A stretch of DNA of 47,599 nucleotides from Actinomycetota bacterium (lineage in GTDB: Bacteria > Actinomycetota > Thermoleophilia > Gaiellales > F1-60-MAGs149), in NCBI GenBank assembly GCA_009885805.1, contig VFJZ01000052.1:1-47599 (forward strand), written 5' to 3'. Position 1 is the stretch's first letter. Every line of letters starts with the position of its first letter. A program made the translations under genes and the position numbers. The notes beneath the pieces were generated by a model, which was not told the DNA's origin, made no database searches, and was given only the letters and a program-made list of their open reading frames with translations. Below, in pieces: positions 1-47,599 of the stretch.

Positions 1-1
1 C

Positions 2-1084
2 GGGGCGTACGGCGGCGCCGCGCGGATGGGCATCGCTGCCTGGAACGCGACCGGCATGCGCATGACGCTCGTGCCGGCGCCGGCGCCACGGGCCCTGATC
101 CGGATTCGGACCGTGCGCCGCGGTCAGGAGGGGCTCGACTGCCTCGGCGCGGCCGGCGCGACGGCCGCGCCGCCGAACGGCACCGGCGGTATCTCGTTCG
201 GAGACGTGGCGGTCGTCCGCGGCTGCCGCGACCGCGACCTCTTCCGTCAGATCATGGCGCACGAGATCGGTCACGCGATCGGACTCGGCCACGAGAACCG
301 TCGCTGCTCGACGATGGTCGCCTCCAATGATCGCGGCGAACGTCTTTGCGGCCGGCGCTGGTTGCAGCGCTGCCGTGTGATCCAGCCCGACGACATCCGC
401 GGCGTCGTCCGCTACTACGGCGGCCGGCGACGCCCGATCACGACGGCGATGCTGTCTGCCTGCCAGGACCGGGCACCGCGAAGCGCGGGCGGTCTGCGCA
501 TCGACGCGGACCCGCTCGGGACGATCGCGACGGCCGGCCTCCGGGTGTTCGGTCGCGGCGGTGTCGCCGTGGTCGTCGGACGACGGCGCGGCGCCTGCCC
601 GTCGTCCCCGGTCGACCGGCGCGCCGAGTTCTTCTACGCGGTGTCGACGGCGCGCCTCGTCCCGGCCTTCGGCCAGCAGGCGGAGCCGGGCAGCTGGTGC
701 TACCGCAGCTGGCGCGTCTCTGCCGGCGGTCGCTGGTCGCGGCCGCGGGGCGTTCGCGTCGTGCACGGCACGCGGACGCCGGCCGTGCGGATCGGCTTGA
801 CGGTGACCCCCACACCGGCGGGACAGGTCATCACCTACACGCAGCCGGCCGCGCCCGTCGACTGGCAGACGAACGTCGAGTTCCGGAACGGGACCTGCGC
901 CGCGCCGCTCACCGGCGGCACGATCGACTTCGGGACGCCTGCAACCGGAGCCGTGCGGACGGTGGACGATGCGAATCCCGTGCCGCCGGGCGGCACGCGC
1001 TGCTACCGCGTCGCAATCCACGACGGCTCGTACCCGACCTTCCCGGCCGGGTTCGTTGCGGAGTTCGACTACCAGGCCGCGTAG
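2..1084 (+). CDS. Matrixin-type zinc metalloprotease, secreted (5' partial)
   Basis: The reading frame is open to the left edge (GAYGGAARMG precedes the first ATG at 26), so the true start and any signal peptide lie outside the window. Counting from ATG 26, residues 79-89 read HEIGHAIGLGH, the HExxHxxGxxH zinc site of metzincins, and the CSTM stretch about eight residues later fits the Met-turn. Residues about 150-352 hold two beta-rich, cysteine-containing segments (GSWCYRSWRV and GGTRCYRVAI), possibly Ig/FN3-like modules. The family hydrolyses peptide bonds outside the cell. The substrate is unknown. The 3' end overlaps the convergent aminotransferase by 16 bases. Protease assignment is good; the C-terminal domain identity is inference. 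Confidence 0.75.
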   Translation, partial: GAYGGAARMGIAAWNATGMRMTLVPAPAPRALIRIRTVRRGQEGLDCLGAAGATAAPPNGTGGISFGDVAVVRGCRDRDLFRQIMAHEIGHAIGLGHENRRCSTMVASNDRGERLCGRRWLQRCRVIQPDDIRGVVRYYGGRRRPITTAMLSACQDRAPRSAGGLRIDADPLGTIATAGLRVFGRGGVAVVVGRRRGACPSSPVDRRAEFFYAVSTARLVPAFGQQAEPGSWCYRSWRVSAGGRWSRPRGVRVVHGTRTPAVRIGLTVTPTPAGQVITYTQPAAPVDWQTNVEFRNGTCAAPLTGGTIDFGTPATGAVRTVDDANPVPPGGTRCYRVAIHDGSYPTFPAGFVAEFDYQAA

Positions 1085-2331
1085 GCCGCGACGGCTGAAT
1101 CCGGCACGCGCCCGGCCGCGACATCGTCGAGCGCCCGGCCGATCAGGGCGACGCCCTCGTCGATCTCGGCGTCGCTGATCGTCAGAGCCGGCGTCAGCTC
1201 CAGGACGTCCCGACCCACGAAGTAGAAGACGGCGCCGAGCTCGAGCGCGCGCACGCACGCCTTCGCCCCGGCGCCGCGTTCGGCTAGCTCGACGCCGATC
1301 GCCAACCCGCGGCCGCGCACGTCGCGGACGAGCGGATGGCCAAGCGCGCGCAGGCCTGCCGTGAATCGTTCGCCGGCGACGGCAGCACGCGGGGCGAGGC
1401 GCTCCCGCGCAATCGTGTCGAGAACGGCGAGGCCGGCCGAGGCGCACGCCGGGTTGCCTGCCGTCGTCATCAGGGAGAACGCGGTCGTGTGGTCCATCAC
1501 CGCCACCGGGCCGATCACCGCCGACAGCGGCAGGCCTCCGCCGAGGCCCTTGCCGAGGCAGATGATGTCCGGAACGATCTCCTCCGCCTCGAACGCGTGC
1601 AGGTGCCCGGTGCGTGCGAGCCCGACCTTGACCTCGTCGCAGACGAGGAGGATCCCGTGCGCGCGACAGCGGGCAGCCAGGCCGTGCAGGAAGCCGGCCG
1701 GCGGGACGATCAGACCGCCGTCGGAGAGGATCGGCTCGACGAACAGCGCCGCCACCTCGCGGCCGTGTCGGGCGAGGTGCGCGTCGAGGATCTCCAGCAC
1801 GTCGCCACCCGCTTCGGCGCCCTCGCGCGGGTCGGGGTACGGCAGCTGGATCAGGCCGGGCGCCTTGGCGCCGTGGTCGAGCGACGGGTGCCCGGAGATC
1901 GCGCTCGACCCGGCGAGGCCACCGTGGTAGGCGCCCTCGAACGCGACCACACGTGGGCGGCCGGTGGCCGCGGTGACGACGCGGGCGGCCGTGTCGTTGG
2001 CGTCCGACCCGGAGTGGCCGAACCAGACCCGACGGGAGTCGGCGTCCGGGAGTGTCGCCAGCAGGCGCTCGGCGAGTGCGACGGCGGGCTCGTTGACCGC
2101 GGAGAGGATGCTCGCACCCGCCATGTCGACCAGGGCCCGCGCCACCGCCGCCCCGATCGACGGATGGCTGTTGCCGAGCGCACAGGCGCCCCACGACGCC
2201 GACAGGTCGAGGACGTCGCGCCCATCTTCCAGCCGCAGCCGCGACCCCTGGCCGCCCGTGACGGCGAGGCCGGAGAACCGCAGCTTGTTGATGCCGGCAA
2301 TGACGGCGGCGTCGCGCTCGAGCAAACCCAT
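1069..2331 (-). CDS. PLP-dependent class III aminotransferase
   Basis: A fold-type I PLP enzyme of the class III (omega-aminotransferase / glutamate-1-semialdehyde aminomutase) group, 420 aa from ATG 2331. Visible elements are the phosphate-binding stretch HSGSDAND, the AYHG motif, the cofactor Asp in CDEVKVGLAR (about residue 232) and the Schiff-base Lys in CLGKGLGGG (about 261). I chose ATG 2331 over ATG 2352 because a TACCGT hexamer sits 6 bases upstream, the leaderless pattern seen repeatedly in this window. The gene is divergent from, and overlaps, the EamA transporter start. The amino donor and acceptor cannot be told from sequence; a GABA- or diaminobutyrate-type substrate is only a guess. 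Confidence 0.85.
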   Translation of the reverse strand: MGLLERDAAVIAGINKLRFSGLAVTGGQGSRLRLEDGRDVLDLSASWGACALGNSHPSIGAAVARALVDMAGASILSAVNEPAVALAERLLATLPDADSRRVWFGHSGSDANDTAARVVTAATGRPRVVAFEGAYHGGLAGSSAISGHPSLDHGAKAPGLIQLPYPDPREGAEAGGDVLEILDAHLARHGREVAALFVEPILSDGGLIVPPAGFLHGLAARCRAHGILLVCDEVKVGLARTGHLHAFEAEEIVPDIICLGKGLGGGLPLSAVIGPVAVMDHTTAFSLMTTAGNPACASAGLAVLDTIARERLAPRAAVAGERFTAGLRALGHPLVRDVRGRGLAIGVELAERGAGAKACVRALELGAVFYFVGRDVLELTPALTISDAEIDEGVALIGRALDDVAAGRVPDSAVAAYAAW

Positions 2332-3199
2332 ACCGGTACGGTACGCCGTCATCGTCCCCGCCGCCTTCGTCTTCCTCTGGTCGACCGGCTTCGTCGGCGC
2401 GCGGCTCGTCGCGCCCCACGCCGAGCCGCTGACGCTGCTGGCGATCCGGTTCGCGATCGCGGCCGCGATCGCCGCGCTCGTCGTCGCCTGGCGCCGTCCC
2501 GCCCTCCCGTCGCGGCGGCTCGCCGCGCACGTTGCCGTCGTCGGCTTGACACTGCACGGGGTCTACCTCGGCGGCGTGTTCTGGTCGGTCGCCGAGGGGA
2601 TGCCGACCGGCGTCGCCGCGCTCGTCGCCGGGCTCCAACCGATCGTCACCGCGTGCCTGGTCGGCGCCGTCCTCGGCGAGCGGGTCACCGGCGGCCAGTG
2701 GCTCGGCTTCGCAGCGGGGCTCGCCGGAATCGGCATGGTCCTGTGGGAGCGGCTCGTGATCGGCGAGGTCGGGGCGCTCGCAATCGTCCTTGCCTTCGTC
2801 GCCCTGGCGGGCGTCACGACGGGAACGCTGTACCAGAAGCGTTTCTGCACCGGCGTCGGCATCTGGCCGGGCGCGGTCACGCAGTACGCGGCCGCCGCCA
2901 TGCTGATGGCGGTCGGCAGCGTCGCCTTCGAGGGGCAACAGGTCACCTGGAACGCCGAGGTCCTCGGCGGCCTGGCCTGGATGGTGATCGTGCTCTCGAT
3001 CGGCGCGATCTCGTTGCTGATGATCGTGATCCGCCGCTCCACCGCCGCGAGCACCGTCTCGCTCATGTACCTGACGCCGCCGCTCGCCGCGGTCGAGGCG
3101 TTCCTGATCTTCGGCGAGGAACTGCACGCCCTGGCGATCGCCGGCATCGCCGTCGCCGGCGCCGGCGTCTTCCTGGTGCAGCGCACGGCCCGGGCGTAA
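2291..3199 (+). CDS. EamA/DMT-superfamily membrane transporter
   Basis: About 302 aa with ten predicted hydrophobic segments in two EamA-like repeats, beginning VRYAVIVPAAFVFLWSTGF. Repeat one carries the typical GVFWSVAEGMPTGVAALVAG and repeat two the SLMYLTPPLAAVEAFLIFGE stretch. DMT proteins of this type usually export amino acids or metabolites across the inner membrane; the substrate is unknown. The start is uncertain: ATG 2291 and ATG 2300 are in frame and both lie inside the divergent aminotransferase, and no ATG/GTG exists between 2300 and the first membrane segment. It sits 9 bases before the acetamidase gene. Confidence 0.85.
   Translation: MPAMTAASRSSKPIPVRYAVIVPAAFVFLWSTGFVGARLVAPHAEPLTLLAIRFAIAAAIAALVVAWRRPALPSRRLAAHVAVVGLTLHGVYLGGVFWSVAEGMPTGVAALVAGLQPIVTACLVGAVLGERVTGGQWLGFAAGLAGIGMVLWERLVIGEVGALAIVLAFVALAGVTTGTLYQKRFCTGVGIWPGAVTQYAAAAMLMAVGSVAFEGQQVTWNAEVLGGLAWMVIVLSIGAISLLMIVIRRSTAASTVSLMYLTPPLAAVEAFLIFGEELHALAIAGIAVAGAGVFLVQRTARA
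2338..2343 (-). promoter_or_regulatory. Leaderless-type -10 box (TACCGT)
   Basis: TACCGT on the reverse strand lies 6 bases before ATG 2331 of the class III aminotransferase. It fits TANNNT at a spacing that would put the transcript start at or next to the start codon. It also supports the internal ATG as the start. Confidence 0.45.
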
Positions 3200-3202
3200 G
3201 CT
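3197..3202 (+). promoter_or_regulatory. Leaderless-type -10 box (TAAGCT)
   Basis: TAAGCT lies 6 bases before ATG 3209 of the acetamidase gene and overlaps the TAA stop of the EamA gene. It fits the TANNNT pattern, but the stop codon supplies the TA, so it may be chance. Confidence 0.3.
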
Positions 3203-3208
3203 GCCGGC

Positions 3209-4135
3209 ATGGCCATCATCGCCGTCGACCACGAGATCAGCCGCGAGCATCACGTCTGGGCGTTCGGCCCGAGCATGGAACCGGTGGTGACGGTCGATCC
3301 CGGCGCCGTCCTGCGACTGGAGCTGAACGACTGCTTCCACGGCCAGGTGACGAGCGAGGACGACCTCTTCACCGCCCTCGACCTGGAGCGCGTCAATGCC
3401 GCCACCGGCCCGATCGCAGTCCGTGGCGCCGAGCCGGGCGACTCCCTCGTCGTGGAACTGCTCGAGATCAGCCCGGGGCCGCGTGGCGCCGCGATGGTGA
3501 TCCCCGGCTTCGGTCAGCTCGCAGCGAAGGTGCCCGGGCCGGTGACGCGGATCTTCAGGGTCGAGGACGGCGTGATCCACATGAACGACCGGGTGCGCTT
3601 CCCGATCCGTCCGATGGTCGGCGTGATCGGTTGCGCGACGGGCGGCGCCGAATGCATCAACTTCCTCGCCGGCGAGCACGGCGGCAACCTCGACAACCAC
3701 CTGCACGGCCCCGGCTCGACCGTCTATCTCCCCGTCCGCCAGGACGGCGGCATGCTCGCGATCGGCGACATGCACGCCTGCATGGGTGATGGCGAGATCT
3801 CGGGGACGGGCGTGGAGATCGACGGCGAGATCCTGATTCGCGTCGGTCTCCTGAAGGGCGCGCAGGGCACCTGGCCCGTGACGGAGTTGGCCGACTGCTG
3901 GGTGACGCACGGCACGACGCTCGGCGACCTCGGCGGCGCGATCGAGATCGCCTGCGAGGAGGCCGCGCGACTGCTGGTCGACCATCACGACTTCACGCTG
4001 GCCGACGCGTTCATCTTCCTCAGCGTCGCCTGCGACGTCGGCATCGCGCAGAGCTGCCAGCCCTCTCCGGCGAGCGCGATCGCGCGCGTGAAGGTGCCGA
4101 AAATCTCCGCCTGCCCGGCGCCCTTCCGCGCGTGA
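3209..4135 (+). CDS. Acetamidase/formamidase family protein
   Basis: 308 aa resembling the FmdA/AmdA family throughout: RLELNDCFHGQV near the N-terminus, the PIAVRGAEPGDSL segment, HMNDRVRFPIRPMVGVIG, GGNLDNHLHGPG and MHACMGDGEISGTGVE. Members hydrolyse short-chain amides to ammonia and the acid in the cytoplasm. The His/Asp-rich stretches near residues 150-195 fit a metal-dependent amidase, and the length is normal. The next gene starts inside its stop (GTGA), so the two are probably co-translated, which suggests amide- or amino-acid-nitrogen salvage. Exact substrate unknown. Confidence 0.9.
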   Translation: MAIIAVDHEISREHHVWAFGPSMEPVVTVDPGAVLRLELNDCFHGQVTSEDDLFTALDLERVNAATGPIAVRGAEPGDSLVVELLEISPGPRGAAMVIPGFGQLAAKVPGPVTRIFRVEDGVIHMNDRVRFPIRPMVGVIGCATGGAECINFLAGEHGGNLDNHLHGPGSTVYLPVRQDGGMLAIGDMHACMGDGEISGTGVEIDGEILIRVGLLKGAQGTWPVTELADCWVTHGTTLGDLGGAIEIACEEAARLLVDHHDFTLADAFIFLSVACDVGIAQSCQPSPASAIARVKVPKISACPAPFRA

Positions 4136-5280
4136 TACTGCCGCGCCCGGCGGCGACGATCGCCGCGATGCCGCGCTCCGGGATCCGCGAGGTGATGGAG
4201 CTCGCGATGGCGCGCGGCGACACGCTCAACCTCGGCTTCGGCGAGCCCGACTTCGACACGCCGCCGCACATCGTCGCCGCCGCGGACGCGGCCGCCCGCG
4301 CCGGCCGGACGCGCTACACGGCGAGCCGCGGCGTCCCCGAGCTGCGGGAGGCGGCGGCAGCGAGCCTCGCCCGCCGCGGCGTGCCGGTCTCGGCCGACCG
4401 GATCGTGGCGACCGCCGGTGGCGTCCAGGGCGTCCTGGCCACGCTCGCCGCCCTGGCGGAGCGCGGCGACGCCGTCCTCGTGCCCGACCCCGGCTGGCCG
4501 AACTACGCAGGGATCTGCACCCTCCTCGGGCTCGAGGTGATCCGCTACCCGCTGCCGCCCGCGCCCGGCTTCGAACCCGACCTCGAACGGCTCGACGCGC
4601 TCGCGGCGCGCGCACGGGTGCGCGTCATGATCACGAACACGCCGTCGAACCCGACCGGCGCCGTCTGGCGTGGCGAGACGGTCGCGGCGACGGTCGCGAT
4701 CGCTGCCCGTCACGGCCTCGCGGTGCTGTCCGACGAGGTATACGACGAGATGGCGTTCGACGGCGAGCACGTCCCGTCGATTCCGTTCGACCCGGACCGC
4801 GTGGTCGCGATCCACTCGCTGTCGAAGACGTATGCGATGACCGGCTGGCGGATCGCGTACCTCGCTGCCCCGGCGGCACTCGTCCCGGTCATCGCGAAGG
4901 TGCCGGAGGTCGAGATCTCCTGCCCGACTGCACCGGCGCAGTGGGCGGCGGTCGCCGCCCTGAGCGGGCCGCAGGACTGCGTGACCGAGATGCGCGACGC
5001 GTACCGCGAGCGCCGCGACCTCGCCGTGCGCCTGCTGCGTGACGAGGGCCTGTTCGTCGCCGAGCCGCGCGGCGCGTTCTACATCTTCGCCGACGTGTCC
5101 GCTGCAACGACGGACACGCTGGCGTTCGCCAAGCGCCTCGTCACCGACCACGGCGTCGCCTGCGCGCCGGGAGATACCTTCGGCCCCGGCGGGGCCGGAC
5201 TGCTCCGACTGTCGCTGGCCGCGGCACCGGACGTGATCGCCGAGGCGATCGGCCGGATCGGCGCTGCCGTCAGGGCCTGA
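4132..5280 (+). CDS. Class I/II PLP-dependent aminotransferase
   Basis: 382 aa from GTG 4132, overlapping the acetamidase stop by 4 bases. The aspartate/tyrosine aminotransferase-like core is complete: NLGFGEPDFDTP near residue 33, the PGWPNY segment near 120, N172 in NTPSNPTG, D201 and Y204 in SDEVYDEM, the Schiff-base K232 in SLSKTYAMTGWR, and R240 in the same stretch. The C-terminal GPGGAGLLRLSLA supplies the usual carboxylate-binding Arg. It transfers amino groups between an amino acid and a 2-oxo acid. Coupling to an amidase suggests a linked amino-acid catabolic role; substrate not predictable. Confidence 0.9.
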   Translation: MILPRPAATIAAMPRSGIREVMELAMARGDTLNLGFGEPDFDTPPHIVAAADAAARAGRTRYTASRGVPELREAAAASLARRGVPVSADRIVATAGGVQGVLATLAALAERGDAVLVPDPGWPNYAGICTLLGLEVIRYPLPPAPGFEPDLERLDALAARARVRVMITNTPSNPTGAVWRGETVAATVAIAARHGLAVLSDEVYDEMAFDGEHVPSIPFDPDRVVAIHSLSKTYAMTGWRIAYLAAPAALVPVIAKVPEVEISCPTAPAQWAAVAALSGPQDCVTEMRDAYRERRDLAVRLLRDEGLFVAEPRGAFYIFADVSAATTDTLAFAKRLVTDHGVACAPGDTFGPGGAGLLRLSLAAAPDVIAEAIGRIGAAVRA

Positions 5281-5824
5281 TCGCCGTGAGCCGCTCGAGG
5301 ACGAGCGCGGTGTCCGCCACGGGCACGCCGGTGAGATGCGCATCGCGCTCGGCGAAGTCGGTGCGAATCACCCGCACCGCGGTCGCGAGACCGGCTTCGT
5401 CGCCGTCCGCGAGGGCGACCAGAGCCGTGGCCGTCCGCTCGAACGCGCCGCCCTCGGCGGCCATGACGCCGGCCGCACGGCGGACACGGTCGTCGTCGCC
5501 GAGCACGGCGGCCGCGAGGGCCTCGGCGTAGGCCGCAACCGGCGACGCGGAGTCGGCCGGAAGCTGCGCGAGCGTGTACGTCGCCGCCTCGTGGGGCTCG
5601 CCGGCCAGGACGGCCGTCTTCAGCATGCCGACGAGCCGCCCGAACGACAGCGGCGTCGCCGCCTCCCAGGATGCCCGGTAGCTCGCCGTTGCCACTGCGA
5701 AGTGGGGCGCAGGGTCGCCACCGGCGAGGTGCGCGCGGAGCCCCTCGGCCTCGGCAGCGAGCGCCTCGTCCAGTCGCTGGAGATGCGATTCGGTGATTTC
5801 ACGAGTGTACTTGGAGAACCTCAC
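5270..5824 (-). CDS. Hypothetical cytosolic protein, Ala-rich helical
   Basis: About 184 aa from GTG 5824 (VRFSKYTREITESHLQRLDE); a longer form from TTG 5890 is possible but would overlap the ribosome-binding site of the divergent permease. The sequence is Ala/Glu-rich and looks all-helical, with no signal peptide, membrane segment or motif that I recognise. The AAXLA-type helices resemble TPR-like or bookkeeping proteins. It is convergent with the aminotransferase, overlapping it by 11 bases, and divergent from the APC permease. No function assigned. Confidence 0.6.
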   Translation of the reverse strand: MRFSKYTREITESHLQRLDEALAAEAEGLRAHLAGGDPAPHFAVATASYRASWEAATPLSFGRLVGMLKTAVLAGEPHEAATYTLAQLPADSASPVAAYAEALAAAVLGDDDRVRRAAGVMAAEGGAFERTATALVALADGDEAGLATAVRVIRTDFAERDAHLTGVPVADTALVLERLTAIRP

Positions 5825-5879
5825 CCCTTGCGTCCGAACGCCCGTGGGTTCAAGATGGCGCCGTCCTACGGACTTCCTG

Positions 5880-5886
5880 GGGAGGA
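5880..5886 (+). promoter_or_regulatory. Shine-Dalgarno site that fixes the TTG start of the permease
   Basis: GGGAGGA (5880-5886) is 6-7 bases before TTG 5893 but 15 or more before the next in-frame ATG at 5902. The spacing favours the rare TTG start. It is one of the few strong SD sites in the window. Confidence 0.6.
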
Positions 5887-5892
5887 ACAACT

Positions 5893-7491
5893 TTGACCGA
5901 GATGCACCACGAGGGGACCGTCACGAACGTCGACATCTCGCAACGCGACGACGTCGACAAGCTGCGTGGCGGCGCCGTCGGCCTCATTCCGATTCTCTTT
6001 CTGTGCGTTACGGGCTCGGCGCCGCTGGCCGTGACGCTGTTCAACACACCCTACGTCGGGCCGTTCGGCTCCGGCTACGGCGGCCCCGGCGCCTTCGCGT
6101 TCGCGACGATCGTGCTGACGATCTTCTCGGTCTCGTACGTGCAGATGTGCCTGAAGATGCGGGCGGCCGGCGGCATGTACACGTTCGTGTCGCACGGCAT
6201 CGGGCGTCCGGCGGGGCTGATGTCGGGGTTCTCGCTGATGATCGCCTACACGATCTTCGGCACCTCGCTGATCGGTGGCTTCGCAGCCTTCACCCAGAAC
6301 ACGATCAACGTCCACGCAAGCTGGTTCCCCAACCTCGGTTGGATCTGGTACGCGCTGTTCGCCGTCGTGTGCGTGGCCGCGCTCGGCTACTTCGACGTGC
6401 AGATCTCGGCCAAGGTGCTCGGCGTCGCACTGATCGGCGAGGTCGTGATCATCCTCATCTTCACGGCAGCGGTGATGTTCCAGGGCGGCGCGGACGGCAT
6501 CTCGCTTACGCCGATTCTGCCGTGGAGCTTCGGTGAGGGCGTCGCGCCCGGCATCGGCGTCTTCTTCGCGTTCTGGTCGTGGGTCGGCTTCGAGGCCGCC
6601 CCGAACTATGCCGAGGAGTCGAAAGATCCGCAGCGGACGATCCCGATCGCCGTCTACTTCTCCTGCGTCGGCGTCGGTGTGCTCTACACGCTGATGATGT
6701 GGGCGGTCGTCACGGCCTACGGCGGCAACGGCGCGCTCGATGCGGCCTTCGCCGGCGGCGCCGCGACCGAGGAGGTGACGATCAACGGCTTCGCCTTCGT
6801 GCCCGGCTTCTCGAACATCGTCACGGGCCCGTTCGAGGCGTTCACCAGCCACTTCTTCGCCGCATTGATGGACTGGCTGATCGTGACGGGCGCGCTCGCC
6901 TGCGGCGCCGCGCTGCTGAACGCGGGCATCCGCTACTGGTACGCGCTCGGCCGTGAAGGGATCATGCCGCGCGCGCTCGGTCGGACGCACCCGAAGCACA
7001 AGACGCCGCACGTCGCCATCGTCGCGGTGATGGTCCTGAACACGACGCTGATCCTGGTCTTCTGGTTCCTCAACCGCGCGCCGCTCGAGATGTACGGGTG
7101 GCTGGCGGTGCAAGGCGTGATCTGGATCGTGCTCGTGCAGGCGCTGACGTCGCTGTCGACGTTCTTCTACTTCCGCCGCGAACACCCGACCGAGATGCAC
7201 TGGTGGAAGACGATCGCCGCTCCGTGGATCGGCTTCCTGGGCCAGATCTACGTGCTGCTGCTGCTGTACTCGAACCTCTACTTCCTGGCCGCCGGTGCGT
7301 TCTACGTGAACCCGCGGTTCGAGATTCCGTGGATCGACATCATGTACATGAGCGACAAGCTGCAGTTCTCGCTGATCGGCATCATCGGCGTCGCAGTCCC
7401 GGCGCTCAGCATCCTCTACGCCTACTACCTGAAGAGCGCGAACCCGAAGAAGTACGAGGTGCTCGGGCGCTTCGTCAACCAGGGCGCCTGA
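5893..7491 (+). CDS. APC-superfamily amino acid permease
   Basis: 532 aa from TTG 5893, with about twelve membrane segments. The first, LIPILFLCVTGSAPLAVTLF, carries the unwound-helix glycine motif of APC transporters. WSWVGFEAAPNYAEESKDPQRTIP is the characteristic APC signature around residues 230-255. The length fits bacterial amino acid/polyamine permeases. It acts in the inner membrane as a proton-coupled uptake or exchange system. It is followed 17 bases later by lutA, so it may import a substrate feeding that oxidation system (inference); amino acids remain the family default. Confidence 0.88.
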   Translation: MTEMHHEGTVTNVDISQRDDVDKLRGGAVGLIPILFLCVTGSAPLAVTLFNTPYVGPFGSGYGGPGAFAFATIVLTIFSVSYVQMCLKMRAAGGMYTFVSHGIGRPAGLMSGFSLMIAYTIFGTSLIGGFAAFTQNTINVHASWFPNLGWIWYALFAVVCVAALGYFDVQISAKVLGVALIGEVVIILIFTAAVMFQGGADGISLTPILPWSFGEGVAPGIGVFFAFWSWVGFEAAPNYAEESKDPQRTIPIAVYFSCVGVGVLYTLMMWAVVTAYGGNGALDAAFAGGAATEEVTINGFAFVPGFSNIVTGPFEAFTSHFFAALMDWLIVTGALACGAALLNAGIRYWYALGREGIMPRALGRTHPKHKTPHVAIVAVMVLNTTLILVFWFLNRAPLEMYGWLAVQGVIWIVLVQALTSLSTFFYFRREHPTEMHWWKTIAAPWIGFLGQIYVLLLLYSNLYFLAAGAFYVNPRFEIPWIDIMYMSDKLQFSLIGIIGVAVPALSILYAYYLKSANPKKYEVLGRFVNQGA

Positions 7492-7493
7492 AC

Positions 7494-7499
7494 TACTCT
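7494..7499 (+). promoter_or_regulatory. Leaderless-type -10 box of lutA (TACTCT)
   Basis: TACTCT ends 8 bases before ATG 7508 of lutA, in the short gap after the permease stop. No Shine-Dalgarno sequence is seen before this ATG, so leaderless transcription from this box is plausible. Confidence 0.45.
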
Positions 7500-7507
7500 G
7501 CGGCCCG

Positions 7508-8269
7508 ATGGCCGCGACTGACCGACCTGACGGGGAGGCGTCCGCTGGACGCCTCCCCGTCACGCTCTTCGGCACCTGCCTCGGCGATCTGATGACGCCG
7601 GACACCGTCGCCGACGCGAGCCGGGTGCTGACCGCGTGCGGCTGCGACGTTGCTGCTCCGCGAGGCGCCACCTGCTGCGGTCAGCCGGCCTTCAACTCGG
7701 GTTTCGACGACGCCGCGCGCCGCGTCGCGCGGCGGACGTTGCGGGCGCTGGCCCGGACGGCGGGACCCGTCGTCGTCCCCTCCGGGTCGTGCGGCGCGAT
7801 GATGCGGCTCCACTGGCGCGAGCTGTTCCGCGGCGACCGCGACGAGGCGGCCGCGCGCGCCGTCTCCGCCCGCGTCGTCGAGTGGTCTGCGTTCGTGGCC
7901 GAGCGGGAGTTGCCGCCGCTCGCCTGGAGTGGACGCGTCGGCTACCACGACGCCTGCCACGGCCTGCGCGAGCTGCGCGTGCGTGACGCGCCGCGGACGT
8001 TGCTCGCCGCCGTCGCGGGCCTGGAGCTGGTCGAGATCGGCTCGGCCGAGCGCTGCTGCGGCTTCGGCGGCAGCTTCGCCGTCCGCTATCCGGACGTCTC
8101 CGTTGCGATGGCCGACAGCAAGCTCGCGGACGTCGCCGCAGCGGCGGTCGACGTGCTCGTGTCGGGCGACGGCGGTTGCCTGCTGCACCTCGGCGGACGA
8201 CTGTCACGGACCGGCTCGCCCGTCCGCACGCTGCACCTCGCGTCCCTGCTCGCGGAGGCGCTGCCGTGA
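7508..8269 (+). CDS. lutA: L-lactate utilisation protein LutA (Fe-S oxidoreductase subunit)
   Basis: 253 aa. Two cysteine-rich CCG-type domains are visible: VTLFGTCLGDLM with GATCCGQPAFNSGF and VPSGSCGAMMR in the first half, then GYHDACHGLRELRV and AERCCGFGGSFAVRYP in the second. This is the LutA/LldE architecture. In the LutABC complex it helps oxidise L-lactate to pyruvate at the membrane or cytosol. The three lut genes overlap (GTGA and TGATG), so one operon is clear. ATG 7508 is the only in-frame start, yet the first codons carry a perfect 15-bp hairpin (7529-7561), which is unusual. Confidence 0.9.
   Translation: MAATDRPDGEASAGRLPVTLFGTCLGDLMTPDTVADASRVLTACGCDVAAPRGATCCGQPAFNSGFDDAARRVARRTLRALARTAGPVVVPSGSCGAMMRLHWRELFRGDRDEAAARAVSARVVEWSAFVAERELPPLAWSGRVGYHDACHGLRELRVRDAPRTLLAAVAGLELVEIGSAERCCGFGGSFAVRYPDVSVAMADSKLADVAAAAVDVLVSGDGGCLLHLGGRLSRTGSPVRTLHLASLLAEALP
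7529..7561 (+). terminator. Perfect 15-bp hairpin inside the first codons of lutA
   Basis: GACGGGGAGGCGTCC at 7529-7543, loop GCT, and its exact complement at 7547-7561. No T-run follows. The position, 38 bases after the permease stop, suits a terminator for that gene, but the hairpin also lies in lutA codons 8-18, so it could attenuate lut expression or separate the two units. Confidence 0.6.
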
Positions 8270-9648
8270 GCGGCGACCACCTGACCGGTACGACGTTCGA
8301 GGGCCGCGCCGCCGAGCAGCTCGCGAAGCCGTTCCAGCGGAAGGCGATTCCGGCAGCCGTCGACGGCACCGTCGCCCACTCGCGCGCCCTGTTCGCGACC
8401 GGCGATCGCGAACGCCTCCGCGAGCTCGGACGGGACATCCGCGCGCACGCCGTCGCCAACCTGCCGGAGTACGTCGCGGCCTTCACGGACGCGGCCGAGG
8501 CCAACGGCACCCGCGTGCACTTCGCGGGAGACGCCACTGAGGCGAACGCGATCGTGGCGGGCATCTGCCGGGATGCCGGTGCGCAGCTGATCGTCAAGTC
8601 GAAGTCGATGCTGACCGAGGAGATCGAACTCAATCCCGCGCTGGAGGCCGCCGGGTTCGAGGTCGTCGAGACCGACCTCGGCGAGTACGTCGTCCAGATC
8701 GCCAACGATCGACCCAGCCACATCATCGGACCGATCATCCACAAGACGCGCGGCGAGGTGCGCGAGCTGTTCTCGGCGATCGCCGGTCGCGACCTGGGCG
8801 ACGACCCGCGGGCGCTGACCGCGTTCGCCCGCGAGCAGCTGCGGGACGTGTTCCTGCGCGCCGACGTCGGCATCACCGGCGGCAACTTCGCCGTCGCCGA
8901 GTCCGGTTCGGTCGTCCTCGTGACCAACGAGGGGAACGCAAGGCTCGCGACGTCGCTGCCACGTGTTCACATCGCCCTTGTCGGCGTCGAGCGCCTCCTG
9001 CCGCGCACGGCCGACCTCTCCGTCCTGATCCCGCTGCTCGTGGCGTCCGGGACCGGGCAGCAGCTGACGACCTACCTGTCGATCGCCTCCGGGCCACGGC
9101 GCGAGGGCGAGCCGGACGGCCCGGACGAGATGCACGTCGTGCTCGTCGACGGCGGCCGCTCGGCGATCCTCGGCACCGGCTACCAGGACATCCTCAACTG
9201 CATCCGCTGCGGGGCCTGCCAGAACGTCTGCCCCGTCTATCGCCAGGTCGGCGGCCACGCCTACGGCTGGGTCTACGGCGGCCCGATCGGCGCCGTCCTG
9301 ACTCCCCTCTTCAAGCCGTCGGCCGAAGGCCTGGAGGTCGCGCACGCCTCCAGCCTCTGCGCCGCCTGCGACGATGTCTGTCCCGTCAAGATCCCCCTCC
9401 ACGACCTCCTCGTCGACCTGCGCCGTGACCGCGTCGGCCGGCGCATCCCCGGGCGGTTCGAACGACTCGCCTACGGCGCCTGGTCGCGCGCCTGGTCGTC
9501 GCCACTCCTCTACCGGCTGAGCGGGCGGGTCGGGATCGCATCCCTGAGGCTCCTCGCGCGGGGCGGCGTCGTCCGACGCGGCCTCGGGCCGCTCCGGCGG
9601 TGGACACGCGACCGCGATCTGCTGCTTCCCGGGCGCAGGCGGCGCTGA
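8266..9648 (+). CDS. lutB: L-lactate utilisation iron-sulfur protein LutB
   Basis: 460 aa from GTG 8266, which overlaps the lutA stop (GTGA). The first 300 residues form the DUF162 region with VGITGGNFAVAESGSVVLVTNEGN. They are followed by two ferredoxin-type clusters, CIRCGACQNVCPVY near residue 311 and CAACDDVCPVKIP near 365. The length is in the usual LutB range. It passes electrons within the LutABC lactate-oxidising complex. The C-terminal 80 residues are basic, with hydrophobic stretches as in homologues. A second TGATG overlap leads straight into lutC. Confidence 0.92.
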   Translation: MSGDHLTGTTFEGRAAEQLAKPFQRKAIPAAVDGTVAHSRALFATGDRERLRELGRDIRAHAVANLPEYVAAFTDAAEANGTRVHFAGDATEANAIVAGICRDAGAQLIVKSKSMLTEEIELNPALEAAGFEVVETDLGEYVVQIANDRPSHIIGPIIHKTRGEVRELFSAIAGRDLGDDPRALTAFAREQLRDVFLRADVGITGGNFAVAESGSVVLVTNEGNARLATSLPRVHIALVGVERLLPRTADLSVLIPLLVASGTGQQLTTYLSIASGPRREGEPDGPDEMHVVLVDGGRSAILGTGYQDILNCIRCGACQNVCPVYRQVGGHAYGWVYGGPIGAVLTPLFKPSAEGLEVAHASSLCAACDDVCPVKIPLHDLLVDLRRDRVGRRIPGRFERLAYGAWSRAWSSPLLYRLSGRVGIASLRLLARGGVVRRGLGPLRRWTRDRDLLLPGRRRR

Positions 9649-10271
9649 TGGAGCGCGACGCGTTCATCGCGCGCCTGGCAGCGGCACGCCCCGGCCCGCC
9701 GCTGCCGGATGTCAGCAGCCTGCCGGCCGTCCACACGGAGCTGCGACCCGGCGACGAGCTGTACGCGCGGTTCGTCCACGAACTGACCGCCGTCAACGGG
9801 ACGTGCGAGCTGCGCCCGGCAGCGGCGGTGAGCGCAGCGGTCGTCGCGGCGCTCGGTGACGCCCGGCGCGTCGCGCTCGGCGCGGATCTCGGCGATCACC
9901 AGGCGCCGGTCGAGGGCGCGCTCGCTGCCGCCGGGATCGCGGCCATTGCGTACGAGGAAGCTGTGGCCGATCGCGCCGTCCTCGGCGCACTCGAGGCGAC
10001 CGTAACCGGCTGCGCGCTCGCCGTGGCCGCGACGGGCTCGATCGTCATCTCCGCGGCGGCCGGGCGGGCAGCGGCGCTGATCGCGCCGCTCCACGTTTGC
10101 GTGGTCCCGGCCGAACATCTCGTCGGCGGCCTGGCCGAGGCGCTCCGTATCCTTCCGCCCGGTTCGCTCACGGCCTTCCAGAGCGGTCCGAGCCGCACCG
10201 CCGACATCGAGAAGGTCCTGATCCTCGGCATGCACGGCCCGGGCGCCACGCACGTGATCGTCGCCACCTGA
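9648..10271 (+). CDS. lutC: Lactate utilisation protein LutC
   Basis: 207 aa from ATG 9648, overlapping the lutB stop by one base. The DUF162/LutC core is visible: GADLGDHQAPVEGALAAAGI, the VTGCALAVAATGSIVISAAAGR stretch near residues 120-140, HVCVVPAEHLVGGL, and the FQSGPSRTADIEKVLILGMHGPG end that is highly typical of this family. It completes a lutABC operon for L-lactate oxidation to pyruvate. No lactate permease (LutP/LldP) lies next to it; the upstream APC permease is the only transporter nearby. Confidence 0.92.
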   Translation: MERDAFIARLAAARPGPPLPDVSSLPAVHTELRPGDELYARFVHELTAVNGTCELRPAAAVSAAVVAALGDARRVALGADLGDHQAPVEGALAAAGIAAIAYEEAVADRAVLGALEATVTGCALAVAATGSIVISAAAGRAAALIAPLHVCVVPAEHLVGGLAEALRILPPGSLTAFQSGPSRTADIEKVLILGMHGPGATHVIVAT

Positions 10272-10295
10272 CTGGTGCCGTAGACGTTTCTCATC

Positions 10296-10301
10296 TAGAG
10301 T
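10296..10301 (+). promoter_or_regulatory. Probable -10 box (TAGAGT) of the secreted barrel gene
   Basis: TAGAGT lies 28 bases before GTG 10330. A purine-rich AGAGGGGGA at 10316-10324 is well placed as ribosome-binding site for that GTG, so this gene has a normal leader. Confidence 0.4.
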
Positions 10302-10329
10302 CGCGTATCCACTCCAGAGGGGGAACCAC

Positions 10330-10793
10330 GTGAAGCGGGGAACCTGATCATCGCGCTGCTCGTCGCAGCGGCCGTACCGATCGGCGTCGTGTCCATCGCC
10401 AGCGCGGACGGCGACGGCGGCAAGAGCAAGAAGAAGATCGTGGTGGTCGAGCGGGCGACAACCGACGTCGTCGTCGACAACGCGCCGACTGGCGACTCGG
10501 TCGGCGACCTGCTCGCGTTCGGCAACGAACTGTTCGACAAGACCAACACGACCAAGGTCGGAACCAGTTCAGGCAGCTGCGTCCGCACCGTCGTCGGGGC
10601 CGTCTGGGAGTGCAGCTGGACGAACACCCTCGCGGGTGGCCAGATCACGGTTCAGGGACCGTTCCTCGACGCGGGCGACTCGACACTCGCCATCACCGGC
10701 GGCACCGGCCGCTACAAGGACGCGCAGGGCACGATGAAGCTCCATGCCCTGTCGGCCGTGGCCTTCGAGTTCACGTTCAAGATCGTCCACTGA
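10330..10793 (+). pseudogene. Small secreted allene-oxide-cyclase-like barrel protein, apparent frameshift
   Basis: GTG 10330 has an ideal ribosome-binding site, but its frame stops after MKRGT. One base further, the other frame continues NLIIALLVAAAVPIGVV, a textbook signal peptide, into the mature protein read from about 10344 to 10793. Adding one G to the GGGG run at 10337-10340 restores a single 154-aa reading frame. The mature part (DSTLAITGGTGRYKDAQGTM near its C-terminus) resembles the small AOC/dirigent-like beta-barrel proteins common in actinobacteria; no enzymatic role is known for these. The break may be a sequencing error, a phase-variable run or real decay. If the gene is intact downstream, GTG 10389 would give a 134-aa protein without a signal peptide. 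Confidence 0.6.
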
Positions 10794-10811
10794 GCTGCCC
10801 GTGGCGCACCA

Positions 10812-11477
10812 CTACGGTCGGCTGGCGGCGAGCGTCGCCGCCAGCTGACCGGCAAGGGGCTCGCCCGGGACGATCACGCCGTCGAGGGCGGCGGTGCCGA
10901 TCGTGAACGCCCACACGCCGAGGTCACGCAGCTCCGAGATCCGTTCGATCGAGTCGACGGAGCCAGCGCAGATCAGCGGCAGGCTCGTTGCCTCGGCCAC
11001 GGCGCGGACGAGGGCAGGCACGTCGCCGTCGTAGCGATAGGCGAGGAGGTTGATGCCGTCGACACCCGCCGCCTCCACGCGTCGGGCGTCGTCGCAGATG
11101 CGCGCGACGGAGCCGCGCAGCAGGCAGGGATGCCCGACGATCTCGCCGACGTACGGGAAGAAGCGGATGCCGGTGCCGGCGAGAATCTCCTGGACGGGCT
11201 CGATCAGCGTGCCGCCGATCAGGTAGTCGGGCCCGATCTCGGCCGCGACCCTGGCTGACTGCAGCGTCTGCTCGGCAGTCTCCGAGACGACTTCGAGGTA
11301 CGAGGTGTGCCCGTTCGCGCGAATCTCGTCCATGAACGCGGCGAGTTGATCGGTCGGTAGCCCGACGTCCTTGCAGCCGACGTGGCGGACGCCGGTGTCC
11401 GCTATCGAGGCGTAGATCGTACGGGCGTCTGACAGGGTGGTGTCGTTGCGCGTGAGCATGAAGATGAACTCAGACAT
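10812..11477 (-). CDS. TIM-barrel protein of unknown specificity in a sugar/polyol cluster
   Basis: 221 aa from ATG 11477. The alternation of short strands and helices (FIFMLTRND, HVGCKDVGL, SYLEVVSET, DYLIGGTL, INLLAYRY, PLICAGSVDS, WAFTIGTAALDG) is that of a (beta/alpha)8 barrel. The last two strands resemble the phosphate-binding motif of HisA/ThiE/NanE-like enzymes. I infer an isomerase, epimerase or aldolase acting on a phosphorylated sugar or acid. Support comes from its position: divergent from a dehydrogenase, a GntR regulator and an FGGY kinase, with a shared operator region. No exact family name can be given from sequence alone. Confidence 0.65.
   Translation of the reverse strand: MSEFIFMLTRNDTTLSDARTIYASIADTGVRHVGCKDVGLPTDQLAAFMDEIRANGHTSYLEVVSETAEQTLQSARVAAEIGPDYLIGGTLIEPVQEILAGTGIRFFPYVGEIVGHPCLLRGSVARICDDARRVEAAGVDGINLLAYRYDGDVPALVRAVAEATSLPLICAGSVDSIERISELRDLGVWAFTIGTAALDGVIVPGEPLAGQLAATLAASRP
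10816..10850. terminator. Bidirectional hairpin between convergent genes
   Basis: A 15-bp stem with one G/A mismatch (10816-10830 with 10836-10850, loop AGCGT) lies 22 bases after the barrel gene stop and within the last codons of the reverse-strand TIM-barrel gene. It can terminate both. No T-run. Confidence 0.5.
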
Positions 11478-11484
11478 GCGCGGC

Positions 11485-11490
11485 AGTGTA
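11485..11490 (-). promoter_or_regulatory. Leaderless-type -10 box of the TIM-barrel gene (TACACT)
   Basis: TACACT on the reverse strand ends 7 bases before ATG 11477. It overlaps by 2 bases the forward-strand TACTCT box at 11489-11494, giving back-to-back promoters. Confidence 0.5.
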
Positions 11491-11494
11491 CTCT
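11489..11494 (+). promoter_or_regulatory. Candidate -10 box of the dehydrogenase operon (TACTCT)
   Basis: TACTCT would place the transcript start near 11501, just before the palindrome at 11506-11520. It shares the TA at 11489-11490 with the opposite promoter. GGAG at 11521 is the likely ribosome-binding site. Confidence 0.4.
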
Positions 11495-11505
11495 GCGGGG
11501 AGGCA

Positions 11506-11520
11506 AGTTGTCCGACAACT
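11506..11520. promoter_or_regulatory. Perfect 15-bp palindrome, GntR-type operator
   Basis: AGTTGTCCGACAACT has 7-bp perfect arms around one central base and contains TTGTCCGACAA, which fits the TNGTNNNACNA consensus of FadR-type GntR regulators. It sits just downstream of the forward -10 box and in the -35 zone of the reverse promoter, so one bound repressor could block both. Candidate proteins are the adjacent GntR (12576) or the FadR-type GntR at 17657. Confidence 0.65.
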
Positions 11521-11529
11521 GGAGAAGGC

Positions 11530-12579
11530 GTGCGCGCAGCGATCTGGCAAGGCCCGGGCGAGATGACCCTCGGCACCGTCCCCGACCCCGTCTGCCCGCC
11601 GGACGGTGCGCTTCTGCGCGTCACCGCGACCGGTATCTGCGGCACCGACGTCCGCGTCTTCTTCAACGGCGACCGCCGGATCGAAGGGCCCTGGCTGCTC
11701 GGCCACGAGATCTGCGGCGAGGTGCTCGAGGTCGGACCCGACGCCCACGACGCGGCGCACGTCGGGGTCGGTGACGCCGTCCACTGCATCTCGACGCTCT
11801 ATTGCGGCCGCTGCCGGCTCTGCAGAAGCGGCAACGAGCACATCTGCCTTCACTACCAGCTGATGGGCTTCGACTTCCCGGGCGCCTACGCCGAGTACGT
11901 GGCGATCCCCGCCATAGCCTGCAAGGGGCTGTTCCGGATTCCGGACGGACTCAGTCACGCCCATGCCACCTTCACCGACCCGCTCTCCGATGCCATCTGC
12001 GGCCACAAGGACATCGCCATCGGCCTCGATCAGACGGTCGCCGTGGTCGGCGCCGGGCCGGTCGGGATCGCGCACTGCGCGCTGGCGCGCGCGCAGGGCG
12101 CCTCGTCCGTGCTCCTGCTGGAAACGGCCGCGAACCGCCTCACGCTCGCCGAGGGCGTCCTCGGGCAGGACCGGATGCAGTACCTGGAGGTTGCCGGGGA
12201 CGACGGCATCGCCGCCGTCCGGGCCGCAACGGACGACTTCGGCGCCGACGTCGTGATCGTCGCCTGCAGTTCCGACCGCGCCCAGGAGCAGGCGATGGAG
12301 ATGGCCGCGCCGCGCGGCCGAGTGCTGTTCTTCGGCGGGCTGCCGAAGGGGACGACGCACATGAGGTTCCCGTCGAACATCCTCCACTACCAGGAGGTGC
12401 AGGTCCACGGGTCGTACGCGTCCCGCTACCGCGATCAGCAGCAAGCGCTCGACATGCTCGCCCGCGACGACGGCGGCATCCGCCGCGTCGTCAGCGAGAT
12501 CATCGGCCTCGACGAAACACCGGCCGCGTTCGCGCGCATCCGTGCCGGCGAGGTACTGAAGGTGGTCGTCCAGCCGTGA
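11530..12579 (+). CDS. Zinc-dependent medium-chain (polyol/alcohol) dehydrogenase
   Basis: 349 aa from GTG 11530, with GGAG 5 bases upstream. The catalytic zinc ligands are C37 (GICGTD) and H59-E60 (LLGHE). The structural zinc cysteines are C92, C95, C98 and C106 (CGRCRLCRSGNEHIC), and the Rossmann motif is VVGAGPVGI. This is the sorbitol/threonine dehydrogenase-like branch of the MDR superfamily, which oxidises a secondary alcohol with NAD(P)+. It is in an operon with a GntR regulator and an FGGY kinase, so a polyol-to-ketose step followed by phosphorylation is the natural reading. Substrate not determined. Confidence 0.9.
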   Translation: MRAAIWQGPGEMTLGTVPDPVCPPDGALLRVTATGICGTDVRVFFNGDRRIEGPWLLGHEICGEVLEVGPDAHDAAHVGVGDAVHCISTLYCGRCRLCRSGNEHICLHYQLMGFDFPGAYAEYVAIPAIACKGLFRIPDGLSHAHATFTDPLSDAICGHKDIAIGLDQTVAVVGAGPVGIAHCALARAQGASSVLLLETAANRLTLAEGVLGQDRMQYLEVAGDDGIAAVRAATDDFGADVVIVACSSDRAQEQAMEMAAPRGRVLFFGGLPKGTTHMRFPSNILHYQEVQVHGSYASRYRDQQQALDMLARDDGGIRRVVSEIIGLDETPAAFARIRAGEVLKVVVQP

Positions 12580-13247
12580 CCGTCGCGGCCGCCACCGCGC
12601 GCGGCCTCCGCGAGCAGATCCTCGACGGCAGTCGCCTGCCGGGCGAGCGCCTGCCGTCGGAGCCCGACCTCGCCCGGCAGCTCGCCGTCTCCCGAACGAG
12701 CCTGCGCGATGCCCTGCGCGCGCTCGAGGAGGAGGGCCTCGTCCGTCGCGTCCACGGGTCAGGCACGTTCGTCACCGGGCGACCGCTGCTGGCGAACAAC
12801 CTCGAGCAGAACGCCGGCGTGACGGACGTGATCGCCTCCTTCGGTCTCGTCCCCGGCACGATCGACCGCACGGTCACGCAGGAGGCGGTGCCAGGTTGGG
12901 TCGAGGCAGCCCTGAGCGTGGCGGCGCTGACGGTCCTGCGGCGGGTGCGCACCGCGAACGGGCGCCGCGTCGTCTACTCCGTCGACTACCTGCCGGCGGG
13001 GATCGCCCTCGACGGCGAGTCCGTCTATGCGGCGGTCGGCGGCCGCATCCACCACGGGGTCGCGACCCTACGGCCGGTGACGGCCGACGCCTTCCTCGCA
13101 GGGCGCCTGCAGGTGGAGGAGGGCGCGCCGCTCCTGTCGCTGCGCCAGGTCGACTACGACGCGGCCGACATCGCCGTGGCGGCGTCGCAGGAGCACCACG
13201 TGGCGGACGCGTTCGACTTCGCGGTCTACCGTCGGGGGCCGGGATGA
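12576..13247 (+). CDS. GntR-family transcriptional regulator (HutC/UTRA type)
   Basis: 223 aa from GTG 12576, overlapping the dehydrogenase stop (GTGA). The winged-helix part (residues about 5-70) reads LPGERLPSEPDLARQLAVSRTSLRDALRALEEEGLVRRVHGSGTF in pieces typical of GntR. The remainder (FGLVPGTIDR to SQEHHVADAFDFAVYRR) is a UTRA effector domain, which usually binds a small sugar- or acid-derived ligand. It probably controls its own operon and the divergent TIM-barrel gene through the 11506-11520 palindrome, although that site looks FadR-like rather than HutC-like, a mismatch worth noting. Confidence 0.9.
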   Translation: MTVAAATARGLREQILDGSRLPGERLPSEPDLARQLAVSRTSLRDALRALEEEGLVRRVHGSGTFVTGRPLLANNLEQNAGVTDVIASFGLVPGTIDRTVTQEAVPGWVEAALSVAALTVLRRVRTANGRRVVYSVDYLPAGIALDGESVYAAVGGRIHHGVATLRPVTADAFLAGRLQVEEGAPLLSLRQVDYDAADIAVAASQEHHVADAFDFAVYRRGPG

Positions 13248-14758
13248 GGGACCTGGTCCTCGGGATCGACGTCGGCTCGCAGGGAACGTGCGCTCAGCTG
13301 ATCGACGCCGAGGGGACACTCGTCGCCGTCGCGTACGAGGGGTACGACGTGCGCTATCCGCGACCTGGCTGGGCCGAGCAGGACCCACGCTCGTGGCTCG
13401 CGGCGCTCGCTCGCACGGTCGCCGAGGCGACGGCCGGAATCGACCGCAGCCGCATCGCGGCGATGTCGTTCGGTGCGCAGCTCGACGGGCTCGTCTGCGT
13501 CGACGCCGCCGGTGAGCCGCTGCGCGACGCGATCATCTGGATGGACCGCCGCGGCGACCAGGTCTGCGACGAGCTGCGCGAGACGATCGATGTGGGGGAG
13601 CTGTACGCCACCAGCGGCTGCAACCTCGACGGCGGTCACGTCGGCGCGAAGATCGCGTGGATTCGGCGCCACGAACCGGACGTCTACGCCCGGACGGCGC
13701 ACTACCTCCTGCCCGGCTCGTACGTCGCCCACGCGGCCAGCGACGTGTACGCGGTCGATCCGTCGAACGCGTCGAGCTCGATGCTGCTCGATGCCAGGAC
13801 CCGCGACTGGGATGCGCGTCTCTGCGACGCGTTCGGCGTCGACGGCGACCGCCTCGCACGCGTCGTCGCGCCGCATGCAGTCCTCGGCGAGGTCGCCCCC
13901 TGGCTGCGGGAGGCCGCCGGCCTCGCGGCGGCGACTCTCGTCGTCTGCGGCTGCGGCGACGAGATGGCGGCGACGCTCGGCGCCGGCGTCATCGAACCGG
14001 GAGCGGTCTGCGACGTGATCGGTACGGCGGAGCCGATCTGCGCCGTCACCAGCAGCCCCGTCCTCGATCCCACGCGCCTGGTCGAACTGCACCCGCACGC
14101 CGACCCCGACACCTGGCTGCTCGAGAACCCCGGTTTCGTCTCGGGCGGCGCCTACCGCTGGTTCCGTGACCACCTCGGCGCCGAGGAACTCGATCGCGCC
14201 GGCGAGGAGCGCGTCAGTGTCTACGACCTCCTCAACGACCTGGCCGCGACCGCTCCGCCCGGCTCCGACGGGGCGATCTGGCTGCCCTGCCTGATGGGCG
14301 CGATGGCGCCGGAGTGGAACGCCACCGCGCGCGCCGTCTGGTACGGCCTGACGCCGGCGCACACGCGGGGACACCTCCTGCGGGCGCTGCTCGAGGGCTC
14401 GACGTACGCCCTGCGCGACGTCCTCGAGGCGATGCGCGGCGCCGGGCTCGAGACGCGCGAGATCGTCTGCGTCGCCGGCGGTGCGCGCTCGCAGCTGTGG
14501 CGTCAGATGCGGGCGGACGTCACCGGCCTGCCCGTCCGCGTCGCGGCGGACGTCGAGACGACGGCCCGGGGCGCCGCGATGCTCGCGGCCGCCGGCGCGG
14601 GCCTCCACGCCACCCCGGCCGCCGCCGCTCGCGCGATGGCGCGGCATGGCGGCGAGACGCTCGAGCCCGACCCGACGCGCCGGGCCGTGTACGACGAGGC
14701 GTACGACCGGTATCGCCGTGTCTACGCCGCGCTCCGGCCGGTGTTCGCGAAAGGTTGA
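13244..14758 (+). CDS. FGGY-family carbohydrate kinase (xylulokinase-like)
   Basis: 504 aa from ATG 13244, overlapping the GntR stop (ATGA). The N-terminal ATPase motif is GIDVGSQGTCAQLID. WAEQDPRSW and MSFGAQLDGLV follow, then D-rich IIWMDRRGDQ near residue 100 and the C-terminal FGGY signature around VAGGARSQLWRQMRADVTGLPV with GAAMLAAAGAG. It phosphorylates a sugar or ketose using ATP. The closest described relatives are xylulokinase-type; the specific sugar cannot be assigned. It closes the three-gene operon and ends at a hairpin that contains its stop codon. Confidence 0.9.
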   Translation: MRDLVLGIDVGSQGTCAQLIDAEGTLVAVAYEGYDVRYPRPGWAEQDPRSWLAALARTVAEATAGIDRSRIAAMSFGAQLDGLVCVDAAGEPLRDAIIWMDRRGDQVCDELRETIDVGELYATSGCNLDGGHVGAKIAWIRRHEPDVYARTAHYLLPGSYVAHAASDVYAVDPSNASSSMLLDARTRDWDARLCDAFGVDGDRLARVVAPHAVLGEVAPWLREAAGLAAATLVVCGCGDEMAATLGAGVIEPGAVCDVIGTAEPICAVTSSPVLDPTRLVELHPHADPDTWLLENPGFVSGGAYRWFRDHLGAEELDRAGEERVSVYDLLNDLAATAPPGSDGAIWLPCLMGAMAPEWNATARAVWYGLTPAHTRGHLLRALLEGSTYALRDVLEAMRGAGLETREIVCVAGGARSQLWRQMRADVTGLPVRVAADVETTARGAAMLAAAGAGLHATPAAAARAMARHGGETLEPDPTRRAVYDEAYDRYRRVYAALRPVFAKG

Positions 14759-14792
14759 GGCCGGCGGTCGTGGGGGCGACGCGCCGGCCTCA
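14756..14792. terminator. Strong hairpin overlapping the FGGY kinase stop codon
   Basis: TGAGGCCGGCG (14756-14766) pairs with 14782-14792. An inner GTCG/CGAC pairing with one bulged G extends the stem to 15 bp around a TGGGGG loop. It serves the kinase operon, and on the reverse strand it lies about 110 bases past the RNB nuclease. The gap 14793-14902 holds only G-rich sequence. Confidence 0.6.
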
Positions 14793-14902
14793 GGGGTGGG
14801 GATGGGGAAGGGGACTTCCCGGCCGCCGGAACCACTGGAGCGAGGAGGGGATGCCGGCTCCGGCGACTGCAGCCTCCAGATCGGCGCGCAGGGCGCCGAC
14901 CT

Positions 14903-16234
14903 TTAGCGGCTCTTGCGGAACACGACCCGCCGACGTGCCGGATCGACCTCGGCGAGGGTGACGCGCAGGCGCGAGCCGACCGCTGCTGGCTGATCGAGCC
15001 GGGCCACAACCGGTGGGCGGAGGATCAGGATCTGAGCGCCACGGTCGTCGCAGTGGAGGACGAGCGCATCGAAGCGATCGCCGACGCGAAAAGCGAGGGT
15101 GCGGGCCTCAGCCGCGTCGATCAGGGCGCGCTCGAGGCGGCCAGCGCGCGCGTCCGCCGCCCGCATCACGTCGGGGAGGCGCGCGAGCGTCTCCGACCAA
15201 CCAGGCCGGAGCCCGTCTGCCAGCCACTCCAGGACATACCGGTCGGCGAGGCGCCGCAGGGGTGCGGTGACGTGCGCATACGGCGCACCCAGACCGGCGT
15301 GCCCGCCGGGCGAGCCGCCGGCGAAGTAGGCGTAACGGGCGCGACCCATCACCCGGCGCAGCACGGACAGCGCCGCGGGCCCGGTCGGTTCGGCGAGCGC
15401 CGCGGCGGCGGCGCGGGCGCGCGCGAGGTCGGCCGGAGCGGGCGGATCCAGCACCCGCAGAAGGCCCTCACCTCGCTCCAGCATCGCCTGCGCCGCTCCG
15501 ATGCCCGTCAGCAGCGAGACGTGCGCGTTCCAGTCCTCGATCTCCAGCCGCCGCTCGAACCGCAGCCGGTAGCCGCAGCCGGCGCGACGATCGGGGACGA
15601 TCTCCTGCGCGGGCAGATCGAGTCGGATCGCGCCCCGTGCCCGCGCCCGCCCCTCACGGAGCCGCCCGAGCCGCTGAAGCAGCGGCATCCCGCGGCGCTC
15701 GGCATCGGCGTAGGAGAGACGCTGCCGACTCTCGACGACCGCCCGCTCGATCCCGAAGGCGCGGATCTCACCACGACGGTCGAGATCGGCCGTGAACAGG
15801 AACGCCGGGCGCCTCGCGCCGGGCAGGAGGCTCGCGCTCCCCTCCGAGATCGCCGGCGGGTAGAGCGGCGCGCGCAGATCCGGGCTGTAGGCGGTCACGC
15901 CCCGACGCCACGCCTCCGCCTCGATCGGACCGCCGCGATCGACGAACGCGCCGACGTCGGCGATCGCATACGAGACACGCAGTCCGTCGTCCCGCTCGGC
16001 GATGTGGAGTGCCTGGTCGAGGTCGCGGCTGCCCGGCGGGTCGATCGTGACGAACTCGATCGCCGTCCGATCGGAGCGCTCCGCCGCGACGGGACCGCGC
16101 TCGACCGCTGCGCGTGCCGCCTCCTCGACCTCCGGCGGGAAGACCTCGCTGATACCGATCTCAGTGCGGATCGCCGCGAAGTCGGCGGCGAGGGCGCCGT
16201 CGAGGCCGTCACGGACCTGGAGGCGTCGCGGCAT
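14903..16234 (-). CDS. Short RNB-domain exoribonuclease (RNase II/R family)
   Basis: 443 aa from ATG 16234. The RNB catalytic stretch DPPGSRDLDQALHI is at residues 65-78: D65, D71 and D73 match the metal-binding acidic residues of RNase II, but the fourth Asp is Gln. YAIADVGAFVDRGGPIE, GVTAYSPDLRAPLYPP and APYAHVTAPLRRLADRYV complete the core. N-terminal cold-shock domains are missing. The last 60 residues (RFDALVLHCDD to RRVVFRKSR) look like an S1/OB fold. The length is typical of the short actinobacterial form. It degrades RNA 3' to 5' in the cytoplasm. Divergent from the YigZ gene with an 18-base gap. Confidence 0.85.
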   Translation of the reverse strand: MPRRLQVRDGLDGALAADFAAIRTEIGISEVFPPEVEEAARAAVERGPVAAERSDRTAIEFVTIDPPGSRDLDQALHIAERDDGLRVSYAIADVGAFVDRGGPIEAEAWRRGVTAYSPDLRAPLYPPAISEGSASLLPGARRPAFLFTADLDRRGEIRAFGIERAVVESRQRLSYADAERRGMPLLQRLGRLREGRARARGAIRLDLPAQEIVPDRRAGCGYRLRFERRLEIEDWNAHVSLLTGIGAAQAMLERGEGLLRVLDPPAPADLARARAAAAALAEPTGPAALSVLRRVMGRARYAYFAGGSPGGHAGLGAPYAHVTAPLRRLADRYVLEWLADGLRPGWSETLARLPDVMRAADARAGRLERALIDAAEARTLAFRVGDRFDALVLHCDDRGAQILILRPPVVARLDQPAAVGSRLRVTLAEVDPARRRVVFRKSR

Positions 16235-16239
16235 CGTCG

Positions 16240-16245
16240 TAGAGT
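16240..16245 (+). promoter_or_regulatory. Leaderless-type -10 box (TAGAGT)
   Basis: TAGAGT ends 7 bases before GTG 16253 of the YigZ-family gene, inside the 18-base gap between divergent genes, so almost no room is left for a leader. Confidence 0.5.
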
Positions 16246-16252
16246 GCCCGTC

Positions 16253-16870
16253 GTGGAGGCGTTCCGGACGCTCCGATCGGTCGTCGAGGCGGAGCTTCGC
16301 GAACGCGGCTCGCGGTTCCTCGCGCGAGCGGCGCCGGTCGCTGATCGCGGCGGTGCGGAGTCGTTCCACGCCGAGGCCGCGGCGGCGTTCGGCGACGCGA
16401 CGCACGTCGTCCCGGCTTTCGTCCTGCGCGACGGCACGTGCTATGCGAGCGACGCGGGCGAACCGGCCGGATCCGCCGGGCGGCCGTTGCTGCAGGCGAT
16501 CGCAGGCGCTGGCCTCCACGACATCGCCGTCGTCGTCGCGCGCTGGTATGGCGGGACGAAACTCGGCGTCGGTGGGCTCGTCCGCGCGTACGGTGGGGTC
16601 CTGGCGGCGGCCCTGGCGGGAGCGCCGACGCGGCTCATGACGCCCGGCACGCGCCTGACGATCCACCACTCGCACGAACGCACCGCCGCGGTCCTGCGGA
16701 CGGTCGCCCGCTTCGAGGGTTGCGACGTGCGCTACGACTACGGCGACGGTGTGACGGTGTCGCTCACCGTGCCCACCACGGACGTCGCCGCGTTCACGTC
16801 GGCGCTGCGCGATGCCACGCAGGGCGACTGCACGCCCGAGCGGGTCGGACCGGCGGTGATCGCTCGATGA
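16253..16870 (+). CDS. YigZ/IMPACT (UPF0029) family protein
   Basis: 205 aa from GTG 16253, chosen because TAGAGT lies 7 bases upstream and the frame begins VEAFRTLRSVVEAELRERGS. The family signature VARWYGGTKLGVGGLVRAYG is at about residues 93-112, with SDAGEPAGSAGRPLL just before. The C-terminal 70 residues form the DUF1949-like domain. The family is tied to translation or stress responses (eukaryotic IMPACT), and bacterial YigZ has no settled reaction. The following kinase gene overlaps its stop (ATGA). Confidence 0.9.
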   Translation: MEAFRTLRSVVEAELRERGSRFLARAAPVADRGGAESFHAEAAAAFGDATHVVPAFVLRDGTCYASDAGEPAGSAGRPLLQAIAGAGLHDIAVVVARWYGGTKLGVGGLVRAYGGVLAAALAGAPTRLMTPGTRLTIHHSHERTAAVLRTVARFEGCDVRYDYGDGVTVSLTVPTTDVAAFTSALRDATQGDCTPERVGPAVIAR

Positions 16871-17628
16871 CCGACCTCGCCGGAATCGCACGGGCCGCCC
16901 TCGACCTCGCGGGACCGCTCGAGCTCCTACGCGCCTCGGGCGGTGCCGTCTTCAGGTCGTCGCGGGGGATCGTACGGGTGGCGCCCGGCGATGCCGGGAC
17001 CGTGCGGTTGGCGTACGAACTGGCGGCCGCTCGAGCGCCGATCGCGGCGCCCCTCGCCGGGCCGATCGAGCACGCCGGCCACGTCGTCTCCCTCTGGTGC
17101 GACGAGCCCGACGACGGCAGCCGCGACGCCGGAGCGATGGGCCGCGCGCTACGCGCCTGGCATGCTGCCGGGTCAGTGGTCGTCGGGCGGGTCGCACCGT
17201 TCGACCCGGTCGGCTGGCTCGACGCGCGCGGCGTCGGCGGCACGATCCGGCGGCGCGCGGAGGACCTCGCTGCGTGCCTGACGACGGACGAACCGGTCCT
17301 GCTCCATAGCGACGCGCACGCCGGCAACTTCCGCATCTCCGGCGGTCGTGCCGTCCTCGTCGACCTGGAGTCGCTGTCGTCCGGCCCGGCGCTGTACGAC
17401 CTCGTCGCGCTCGAGGTCACCGAGCGGCGCTTCCGGGGGGACAGCGCGATCTTCCGCCGCTTCGCCGCCGCCTACGGCGCCGACCCGGCCGACCCCCGGC
17501 TCGGGCCGCTGATCGCGCTCCGCGAGACGCTCGCCGTCGGCTTCGTCGCGTGGCGCGGCCACGATGCAGTCGCGGCCGAACGGCTGTCGCAGCTCGACGA
17601 TCCGCAGGCCCGCTGGAGGCCGTACTGA
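16867..17628 (+). CDS. Aminoglycoside-phosphotransferase-like small-molecule kinase
   Basis: 253 aa from ATG 16867. The APH fold is seen from the catalytic loop LLHSDAHAGNF near residues 142-152 (Asp and Asn of HxDxxxxN) and the metal-binding VLVDLESLSSGPALYDL after it. The N-lobe is reduced (RSSRGIVRVAPG). The family phosphorylates antibiotics, amino alcohols or sugars; the substrate here is unknown, and a resistance role should not be assumed. It is co-translated with the YigZ-family gene. Confidence 0.8.
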   Translation: MTDLAGIARAALDLAGPLELLRASGGAVFRSSRGIVRVAPGDAGTVRLAYELAAARAPIAAPLAGPIEHAGHVVSLWCDEPDDGSRDAGAMGRALRAWHAAGSVVVGRVAPFDPVGWLDARGVGGTIRRRAEDLAACLTTDEPVLLHSDAHAGNFRISGGRAVLVDLESLSSGPALYDLVALEVTERRFRGDSAIFRRFAAAYGADPADPRLGPLIALRETLAVGFVAWRGHDAVAAERLSQLDDPQARWRPY

Positions 17629-17641
17629 GACGGGCTGCTGG

Positions 17642-17647
17642 TAGCCT
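17642..17647 (+). promoter_or_regulatory. Leaderless-type -10 box (TAGCCT)
   Basis: TAGCCT ends 9 bases before ATG 17657 of the FadR-type regulator. No Shine-Dalgarno sequence is visible. Confidence 0.45.
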
Positions 17648-17656
17648 CCGCGCACG

Positions 17657-18406
17657 ATGGAGGCGGCACGGCGCGGCATCGCGATCGACACGGACGCGGT
17701 CTTCACACCGATCAGGACGGCGAACGCCTTCGAGCAGACGGTCGAGCGGATCGGGCGGGCGATCAAGATGGGCCTTCTGGCTCCCGGCGAACGATTGCCG
17801 GCCGAGCGCGAGCTCGCCCTGCAGTTCGCGCTGTCACGCTCGACGGTCCGGGAGGCGCTCCGCGTGCTCGCCGAGGCCGGCTACCTCGAGGCGCGCCGCG
17901 GCCGCGGCGGCGGGACGTTCGTCGTCGCCGTGCTGCCGCAACTCAGGGCACGCGACCCGCACGACGTCGTCCGCGATCTGGGACCCGCCCTCGCCGACAC
18001 CCTCCGTTTCCGACGCGTGGTGGAGATCGGTTCCGCGGAGCTGGCGGCCGACCGGGCGACGCCCGCAGATGTCGAGCGGATCGCCGCCCTGATGGACGAG
18101 GCCGCGCGCCACGACGCCACCGAGTACCCCGCCTACCGCGCCGTCGATGCGCGCCTCCACGTCGCAATCGCGTCGCTGTCCGGCTCCCTCCGGCTCGTCG
18201 CCGCGATCACCGAGGTCCACGGTGTCATCTCCGACATCATGAACGGGATGCCGCGCAGCGACGAGACCCTGAGCAACTCGACAGAGCAGCACCACCGCCT
18301 GCTCGCGGCGATCTCGCGCAACGACCGCGACGCCGCCCGGGTCGTGATGCGCGAGCATGTCGAGGGCATCGAGCGGCTCCTCTCCGGCCTCGTACCGGTC
18401 GCGTGA
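17657..18406 (+). CDS. GntR-family transcriptional regulator (FadR/FCD type)
   Basis: 249 aa. The winged helix (residues about 25-95) contains ERLPAERELALQFALSRSTVREALRVL and GYLEARRGRGGGTFV. The remaining 150 residues are an all-helical FCD domain with the metal-ligand pattern DARLHVAIA and the late HHRLLAAISRND and MREHVEGI histidines. Such proteins sense carboxylates such as lactate or gluconate. It stands alone, 5 bases before nucS. It is a plausible regulator for the FadR-like palindrome at 11506-11520 or for lutABC (inference only). Confidence 0.9.
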   Translation: MEAARRGIAIDTDAVFTPIRTANAFEQTVERIGRAIKMGLLAPGERLPAERELALQFALSRSTVREALRVLAEAGYLEARRGRGGGTFVVAVLPQLRARDPHDVVRDLGPALADTLRFRRVVEIGSAELAADRATPADVERIAALMDEAARHDATEYPAYRAVDARLHVAIASLSGSLRLVAAITEVHGVISDIMNGMPRSDETLSNSTEQHHRLLAAISRNDRDAARVVMREHVEGIERLLSGLVPVA

Positions 18407-18410
18407 CCCG

Positions 18411-19073
18411 ATGCGCGTCCTGGTCGCCCACTGCGAGATCGGCTACGCCGGCCGCCTCGAGACGAGATTGGCAGCGGGAGACCGAGTCGTCCTCTTCAAG
18501 GAGGACGGGAGCGTCTGCGTCCATGCCCTCACGGGCGCCAAGCCGATCAACTACATGGCCGGCCCGACGGTGATCGAGGAGACCGAGGATGTCATCCGGG
18601 TCCGCCGCCCCGCGACCAGCGAGACCCTGACGATTCTGCTCCTGAACGTCCACGCCGACACCAGCTACCCGCTGACCGACGACGCGACGATCGAGCGTCA
18701 GGGCCGGGAACTGGACCTGCACGCCCTCCTGGTGCGGGCGCTGCACGTGATCGAGGACGGGCTGGTCCTCGTCGAGCGGGAGCGGCCGACCGACGTCGGC
18801 CCGGTCGACCTGTACTGCCGCGATGCCTCGGGACGGGTCACGCTGGTCGAGGTCAAGCGCGTCCGCGCCGTCGCGGCAGCCGTCGAACAGGTCATCCGCT
18901 ACCGCGAGCAGGTCGACCTCACGCCAGCGCTCGCGCCGGCGCGGGCGATCGTCGCCGCGCCCGACTTCGCGCCACAGGCGCGCGTGCTGGCCGCCGCGCG
19001 CGGCGTCGAGTGCGTCGTGTTCGATCCGGAGACCCTGCGCGGCGAGGCAGCACCGCACCTCACCCTGTTCTGA
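18411..19073 (+). CDS. nucS: Mismatch-specific endonuclease NucS (EndoMS)
   Basis: 220 aa from ATG 18411. The N-terminal domain begins MRVLVAHCEIGYAGRLETRL. The catalytic RecB-like core shows ERPTDVGPVDLYCRD with LVEVKRVRA near residues 125-150 (D and ExK). The protein ends HLTLF, matching the sliding-clamp-binding tail known for actinobacterial NucS. It cuts both strands at mismatches and replaces MutS/MutL repair in actinobacteria and some archaea. It may be co-transcribed with the regulator 4 bases upstream. Confidence 0.95.
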   Translation: MRVLVAHCEIGYAGRLETRLAAGDRVVLFKEDGSVCVHALTGAKPINYMAGPTVIEETEDVIRVRRPATSETLTILLLNVHADTSYPLTDDATIERQGRELDLHALLVRALHVIEDGLVLVERERPTDVGPVDLYCRDASGRVTLVEVKRVRAVAAAVEQVIRYREQVDLTPALAPARAIVAAPDFAPQARVLAAARGVECVVFDPETLRGEAAPHLTLF

Positions 19074-19111
19074 GGGATCTTGCCCGCCGCAGTCGGGACG
19101 ATGACTACAGC

Positions 19112-19261
19112 ATGCTCTCGCCCCGGAACCCCGAGTCGCGCATCCTGGCAGCAGTCGTCGCGGCTGGCGTCCTCACGGCACCGGCCCGCCTGACGTGCGC
19201 CCACGACCGGCTGCGGATCGCGGTCGGGCGGCGTCTGTATCGACTCCTGCTCTCCCGGTAG
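19112..19261 (+). CDS. Possible 49-aa small protein
   Basis: ATG 19112 opens a 49-codon frame with about 86% G/C in third positions, like the neighbouring genes. It has a hydrophobic segment (ILAAVVAAGVLTAPARL) followed by an Arg-rich end. No ribosome-binding site or family is recognised. It fills part of the 326-base gap between nucS and the MBL gene. It may be spurious. Confidence 0.3.
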   Translation: MLSPRNPESRILAAVVAAGVLTAPARLTCAHDRLRIAVGRRLYRLLLSR

Positions 19262-19274
19262 CCGGAAAGGGAAA

Positions 19275-19298
19275 CGGCCGGGCTGCGAGGCCCGGCCG
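19275..19298 (-). terminator. Hairpin with T-rich tail, terminator of the MBL/fabI unit
   Basis: A perfect 9-bp stem (19275-19283 with 19290-19298, loop TGCGAG). Read on the reverse strand it is followed by TTTCCCTTTCC, making it the most canonical intrinsic terminator in the window. It lies about 100 bases past the MBL gene stop. Confidence 0.65.
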
Positions 19299-19323
19299 CT
19301 GGAAGGAGGGAGTTGGGATCGCG

Positions 19324-19342
19324 ACGGGCCGCGCAGGCCCGT
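19324..19342. terminator. Second hairpin in the convergent gap
   Basis: ACGGGCC pairs with GGCCCGT around GCGCA (7 bp). Together with the hairpin at 19275 it forms a tandem pair between nucS and the MBL gene. The rest of 19299-19399 shows nothing recognisable. Confidence 0.35.
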
Positions 19343-19399
19343 ACGACCATTGTTGCCGGCGCCTGCGACGCCGACGTGTAGCCGGTGTAAGGATTTCGT

Positions 19400-20134
19400 T
19401 CAGACGTCGAAGACACGATCGGGCAGCGCGAGCGAGACGTCAGGATGAGCCGCCGCGGCAAGCGCTTCTTCCCGCTGCTCGACCGGTAGATGCGTCAGGA
19501 CGAGCCGATCGGCCCCGGCGGAGGTCGCCAGCCGCGCCGCGTCATGCGCGCTCATGTGCGCGGCGGCGCCGGCCTCGGCGTCGGCCGTGGTCGCCTCGGC
19601 AAGCAGGAGGTGGCAGCCCGCAGCGTGTCTGATCAGGGTCTCGTCGAGCGCCGCGTCACCGGTGTAGACGAGCACGCGCCCGGCCGACTCGATACGCGTC
19701 GCGTACGAATGCGCGCTGTGCCGCGTGCGGGCGAACGTGAGCGTCGCCCCGGCAAGGGCCAGCGGCTCGGCCGTGCGATACTCGCGGACCGGCAGCGCAC
19801 GCTCCAGCTCGGCGAGCCCGAGACCCCACGCGTCGAGGATCTCGGCGAGCACGACGCGCCCGCCGGGCGGGGCGTACAGCACCGTCGACGCCCAACCGAG
19901 TGTGCCGTACGTGATGCCGAACATCACCGACCACAGGTCGGAGATGTGGTCGGGATGCAGGTGGCTGAGGACGATCGCGTCGGGACCGGTGTCGCGCAGG
20001 AGACGGAACCGACCGAGCGAGCCGTTGCCGCAGTCGAGCAGGATGCTGCCGTGCTCCGTCTCGACCAGGTAGGCCGAGCAGGCCTCACCCGGGTTCGGCC
20101 ACGACGGCGACGAGCCGACGACGGTCAGCCGCAA
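19400..20134 (-). CDS. MBL-fold metallo-hydrolase (RNase Z/PhnP-like)
   Basis: 244 aa from TTG 20134, three bases after the fabI stop. Metal-binding motifs are VLSHLHPDHISDL near residue 55-67, the TGDAALDETL region near 155, and VLTHLP near 214; HSAHSYATRIE is typical of the RNase Z-like branch. Members hydrolyse phosphodiesters or lactones in the cytoplasm, and the substrate here is unknown. Coupling to fabI suggests co-expression rather than a shared pathway. The TTG start is accepted because no other start gives the conserved RLTVVGSSPSWPNPG opening. Confidence 0.85.
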   Translation of the reverse strand: MRLTVVGSSPSWPNPGEACSAYLVETEHGSILLDCGNGSLGRFRLLRDTGPDAIVLSHLHPDHISDLWSVMFGITYGTLGWASTVLYAPPGGRVVLAEILDAWGLGLAELERALPVREYRTAEPLALAGATLTFARTRHSAHSYATRIESAGRVLVYTGDAALDETLIRHAAGCHLLLAEATTADAEAGAAAHMSAHDAARLATSAGADRLVLTHLPVEQREEALAAAAHPDVSLALPDRVFDV

Positions 20135-20137
20135 CCG

Positions 20138-20899
20138 TCACATCCCCATCGCGTGGTAGCCGGCGTCGACGTACGCGATGGTGCCGGTCACGTTCTCCGC
20201 GTCGAGCAGGTAGACGGCCGTCTTCGCGACGTCCGCGGCATCGATGTTTCGCTTCAGCGGCGAGCGCTCCGCCACCATCTCCTCCATCGTCGCGAAGCCT
20301 GGGATGGAGCGGGCGGCGAGTGTTCGCACCGGTCCGGCCGAGACGGCGTTGACGCGGATGTTGGCGGGGCCGAGGTCGGCGGCGAGGTACCGCACCGACG
20401 ATTCCAGGGCCGCCTTCGCGACGCCCATCACGTTGTACCGCGGAACGGCCCGCTCGCCGCCGAGGTAGGTCATCGTGACGATCGAGCCGCCACCCCGGGC
20501 CGCCATCAACGGCTCGGCCCTGCGCGCCATCGCCGTCAGCGAGTAGGCGGAGACATCGAGCGCGAGCCAGAAGTCGTCGCGCGCGGTGTCGACGAAACGT
20601 CCCTGGAGATCGTGCGCCTGGGCGAAAGCGATCGCGTGGACGAGGATGTCAAGACCGCCGAGGCCGGCCGCAACCTCACCGAAAGCACGGTCGAGATCAG
20701 CGTCGGAGCGCACGTCGCAGGGCACGACGACGTCCGAGTCGACCGACGCGGCCAGTTCGCGCACGGTCTTTTCCAGCCGCTCGCCCTGGTAGGTGAAGGC
20801 GCAGCGCGCACCGGCCGCGTGGAGGGCTTGCGCAATCGCCCAGGCGATCGAACGCCGATTCGCGACCCCTGCGACGAGCGCCAGCTTTCCTTCGAGCAC
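20138..20899 (-). CDS. fabI: Enoyl-[acyl-carrier-protein] reductase (NADH) FabI
   Basis: 253 aa from GTG 20899, with GGGGGA 7 bases upstream. FabI features are LALVAGVANRRSIAWAIAQAL (NAD binding), the FTYQGERLEKTVREL segment, HAIAFA, the Tyr-x6-Lys catalytic pair in RYNVMGVAKAAL, and VRTLAARSIPGF. It catalyses the last reductive step of each fatty-acid elongation cycle and is the triclosan target in other bacteria. TAGATT at 20929-20934 is a likely -10. The gene is divergent from a secreted-protein gene. Confidence 0.95.
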   Translation of the reverse strand: MLEGKLALVAGVANRRSIAWAIAQALHAAGARCAFTYQGERLEKTVRELAASVDSDVVVPCDVRSDADLDRAFGEVAAGLGGLDILVHAIAFAQAHDLQGRFVDTARDDFWLALDVSAYSLTAMARRAEPLMAARGGGSIVTMTYLGGERAVPRYNVMGVAKAALESSVRYLAADLGPANIRVNAVSAGPVRTLAARSIPGFATMEEMVAERSPLKRNIDAADVAKTAVYLLDAENVTGTIAYVDAGYHAMGM

Positions 20900-20928
20900 G
20901 ATTCGGTCCCCCGATCGGTGTTGCGGGG

Positions 20929-20934
20929 AATCTA
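20929..20934 (-). promoter_or_regulatory. Probable -10 box of fabI (TAGATT)
   Basis: TAGATT on the reverse strand lies 29 bases before GTG 20899, giving a leader of about 23 bases that carries the GGGGGA ribosome-binding site. This contrasts with the leaderless genes nearby. Confidence 0.45.
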
Positions 20935-20956
20935 CCTTCCCGGATCGATGCCGGGG

Positions 20957-20962
20957 TACGCT
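20957..20962 (+). promoter_or_regulatory. Leaderless-type -10 box (TACGCT)
   Basis: TACGCT ends 6 bases before ATG 20969 of the secreted-protein gene. Confidence 0.45.
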
Positions 20963-20968
20963 GTACAC

Positions 20969-21409
20969 ATGAAGGGGGTCACCGGAGCTGCCCTGCTGGC
21001 CGCCGCGGTGCTGGTCGTCGCGCCGGCGGCGGAGGCCGCCAAGCCGCGCGTGACGCTGAAGCGGCCGACGATCGTGCGGAACGAGAGCGGGGCGGTCGTC
21101 AAGCGATACGAGCGCGACCGCCGGCTGCAGTTCGACACGCGCTACGTGATCACGAGCGTGCCGCGGTCGTGGACGGCTTCGACCGAGATTCTGATCACGC
21201 TGACGCGGGGCGCCGACGTCTTCCGGATCTCGACGCCCCGAGGCGATGCCGAATCGGGGACGTGGCGCTGGATCGTCAAGGGCGACGCCGTCAAGATTCC
21301 GAAGACCTACCCCGCTGGCCAGTACGACGTTCGGCTGCGGCTCATCATCCGCCACGGCGAGAGGGTGGTCGCGCGGCGGATCGAAGACTGGCAGGCGACG
21401 GTCCGCTGA
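20969..21409 (+). CDS. Hypothetical secreted protein
   Basis: 146 aa with a clear Sec signal peptide (MKGVTGAALLAAAVLVVAP, likely cleavage after AEA near residue 23). The mature part is about 120 aa, basic and beta-rich (RRLQFDTRYVITSVPRS, AGQYDVRLRLIIRHGERVV), reminiscent of a single Ig-like or FN3-like domain. No cysteines or catalytic motif are seen. It is probably exported and acts outside the membrane; function unknown. The thrB frame begins just after or slightly over its stop. Confidence 0.75.
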   Translation: MKGVTGAALLAAAVLVVAPAAEAAKPRVTLKRPTIVRNESGAVVKRYERDRRLQFDTRYVITSVPRSWTASTEILITLTRGADVFRISTPRGDAESGTWRWIVKGDAVKIPKTYPAGQYDVRLRLIIRHGERVVARRIEDWQATVR

Positions 21410-21426
21410 CCGCGTCCGCGCCGGTC

Positions 21427-22302
21427 GTGCGCCACGTCGCGGTCGGCGTGCCGGGCTCGTCCGCGAACCTCGGCCCGGGGTTCGACTGCCTGGGTGTCGC
21501 GCTGCCCCTGCGGCTGCGTGTCCGCGTCGCGCGCCGGCCGGGTGCCCTGACGGTGAGGCTCGTGGGTGAGGGGGCCAGCGACCTCCCAGCCGACCGCTCG
21601 AACCTGGTGGTCGCGACGATGCTCGGGGACGACGACGGCGAGGGCTTGGACGTCGAGATCGAGAACGAGTTGCCGCTGGCGGCCGGCTGCGGATCGTCTG
21701 CCGCGGCGATCGTCGCCGGCCTCGCGGCACGCGCGGCGCTCGACGGGCGGCCGCTCGATCGCGACGCGCTCGTCGCCCACGCCGTCGCCATCGAAGGACA
21801 CCCGGACAACATCGCCGCCGCCGTGTACGGCGGGTTCACGATCGCCGCCGGCGATCCGCCGCTCGTCCGCCGGATCGAACCGCCCAAGGGCCTCGGCTTC
21901 GTGCTCGCGGTGCCGCCGGAGCGGCTCGCGACGAGCGCCGCCCGGGCCGCCCTCGCCGAGCAGGCACTGCGCTCCGATGCCGTGCACAACGTCCAGCGCG
22001 TCGCCCTGCTCGTATCGGCCCTCTACACCGGCCGCCTCGACGACCTCGCCGAGGCGCTCAGCGATCGCCTGCACCAGGACGCCCGCGCGCACCTCGTGCC
22101 GACGTTCGCAAGGCTCGTCAGCTGCGCTGATCGGATCGGCGCGCTCGGCGTGACCCTGTCCGGCGCCGGCCCGAGCGTCCTCGTGTGGTGCCGGGCCGAC
22201 GATGCGGCCCGGTGTGCTGCCTGCGTCCAGCGAGAGGCGGCCGATGCAGTCGTCCACGTGTTCGCGCCCGAGCCCGACGGGCTGACGGTCACGGCGAGCT
22301 GA
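21427..22302 (+). CDS. thrB: Homoserine kinase
   Basis: About 291 aa. GHMP-kinase motifs are present: VPGSSANLGPGFDCLGVAL at the N-terminus, the ATP-binding ELPLAAGCGSSAAAIVAG near residues 80-97, IEGHPDNIAAAVYGG near 125, and the C-terminal GVTLSGAGPSVLVW. It phosphorylates L-homoserine to O-phosphohomoserine for threonine synthesis. The start is uncertain: GTG 21427 is the first standard codon, while CTG 21406 would overlap the upstream stop (CTGA) and add seven residues. No thrC or hom gene is in the window. Confidence 0.92.
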   Translation: MRHVAVGVPGSSANLGPGFDCLGVALPLRLRVRVARRPGALTVRLVGEGASDLPADRSNLVVATMLGDDDGEGLDVEIENELPLAAGCGSSAAAIVAGLAARAALDGRPLDRDALVAHAVAIEGHPDNIAAAVYGGFTIAAGDPPLVRRIEPPKGLGFVLAVPPERLATSAARAALAEQALRSDAVHNVQRVALLVSALYTGRLDDLAEALSDRLHQDARAHLVPTFARLVSCADRIGALGVTLSGAGPSVLVWCRADDAARCAACVQREAADAVVHVFAPEPDGLTVTAS

Positions 22303-23071
22303 GGAGCCGTTCGATCGCGCGCAGGCCCTCGTCGCCGATGTCGACCGAGAACTCGTTGACGTAGAGCTCGATGTGCCGGTCGCAGATCTCGTCCGACAGC
22401 TCCTGGGCGTGCTGACGCACCCACGGCCGACTCGCAGCCGGATCGGCGAAGGCGCACTCGACCGATGCGCGGATGGCCCGCTCGGCGGCGGCCACGGTGT
22501 CGGCGTCGAGGTCGTGGCGCGCGCAGATCGCCCCCAACGGCACCGGTAGACCCGTCGTCTCCTCCCAGCGGGCACCGAGGTCGGCGATCGCAACGAGCCC
22601 GTGGTCGGCGTACGTGAAGCGGCTCTCGTGGATGATCAGACCGGCGTCGACCGTGCCGTCAGCGACCGCGTCGAGGATGCGGTCGTAGCGCAGTTCGACG
22701 ATCTCGCCGAGCACCGGCGTCGCGCGGCGGAGAAGGAGCGCGGCGGTCGTGTCGTGTCCCGGGATCGCGATCCGGCCGGCGGCGGCGGCGCCGAGCGTCA
22801 CCGGCGCGCGCGCGACGACGAGCGGTCCAGCGCCGCGCCCGAGCGCCGCACCGCTGCGGAGCATCCGGTAGCCCTCGCCGATCGCGGGGAGCGCGCCGAA
22901 CGACAGCTTCGTCAGGTCGAACGTGCCGCGGCGGCCGTGCCGGTTCAGCTCCTCGATGTCGAGCAGCGTCGCCTCGACCTGGAAGGGAGCCTCGACGAGA
23001 CCGTGAACCAACGCGTGGAACGCGAACGTGTCGTTCGGGCAGGGCGACATCCCGAAGGTCAGGGTGCGCAT
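22289..23071 (-). CDS. mqnD: 1,4-dihydroxy-6-naphthoate synthase (futalosine pathway)
   Basis: 260 aa from ATG 23071. The MqnD opening TFGMSPCPNDTFAFHALVHG is diagnostic. The periplasmic-binding-protein-like fold continues with DLTKLSFGALP, PGHDTTAALLLR, DAGLIIHESRFTYADHGL, and ELYVNEFSVDIGDEG at the C-terminus. It converts cyclic dehypoxanthine futalosine to 1,4-dihydroxy-6-naphthoate in the alternative menaquinone route, so the organism probably makes menaquinone by the futalosine pathway. Convergent with thrB, overlapping by 14 bases. Confidence 0.93.
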   Translation of the reverse strand: MRTLTFGMSPCPNDTFAFHALVHGLVEAPFQVEATLLDIEELNRHGRRGTFDLTKLSFGALPAIGEGYRMLRSGAALGRGAGPLVVARAPVTLGAAAAGRIAIPGHDTTAALLLRRATPVLGEIVELRYDRILDAVADGTVDAGLIIHESRFTYADHGLVAIADLGARWEETTGLPVPLGAICARHDLDADTVAAAERAIRASVECAFADPAASRPWVRQHAQELSDEICDRHIELYVNEFSVDIGDEGLRAIERLLSSP

Positions 23072-23079
23072 CGACCGGA

Positions 23080-23085
23080 AGGGTA
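23080..23085 (-). promoter_or_regulatory. Leaderless-type -10 box of mqnD (TACCCT)
   Basis: TACCCT on the reverse strand ends 8 bases before ATG 23071, immediately after the hairpin that separates mqnD from pgl. Confidence 0.5.
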
Positions 23086-23090
23086 CTCGC

Positions 23091-23125
23091 GTGGCGCTGA
23101 AGGTGCCGGGCACCTTCAGCGCCAC
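23091..23125 (-). terminator. Perfect 15-bp hairpin after pgl
   Basis: GTGGCGCTGAAGGTG (23091-23105) and its exact complement (23111-23125), loop CCGGG, 9 bases past the pgl stop. No T-run follows. It is the probable end of the tkt-pgi-zwf-opcA-pgl unit, and resembles the hairpin at 7529-7561 in stem length. Confidence 0.6.
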
Positions 23126-23133
23126 GCCATCGT

Positions 23134-23808
23134 TCAGTCGGCGCCGTACGCGGCGCGGTCGACGATCCAGGTGACATCGCCAGCCGTCGGCGAGACCCGG
23201 CCGGCCGGGAGTTGCTCGCCGCCCCGGATCCGCGTCAGGACGTCGTGCTTCGCGCTGCCGAGAGCGAGGAAGATGACGTGCCGCGCCGCGTTCAGCACCG
23301 GGAACGTGACGGTCAGGCGGCTGGTGTCGTTGGGTGCGGTCGCCGGCACGCACCGCCGCTCGATCTCGTCACAGGCCCCGTCGCCGGGGAACAGGCTCGC
23401 CGTGTGTCCGTCGCTGCCGATCCCGAGGAGCACGAGGTCGAGACGTGCCGGCAGCGCCTGGGCGTAGCGATTGGCGGCCGCTTCGAGATCGACGTCGTCG
23501 GCCTCCATCCTGCGCACGTTGTCGGGGTCAACCCCGACGAGGTCGAGCAGACAGCGACGGGCGAGGCCGTAGTTCGAATCGGGGTGGTTCGGCGGCACCG
23601 CGCGCTCGTCGCCGAAGAACACCTCCATCTCATCCCAGTCGGTGCGATCGCGGTAGTCATCGGAGGCGAGCAGCCCGTAGAGCTCCCGCGGCGTCGATCC
23701 GCCGGCCAGCGCGATCGTCCCCGGCGCCAGGGCGGTGAAGAGATCCGCCGCTGCCCGTACCGCCAGCTCGGGGGTCTCGTAGACCGCGAAGCGCACCGTC
23801 TGCGGCAT
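23134..23808 (-). CDS. pgl: 6-phosphogluconolactonase
   Basis: 224 aa from ATG 23808. DevB/NagB-fold motifs are IALAGGSTPRELYGLL near residue 32, VFFGDERAVPPNHPDSNYG near 63, and LVLLGIGSDGHTASLFPG near 125. It hydrolyses 6-phosphogluconolactone, the product of Zwf, in the oxidative pentose phosphate pathway. It follows opcA by 4 bases. TAAGCT 6 bases upstream fits the leaderless box but includes the opcA stop context, so an internal promoter is uncertain. Confidence 0.93.
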   Translation of the reverse strand: MPQTVRFAVYETPELAVRAAADLFTALAPGTIALAGGSTPRELYGLLASDDYRDRTDWDEMEVFFGDERAVPPNHPDSNYGLARRCLLDLVGVDPDNVRRMEADDVDLEAAANRYAQALPARLDLVLLGIGSDGHTASLFPGDGACDEIERRCVPATAPNDTSRLTVTFPVLNAARHVIFLALGSAKHDVLTRIRGGEQLPAGRVSPTAGDVTWIVDRAAYGAD

Positions 23809-23812
23809 GCAC

Positions 23813-24763
23813 TCAGCTTACCGCGGCGACCGCGCGGAGGAAGGCGTGGTCCTGGGTCAGGAAGTCGAGTTCCTCACCGATCAGCGTCTCGAAGGGCGGA
23901 ACGCGCAGCGCCACCCACCGCCTCGGCCTGCCGGGCGCGTCGACGATCGCGACGCCCTCCTCCGGGCGATCGACCACGAACCGCACCCCACCCGCCGTCA
24001 GCGCCACCTGGAGCAGCGACCCTGCCCGCATGTCGTCCCGCGCGACCGGATCGAGGGCGAGCGCCGGGTCCGTCTCGGCCGAGGAGGCGAGCCAGCCCGC
24101 GAGCAGGCGAGCCTGCGCAGCCGAGCCGCGGACGTAGCGGATCGCGATCTGCTCGAGGCGGCCCAGCCGCTCGGCGTGATCCGGATCGTCGAAGATCGCG
24201 GCGATCACCTCCCGCCAGCCGGTGATCTTCGTCCAGGCGAGGTCGGTCACGATCTCGCGGCCCTGCGCGATCAGACCACCGAGGACGTCGAGCGTCGCGG
24301 GATGACGCGTCGAGTCGGTCACGAGCCGGGTCGCCAGCGGCCGCAGCGACGCGAACGGCGTCTCGTCGGGATCGAGCGGCGCCAGCCACAGCAGGAACAC
24401 CGGCAGGTCGGGGAGGAGCAGGCTCGCCGCCATGCTGGCGAGTGCGACCCCGTCGGACGGGCCCTGCAGCCGGACGAGCTCGCAGCAGACGAGGCTGTGA
24501 CCACCCTCCTGCATCGGCGAGCAGAACACCGACGACTCCGCTGTCACCCCGGTCGCCGTCGCGATCCCACAGGCGACGAGTGCGCGACTCGGTCGAGAGT
24601 GGCGGAGGGCGCCGATCGCGTTCGCACACGCGGTCGCGACCGCCGCGTCGTCGGCAAAGGCGACGAGGTCGACGATGTGCGTCCGCATCCCGGCCTGCTC
24701 ACCCGCCGCCGACCCGCGCAGGGCCGCCAGTTCGCGCTCGATCTGAAGCGGCGTCGTGGTCAC
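23813..24763 (-). CDS. opcA: Glucose-6-phosphate dehydrogenase assembly protein OpcA
   Basis: 316 aa from GTG 24763, overlapping the zwf stop (GTGA). Family segments visible are HIVDLVAFADD, ALRHSRPSRALVACG, VCCELVRLQG, LLLPDLPVFLLWL, and LDVLGGLIAQGREIVTDLAWTKITGWREVIAAIFDD in pieces. OpcA activates or assembles Zwf in actinobacteria and cyanobacteria. Position directly after zwf and before pgl is the usual arrangement. A longer frame from 24868 is only zwf read in another frame. Confidence 0.92.
   Translation of the reverse strand: MTTTPLQIERELAALRGSAAGEQAGMRTHIVDLVAFADDAAVATACANAIGALRHSRPSRALVACGIATATGVTAESSVFCSPMQEGGHSLVCCELVRLQGPSDGVALASMAASLLLPDLPVFLLWLAPLDPDETPFASLRPLATRLVTDSTRHPATLDVLGGLIAQGREIVTDLAWTKITGWREVIAAIFDDPDHAERLGRLEQIAIRYVRGSAAQARLLAGWLASSAETDPALALDPVARDDMRAGSLLQVALTAGGVRFVVDRPEEGVAIVDAPGRPRRWVALRVPPFETLIGEELDFLTQDHAFLRAVAAVS
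23815..23820 (-). promoter_or_regulatory. Possible internal -10 box before pgl (TAAGCT)
   Basis: TAAGCT on the reverse strand ends 6 bases before ATG 23808, over the last codons of opcA. It fits TANNNT but may be chance within an operon. Confidence 0.25.
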
Positions 24764-26274
24764 GGCCGGCGCCACCGCCGCCGGTCGCGTGCAACAAGCT
24801 CGTCCGCAGCCTCGGGGCCCCACGAGCCAGCCTCGTAGTGGTGCGGCCCGCCGCCCTGCAGCTGCCACGAGTCGAGCAGCGGCTCGATGATCCGCCAGGA
24901 CTCCTCGACGGCGTCCTGACGGGGGAAGTTGGTGCCGTCACCGCGCATCACGTCGAGAAGGAGCGTCTCGTAGGCCTCCGCCGGCGACGACGAGAACGCG
25001 GTGTCGTACTGGAAGTCCATGTTGACCGTCCGGATCTGGATCCGCTCGGACGGCACCTTCGCGCCGAAGCGCAAGGAGATTCCCTCGTTCGGCTGGATCC
25101 GCAGGACGAGCACGTTCGGCTCGAGCTGCTCCGCGGCCGCATAGGAGAACGGCAGGTGCGGGACGCGCTTGAACTGGATCGCGACTTCCGTCACGCGCTT
25201 CGGCAGTCGCTTGCCGGTGCGCAGGTAGATCGGCGTGTCGGCCCAGCGCCAGTTGTCGATCAGCAGCCGCATCGCGATGTAGGTCTCGACGTCGGAGTGC
25301 GCGCCGACGCCCTCCTCCTCCCGGTACGACCGCGCCAGCCGGCCGTCGGCGTGCCCGGCGACGTACTGCCCGCGGACGACGTCGGCCGGCCGCACCGGGC
25401 GACAGGAGACGAGCGCCTTGCCGCGCTCGTCGCGCACCGCCTCGGCATCGAACGACGCGGGCGGCTCCATCGCCACGAAGCTGAGCACCTGCAGCATGTG
25501 GTTCTGGACGATGTCGCGCAGCGCGCCGGCCTCCTCGTAGAACCTGCCGCGGCCCTCCACCCCGATCGACTCGGCGACGGTGATCTGGACGTGATCGATG
25601 AAGTTGCGGTTCCAGACCGGTTCGAAGATCCCGTTCGCGAACCGGAATACGAGGATGTTCTGGACCGACTCCTTCCCGAGGTAGTGGTCGATCCGGAAGA
25701 TCTGACGCTCGGCGAACGCCCGATGAACGGACGCGTTGAGCGCAGCCGAGCTCGCCAGGTCGCTGCCGAACGGCTTCTCGATCACGACGCGCCTGAACGT
25801 CCGGTCCGTCTCGGCGGCGAGGCCGGCGTCGCCGAGCCCGTCGACGATGACCGGGAACTGGGACGGCGGCACGCTGAGGTAGTAGAGGACGTTTCCTGCC
25901 GTCCCCAGGTCCGTGTCGGCCGCGGCCAACCGGGCCGCGAGTGCGGCGTACGTTGCGGCGTCGTCGAAGTTGCCGGTGATCCAGTGCAGCATCGCCGCGA
26001 AGCCCTGCCACTCGACCTCCGTCACGGGCGTGCGGGAGAACGACTCGCAGCGGGCCCGCATCTCCGCGCGGTAGCCCTCGTCGCCGCCGGCGTCGCGGCG
26101 GCCGATGCCGATCAGGGCGAACCCCGTCGGCAGGAGCCGGCGCAGGTAGAGGTTGTAGAGAGCCGGGACGAGCTTGCGGCCGGCGAGGTCGCCCTGACCG
26201 CCGAAGATGACCATCGCGCAGGGCCCGGGGACGCGATGCATCCGCAATTCGTCGCGGAGCGGGTTGACTGCCAT
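24760..26274 (-). CDS. zwf: Glucose-6-phosphate 1-dehydrogenase
   Basis: 504 aa from ATG 26274, sharing one base with the pgi stop (TGATG). The cofactor motif is IFGGQGDLAGRKLVPALY near residue 23; the substrate and catalytic signature RIDHYLGKESVQNIL is near 195, and KPFGSDL is just before. AGALRDIVQNHMLQVL and RLLIDNWRWADTPIYLRTGKRL complete the family pattern. It oxidises glucose 6-phosphate to the lactone, making NADPH. The usual GASGDL variant is GGQGDL here, as in many homologues. Confidence 0.95.
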   Translation of the reverse strand: MAVNPLRDELRMHRVPGPCAMVIFGGQGDLAGRKLVPALYNLYLRRLLPTGFALIGIGRRDAGGDEGYRAEMRARCESFSRTPVTEVEWQGFAAMLHWITGNFDDAATYAALAARLAAADTDLGTAGNVLYYLSVPPSQFPVIVDGLGDAGLAAETDRTFRRVVIEKPFGSDLASSAALNASVHRAFAERQIFRIDHYLGKESVQNILVFRFANGIFEPVWNRNFIDHVQITVAESIGVEGRGRFYEEAGALRDIVQNHMLQVLSFVAMEPPASFDAEAVRDERGKALVSCRPVRPADVVRGQYVAGHADGRLARSYREEEGVGAHSDVETYIAMRLLIDNWRWADTPIYLRTGKRLPKRVTEVAIQFKRVPHLPFSYAAAEQLEPNVLVLRIQPNEGISLRFGAKVPSERIQIRTVNMDFQYDTAFSSSPAEAYETLLLDVMRGDGTNFPRQDAVEESWRIIEPLLDSWQLQGGGPHHYEAGSWGPEAADELVARDRRRWRRP

Positions 26275-27800
26275 CAGTGGGCTCCGAGAGCGGCGCGGAC
26301 CGCCGCCTCGACGCGGTCGAGCGTAACCCGCGCGACGGGCTGACCCGTCGCGCGCAGGGCCTGCGCGTCGCCGATCGCCTGCGCCTCGATGACGGTGCGG
26401 AACGTCCACGGACGACCCGGAATCGGGGCGTCGGAGTCGCTGCCGGACACCACCTGGAGGTAGATCCCCTGCCGCGAGCCGCCCTTGTGGAGCTGACCGG
26501 TGGAGTGCAGGTAGCGCGGCCCGAAGCCGAGCTGCGTCGCGACGCCGAGGGTGTCTCGGATCTCGTGCCTGAGCCCCTGGAGCAGGTGCTCGTTCTCGCC
26601 GCTCGGCGTGACGTACGCCTGAATCACGACGAACGACCGGCCGCGTACGGCCGAGCCGAGAGCCGACCCGACGTCACCCGGGTCGACGGCGGCGAGCGCG
26701 CCGGTCGCCTCGTACGTCTGAAGCGCGGCGACGACCTCGTCCTTGGCCGCCTGGACGTTCGGCTGGTCGAACGGGTTGATCCGGAGCAGCGCGCCGCAGT
26801 AGGCGGTGGCGAGCTCCCAGAGGACCATCTGCGCACCGAGGTCCGGGGGTTCGGTGAGATGGATGCGCTCGACGTCGAAGCCGGCGGCCTCGATCGGCGC
26901 GACCTCGGCGTCCTTCATCCCGTCGAGCCGCAGGTAGACGAACAGCCGATCGTCGCCGTACACCGACGGCGGACCGGGTCGCTCCTCCGCCAGTGGGATG
27001 ACCCCGGTGCCGTCCTTGCCCGTCGACTCCGCCACCAGTTGCTCGAGCCAGAGGCCGAACGGTCCGATGCCGGGGTCGGTGATGATCGTCAGCTTGTCGC
27101 GCCCCTCGCGCACGCCGGCGGCGAGCAGCGCACCGAGCTGCAACGGCATGTTGCTGCCCGGGTCAGTGCCCGGCCCGGAGGCGGCGAGCATCGCGGCGGC
27201 CGAGTCGAGCAGCGGCATGATCTCGATCCCCGACAGTGCCGCCGGAACGAGGCCGAAGTAGGACAGGGCGGAGAAGCGGCCACCGATGTCCGGTCGGTTG
27301 AGAAAGACGCGCCGGAAGTTGCGCTCGACCGCCCGGCCGGCGAGTTTCGAGCCGGGGTCGGTGATGGCGATGAACCGGGAGGAGTCACGCCCGGTTGCTT
27401 CCCAGAAGTACTCCTCCATCACCTCCGGCTCGAGCGTCGAGCCCGACTTCGACCCGATCACGAACAACGAGCCGTCGATCGGCACCTGCCGGACGGCGTC
27501 GGGGTCGGTGGTGTCGAGGACGTGGATGATGCCGCCGAAGGCCTTGCCGAACACGAGCGGCGCGAGGCTCGAACCGCCCATTGCGCACAGCACGACACGG
27601 TCGAAGCCGCGCATCGTCGCGGACGCCCAGTCCTGGATCGCGGGCATCGCGCTTCGCATCTCCGCCACGACGGGGATCCAGCCCGTCCAGCGACCGATCT
27701 CGGCGGCGATCTCGGGATCGTCCGACCAGAGCGAGCCGTCGGCGGCAAACAGCTTGCGGACCGCGTCGCGCTCGATCAGCTCAGCGATCGCGTCAGACAC
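26274..27800 (-). CDS. pgi: Glucose-6-phosphate isomerase (actinobacterial pentose-cluster type)
   Basis: 508 aa from GTG 27800, with GGGAGG 8 bases upstream and an 8-base overlap with tkt. The SIS-type sugar-phosphate motifs are [17 protein letters not shown] near residue 72, [20 protein letters not shown], and the late [18 protein letters not shown] and [16 protein letters not shown]. This resembles the PGI half of bifunctional transaldolase/PGI proteins, but no transaldolase domain precedes it. It interconverts glucose 6-phosphate and fructose 6-phosphate, tying glycolysis to the Zwf branch. Why it occupies the usual tal position is unclear. Confidence 0.9.
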
Positions 27801-29778
27801 CGTGCACCTCCCTGACGGCAGCGACGACAGCTTCCGGTGAGATGCCGAGGTTGCGGGCAACGGTCTTGCCCGGCGCGGACGCGCCGAAGCGATCGATGCC
27901 GATGGAGTGCCCGTGATCGCCGACCCAGCGCTCCCAGCCGAAGGTCGAGCCGGCCTCGATCGACACCCGCGTCCGCACCGCCGGTGGCAGCACTTCGTCC
28001 CGGTACGCCGGGTCCTGCAGCGCGAACAGGTCCCACGACGGCATCGAGACGACGCGCACGCCGATGCCGGCGGCCTGCAGCACCTCGCGCGCGGCGAGCG
28101 CGTCGTGGACCTCGGAGCCCGAGGCGATCACGATCGCGTCGAGTCCGCCGCTGGCCTCGGCGAGCACGTACGCGCCGCGGGCAACGCCGCCCCCGGCCGT
28201 CGCCTCCAGGGTCGGCAGCGCCTGCCTCGTCAGCTGCAGCGCGGTCGGGCCGTCGCGGCGCTCCATCGCCAGACGCCACGCCCAGGCGGTCTCGTTCGCG
28301 TCGCACGGGCGGAACGAGACGAGGTTCGGGATCAGGCGGAGCGCCATCAGGTGCTCGACCGGCTGGTGCGTCGGCCCGTCCTCGCCGAGCCAGACCGAGT
28401 CGTGCGTCCAGACGTAGGTCACCGGGAGCTTCATGATCGCGGCGAGCCGGACCGCCGGGCGCATGTAGTCCGAGAAGATCAGGAACGTCGCGCCGAACAC
28501 GCGCAGGCCGCCGTGGCAGGCCATCCCGTTGAGGATCGAGCCCATGCCGTGCTCGCGGATGCCCCAGTGGAAGTTGCGACCGCCGTACGCGCCGGCGGCG
28601 ATCGACTCGTACGCCTTCATGTGCGTGTTGTTCGAGGGCGACAGGTCGGCCGAGCCGCCGACCAGTTCCGGCACGGCGGCCGCGACGGCCTGCAGGACCT
28701 TGCCGGAGGCAGCACGGGTCGCCATCGCGTCGTCGGCGGCGGTGAACGTCGGTACGGCGTCCGCAAACCCGGCGGGCAGGTCGCCGCGGAGCGTCCGCGA
28801 GAGCTCGGCGGCGAGGTCGGCGTGCGCGACGCGATAGGCGGCGACGCGGTCCTGCCAGGCGGCCGAGGCGGCGGCACCGGCGGCGCGCCGGTCGCAGTGC
28901 GCGGCGACGTCGTCGGGCACGAGGAACTGCGCGTCCTCCGGCCAGTCGTAGACGCGCTTCGTAAGGCGGATCTCCTCCTCGCCGAGCGGCTCACCGTGGG
29001 CGCTGGCGGTGTCCTGCTTGTTGGGCGAGCCAGGCGCGATGTGGGTGCGGACGATGATCATGCTCGGCCGCTCGTCGGCGTCGGCCGCGGCGAGCGCGGC
29101 CCGCATCGTGTCGAGCGTCCAGGTGTCGTCGAAGCGCTGCACGTGCCAGCCGTACGCGGTGTAGCGAGCGCCGACGTCCTCGGAGAAGGACAGTGCCGTG
29201 TCACCCTCGATCGAGATGTGGTTGTCGTCGTAGAAGCAGGTGAGGCGTCCGAGGCGCAGGTGACCGGCGAGCGACGACACCTCCGCCGAGACGCCCTCCT
29301 GGAGATCGCCGTCGGAGCAGATGCAGTACGTGCGGTGGTCGACGATCTCGTGTCCCGGCCGGTTGAAACGCTCGGCCAGCATCCGCTCGGCCAGTGCCAT
29401 GCCGACGGCGTTGCCGACGCCCTGCCCGAGCGGGCCGGTCGTCGTCTCGATGCCCGGCGTGTCGTGCAGCTCGGGATGCCCGGGAGTCGCCGATCCCCAC
29501 TGCCGGAACGACTGCAGGTCCTCGCTGCTGACCCCATAGCCCGCCAGGTGCAGCGCCGCGTACTGGAGGATGCAGGCGTGGCCGGCGGAGAGCACGAAGC
29601 GGTCCCGATCCGGCCAGTGCGGATCGGCCGGGTCGTGCCGCATCACCTCGCTGTAGAGGAGGTAGGCGAGCGGCGCAAGCGCCATGGCGGTGCCCGGATG
29701 TCCCGAGTTCGCCTTCTGCACCCCATCCATGGCAAGGGTGCGGATGGTCGTGATCGACCGATCTTCGACGGAGGACAT
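27793..29778 (-). CDS. tkt: Transketolase
   Basis: 661 aa from ATG 29778. The N-terminal TPP-binding half has [57 protein letters not shown] and [13 protein letters not shown] (the GDG-type motif). The pyrimidine-binding half has [18 protein letters not shown] and [20 protein letters not shown]. The length is standard. It transfers two-carbon units in the non-oxidative pentose phosphate pathway. It is the first gene of tkt-pgi-zwf-opcA-pgl; no convincing -10 box was seen in the 32 bases before it. Confidence 0.95.
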
Positions 29779-29810
29779 GTGCGGGGGGATCTCCGGTATC
29801 TGGGGGGGAT

Positions 29811-30692
29811 TCAGGACGGGTCTTCGCGGAGCCTAGGCGGCGCGGTCCGCGGCTTCGGCCCCTCCGCGCAGCCCCGGCGGTGGATCTGCAGGGGTGCGCG
29901 GTGGTCTCTATCGACCTGAACCGTCGTATGCGTTACCCCGAACTCCGTTTCGATGATCGCCTCCAGATCGTGCAGAAGGGCGTGCTGGTCGACCCCCCTG
30001 GCGGCGACCACGTGCACGGCGAGAGCGTCGAAACCACTCGTGATCGTCCAGATGTGCAGATCGTGCACCTCGACGACCCCGGGGACGGCGCACAGCACCG
30101 TTCCGATCCGATCCGGGTCGAGACGTTTCGGCGCACGCTCGAGCAGGATCCGCACCGACTCGGCGATCAGACCGCGGGCCGAGACGATGCAGAGTCCGGC
30201 GACCCCGAGCGCGATCACGGGATCGGCCGCGTCCCAGCCGAACGTCGCGACCAGGACGCCGGCCACGACCACGCCACCCGAGCCGGCCACGTCGACGACG
30301 GTGTGGGCGAGCGCACCACGGAGGTTGAGGTCGTGCCGGCTGCCGGCGCGCAGCATCGCGATCACCGCCGCGCCATTGGCGGCAATGCCGAGCACGCCGA
30401 ACGCGATCACACCCAGGCCGTCGACCGCCGGCGGATCGTCCAGGCGGCGCACCGCCTCGACCGCGATCAGCAGGCCGAGCGCGACCAGCGAAAGGCCGTT
30501 GACGAGCGCCGCCAGGATCTCGACGCGTCCCCACCCGAACGTGCGGCTGCCCGACGCGCCCCGCAGCGCCAGGCTCGCGGCTGCGAGGGCGATCGCAACG
30601 GCGAACCCGTCGGAGACGTTGTGGGCAGCGTCGCCGAGCAGCGCCACCGAGCCGAGGTAGAGACCGCCGACGACCTGCGCAAGCCCGAACAA
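29811..30692 (-). CDS. Cation diffusion facilitator (CDF) metal transporter, start unclear
   Basis: At least 293 aa from TTG 30692, with six membrane segments and two HxxxD metal sites ([10 protein letters not shown] and [10 protein letters not shown]). Its cytoplasmic C-terminal domain contains [21 protein letters not shown]. It exports Zn2+/Co2+-type ions across the inner membrane. The TTG cuts into the first membrane helix. The frame is open for 26 codons further upstream, encoding HGHDHVDRSAGRYSLRLTLA, a typical CDF His-rich N-terminus, directly back to the TGA stop of the DUF1385 gene, but without ATG, GTG or TTG. The real start may be non-canonical. Confidence 0.85.
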
Positions 30693-30770
30693 CGTCGTCA
30701 GCGCCAGCGTCAGCCGAAGCGAGTACCGGCCGGCCGAGCGATCGACGTGGTCGTGACCGTGTGCCGTCGC

Positions 30771-31550
30771 TCAGCCCTCGAGGACGAGGAGCCGATCGAG
30801 CGCGGCCCGGGCCACGGCGAGCTCGTCGGGCGACGGCTCGCGCGTTCCCAGCGCCCGCTGCAGCAGGTCACCCGGGGCCCGGAACAGCTTCGCGAGCGGG
30901 TGCGCGCCATGTCGCGCCGCCCAGCCGAACGCCTCGACGGCAACGCCCATCGCGGCGAGACTGGCTCCGGTCCGCGCCAGTGGCTGCCGGCCGCGGCGTA
31001 CCTTCGACGCGAGCACGTTCCCCGCTACCGTCAGCGCGAGCAGCGGCGCAACCAGGTGCGAGCCGCAGCGGTCGTGCTCCTTCGCGGTCGCCGCCACGTC
31101 GCCGCCCGTCTCGTACGCGCCGATCGTCTTGTGCTCGGCGCCGTGGTACCGCGCCAGCGAGGATGAGCGCAGCATCGCGACGGCGGGCAGCAGGGCCAGC
31201 ACGGAGGCGAGGGCCTCGACCGTCGCGGGCGGAACACCGCGGCGGCGGGCGCCGTGCGTGACGGCCATCGTCGAGGCCGACAGGGCGATCACGGCGGGGT
31301 TCTCGAACGCGAGCTTCGCCTCGGGCAGCGCGCGCTTCAGCTGCGGCAGGATGCCGACCATCTCGGCCAGCTTGAGCACGCCGCGCGCGACCGGGAAGCG
31401 CGCCAGCGCTCCCGGCAGGGGGCGCTTGGGGCCCGCTGCGACATGGATCTCGCCGTCGGCGCCGCGCACCGCCGCCGCCCAGTGCGTCGGGCCATGGACG
31501 AAGAGCCCGTTGCGGAGCGCCATCCCTCCGAGCTTCAACTGCTCAGCCAC
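30771..31550 (-). CDS. DUF1385 family membrane protein
   Basis: 259 aa from GTG 31550 (VAEQLKLGGMALRNGLFVHG), the start supported by TACTGT 6 bases upstream. The family signature YHGAEHKTIGAYETG is near residue 145, preceded by GGMALRNGLFVHGP and followed by CGSHLVAPLLAL. Several hydrophobic stretches suggest membrane association. The EHK/His motif suggests metal binding. The function of the family is unknown. The CDF transporter follows in the same frame with no gap after its TGA. Confidence 0.88.
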   Translation of the reverse strand: MAEQLKLGGMALRNGLFVHGPTHWAAAVRGADGEIHVAAGPKRPLPGALARFPVARGVLKLAEMVGILPQLKRALPEAKLAFENPAVIALSASTMAVTHGARRRGVPPATVEALASVLALLPAVAMLRSSSLARYHGAEHKTIGAYETGGDVAATAKEHDRCGSHLVAPLLALTVAGNVLASKVRRGRQPLARTGASLAAMGVAVEAFGWAARHGAHPLAKLFRAPGDLLQRALGTREPSPDELAVARAALDRLLVLEG

Positions 31551-31556
31551 CGTCTC

Positions 31557-31562
31557 ACAGTA
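31557..31562 (-). promoter_or_regulatory. Leaderless-type -10 box of the DUF1385 gene (TACTGT)
   Basis: TACTGT on the reverse strand ends 6 bases before GTG 31550, within the 27-base gap to the divergent rarA. Confidence 0.5.
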
Positions 31563-31577
31563 GCGCGGGGTGCGAAG

Positions 31578-32882
31578 ATGACGGCCGTGACCGACCTCTT
31601 CGATGACGCCGCCGACGACGCGACGAGGAGCGCGGCGCCGCTCGCCGAGCGCGTCCGCCCGCCAGCGCTCGCCGGCTTCGTCGGTCAGCCGCACGTGATC
31701 GGGCCCGGCACGGCGCTGCGCCGCGCGATCGACGAGGACCGCGTGCCGTCGTCGATCTTCCACGGCCCGCCGGGAACCGGCAAGACGACGCTCGCGCGCA
31801 TCGTCGCGAACGCGACCGGCGCCGCCTTCGAGGAGCTGTCCGCCGTCCAGGTGGGCAAGGCCGACGTGACGGCCGTGCTCGGACGGGCGCGCGAGCGCCT
31901 CGGCGCGCACGGGCGGCGCACGATCCTCTTCCTCGACGAGATCCACCGCTTCAACAAGGCGCAGCAGGATGCGCTCCTGCCGGCCGTCGAGTCGGGGCTG
32001 ATCACGCTGATCGGTGCCACGACCGAGAACCCGTACTTCGAGATCAACTCTGCCCTGCTGTCCCGGTGTGCGCTGTTCGAGTTCACCGCCCACGAGGCGG
32101 CGGCGACCGAGCAGCTCGTCGGCCGCGGCGCCGACGACCTGGGCGCGGACCTCGAGCCCGGCATGGCTGCGGCGCTCGCCGTGGCTGCGGGCGGCGACGG
32201 CCGGGCAGCGCTGGCGATGCTGGAGTTGGCGCACGCGACCGCCCGTTCCCGCGGCACTGCGATCGGCCCGGACGAGGTCGCCGAGGCGGCGGTGAAGCGG
32301 CCGGTCCGGTTCGATCGCGGCGACGTGCACTTCGACGTCGCGTCCGCCTTCATCAAGAGCATGCGGGGATCGGATCCCGACGCCGCGATCTACTGGCTGG
32401 CAGTGATGATCGCCGGCGGCGAAGACCCGAAGTTCATCGCGCGGCGGATGGTGATCTTCGCATCCGAGGATGTCGGCAATGCCGACCCGCGGGCGCTGGA
32501 GCTGGCGGTCGCCTGCGCCCGCGCGGTCGAGTTCGTCGGCCTGCCGGAAGCGCGCATCAACCTTGCCCAGGGCGTCGCCTACCTGGCGCTCGCGCCGAAG
32601 TCGAACGCGGCGATCCGCGCCATCGACGACGCGCTCGGCGAGGTGCGGCGGAGCGGCAATCTGACGCCGCCGGCGGCGATCCGCGATGCCCACTACGCCG
32701 GTGCGCGGGCGCTCGGGCGGGGCCAGGGCTACGTCTACCCGCACGCCCACGGCGGGTTCGAGCCGTCCCAGCGCTATCTCCCGGACGAACTCGGCGATCG
32801 CCGCTTCTACGAGCCGTCAGCGAATGGCTTCGAGGCCCGCCTGGCGGAGCTGCTGGAGGAGTTCAGGCGCCGCCGCTCGTGA
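31578..32882 (+). CDS. rarA: AAA+ recombination factor RarA/MgsA (WHIP-type ATPase)
   Basis: 434 aa from ATG 31578. Walker A is FHGPPGTGKTTLARIVA near residue 58, Walker B ILFLDEIHRFNKAQQDALLPAVE near 115, sensor 1 LIGATTENPYFEIN, and Arg finger LLSRCALF. The C-terminal half (FIKSMRGSDPDAAIYWLAVMI, ASEDVGNADPRAL, NLTPPAAIRDAHYAGA) is the tetramerisation domain. RarA acts at stalled replication forks with single-strand-binding protein. The usual length is about 440 aa. It ends 3 bases before the convergent arginase gene. Confidence 0.95.
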   Translation: MTAVTDLFDDAADDATRSAAPLAERVRPPALAGFVGQPHVIGPGTALRRAIDEDRVPSSIFHGPPGTGKTTLARIVANATGAAFEELSAVQVGKADVTAVLGRARERLGAHGRRTILFLDEIHRFNKAQQDALLPAVESGLITLIGATTENPYFEINSALLSRCALFEFTAHEAAATEQLVGRGADDLGADLEPGMAAALAVAAGGDGRAALAMLELAHATARSRGTAIGPDEVAEAAVKRPVRFDRGDVHFDVASAFIKSMRGSDPDAAIYWLAVMIAGGEDPKFIARRMVIFASEDVGNADPRALELAVACARAVEFVGLPEARINLAQGVAYLALAPKSNAAIRAIDDALGEVRRSGNLTPPAAIRDAHYAGARALGRGQGYVYPHAHGGFEPSQRYLPDELGDRRFYEPSANGFEARLAELLEEFRRRRS

Positions 32883-32885
32883 CGC

Positions 32886-33797
32886 TCAGAGGATCTTCTG
32901 CCCGAGCGCGGAGCAGACCAGCTCCACGGCGAGCCGCGCCGATCGGTTCTGATCGTCGAGGATCGGGTTCACCTCGACGACCTGCAGCGACCCCATCAGC
33001 CGCGACTCGGCGACCATCTCCATCATCAGGTGCGCCTCGCGATACGTGATGCCGCCCGGCACCGGCGTGCCGACGCCGGGGGCGTGCAGCGGGTCGAGGA
33101 CGTCCATGTCCAGCGAGACGTGCACCCACGGCGCTGCCCGCAGCCGATCGAGCGCCGCCTCGACGGCCGCCTCCATCCCGACGCGATCGATCTCCGCCAT
33201 CGTCACGACGCGGACCTGCGATCGGCGCAGGACCTCGCGCTCCTCGGGGTCGATCGAGCGGACGCCGATCATCGCGACCTGCGCCTCGTCAACCGACGGC
33301 ACCGGCCAGCCGCCGCGGTCGAACCATTCCCGGCCGTACCCGGCGATCGCCGCCACCGGCATGCCGTGGACGTTGCCCGTCGGGCTCGTCTCGGGCGTAT
33401 TCATGTCCGCGTGGGCGTCGATCCACAGCACCGCGCCCGGCCGGCCGTGGGCGCGGGCGAGGCCGCCGAGGACGCCGATCGCGATCGAGTGATCACCGCC
33501 GAGGACGAGCGGCAACGCCCCGGCCAGCGTCGCCGCCTCGACCTGGTCGGCGAGGAGGGCCGAGTAGCGGAGGATCTCGTCGAGGTACTTGGCCCGACCG
33601 TCGCCCTGCACGAGCGCCGCGAGATCGGTGGTTGCGATGTTGCCCTGATCGCGGACGTCGTAGCCGAGGCCTTCGAGACGCGTCTGCAGCGCGGCGTAGC
33701 GGAGCGCCGAGGGGCCCATATCGACGCCTCGCCGGCCCTGACCGAGGTCGAGGGCGGCGCCGATGATCGCAATGCGTCGTGCATCGGATCGATTCAC
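32886..33797 (-). CDS. rocF: Arginase
   Basis: 303 aa from GTG 33797. The ureohydrolase manganese ligands are all present: VLGGDHSIAIG (His), WIDAHADMNTPETSPTGNVHG (Asp-x-His-x-Asp) and VSLDMDVLDPLHAPG (Asp-x-Asp). The opening IIGAALDLGQGRRGVDMGPSALR and the trimer-type ending ARLAVELVCSALGQKIL are RocF-like. It hydrolyses L-arginine to ornithine and urea. It follows an arginase-like paralogue by 9 bases. TAGATT 6 bases upstream overlaps that gene's TAG stop. Confidence 0.93.
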   Translation of the reverse strand: MNRSDARRIAIIGAALDLGQGRRGVDMGPSALRYAALQTRLEGLGYDVRDQGNIATTDLAALVQGDGRAKYLDEILRYSALLADQVEAATLAGALPLVLGGDHSIAIGVLGGLARAHGRPGAVLWIDAHADMNTPETSPTGNVHGMPVAAIAGYGREWFDRGGWPVPSVDEAQVAMIGVRSIDPEEREVLRRSQVRVVTMAEIDRVGMEAAVEAALDRLRAAPWVHVSLDMDVLDPLHAPGVGTPVPGGITYREAHLMMEMVAESRLMGSLQVVEVNPILDDQNRSARLAVELVCSALGQKIL

Positions 33798-33803
33798 GTC
33801 TGC

Positions 33804-33809
33804 AATCTA
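33804..33809 (-). promoter_or_regulatory. Possible -10 box before rocF (TAGATT)
   Basis: TAGATT on the reverse strand ends 6 bases before GTG 33797. Its TAG is also the stop of the upstream paralogue, so chance cannot be excluded. Confidence 0.3.
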
Positions 33810-34559
33810 CGCGAGAAGTGCCTCGACCGCGGCCGCGTAGGCGCGGGCACCGCGGCCGTCACGGTCCTTCGCCGGTGTCCCGCAGCAGACGGAGACGGCA
33901 ACGACACGCCCACTGGCGTTGAGGGCGGCGCACTCGGCGCGGAACTCCTCCGCCGTCCAGCCGCCCGGGGCGGGGAAGTCGACGCCCGGCGCGACCGCGG
34001 GATCGAGGACGTCGCCGTCGAGGTGGACGTGCAGTAGCGCGTCGGCGGGCAGGGCGGCGAGGGCGGCCGCGATGTCCGCGGTCGCAACGAGGCCGGTCCG
34101 TGCAATCGCCTCGACCTCGCCGGGGTCGAGGTCGCGGGCGCCGACGAGGACCGCGCGGTCGGTGGGGAACACGGCGTCGAGACCGGCGGCGAGGCGCAGC
34201 TCGTCATGACACCAGCCGAGGAGGATCGCGAACGGCATCCCGCCGAGGAACCCGCTCGGCGAGGTGGCCGGCGTGTTCAGGTCGCCGTGAGCGTCGATCC
34301 AGACCAGCGCGACGTGGTCGTGGCGTCGGCGCGTCGCGGCAAGGGCGGCCGGCGCCAGCGTGCATTCGCCGAGCAGCGCGAGCGGACGTCCGTCCTCGCC
34401 TTCCATCGCGCGGGAGACGGCCGCCAGCGCAGCGGCGGCCGGGCCACCGAGCGTCACCGGCGCGCGTCGTCCGACACCGCCGAGGGCGGCGGCGAGCACG
34501 GCGGGACCCTCCTCCATCCCGGTGCCGTGGAACCGACTCGTCCAGGGCGCGATCAGCAT
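33807..34559 (-). CDS. Arginase-family protein with altered metal site
   Basis: 250 aa from ATG 34559, shorter than rocF. WIDAHGDLNTPATSPSGFLGG and HLHLDGDVLDPAVAPG-type stretches keep the Asp/His ligands, but the usual GGDHS is LGECTL, replacing the first His ligand by Cys. The end, VCCGTPAKDRDGRGA, lacks the rocF tail. Such Cys variants are found in actinobacterial ureohydrolase-like proteins of unknown substrate. It may hydrolyse another guanidino compound, or be a one-metal or inactive partner of RocF (inference). It sits 7 bases after a secreted-protein gene. Confidence 0.82.
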   Translation of the reverse strand: MLIAPWTSRFHGTGMEEGPAVLAAALGGVGRRAPVTLGGPAAAALAAVSRAMEGEDGRPLALLGECTLAPAALAATRRRHDHVALVWIDAHGDLNTPATSPSGFLGGMPFAILLGWCHDELRLAAGLDAVFPTDRAVLVGARDLDPGEVEAIARTGLVATADIAAALAALPADALLHVHLDGDVLDPAVAPGVDFPAPGGWTAEEFRAECAALNASGRVVAVSVCCGTPAKDRDGRGARAYAAAVEALLA

Positions 34560-34566
34560 CGAGGTA

Positions 34567-35016
34567 TCACCATGACAGCGTCGTGCCCTGCAGCGCGCGG
34601 ACGAGACCGTCGAGCTCGAGACGGCCGACCGCCTGGCGCAACGCGAACGCCAGCAGGGGGTCGAGGGCGCCGGCGCGGCTGGCGTCGCCGAGCGCGCGGC
34701 GAAGCCCGTCCCGGAGCGCCTCGGCGGTGTCGCCCTCGGACAGGTCGTGGTCAGCGGCGAAGGACGCCAACCCGGCGCTACTCGCGAGTGCCAGGACCAG
34801 CGATTCCCGCGACACGCGCAGGCCGCAGGCGGCGCCGTCGACGCCGGACAGGGCGAGTTGTTCGGCGAGGGCGACCGCCCCGCCGTCTCCCCGCCACGGG
34901 CGGGGCTGGCACGGATCGGCGGGCGCCCGCGGTCGGTACGTGCCGCCGCCGGCGGCGGCGTAGGAGCCGGCGAGCGCGAGCGAAAGGGCGAGCGCCACGA
35001 CGACGGCTCTGGTCAC
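34567..35016 (-). CDS. Hypothetical secreted or membrane-anchored protein
   Basis: 149 aa from GTG 35016, overlapping the MFS stop (GTGA). A hydrophobic signal stretch (VVVALALSLALAGSYAAAGGG) comes first, then ADPCQPRPW and VDGAACGLRVSRESLVLAL with two cysteines that could form a disulfide. The remainder is helical and Ala/Leu-rich. No family is recognised. Translational coupling to an MFS transporter suggests an accessory role outside the membrane. Confidence 0.7.
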   Translation of the reverse strand: MTRAVVVALALSLALAGSYAAAGGGTYRPRAPADPCQPRPWRGDGGAVALAEQLALSGVDGAACGLRVSRESLVLALASSAGLASFAADHDLSEGDTAEALRDGLRRALGDASRAGALDPLLAFALRQAVGRLELDGLVRALQGTTLSW

Positions 35017-36332
35017 AGCTCCACCCGGCGGCGCCGGACGAGGATCGGCACCACGGCCAGCAGGGCGAGCAGCGCGCCGACCGCGAACGAGCGTGAGAAG
35101 GCGTGCGTCGCGGCCCGGTCGAGTTCGTCGTGGAGGCCGCGGCGGATCGCCTCGGTCGCCGGTGTCGGCTCCCGCCCGACAAAGGCGCGGTCGACGTCCG
35201 GCAACCGGCGGTCGGCCTGATCGACGATGCGGACGACGTCGCGCGCCAGGCCGATCTTGACGCCGGGCGGCGCGTCCGAGTCGAGAACGATGGCGGCTCC
35301 GGCCTCGAGCGCCGCGTCCCGGTTCTCGAGTAGGTCGACCTGGAAGACGGGTACGAGCAGCACCAGCCCGAGCACGACGCCCGCGTGCCGCGCAGCGACG
35401 GTGTAGCCGCCGTGTACGGCCTGCGGTGACCGGCCCGCGAGCGCAGCGTGAGTGAGGGCTGTCACCGAGAGGCCGAGGCCGACGCCGACGAGTAGCTGCG
35501 GCGGGAGCGTCCAGACGAACGAGGCGCCGGGCAGCAGGGCCAGTCCGGCCAGGCCGCCGGCAGTCAGCACCGTCCCGCTCACTGCCTCCGCAAACGCGCC
35601 GCGGATCGGCAGCCGCGGCGCGAGGACCGCCGCGAGCGGCATCGCCGAGACGACGGCCGCAGCGGCCAGCGGCTCCAGGCGCCAACCTTCGACGAGCAGC
35701 AGCACGAGCAGGAACAGCGCCGCCGTCAGAGCGGCCGAGAGTAGGAGCAGCGAGGCCAGCGCCGCAACGTGCGGCCGACCACCCGGCGCCACCGCCGGCG
35801 CGCCCGCGGTGGCGCGGAGAGCGAACAGGGCGCCGAGCGCGACGGGTACCTGCAGCAGAAAGATCCATTCCCAGCCGAGCAGCTGCGTCAGGGCACCGCC
35901 AGCTGCCGGACCGAGCGCGGCGCCAGCGACACCGGCCGCCGCCCACGCGCGCGCCGCGCGGGCATCGCCTTCGCGGCCGGCGAGTAGCTCCAGCGACGCG
36001 CAGATGGTCGCCGCCGCACCCACCGCCTGCAGGCAGCGGGCGACGAGAAGGACCTCGAACGAATCGGCGAGGCCGCAGGCGGCAGACGCGGCGCCGAACA
36101 GAAAGATGCCGACGGCCGCGATGGCCCGAGGGCGGCGACGCGCAAGGAATGCGGCGGGTATCGCACAGAGCGCGAGCAGCGCGTTGTACGAGGTGAGGAC
36201 CCGCGACACCTCGCCGAGTTCGACATCGAACCGTCGGAGGATGTCCGGCAGCGCGAGCGTGACGATCGACGAGTCGGCGAGCGCCGTCGCGACGGCGAGC
36301 AGCAGCAGGACCCGGCGGGCGCGATCGGTCAC
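35013..36332 (-). CDS. MFS transporter (DHA2-like drug/metabolite exporter)
   Basis: 439 aa from GTG 36332 (MTDRARRVLLLLAVATALAD). The family motifs are DSSIVTLALPDILRRF in helix 1, LTSYNALLALCAIPAAFLARRRPRA around motif A, and GAALGPAAGGALTQLLGWEWIFLLQVPV as motif C. A loop of about 75 residues (NRDAALEAGAAIVLDSDA to LDRAATHAF) precedes the last helix, an extracytoplasmic insertion seen in DHA2-type proteins. It probably exports a small molecule with proton antiport. Its coupled secreted neighbour and nearby arginase genes do not fix a substrate. Confidence 0.85.
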   Translation of the reverse strand: MTDRARRVLLLLAVATALADSSIVTLALPDILRRFDVELGEVSRVLTSYNALLALCAIPAAFLARRRPRAIAAVGIFLFGAASAACGLADSFEVLLVARCLQAVGAAATICASLELLAGREGDARAARAWAAAGVAGAALGPAAGGALTQLLGWEWIFLLQVPVALGALFALRATAGAPAVAPGGRPHVAALASLLLLSAALTAALFLLVLLLVEGWRLEPLAAAAVVSAMPLAAVLAPRLPIRGAFAEAVSGTVLTAGGLAGLALLPGASFVWTLPPQLLVGVGLGLSVTALTHAALAGRSPQAVHGGYTVAARHAGVVLGLVLLVPVFQVDLLENRDAALEAGAAIVLDSDAPPGVKIGLARDVVRIVDQADRRLPDVDRAFVGREPTPATEAIRRGLHDELDRAATHAFSRSFAVGALLALLAVVPILVRRRRVEL

Positions 36333-36357
36333 GCCCGTATCTTCGCCCGATCCGGGC

Positions 36358-37539
36358 TCAGTAGGGTCGGACGGCGCCGGTGAAGTTGCCGCGGCGGTCG
36401 GCCATGTTCGAGATCTTCACGACGTCACCGGTCTGCGGTGCGTGGATGAACTGCCCGCCGCCAATGTAGATGCCGTTGTGATGGACGTCGGGATGGAAGA
36501 AGACGATGTCACCGGGAGCGAGCTGGTCGTAGGAGATCCGCGTCCCCAGCTGCCACTGGGCGCCGGTGAAGTGCGGCAGCGAGATGCCGACCGTCTGGTA
36601 CGCGAGCATCGTCAGCCCGGAGCAGTCCACACCGGAGCGGCTGGCGCCGCCCCAGCGGTACGGCACGCCGAGGTACGTCATCGCGGCCGCGACGACGCGT
36701 GCGCCGATCGAGCCGTTCGCGGGCGGTGGCGGAATCGGTGCGGGCGCGCTGGAGCCACCGCCACCGCCGCCGCCGCCACCGTTGCCGCCACCGTTGCCGC
36801 CACCGTTGCCGCCGCCGGAGGACCCGCCGATGCCGGGATCGATCGCATCAGCGGCGCGCGCCGCGGCGCGCTGCACCCGCAGGCGCTCCTCGGCCGCGCG
36901 TCGAGCGCGCGCATCGAACGCACGCTGTTCGACGACGAGCGCCTCGATCTCGTTCTCGAGGCCCGACTTCAGGCTCTGGGCCTGGGCGAGGCCGGCCTCG
37001 ATCCGAGCCTTCTCGGCGGTACGCGATGCCTTCAGCTCGCTCGCGCGCCGCTCGGCATTGGCCAGCGCCGTCTCACGCTTCTTGAGATCGCCTCGTGCCT
37101 TGCGCAGCGAGATGATGACGTCCGTCATCTGGCCGGAGGAGCGCTTCAAGACCTCGACGGAGCCGAGCATATCGGTCAGCGACCGGGCGGAGAGCATGGC
37201 GGCGACCGCGTCGGCATCACCCGCCCGGTAGGCGACGACGAGCTTGGCCGCGAGGTCACGCTGGCCGACCTTGATGTTCGACTTGACGACCTTGATCGTG
37301 TTCTTGTTGTCGGCGACCTGCGCCAGCACCTCGTCGAGTTCGGCACTCGCCTGGTTGTAGGCCTCAATCGCCGGCTCGAGGTTCTCATAGAGGGCCGCGA
37401 TCTTGCGCTGGGCCTCCTGCGCCGCGGCGCGCTTGGCCGGGATCGCATCCTCGGGCGCCGCGAACGCCGCCGCCCCGGCCGTCGCTAACGGCGCTGCCAG
37501 GAGGGCGGTGAAGAGGGCGATTCGGCGGCGGCGGTGCAA
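36358..37539 (-). CDS. Secreted NlpC/P60 peptidoglycan hydrolase with coiled coil
   Basis: 393 aa from TTG 37539, with a basic start and signal peptide (RRRRIALFTALLAAPLA, cleavage near AFA 28). Residues about 33-225 are a long coiled coil, as in RipA/PcsB-like proteins. A Gly/Asn linker follows, then an NlpC/P60 domain with the catalytic Cys in RSGVDCSGLTMLAY and His in DVHHNGIYIGGGQFIHAP. It cuts peptide cross-links in the cell wall and probably works in cell separation. The TTG is the only start after an in-frame TAA at 37555-37557; an upstream 32-codon frame may precede it. Confidence 0.88.
   Translation of the reverse strand: MHRRRRIALFTALLAAPLATAGAAAFAAPEDAIPAKRAAAQEAQRKIAALYENLEPAIEAYNQASAELDEVLAQVADNKNTIKVVKSNIKVGQRDLAAKLVVAYRAGDADAVAAMLSARSLTDMLGSVEVLKRSSGQMTDVIISLRKARGDLKKRETALANAERRASELKASRTAEKARIEAGLAQAQSLKSGLENEIEALVVEQRAFDARARRAAEERLRVQRAAARAADAIDPGIGGSSGGGNGGGNGGGNGGGGGGGGGSSAPAPIPPPPANGSIGARVVAAAMTYLGVPYRWGGASRSGVDCSGLTMLAYQTVGISLPHFTGAQWQLGTRISYDQLAPGDIVFFHPDVHHNGIYIGGGQFIHAPQTGDVVKISNMADRRGNFTGAVRPY
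36754..36820 (-). repeat. Low-complexity Gly/Asn linker repeat
   Basis: Tandem copies of a 12-base unit (GTTGCCGCCACC on the + strand) and shorter GCC runs encode GGGNGGGNGGG-type linker between the coiled coil and the NlpC/P60 domain. It is likely to vary in length between strains. Confidence 0.7.
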
Positions 37540-37554
37540 GAGGACGGGGCGTGG

Positions 37555-37653
37555 TTACTCGGGCGTGGCGCCGCTGAGTCGGCGGGGAACCGACGCGGAC
37601 GGTGAAGGTGACATGCTCGCCGGAAGGGGTTTCGGGCCACGGCGAACGTTCAT
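37555..37653 (-). other. Possible leaderless upstream ORF before the NlpC/P60 gene
   Basis: ATG 37653 opens 32 codons (MNVRRGPKPLPASM to the TAA at 37555-37557) in the same frame as the NlpC/P60 gene, which starts six codons after that stop. TAGGAT lies 9 bases before the ATG. It may be a regulatory leader peptide; coding status is unproven. Confidence 0.3.
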
Positions 37654-37662
37654 CGCTGCGCC

Positions 37663-37668
37663 ATCCTA
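37663..37668 (-). promoter_or_regulatory. -10 box upstream of the NlpC/P60 leader (TAGGAT)
   Basis: TAGGAT on the reverse strand would start the transcript close to ATG 37653, leaving a leader of about 115 bases before the NlpC/P60 TTG. The stretch 37669-37816 holds no other recognisable feature. Confidence 0.4.
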
Positions 37669-37816
37669 CCAGCCGAACCCATATGGGACGCAACCCCCAA
37701 TCTGGCTGCAAACACGCCTTTCAACCCGGAAACACGCCAGGGACACAGGAAACCTGGCGAATACCGCAGGTCTTCCGGCCTGAACCTTCACCCGGCTCGG
37801 CGGCGCGGTTCGCTGG

Positions 37817-37822
37817 TATTCT
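37817..37822 (+). promoter_or_regulatory. Probable -10 box of tRNA-Phe (TATTCT)
   Basis: TATTCT lies 10 bases before the first base of the tRNA. No convincing -35 hexamer was seen. A 9-bp inverted repeat (37764-37772 and 37824-37832) brackets it. Confidence 0.4.
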
Positions 37823-37832
37823 CGACCTGCGG

Positions 37833-37905
37833 GGCGAGGTAGCTCAGTTGGTAGAGCACGCGACTGAAAATCGCGGTGTCGCCGGTTCAAGTCCGGCTCT
37901 CGCCA
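37833..37905 (+). tRNA. tRNA-Phe (anticodon GAA)
   Basis: All four arms fold: acceptor GGCGAGG with TCTCGCC (last pair G-T), D arm GCTC..GAGC, anticodon stem CGCGA/TCGCG with loop CTGAAAA (GAA at 37866-37868), T arm GCCGG TTCAAGT CCGGC, discriminator A at 37905. No CCA is encoded. 73 bases. Confidence 0.95.
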
Positions 37906-37942
37906 TGGCGCCGCGGTATCGTCGGCAGCACACGTTGCTGCG

Positions 37943-38533
37943 TCAGACGTCCGCCGTGTACGGCGGCGCCGGGTCGTACTGGATGTAACGCTGCACTTCC
38001 CGCGCGTGGCTGACGCCGTGCAGCTGGCCGACGATCCAGAGCGCCATGTCGATGCCGGCCGAGACGCCCTGGCTCGAGACGACGCTGCCCGAGCGGACGA
38101 AACGCGCCTTGCGCTCGACGATCGCGCCGCTGGCCTCGAGCCTGTCCTCGAAGCTCCAGTGCGTGGCGAGCGGCCTCCCGTCCGCGACACCCGCGGCGTG
38201 GAGGATCAGCGCCCCGGTGCAGACACTGGTCAGCCACGTCGCCGTTGTCGCCGCGCGGCGCACCCAGTCGAGGAACGCCGGGTTCTCCGCGTCGCGGTCG
38301 GTGCCGTCACCGCCGGGAATCAGCACGACGTCGACGTTCGCCGTCTCGGCGAGCGTCGCGTCGGGCAGCACGCGCAGCCCCTTCGCGCCCGTGATCGGCT
38401 CCAGCCGGTCCGAGATCACCACGACCGTGTCGCCCGCGTCGCGGATGTCGCGCGACGCCGCGAACACCTCGTACGGGCCGGCCAGGTCGAGCTCCTCGAA
38501 CAGGTCGAACGCGACGATCCCGTAGCTGGTCAT
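37943..38533 (-). CDS. DJ-1/PfpI family protein
   Basis: 196 aa from ATG 38533, overlapping the stop of the AraC-type gene (ATGA). A single DJ-1/PfpI (class I glutamine amidotransferase-like) domain: IVAFDLFEELDLAGPYEVFAA, VLIPGGDGTDRD, and the nucleophile-elbow Cys in TSVCTGALILHAAG near residue 105. Relatives include isonitrile hydratase and stress-related hydrolases; activity here is unknown. It closely matches the N-terminal domain of the gene just upstream, suggesting duplication. The 37-base gap to the tRNA holds a weak 6-bp hairpin. Confidence 0.88.
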   Translation of the reverse strand: MTSYGIVAFDLFEELDLAGPYEVFAASRDIRDAGDTVVVISDRLEPITGAKGLRVLPDATLAETANVDVVLIPGGDGTDRDAENPAFLDWVRRAATTATWLTSVCTGALILHAAGVADGRPLATHWSFEDRLEASGAIVERKARFVRSGSVVSSQGVSAGIDMALWIVGQLHGVSHAREVQRYIQYDPAPPYTADV

Positions 38534-39492
38534 GCGTGGTCTCCCGTCTCACTCGTGAGCGCGAACCGCGCCCGGTACTCGGTCGGCGCAATGCCGACGT
38601 GACGCCGGAACGCGCGGCGCATGGTCTCCGCCGAGCCGAATCCCGTCCGTTGCGCGACGGCCTCGACCCCGACCTCCTCGGTCTCGAGCAGCCGCCGGGC
38701 AGACTCGACCCGCGCGCGCTCCACGTACCGGCGCGGCGGCGAGCCGACGCGGGCGGTGAAGAGGCGCTGGAAGTGGCGCTCACTCATGTTCGCGACGCGG
38801 GCGAGCGCCGGGACGGAGAGATCCGCTGCCGGCTCCGCGTGGATCCGGTCCTGAACATCCCGGAGCCCGCCTGGCGGTGCTGGCTCGCACCAGACGCTCG
38901 CGGCGTACTGGCTCTGGCCGCCGGAGCGCCGGAGGCCCATCACGAGTCGGCGGGCTATCCGTTGGGCCTCGGCCGCACCGCGGTCCTCCTCGACGAGCGC
39001 GAGCGCCAGGTCAAGCCCGGCCGTCACGCCGGCCGATGTCCAGACGCGGCCGGCGCGGATGAAGATCGGATCGGCGTCGACCGCGACGTCCGGGTAGTCG
39101 GTGGCGAGTCGGCCGGCGTGATCCCAGTGCGTCGTGGCACGGCGGCCAGCGAGGAGGCCGGCGGCGGCGAGCAGGTAGGCGCCGGTGCAGACGCTCGCCG
39201 CGCGCCGGGCGACGGCACCGGCCGCGGCGACCCACGCCACCGTCGCCGCCGTCCTCGCGGCGGCGTAGACGCCAGCGCCGCCGGCGATGACCAGGGTGTC
39301 GAGCGACACCAGGTCGACCTCGTGCAGCGCTCGGTCGGCGTCGATGGTGAGACCGGACTCGCTGACGACCAGGCCGGCGATCGGAGCCGCGACGCTGACC
39401 TCCATGCCGGCAGCAGCGAACACCTCGTGCGGGCCCGCGAGATCGAGGGCCTGGAAGCCCGGATAGATCACGATCACGGTACGGCCCGACAT
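38530..39492 (-). CDS. GlxA-type transcriptional regulator (DJ-1 domain plus AraC HTH)
   Basis: 320 aa from ATG 39492 (GTG 39498 is an alternative). The N-terminal DJ-1/PfpI domain shows VIVIYPGFQALDLAGPHEVFAAAG, TLVIAGGAGVYAAAR and SVCTGAYLLAAAG. The C-terminal AraC HTH (residues about 215-315) has VPALARVANMSERHFQRLFTARVGSPPRRYVE and VEAVAQRTGFGSAETMRRAFRRHVG in pieces. It probably senses a small molecule through the DJ-1 domain and regulates the coupled DJ-1 gene or neighbours. Confidence 0.9.
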   Translation of the reverse strand: MSGRTVIVIYPGFQALDLAGPHEVFAAAGMEVSVAAPIAGLVVSESGLTIDADRALHEVDLVSLDTLVIAGGAGVYAAARTAATVAWVAAAGAVARRAASVCTGAYLLAAAGLLAGRRATTHWDHAGRLATDYPDVAVDADPIFIRAGRVWTSAGVTAGLDLALALVEEDRGAAEAQRIARRLVMGLRRSGGQSQYAASVWCEPAPPGGLRDVQDRIHAEPAADLSVPALARVANMSERHFQRLFTARVGSPPRRYVERARVESARRLLETEEVGVEAVAQRTGFGSAETMRRAFRRHVGIAPTEYRARFALTSETGDHA

Positions 39493-39499
39493 CAGCACG

Positions 39500-39528
39500 A
39501 TGATCCGTCACGCCACCGTCGGCGTCAA
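39500..39528 (-). promoter_or_regulatory. Promoter of the GlxA/DJ-1 pair
   Basis: TTGACG (39523-39528) and GATCAT (39500-39505) on the reverse strand are 17 bases apart, and the -10 ends 7 bases before ATG 39492. This is the only clear -35/-10 pair noticed in the window. Confidence 0.4.
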
Positions 39529-39558
39529 TGACGGCATGCCCTCGCTTTCCGCCAGACG

Positions 39559-41031
39559 CTACACCCCGACCACCGGCCGCTCGCCGACCGCGGCGCGCCC
39601 GAGCAGCGCATGGCGGGCGAGGCCGACGCAGGCGTCGAGGTCGTGCTCGCGGTACATCTGGAGCTTCTCCGCCTCCGGCGAGCCGGAGCCGTGGATGATC
39701 TCCGTGTACCAGTAGCCGCCGTACTCGGACGCCGCGAGGTCGCGGATCAGCTTCATCACCCGCAGCCGCTCCATCGCCGAGTCGGGCTCGACGCCCCGGT
39801 AGTACTTCTCGATGAACGGCCTCAGGTCGGGGCGCATGATGTCCTCGACATAGGGCGAGGTGATCACCGACCCGCCCGCGATCTCGAGCAGGTTGCGGGC
39901 CGCCAGGTAGTGGCCCTCCATCGCCATGTGCTTGCCGGCATTGGTGAGCACCGGGTCCGGCACCTGCCAGCCCTCCTCGGAGCGGCTCTCGATCGACGCT
40001 GTCACGCCGAGCGCCCAGATCGACCGCTCGAGCCGGATCATCTCGGTGATCTTCGAGCGGATGTGCGGCGCCTTCGCGACGCCGTTCAGTTCGGCCGCGA
40101 GCTGCGCGGCGCCGATGAACAGCCGCAGCTTGCCGACGTCGGCGCCGAGGTAGCCCTGGCGGTTGACGTTCGCGAACGTGTTCGCGACATCGCCGGCGTA
40201 GGCCGACTCGCCGCACATGAAGACTCGCTCCCACGGGACGAAGACGTCGTCGAAGATCGTGAACGACTCCATCAGGTCGTCGTGCGAGGAGACGGGTGCC
40301 TCGAACTCGTCCGGGTTCTCACCGGAGAAGCCGCGGCAGACAAGCTTGATGCCGGGCGTGTCGACCGGTGTCGCGAACGCCACCGCGTAGTCGGCATCCT
40401 CGGGCCGCATCGCCCGCTGCGGGATGATCACGAGCTCGTTCGCCACGACCGACCCGGACGTGTGCGCCTTCGCACCACGGACGACGATGCCGTCATCGCG
40501 GCGCTCGATGACGCGCAGGTAGAGGTCCGGGTCGTCCTGATCGGCCGGCCGCTTCGACCGGTCGCCCTTCACGTCCGTCACTGCAGCAGCGGTCATCAGC
40601 TGCTCGCGCTGGAACCGCTGGACGTATGAGACGACGCGCGGGTGGTAGCTCGTTCCCAGCTCACGATCCATCCGCCGCGTCACGATCAGCAGCGACTGCA
40701 GCTGATCGCGCCCGATCGACGCGTAGCCGGACAGCGGCGAGCGCTCCGACAGGGTCCGCGCCGCGCGGAGGTTCGTCAGGAGGTCCTCGACGGACGTCGC
40801 CATGTGCCAGAAGACGTGACACTCCTCGCCGTTCAGGTCGGGCGAGACGACCATGCCCGCGCGCAGCTCGGGCATGTGTGCCGCGCGGCAGACCCACGAG
40901 CCCCAGCACGCCATGGTCGAGGCGAACAGGGGATGGTCGGCGACGTTCGTGATGCGCTCTCCGCGCGCGTACACCTCCGGTGACTGCTGTCGCAGGCTCT
41001 CAACGTACTGCTCGGGTGTTCGCAGGCCCAT
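39559..41031 (-). CDS. HpaB/AbfD-family flavoprotein without Fe-S ligands
   Basis: 490 aa from ATG 41031, with GAGGAGGAG 4 bases upstream; the start overlaps the tetR end by 32 bases. The fold is that of 4-hydroxyphenylacetate 3-hydroxylase and 4-hydroxybutyryl-CoA dehydratase: DVKGDRSKRPADQDDPDLYLRV, GIVVRGAKAHTSGSVVANE, VPWERVFMCGE and NRQGYLGADVGKLRLFIG. The 490-aa length is dehydratase-like. However, the positions of the dehydratase cluster ligands (two Cys, His, Cys) read SGYASIG and NVNRQGYLG. I therefore favour an FAD-dependent hydroxylase or oxidase-like enzyme. Its reductase partner is not adjacent. Confidence 0.82.
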   Translation of the reverse strand: MGLRTPEQYVESLRQQSPEVYARGERITNVADHPLFASTMACWGSWVCRAAHMPELRAGMVVSPDLNGEECHVFWHMATSVEDLLTNLRAARTLSERSPLSGYASIGRDQLQSLLIVTRRMDRELGTSYHPRVVSYVQRFQREQLMTAAAVTDVKGDRSKRPADQDDPDLYLRVIERRDDGIVVRGAKAHTSGSVVANELVIIPQRAMRPEDADYAVAFATPVDTPGIKLVCRGFSGENPDEFEAPVSSHDDLMESFTIFDDVFVPWERVFMCGESAYAGDVANTFANVNRQGYLGADVGKLRLFIGAAQLAAELNGVAKAPHIRSKITEMIRLERSIWALGVTASIESRSEEGWQVPDPVLTNAGKHMAMEGHYLAARNLLEIAGGSVITSPYVEDIMRPDLRPFIEKYYRGVEPDSAMERLRVMKLIRDLAASEYGGYWYTEIIHGSGSPEAEKLQMYREHDLDACVGLARHALLGRAAVGERPVVGV

Positions 41032-41668
41032 GATGCTCCTCCTCGTGGGGTGTGTAGCGCGTGACGGCCAGGCGCAGGTGTCGGCCGATCACGGCGGGAT
41101 CGGGCGGGGCGGCGCCCGCGACGCGATGTGCCATCGCCGCGTAGCGAGCGGCGACCTCGGACAGGTCGAGACGGCCATCCGGCCGGTACCAGATGCCGAC
41201 GTTGGTGCACATCGCAACGATTGCGAAGCGCGCGAGTACGGGGTCATCGAGGACGAAGACACCGGCCGCCGCGCCATCGGCGAGCACGTCGCGCAGGAGT
41301 GCCTCGTAGGCGTCGCGCAGGGCGATCACGCCGTCGCGACGCTCGCCCGCCAGGCTGCGCAACTCCGTCTCCCCCAGCGTCGCCTCCCGCGGCCGCAGCG
41401 CGTGCAGCGCGACGTGGTGGACGACGAACGCCGTCAGCCGGGACGACGGGTCGGTCTCGGCCCGGACCGCCTCGCCGACCCCGGTCTCGAGCAGCGTCAT
41501 CGTCGAGGAGACAAGGTCGTAGAGGATCTGCTGCTTGTCCGCGTAGTGGTGGTAGATGCTCGCCGCCCGGATGTCGAGGTCGCCCGCGATCTCCCGCACG
41601 GTCGTAGCCTCGAAGCCCTGCACGAAGAACCGGTCCGCCGCCGCCGCTCGAATGGCGCCGCGGGTCAC
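41000..41668 (-). CDS. TetR-family transcriptional regulator
   Basis: 222 aa from GTG 41668, overlapping the acyl-CoA synthetase stop (GTGA). The HTH is AAADRFFVQGFEATTVREIAGDLDIRAASIYHHYADKQQILYDLV in pieces, ending in the typical YHHYADK. The helical C-terminal domain, with GVFVLDDPVLARFAIVAMCTNVGIWYRPDG, resembles acyl-CoA-responsive KstR/FadR-like members. It probably represses its own operon through the palindrome at 43146-43161, released by a CoA thioester made by the synthetase (inference). Confidence 0.9.
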   Translation of the reverse strand: MTRGAIRAAAADRFFVQGFEATTVREIAGDLDIRAASIYHHYADKQQILYDLVSSTMTLLETGVGEAVRAETDPSSRLTAFVVHHVALHALRPREATLGETELRSLAGERRDGVIALRDAYEALLRDVLADGAAAGVFVLDDPVLARFAIVAMCTNVGIWYRPDGRLDLSEVAARYAAMAHRVAGAAPPDPAVIGRHLRLAVTRYTPHEEEHHGPANTRAVR

Positions 41669-43140
41669 TGCGCCGCCTTCACCAGCGCTGCCCGGACCGC
41701 GGCCCGATCGACCTTGCCAGCGCCGTTTCGTGGCAGCTCGTCGACGATCAGGTAGCGCTCGGGGAGCGCGTAGTCGGCCAGCGCACCGCAAAGCGCCGCA
41801 CGGGTCTCGGCGGCGTCGAAGCGCCCGGTGTCACGCTCGATCACGCAGGCCGCGACGCGCTCCTGCAGCACGTCGTCGGGGACGCCAACAACGACCGCCT
41901 CGGCGACGGACGGAACCGTCGCAAGCGCCGCCTCGACCTGGCCAGCGTGGATCTTCTCGCCGCCGCGGACGATGACGTCGGCGGCGCGCCCGTGTAGCGT
42001 CAGGTACCCGTCGGCGTCGATCGATCCCTGGTCGCCGGTCCGTAGCCACTCGCCGTCGAACGCCCGGCGCGTCGCCGCCTCGTTGCGCAGGTAGCGGAGC
42101 ATCCGGGTCGGCCCGGCGAGCAGGACCTCGCCGTCCTCACCGACCTGCTGGCGCACCCCCTCTACCGGCCGGCCGACGCTGTCGGCGCGGCGGATCGCAT
42201 CGCCCGGTTCGAGCGCATGACTCAGCGAGGTGAACTCCGTCAGCCCGTAGATGTTGTAAGGCGCGAGCGATGGCCAGCGGCCGTGCAGTTCGCGGATCCA
42301 GGCCGGTGGCATCGGCGAGCCGCCGTACGCGAGGATCCGACAGCGCGTGAAGACATCGTCCGCGCCCGGGTCGAGCATCAGGAGACGGACGATCGACGGC
42401 ACGCCGATCAGGTAGCTTGCGGGCCGGCGCCGCAGGGCCGCCAGCGCGGAGGCGACACGGAACTCCGACAAGACGTCGATGCGGCCGCCGACCGCGATCA
42501 TGTGCGCGACCTGGTCAACGAAGCCGGTGTTGTGGAACAGCGGGACGAGGACGAGCGTCGAGGTGTCCTCGTCAGTGCCGAGCAGCCGACCGTAGAGGGC
42601 GGCCGCGCGCCCGAGCGCTCCGTGGGAGATGACCGCGCCCTTCGGCGCCCCGGTCGTGCCGGATGTGAAGGAGACGAGCGCGGGCGCGTCCGGCGGCGGC
42701 AGCGCGGCCGACGCGGCCGCCCGGCGGACGGCGAACACCGATCGCCGCGCATCCCGCTCGAGACGCAGACGCCGGGCCGTCGCCGGCGCGCGCGCGGCGA
42801 TCGGCTCGCAGACGCCGGTCGCGATCACCGCCCGCGGTGCGCAGAGCGCCATCTGCCGCGCGAGCTCGTCGTGCCCGAGACGTATGTTCAGAGGGACGAC
42901 GACGGCGCCGAGCTGCAGGCAGGCGAGGAAGGCGAGCACCCACTCGGCGCGGTTCTCACCGATCAGGCAGACGTGATCGCCGGGCTCCACGCCGGCGCCG
43001 GCGAGCCGCGCGGCGAGGTCGGTCACGGCGTCGGCCGTCTCCCCGTACGTCGCGATCGCGTCGCCGTCGCAGAGACATTCAGCCCGCGGGATGGCGCCGG
43101 CCCGGGAGCGCAGGGCATCGGGGATCGTCGGCTGCGACAT
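41665..43140 (-). CDS. Acyl-CoA synthetase / AMP-dependent ligase
   Basis: 491 aa from ATG 43140. ANL motifs are complete: P-loop LVSFTSGTTGAPKGAVISH near residue 158, LVPLFHNTGF, the aromatic YNIYGLTEFTS near 290, WLRTGDQGSIDADGYLTLHGR near 365, and the C-terminal catalytic Lys in LPRNGAGKVDR. It activates a carboxylic acid to its CoA thioester via an adenylate. The specificity is unknown; CaiC/FadD-like medium or aromatic acids are possible. It is the first gene of an operon with tetR and the HpaB-like gene, behind a TetR-type operator. Confidence 0.9.
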   Translation of the reverse strand: MSQPTIPDALRSRAGAIPRAECLCDGDAIATYGETADAVTDLAARLAGAGVEPGDHVCLIGENRAEWVLAFLACLQLGAVVVPLNIRLGHDELARQMALCAPRAVIATGVCEPIAARAPATARRLRLERDARRSVFAVRRAAASAALPPPDAPALVSFTSGTTGAPKGAVISHGALGRAAALYGRLLGTDEDTSTLVLVPLFHNTGFVDQVAHMIAVGGRIDVLSEFRVASALAALRRRPASYLIGVPSIVRLLMLDPGADDVFTRCRILAYGGSPMPPAWIRELHGRWPSLAPYNIYGLTEFTSLSHALEPGDAIRRADSVGRPVEGVRQQVGEDGEVLLAGPTRMLRYLRNEAATRRAFDGEWLRTGDQGSIDADGYLTLHGRAADVIVRGGEKIHAGQVEAALATVPSVAEAVVVGVPDDVLQERVAACVIERDTGRFDAAETRAALCGALADYALPERYLIVDELPRNGAGKVDRAAVRAALVKAAQ

Positions 43141-43145
43141 GGCTA

Positions 43146-43161
43146 CCTAACGAGCGTTAGG
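43146..43161. promoter_or_regulatory. TetR-type operator palindrome
   Basis: CCTAACGAGCGTTAGG has perfect 7-bp arms around AG. It lies between ATG 43140 of the acyl-CoA synthetase and the VOC gene, overlapping the VOC TAA stop. TACCCT (43159-43164, reverse strand) overlaps its right arm and would start transcription inside the palindrome. The form fits TetR regulators of CoA-ester metabolism. Confidence 0.65.
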
Positions 43162-43633
43162 GTAGCACCGCCTCGGGTGGCCGGCGCTCGCGCGGAACCT
43201 CGATCAACTCGACGATCGTCCCGTGGGCCGCGACCGTGTCGAGGTAGACGAACGCGCCGCTGCCGTCCGCGCCAAAGCCGTGGCCGTCCTGCAGGATGGC
43301 GAAGCCCGAGGCCGCGGCGGCTGCCGCCGCATCGGGGACGTAGATGCCGACGTGGTGCAGTCCCTCGCCGTGGCGTTCGAGGTGCTCGTGAAAGACGCTC
43401 GGCCCGTCGAGCGGCTCGATCAGTTCGATCTGCGGATCGCTGCCGGCGAGCGCGATGCGCATCCGGAATGTGCCCGGCGCACCGCGGTAGGTGAGCGATC
43501 GCAGCGTCTGCGATCCGTACGTCCAGACCCGCCAGCCGGCGCCGCGGACGATCGGGCTCCAGGCCGCAGCCGCCCGCTCGAGGTCGCGCACGACGAGCGC
43601 GACCTGACCGACTGGACCCGGCAGCGGCATCAT
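43157..43633 (-). CDS. VOC-superfamily (glyoxalase/epimerase-like) protein
   Basis: 158 aa from ATG 43633, overlapping the kinase stop (ATGA). Two beta-alpha-beta-beta-beta modules: VGQVALVVRDLERAAAAWS, then PQIELIEPLDGPSVFHEHL, GEGLHHVGIYVPD and TIVELIEVPRE. The pattern is closest to methylmalonyl-CoA epimerase, but the first metal ligand (normally His) is Gln; Glu, His and Glu remain. It could be an epimerase, lyase or dioxygenase of a pathway intermediate. It ends the coupled set that begins with the FAD oxidoreductase. Confidence 0.85.
   Translation of the reverse strand: MMPLPGPVGQVALVVRDLERAAAAWSPIVRGAGWRVWTYGSQTLRSLTYRGAPGTFRMRIALAGSDPQIELIEPLDGPSVFHEHLERHGEGLHHVGIYVPDAAAAAAASGFAILQDGHGFGADGSGAFVYLDTVAAHGTIVELIEVPRERRPPEAVLP
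43159..43164 (-). promoter_or_regulatory. Candidate -10 box of the acyl-CoA synthetase operon (TACCCT)
   Basis: TACCCT on the reverse strand, 18 bases before ATG 43140, overlaps the TetR-type palindrome so that repressor binding would block RNA polymerase. Confidence 0.4.
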
Positions 43634-44568
43634 CGGGCGGCCGCCAGTGCCGCGTCGAGCGCTCCGCTTCCGACCGGACGGCGCGCTCGCTCGTAGTAGG
43701 TCGCGGCCCAGGCGCGATAGTCCCAATCGAGATCGAGCACCGGCTCGGCGATCACCGCCCACGTCGCCTCCCGCAACGCGCTCATGAACAGCATCAGTTC
43801 GAGCCGGGCTGCATGTCGTGGGTCGTCATCGCCGAAGTACGCGCGCAGCAGCTGCGCGCGCTCCGGGGCATCGAGTTCGGCGTTCACGGTCACGCTCCCG
43901 AGGTCGAAGTAGGGGTTGCCGGTGCCCGCGAACTCCCAGTCGAGCACCTGGATCGTGGTGCCGTCATCGATGAAGTTCGGGATCTGGAGGTCGTTGTGGC
44001 AGAGCTGATCGAGCGCCCCGACCGCCTCGAACAGGGCCTCCGCGCGGTCGGCGAAGCCGTTCAGCTGATCGATGTCGGCGGGCAGGTCGAGGTCCTCCGC
44101 GCGCGCCAACCGCGTGTACGCAGCCTGATCACGGAAGATCGAGAAGCGCCCGGCGACGGTCGCGGCCGTGTCGTGGATGTGACGGAGGGTCGAGGCGACA
44201 CGGTCGAGCACGCCCGTCGCGCGGATGGTCGCGGGGTCGAGCACCGTCCCGTCGACGAAGCGTGCGAGCGAGTGCCCGGTGGCAGGGTCGGCGGCGAGGA
44301 GTGCCGGCGCATGCCCGATCGCAGCGACGGAACGATGCGCGTCGAGGCCCCGCGCCCGGTCAATGCCGAATCGCTCGACCCCCTGGGAGGCGACGCGCAG
44401 CACGCTCCGGCACCCGTCGCTGCCGCCGACGAGGTAGTTGGCGTTCGAGGCGCCGCCGGCGAGGACCGCGACCGCGCAGCCAGCGCGGAGCTCCGCGAGG
44501 TCGAACGCCCGGAGGAGCGCCGCGATCTCGTCGCGACGAGTCGCGGGCACGGAGGCGTCGAACGTCAC
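43630..44568 (-). CDS. Choline/ethanolamine-kinase-like phosphotransferase
   Basis: 312 aa from GTG 44568, overlapping the aminotransferase stop (GTGA). The APH/choline-kinase signature is LCHNDLQIPNFIDDGT near residue 193 and IQVLDWEFAGTGNPYFDLGSV near 212. The nucleotide loop GGASNANYLV is near residue 40. It phosphorylates an alcohol-bearing small molecule, often an amino alcohol. Pairing with a class III PLP enzyme recalls the hydroxylysine kinase/phospho-lyase and ethanolamine-phosphate phospho-lyase systems, but the substrate here is unknown. Confidence 0.87.
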   Translation of the reverse strand: MTFDASVPATRRDEIAALLRAFDLAELRAGCAVAVLAGGASNANYLVGGSDGCRSVLRVASQGVERFGIDRARGLDAHRSVAAIGHAPALLAADPATGHSLARFVDGTVLDPATIRATGVLDRVASTLRHIHDTAATVAGRFSIFRDQAAYTRLARAEDLDLPADIDQLNGFADRAEALFEAVGALDQLCHNDLQIPNFIDDGTTIQVLDWEFAGTGNPYFDLGSVTVNAELDAPERAQLLRAYFGDDDPRHAARLELMLFMSALREATWAVIAEPVLDLDWDYRAWAATYYERARRPVGSGALDAALAAAR

Positions 44569-45869
44569 GTCCACGAATCCGCGTCCTCGAACACGGCGGC
44601 GATCGCCGCGACGGTCTGCGCGATGGCATCGTCGTCGTGGGCGGCGGTGAGGAGGCAGAGTCCCCGCTCGGGGATCAGCACACCGTGGGCGAGCAGGGCG
44701 TCCGTGAAGGCCGCGACCGGCCCCTGGTCGCAGGTGCGGACGTCGGCGTAGGAGCGGATCGGCAGCTGCGGGCGCCAGATCAGCTGCAGCACGCCGCCGA
44801 TCTGCTCCGCGTGGAGCGGCACGCCGGCCTTCGCCGCGCCCGTCTCGATCGCCTCCCGCAGGGCCGCGCCGAGTCGTTCGAGGCGAGGATAGATCTCGCC
44901 GGCGCGCGTGCGCAGTTCCGTCAGCGTCGCGATCGAGGCGGCGAGCGCCGGCCCGGTGGCGTTGTAGGTCCCGCTCGTACGAACGGCGCCGTCGGCGGCG
45001 CTCGCCATCGCGACCCGGGAGCCGGCGAGCGCCGCGACGGGGAAGCCCGACGCCATCGCCTTGGCGAACACGGCCAGGTCGGGGGTGACGCCGAAGCGCT
45101 TCTGCGCGCCGCCGAGCGCGACCCGGAACCCGGTAATGACCTCGTCGAAGACGAGGAGCGCCCCGTGCCGATCGCACAGCCTACGCGCCGCCTCCAGGTA
45201 GCCCGGCTGCGGGAGGTACGACCCCGAGTTGCATGGGACGGCCTCCATCAGCACGCAGGCGACCTGCTCCGGATGGGAGGCGAGGAGCGACGCGAGCGCG
45301 TCGGCGTCGTTCCACGGGGCGACGAGGACCCCGGTCGGCACGGGCGCGCCCGGCACCGCGTGTCGGACCTCCAGCGGGACCGGCCCCGAGACGGGATCCT
45401 GTCCCAGCGTGTTCACGAAGACCGGGTCGAGCCAGCCGTGGTACTGCCCGTCGAACTTGATCACGAGCGGGCGACCGGTCGTCGCCCTCGCGACGCGGAT
45501 CGCGAGCTGGATCGCCTCGGAGCCGCTGGTCTGGAACGTCACCAGCTCAGCGCAGGGCACGAGGTCGCGCACCAGTTCGGCCAGCTCGAGTTCGACTGCG
45601 ACTGGGCCGCCATTGAGCGGCGCCGGGCCGTCCAGGAACCCGCGGACGGCCGCCATCACGACGGGTGCGCGATGCCCGAGGAAGGGCGGACCGAAGCCCG
45701 TGTAGTAGTCGATGTAGACGTTGCCATCGAGGTCGGTGACGCGACACCCCGAGGCCTCGGCGAGCACCGGCGTCGGACCGCGCGTTCGGAGCCGCGCCGC
45801 CGACGAACAGCCGCGCGGGATGACGCCGCGGGCACGTTCCATGTGCCGCGCGGAGCGCTCAGTCGCCAC
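44565..45869 (-). CDS. HemL-like class III aminotransferase/aminomutase
   Basis: 434 aa from GTG 45869, overlapping the SDR end by 11 bases. It follows glutamate-1-semialdehyde 2,1-aminomutase throughout: HMERARGVIPRG, VTDLDGNVYIDYYTGFGP, TFQTSGSEAIQLAIRVARA, KFDGQYHGWLDPV, LLVFDEVITGFR (cofactor Asp near residue 235) and FAKAMASGFPVAAL (Schiff-base Lys near 262). The context is catabolic (FAD oxidoreductase, SDR, kinase), not tetrapyrrole synthesis, so it is probably a HemL paralogue acting on another amino acid, an amino alcohol phosphate or a beta-amino acid. Confidence 0.88.
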   Translation of the reverse strand: MATERSARHMERARGVIPRGCSSAARLRTRGPTPVLAEASGCRVTDLDGNVYIDYYTGFGPPFLGHRAPVVMAAVRGFLDGPAPLNGGPVAVELELAELVRDLVPCAELVTFQTSGSEAIQLAIRVARATTGRPLVIKFDGQYHGWLDPVFVNTLGQDPVSGPVPLEVRHAVPGAPVPTGVLVAPWNDADALASLLASHPEQVACVLMEAVPCNSGSYLPQPGYLEAARRLCDRHGALLVFDEVITGFRVALGGAQKRFGVTPDLAVFAKAMASGFPVAALAGSRVAMASAADGAVRTSGTYNATGPALAASIATLTELRTRAGEIYPRLERLGAALREAIETGAAKAGVPLHAEQIGGVLQLIWRPQLPIRSYADVRTCDQGPVAAFTDALLAHGVLIPERGLCLLTAAHDDDAIAQTVAAIAAVFEDADSWT

Positions 45870-46614
45870 CTGCGGCCTCCAGACCGGCCATCTGCGTGAC
45901 CATCCCGCCGTCGACGATGACGGTTGTCCCGGTCATGAACGAGGCCCCGGGGCCGGCGAGGAAGACGGCAACCGACGCGATCTCCTCCGGCTCACCGGGA
46001 CGTCCGAGCATGTTGAACGCGACGGGCTTGCCGAGCATTCCTGCCTCCTCGAAGAACGGCCGCGCCATCGGTGTCAGCACCCAGCCCGGCGCGATGCAAT
46101 TCACGCGGATCCCGTCGGTGGCGAGTTCCCGCGCCGCGTACATCGCGAAGTTGACGAGCGCAGCCTTGGAGGCGCCGTAGGGCGCCATCAGCGGCTCGGC
46201 CTGATGGGCGTTCACGCTGGCGACGAGCACCACCGCACCGCGCGTCGCCCGTAGATGGGGGATCGCCGCCTGCGCCGCGTTGACCTGCCCCAGCAGGTTG
46301 ATCTGGAGCACCTCGAGCCAGTCGGCGGCGGTCAGTTCCTCGATCGGCTTGAAGTTGCCGATCACGCCGTGGGCGCAGACCACGGCGTCGAGCCGGCCGA
46401 AGCGCTCGGCGGTCTCGTCCACGGCGCGGCGCGCCGCGACGTCGTCGGCCATGTCCGCCTGGACGGTATGGATGCCGTCGTCCACGGCCGCGAGCCGGCC
46501 GCCGTCGCGGCCGCACACCGCGACCGACCAGCCCTCGTCGCGGAACCTGCGCGCCGTCGCCAGGCCGATGCCACTCGATCCGCCCGTCACGAGCGCGACA
46601 CGTTCGTCGGTCAT
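45859..46614 (-). CDS. Short-chain dehydrogenase/reductase (SDR)
   Basis: 251 aa from ATG 46614, overlapping the FAD-oxidoreductase stop (ATGA). Classical SDR: cofactor motif VTGGSSGIGLATA near residue 9, NNAG-equivalent CAHGVIG, catalytic Ser in VASVNAHQ, YxxxK in APYGASKAAL near 155-159, and IDGG-type ending TTVIVDGGM. It oxidises or reduces a hydroxyl or keto group with NAD(P)(H). Its place between an amine/amino-acid oxidase and an aminotransferase suggests handling of an intermediate in the same pathway. Confidence 0.92.
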   Translation of the reverse strand: MTDERVALVTGGSSGIGLATARRFRDEGWSVAVCGRDGGRLAAVDDGIHTVQADMADDVAARRAVDETAERFGRLDAVVCAHGVIGNFKPIEELTAADWLEVLQINLLGQVNAAQAAIPHLRATRGAVVLVASVNAHQAEPLMAPYGASKAALVNFAMYAARELATDGIRVNCIAPGWVLTPMARPFFEEAGMLGKPVAFNMLGRPGEPEEIASVAVFLAGPGASFMTGTTVIVDGGMVTQMAGLEAAGGD

Positions 46615-47599
46615 CCGAACCTCCGGGGTAGGAGTGCAGGGGCGTCCCGGAAGGATGGCGCATCGCCGAGCACCGCCCACTCGGCGGCGATCAGCCCGAC
46701 GAGCGGGGACACGGTCAGACCGACGCCGCCGCAGCCCGCCGCCGCGATCACCTCGGGCCGCTCCGGGTGCGGCCCGACGATGAAGTGCCCGTCGGGGCTG
46801 ACGGGATAGAGACCGGCCCAGCCCGGCTCGAGCCGGATCTCGCCGATGCCGCCCAGGCGATGCGAGAGCCGCTCGGCGACAGCCTCCTGCTCGTCGAACG
46901 ACACCGTCCGGGCGAACACGTCCGGGTCGGCCGGCGGGTCCGTCGCCGCGTAGGTGTGCAGACCGCAGAGGAGACGATCGCTCCCGTCGGGGCGGAAGTA
47001 GAGACCGGCAGTTGCGGCGCCCGGCAGGTACTCGTTCACCGTCGGCAGCGCCGCGGGCGCGGCGAGGTGCGCCACGAGCAAGGCGTGACGCTGGGGGAGC
47101 AGCGGCACGCGGACACCGAGCGCCTCGGCAACACGGGCGGCGTGCGGGCCGGCGGCGTTGATGACGCGATCGGCGCCGGCGCGGGGATCGAACGGCCGGC
47201 CGGTGCGGATCTCCACCCCGAGCGCCTGCGCCTCCGCGGCGTAGGCGGCGCAGAGAAGGTGACCGTCGAGGACGCCGTCGTCGGCGCCGTAGAGCGCGCC
47301 GGCGAGGTCGTCGCAACGGATCCCCGGCGCCAGCCGGGAGAGTTCGTCCGGATCGACGAGTCGCCCGCCGTCGTAGCCGAGCGTCCGCTGTCGATCGAGG
47401 ACGGCCGCGAGCAAGGCGAGGGCGTCGCCGTCGGCGGCCAGGCGCGCGTAGCCGCAGCGGATCAGTCCAATCCCGTGCCGGCGCTCGAGGTCGGCGAACG
47501 CGTCGGCCGAGCGGATCCGGAGCTCCAGCTCGAGCTCGTTCGTCGTCTGCCGGTTGAAGATCCCGGCCGACAACCCGGACGAGCCGCCGGCGATGACGC
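46611..47599 (-). CDS. FAD-dependent oxidoreductase, DAO family (5' partial)
   Basis: At least 329 aa; the frame runs through the right edge, where VIAGGSSGLSAGIF is the FAD-binding GxGxxG region, so only a few N-terminal residues are missing. Later landmarks are VDPDELSRLAPGI, DRVINAAGPHAARVAEALG, LLPQRHALLVAHL, and the C-terminal YPVSPDGHFIVGPHP with AAGCGGVGLTVSPLVG. This is the sarcosine/glycine/D-amino-acid oxidase-dehydrogenase group, which oxidises a C-N bond to an imine. It leads the coupled SDR, aminotransferase, kinase and VOC genes. Confidence 0.88.
   Translation of the reverse strand, partial: VIAGGSSGLSAGIFNRQTTNELELELRIRSADAFADLERRHGIGLIRCGYARLAADGDALALLAAVLDRQRTLGYDGGRLVDPDELSRLAPGIRCDDLAGALYGADDGVLDGHLLCAAYAAEAQALGVEIRTGRPFDPRAGADRVINAAGPHAARVAEALGVRVPLLPQRHALLVAHLAAPAALPTVNEYLPGAATAGLYFRPDGSDRLLCGLHTYAATDPPADPDVFARTVSFDEQEAVAERLSHRLGGIGEIRLEPGWAGLYPVSPDGHFIVGPHPERPEVIAAAGCGGVGLTVSPLVGLIAAEWAVLGDAPSFRDAPALLPRRFG

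What the first reader, a model, noticed from the sequence alone, without database searches (positions are those of the whole stretch)
43157..47599. Coupled oxidoreductase-SDR-aminomutase-kinase-VOC operon: candidate undescribed catabolic system
Five genes overlap end to end (ATGA, 11 bases, GTGA, ATGA), so they are made together. The mix of C-N-oxidising flavoprotein, SDR, HemL-like PLP enzyme, choline-kinase-like kinase and epimerase-like VOC protein matches no pathway I know. Kinase plus class III PLP enzyme is the logic of hydroxylysine and ethanolamine-phosphate phospho-lyases: phosphorylate a hydroxyl, then eliminate phosphate and ammonia. A route for an amino alcohol or hydroxylated amino acid is a reasonable hypothesis.
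Basis: inference. Interest (0 to 1): 0.7.

Follow-up and report, generated by a model that had tools for sequence, protein, structure and literature searches.

The report
Amine-breakdown operon with conserved kinase-oxidase core
A bacterium, probably an actinomycete relative, carries a tightly packed set of at least eight genes that looks like an undescribed route for breaking down a hydroxylated amine; three of its enzymes also travel together on plasmids of bean-nodule and tomato-root bacteria, but the exact compound is unknown and the proposed kinase-plus-lyase chemistry is not supported.

Summary
The five genes are real, minus-strand and overlapping as described (the first is cut by the contig end). 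ACS, TetR and an HpaB-family gene follow; the only gap (16 nt) holds a palindrome unique in the genome, so a TetR-controlled second unit is likely. The exact five-gene set was found nowhere else. Two sub-modules are conserved. (1) Kinase + DAO flavoprotein + acyl-CoA ligase: of 72,556 plasmids, the only ligase hits (E<=1e-50) are 25 Rhizobium/Sinorhizobium/Sphingobium records; clusters read there hold all three genes, and trees join the window kinase (100/99) and DAO (91/88) with them. (2) PLP enzyme + VOC, adjacent in two other genomes of the class. The PLP enzyme is not tetrapyrrole HemL (outside that clade; W and E signature residues lost; genome has a separate hemL). It lies in the GSAM-like branch, away from documented class III lyases, so phospho-lyase is unlikely and transaminase likelier. 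Kinase relatives sit beside DAO-GcvT genes in 22 of 26 loci. Best reading: catabolism of a hydroxylated, possibly N-alkylated, amine; substrate and step order unproven. Ordinary families, combination I found undescribed.

The parts
46611..47597 (-). DAO-family FAD oxidoreductase (N-terminal ~35-40 aa beyond the contig end)
   Evidence: Pfam DAO 159 bits; groups with DAOs of the Rhizobium/Sphingobium plasmid clusters, 39-41% identity, UFBoot/SH-aLRT 91/88
45859..46614 (-). short-chain dehydrogenase/reductase (SDR)
   Evidence: Pfam adh_short_C2 197 bits; generic SDR, no specific link to the plasmid-cluster SDRs (32-35%)
44565..45869 (-). PLP enzyme, class III aminotransferase of the GSAM-like branch but not HemL
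   Evidence: Pfam Aminotran_3 164 bits; TIGR00713 hemL 294.6 v cut-off 527; outside true-HemL clade; W and E signature residues replaced
43630..44574 (-). choline-kinase/APH-fold small-molecule kinase, GntI-related family
   Evidence: Pfam APH 73 bits, NCBIfam GntI 198 bits v cut-off 357; groups with plasmid-cluster kinases 100/99
43157..43633 (-). VOC-fold protein (Glyoxalase_4; methylmalonyl-CoA-epimerase-like superfamily)
   Evidence: PF13669 54 bits; 51-54% identical VOC next to PLP-enzyme homologues in G129 (L118) and G736 (L211)
43147..43160 (.). palindrome CTAACGAGCGTTAG, probable TetR operator, in the VOC/ACS gap
   Evidence: only match with <=1 mismatch in the window (0.03 expected) and in the whole 3.56 Mb genome
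41665..43140 (-). class I adenylate-forming enzyme (acyl-CoA ligase, ACS)
   Evidence: AMP-binding 213 bits; only plasmid hits at E<=1e-50 are 25 Rhizobium/Sinorhizobium/Sphingobium records; no hit at 1e-60 in 60 relatives
41000..41668 (-). TetR-family regulator
   Evidence: TetR_C_24 105 bits; GTGA overlap with ACS; 24-28% identity to the plasmid-cluster TetRs
39559..41031 (-). HpaB-family flavoprotein closest to 4-hydroxybutyryl-CoA dehydratase but without its Fe-S ligands
   Evidence: 1u8v 277 bits v 159 bits for 4-HPA hydroxylase; C99, C103, H292, C299 aligned with S, S, N, A (identity of the ligands from memory)

Best explanation
This is a catabolic operon for a hydroxylated, possibly N-alkylated, amine or amino acid. 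Its conserved core (kinase, DAO flavoprotein, acyl-CoA ligase) is shared with plasmid clusters of rhizobia and sphingobia. Inferred steps: DAO oxidises a C-N bond (deamination or N-dealkylation); the kinase phosphorylates a hydroxyl; the SDR oxidises or reduces a hydroxyl/carbonyl; the PLP enzyme transaminates, or less likely shifts, an amino group; the resulting acid is activated as a CoA thioester by the ligase and processed by the HpaB/AbfD-like flavoprotein; the VOC protein epimerises or isomerises a keto intermediate. The ligase-TetR-HpaB part probably has its own TetR-repressed promoter. Shown here: gene identities, overlaps, conserved core, phylogenetic placements, unique palindrome. 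Inferred: substrate class, order of steps, each reaction, TetR binding.
For: Gene families and junctions. KIN, DAO and ACS each find the same Rhizobium/Sinorhizobium/Sphingobium plasmids; these are the only ACS hits among 72,556 plasmids. KIN tree support 100/99 and DAO 91/88. The annotated clusters also hold EutH or EutQ, permeases, aldehyde dehydrogenase, SDRs, SurE, BKACE and, in Sinorhizobium, CoA transferase, a catabolic make-up. Kinase relatives sit within 5 kb of a DAO-GcvT gene in 22 of 26 loci, often with a GS-like ligase (12), C26 hydrolase (11), aldehyde dehydrogenase (10) and permease (16). PLP enzyme + VOC adjacent in G129 and G736. GSAM-like PLP relatives sit with transporters, SDRs and dehydratases. 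Operator-like palindrome.
Against: No enzyme here has a characterised close relative; identities to cluster members are only 30-41%. The SDR shows no specific link to the plasmid SDRs. The plasmid clusters lack the PLP enzyme and VOC, and the PLP-VOC loci lack the kinase, so parts may serve different reactions. No transporter or substrate-revealing gene is visible beside the operon; the upstream end is lost.
Confidence: 0.6

Rival explanations
1. One reading: the kinase phosphorylates an amino alcohol or hydroxy amino acid and the PLP enzyme eliminates phosphate and ammonia, as in ethanolamine-phosphate or hydroxylysine phospho-lyase pathways.
For: Kinase of the APH/choline-kinase fold and a class III PLP enzyme adjacent and overlapping; kinase family linked to amine genes.
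Against: PLP enzyme falls in the GSAM-like branch; closest solved structures are GSAM and none named phospho-lyase is in the best 60; known class III lyases are described as near other aminotransferases (PMC8154272). PLP enzyme and kinase are not neighbours in any other locus seen; in G129 and G736 the PLP enzyme pairs with VOC without the kinase.
Confidence: 0.12
2. Two pathways placed side by side: a PLP+VOC(+SDR) route and a kinase-DAO-ACS route, joined by recent rearrangement and not acting on one substrate.
For: Each sub-module is conserved without the other; operator-like palindrome before ACS.
Against: The genes are interleaved (DAO-SDR-PLP-KIN-VOC-ACS) with overlapping starts, which is hard to explain without joint function.
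Confidence: 0.2
3. Biosynthesis of a specialised metabolite: the best NCBIfam kinase hit is GntI, and the PLP enzyme scores as well to GntE as to HemL (guanitoxin pathway families).
For: GntI 198 bits, GntE 292.5 bits.
Against: Both well below curated cut-offs (357, 525). GntI-like kinases occur in amine-catabolic loci of this class and score up to 304 bits there, so the hit marks a broad family. No other gene of that pathway was recognised in the cluster; acyl-CoA ligase, TetR and the plasmid-cluster context point to catabolism.
Confidence: 0.08

Closest known systems
Uncharacterised kinase-DAO-acyl-CoA-ligase clusters on Rhizobium, Sinorhizobium and Sphingobium plasmids
   Same: Related kinase (30-33%), DAO (39-41%), acyl-CoA ligase (40-41%), SDRs and a TetR in one catabolic cluster
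   Different: They carry aldehyde dehydrogenase, saccharopine-dehydrogenase-like protein, SurE, BKACE and EutH or EutQ; they lack the PLP enzyme, VOC and HpaB
Glutamate-1-semialdehyde 2,1-aminomutase (HemL)
   Same: Same fold and branch; PLP lysine and most cofactor residues kept
   Different: Outside the HemL clade, signature Trp and Glu replaced, and the genome has its own hemL
Hydroxylysine kinase/PHYKPL and ethanolamine-phosphate phospho-lyase (AGXT2L) systems
   Same: Kinase of APH fold plus class III PLP enzyme
   Different: PLP enzyme from a different branch of class III
GlnA4 ethanolamine and Puu-type gamma-glutamyl-amine pathways (PMC6529630 for GlnA4)
   Same: Kinase relatives in this class lie with GS-like ligase, C26 hydrolase and aldehyde dehydrogenase
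   Different: No GS-like ligase or C26 hydrolase in the window operon

Membership tests
HemL (GSAM, tetrapyrrole synthesis) | TIGR00713 equivalog cut-off (527 bits) | tested here: not met
   294.6 bits
HemL (GSAM, tetrapyrrole synthesis) | Placement in the clade of GTLSGNP-bearing HemLs | tested here: not met
   Outside the 41-row clade (SH-aLRT 99) that holds the genome's own hemL, L206
HemL (GSAM, tetrapyrrole synthesis) | SWGP tryptophan and (Y/F)EA glutamate of the active site | tested here: not met
   GFGP and PERGL in the window enzyme (residue roles from memory)
Phospho-lyase (AGXT2L/PHYKPL type) | Placement with the phospho-lyases, outside the GSAM-like branch | tested here: inconclusive
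   Window enzyme branches with GSAM-like enzymes, separate (100) from omega-aminotransferase-type paralogues, but no verified phospho-lyase sequence was in the tree
Phospho-lyase (AGXT2L/PHYKPL type) | Elimination of phosphate and ammonia | not testable with these tools
   needs an enzyme assay
Choline-kinase/APH-fold small-molecule kinase | APH/Choline_kinase domain with HxDxxxxN and DWE motifs | tested here: met
   PF01636 73 bits, PF01633 49 bits; HNDLQIPN and DWE
GntI / GntE (guanitoxin pathway) | NCBIfam equivalog cut-offs | tested here: not met
   198 v 357 and 292.5 v 525 bits
Kinase-DAO-ACS plasmid module | Kinase, DAO and ACS all nearest to the same clusters | tested here: met
   for ACS no tree, only exclusivity of hits
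Methylmalonyl-CoA epimerase | TIGR03081 cut-off (115 bits) | tested here: not met
   34 bits
4-hydroxybutyryl-CoA dehydratase (for the HpaB-family gene) | Fe-S ligands C99, C103, H292, C299 | tested here: not met
   aligned residues S, S, N, A (ligand identity from memory)

The most novel reading that the evidence does not exclude
A cross-phylum, biochemically undescribed catabolic pathway in which a choline-kinase-like enzyme phosphorylates a hydroxylated amine that is also oxidised by a DAO flavoprotein and activated as a CoA thioester; present on plasmids of root-associated alphaproteobacteria and, with a GSAM-like transaminase and a VOC isomerase added, in this organism.
Probability: 0.4. 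Interest if true: 0.6.

Novelty: new variant of a known kind. Interest (0 to 1): 0.42.

Why it matters
If the conserved kinase-DAO-ligase core is one pathway, it gives a defined gene set on plasmids of bean-nodule and tomato-root bacteria whose substrate can be found by growth screens and gene deletions. It also gives a context for the many GntI-related kinases that sit beside amine-oxidase genes. The window shows a recombined version of that core.

Tried and rejected
VOC orthologues across the phylum: diverse contexts, including a sugar-acid cluster (L182), none beside a PLP enzyme except G129. DAO relatives in the same family of genomes: other contexts. I first took L195 for an AGXT2L-type fusion; NCBIfam shows an omega-aminotransferase type, so it is no lyase marker. 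Operator palindrome in the plasmid clusters: not found. Literature searches for the plasmid cluster and for amino-alcohol kinase/phospho-lyase operons gave nothing on point; the library holds open-licence papers only.

Full report
Observation. All match their families strongly. The window is the complete contig C36 of a 3.56 Mb, 101-contig genome, so the DAO gene is cut by the contig end. The 16-nt gap carries CTAACGAGCGTTAG, the only match with up to one mismatch in the window (0.03 expected) and in the whole genome. I read it as the operator of the neighbouring TetR, hence two units: DAO-SDR-PLP-KIN-VOC and ACS-TetR-HpaB; this is inference.

Organism. Unnamed. GC is 72%, and the genome's true hemL is sister to one from an Actinomycetota metagenome-assembled genome, so Actinomycetota is likely.

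PLP enzyme. It scores 294.6 bits to hemL (cut-off 527) and 292.5 to GntE (cut-off 525); the closest solved structures are GSAMs. In a 109-row tree it lies outside the true-HemL clade, which contains the genome's own hemL, and joins L118 (98) and then L120 and L037 (99). HemL's SWGP tryptophan and (Y/F)EA glutamate are replaced by GFGP and PERGL; an arginine is shared by its closest relatives at that spot. The class III enzymes documented to catalyse eliminations are ethanolamine-phosphate phospho-lyase, a close relative and PbfA; PbfA is most similar to GABA and beta-alanine aminotransferases (PMC8154272). I had no verified phospho-lyase sequence for the tree, so the argument rests on branch placement. 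Transamination is the likeliest reaction, aminomutation second, elimination third (inference).

Kinase. A choline-kinase/APH-fold kinase with intact motifs. Relatives, most from the same class, lie within 5 kb of an ~820-residue DAO-GcvT protein in 22 of 26 loci examined, often with a GS-like ligase (12), a C26 hydrolase (11), an aldehyde dehydrogenase (10) and an amino-acid permease (16). That resembles gamma-glutamyl-amine pathways such as the GlnA4 ethanolamine route (PMC6529630, abstract). The loci were chosen by kinase similarity and many come from related genomes, so they are not independent events.

Conserved core. In the plasmid collection the window's acyl-CoA ligase hits at E<=1e-50 only 25 records: Rhizobium (15), Sphingobium (8), Sinorhizobium (2). 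The DAO search at 1e-22 returns 28 records, 25 of them of these three genera, and the kinase search returns them too. In the loci read, kinase, ligase, SDRs and DAO lie in one cluster with aldehyde dehydrogenase, SurE and EutH or EutQ. Trees join the window kinase with these kinases (100/99) and the window DAO with these DAOs (91/88). None of 60 relatives has a ligase hit at 1e-60. The core is thus shared across phyla but patchy, which suggests horizontal spread. The SDR shows no such link.

PLP + VOC. The closest PLP homologues, in G129 and G736 (both 51% over the matched part), each have the VOC gene (51-54%) beside them. In G129 the pair follows 2-oxoacid dehydrogenase E1 alpha, E1 beta and E2 genes. 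Elsewhere VOC orthologues sit with other oxidoreductases.

Conservation of the five. Not seen in the genomes searched: kinase in 101 relatives, 396 of the phylum and 299 of the class; PLP enzyme in 299 of the class and 146 of one family; VOC in 396 of the phylum; DAO in 101 relatives; these sets overlap and thresholds differed. Neighbourhoods were read for the best matches only.

Verdict. A real, tightly packed, probably catabolic operon acting on a hydroxylated amine, with a cross-phylum core for which I found no description. The families are common, the substrate is unknown, and the kinase-plus-phospho-lyase mechanism is unlikely.

Noticed in passing
43147-43160: Perfect palindrome CTAACG-AG-CGTTAG overlapping the VOC stop codon; unique in the genome at up to one mismatch; likely TetR operator.
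   Followed up: yes
39559-41031: HpaB-family protein closest to 4-hydroxybutyryl-CoA dehydratase but with all four Fe-S ligand positions replaced (S, S, N, A): a cluster-less relative whose reaction is unclear.
   Followed up: partly
L123, L124, L127, L221, L224-L230 (kinase loci of the same class): Recurrent cluster of GntI-like kinase, DAO-GcvT, GS-like ligase, C26 hydrolase, aldehyde dehydrogenase and permease: apparently an amine pathway with both a kinase and a gamma-glutamyl ligase.
   Followed up: partly
L139/L232 (Sphingobium), L141/L231 (Sinorhizobium), L162 (Rhizobium): Plasmid-borne catabolic cluster with kinase, DAO, acyl-CoA ligase, SurE, EutH or EutQ and BKACE in bean-nodule and tomato-root bacteria; substrate unknown.
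   Followed up: partly
L182 9777-10310: VOC orthologue embedded in a sugar-acid type cluster (Gfo/Idh/MocA, enolase family, 2-hydroxyacid dehydrogenase, RuBisCO-like protein, DUF1537-type kinase), hinting that this VOC family acts on keto-acid or keto-sugar intermediates.
   Followed up: no
37943-39498: PfpI-family gene and AraC-type regulator with a PfpI domain, overlapping by ATGA, downstream of the HpaB gene; the two PfpI domains are 36% identical.
   Followed up: no
L118 16580-18688; L211 1000-3108; L232 29548-33434: Hydantoinase/oxoprolinase-type genes lie near both PLP-VOC loci and near the Sphingobium kinase-DAO cluster.
   Followed up: no
24760-29778: Genes that read like glucose-6-phosphate dehydrogenase, transaldolase/isomerase and transketolase are clustered on the same contig (read from the translations, not scanned).
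   Followed up: no
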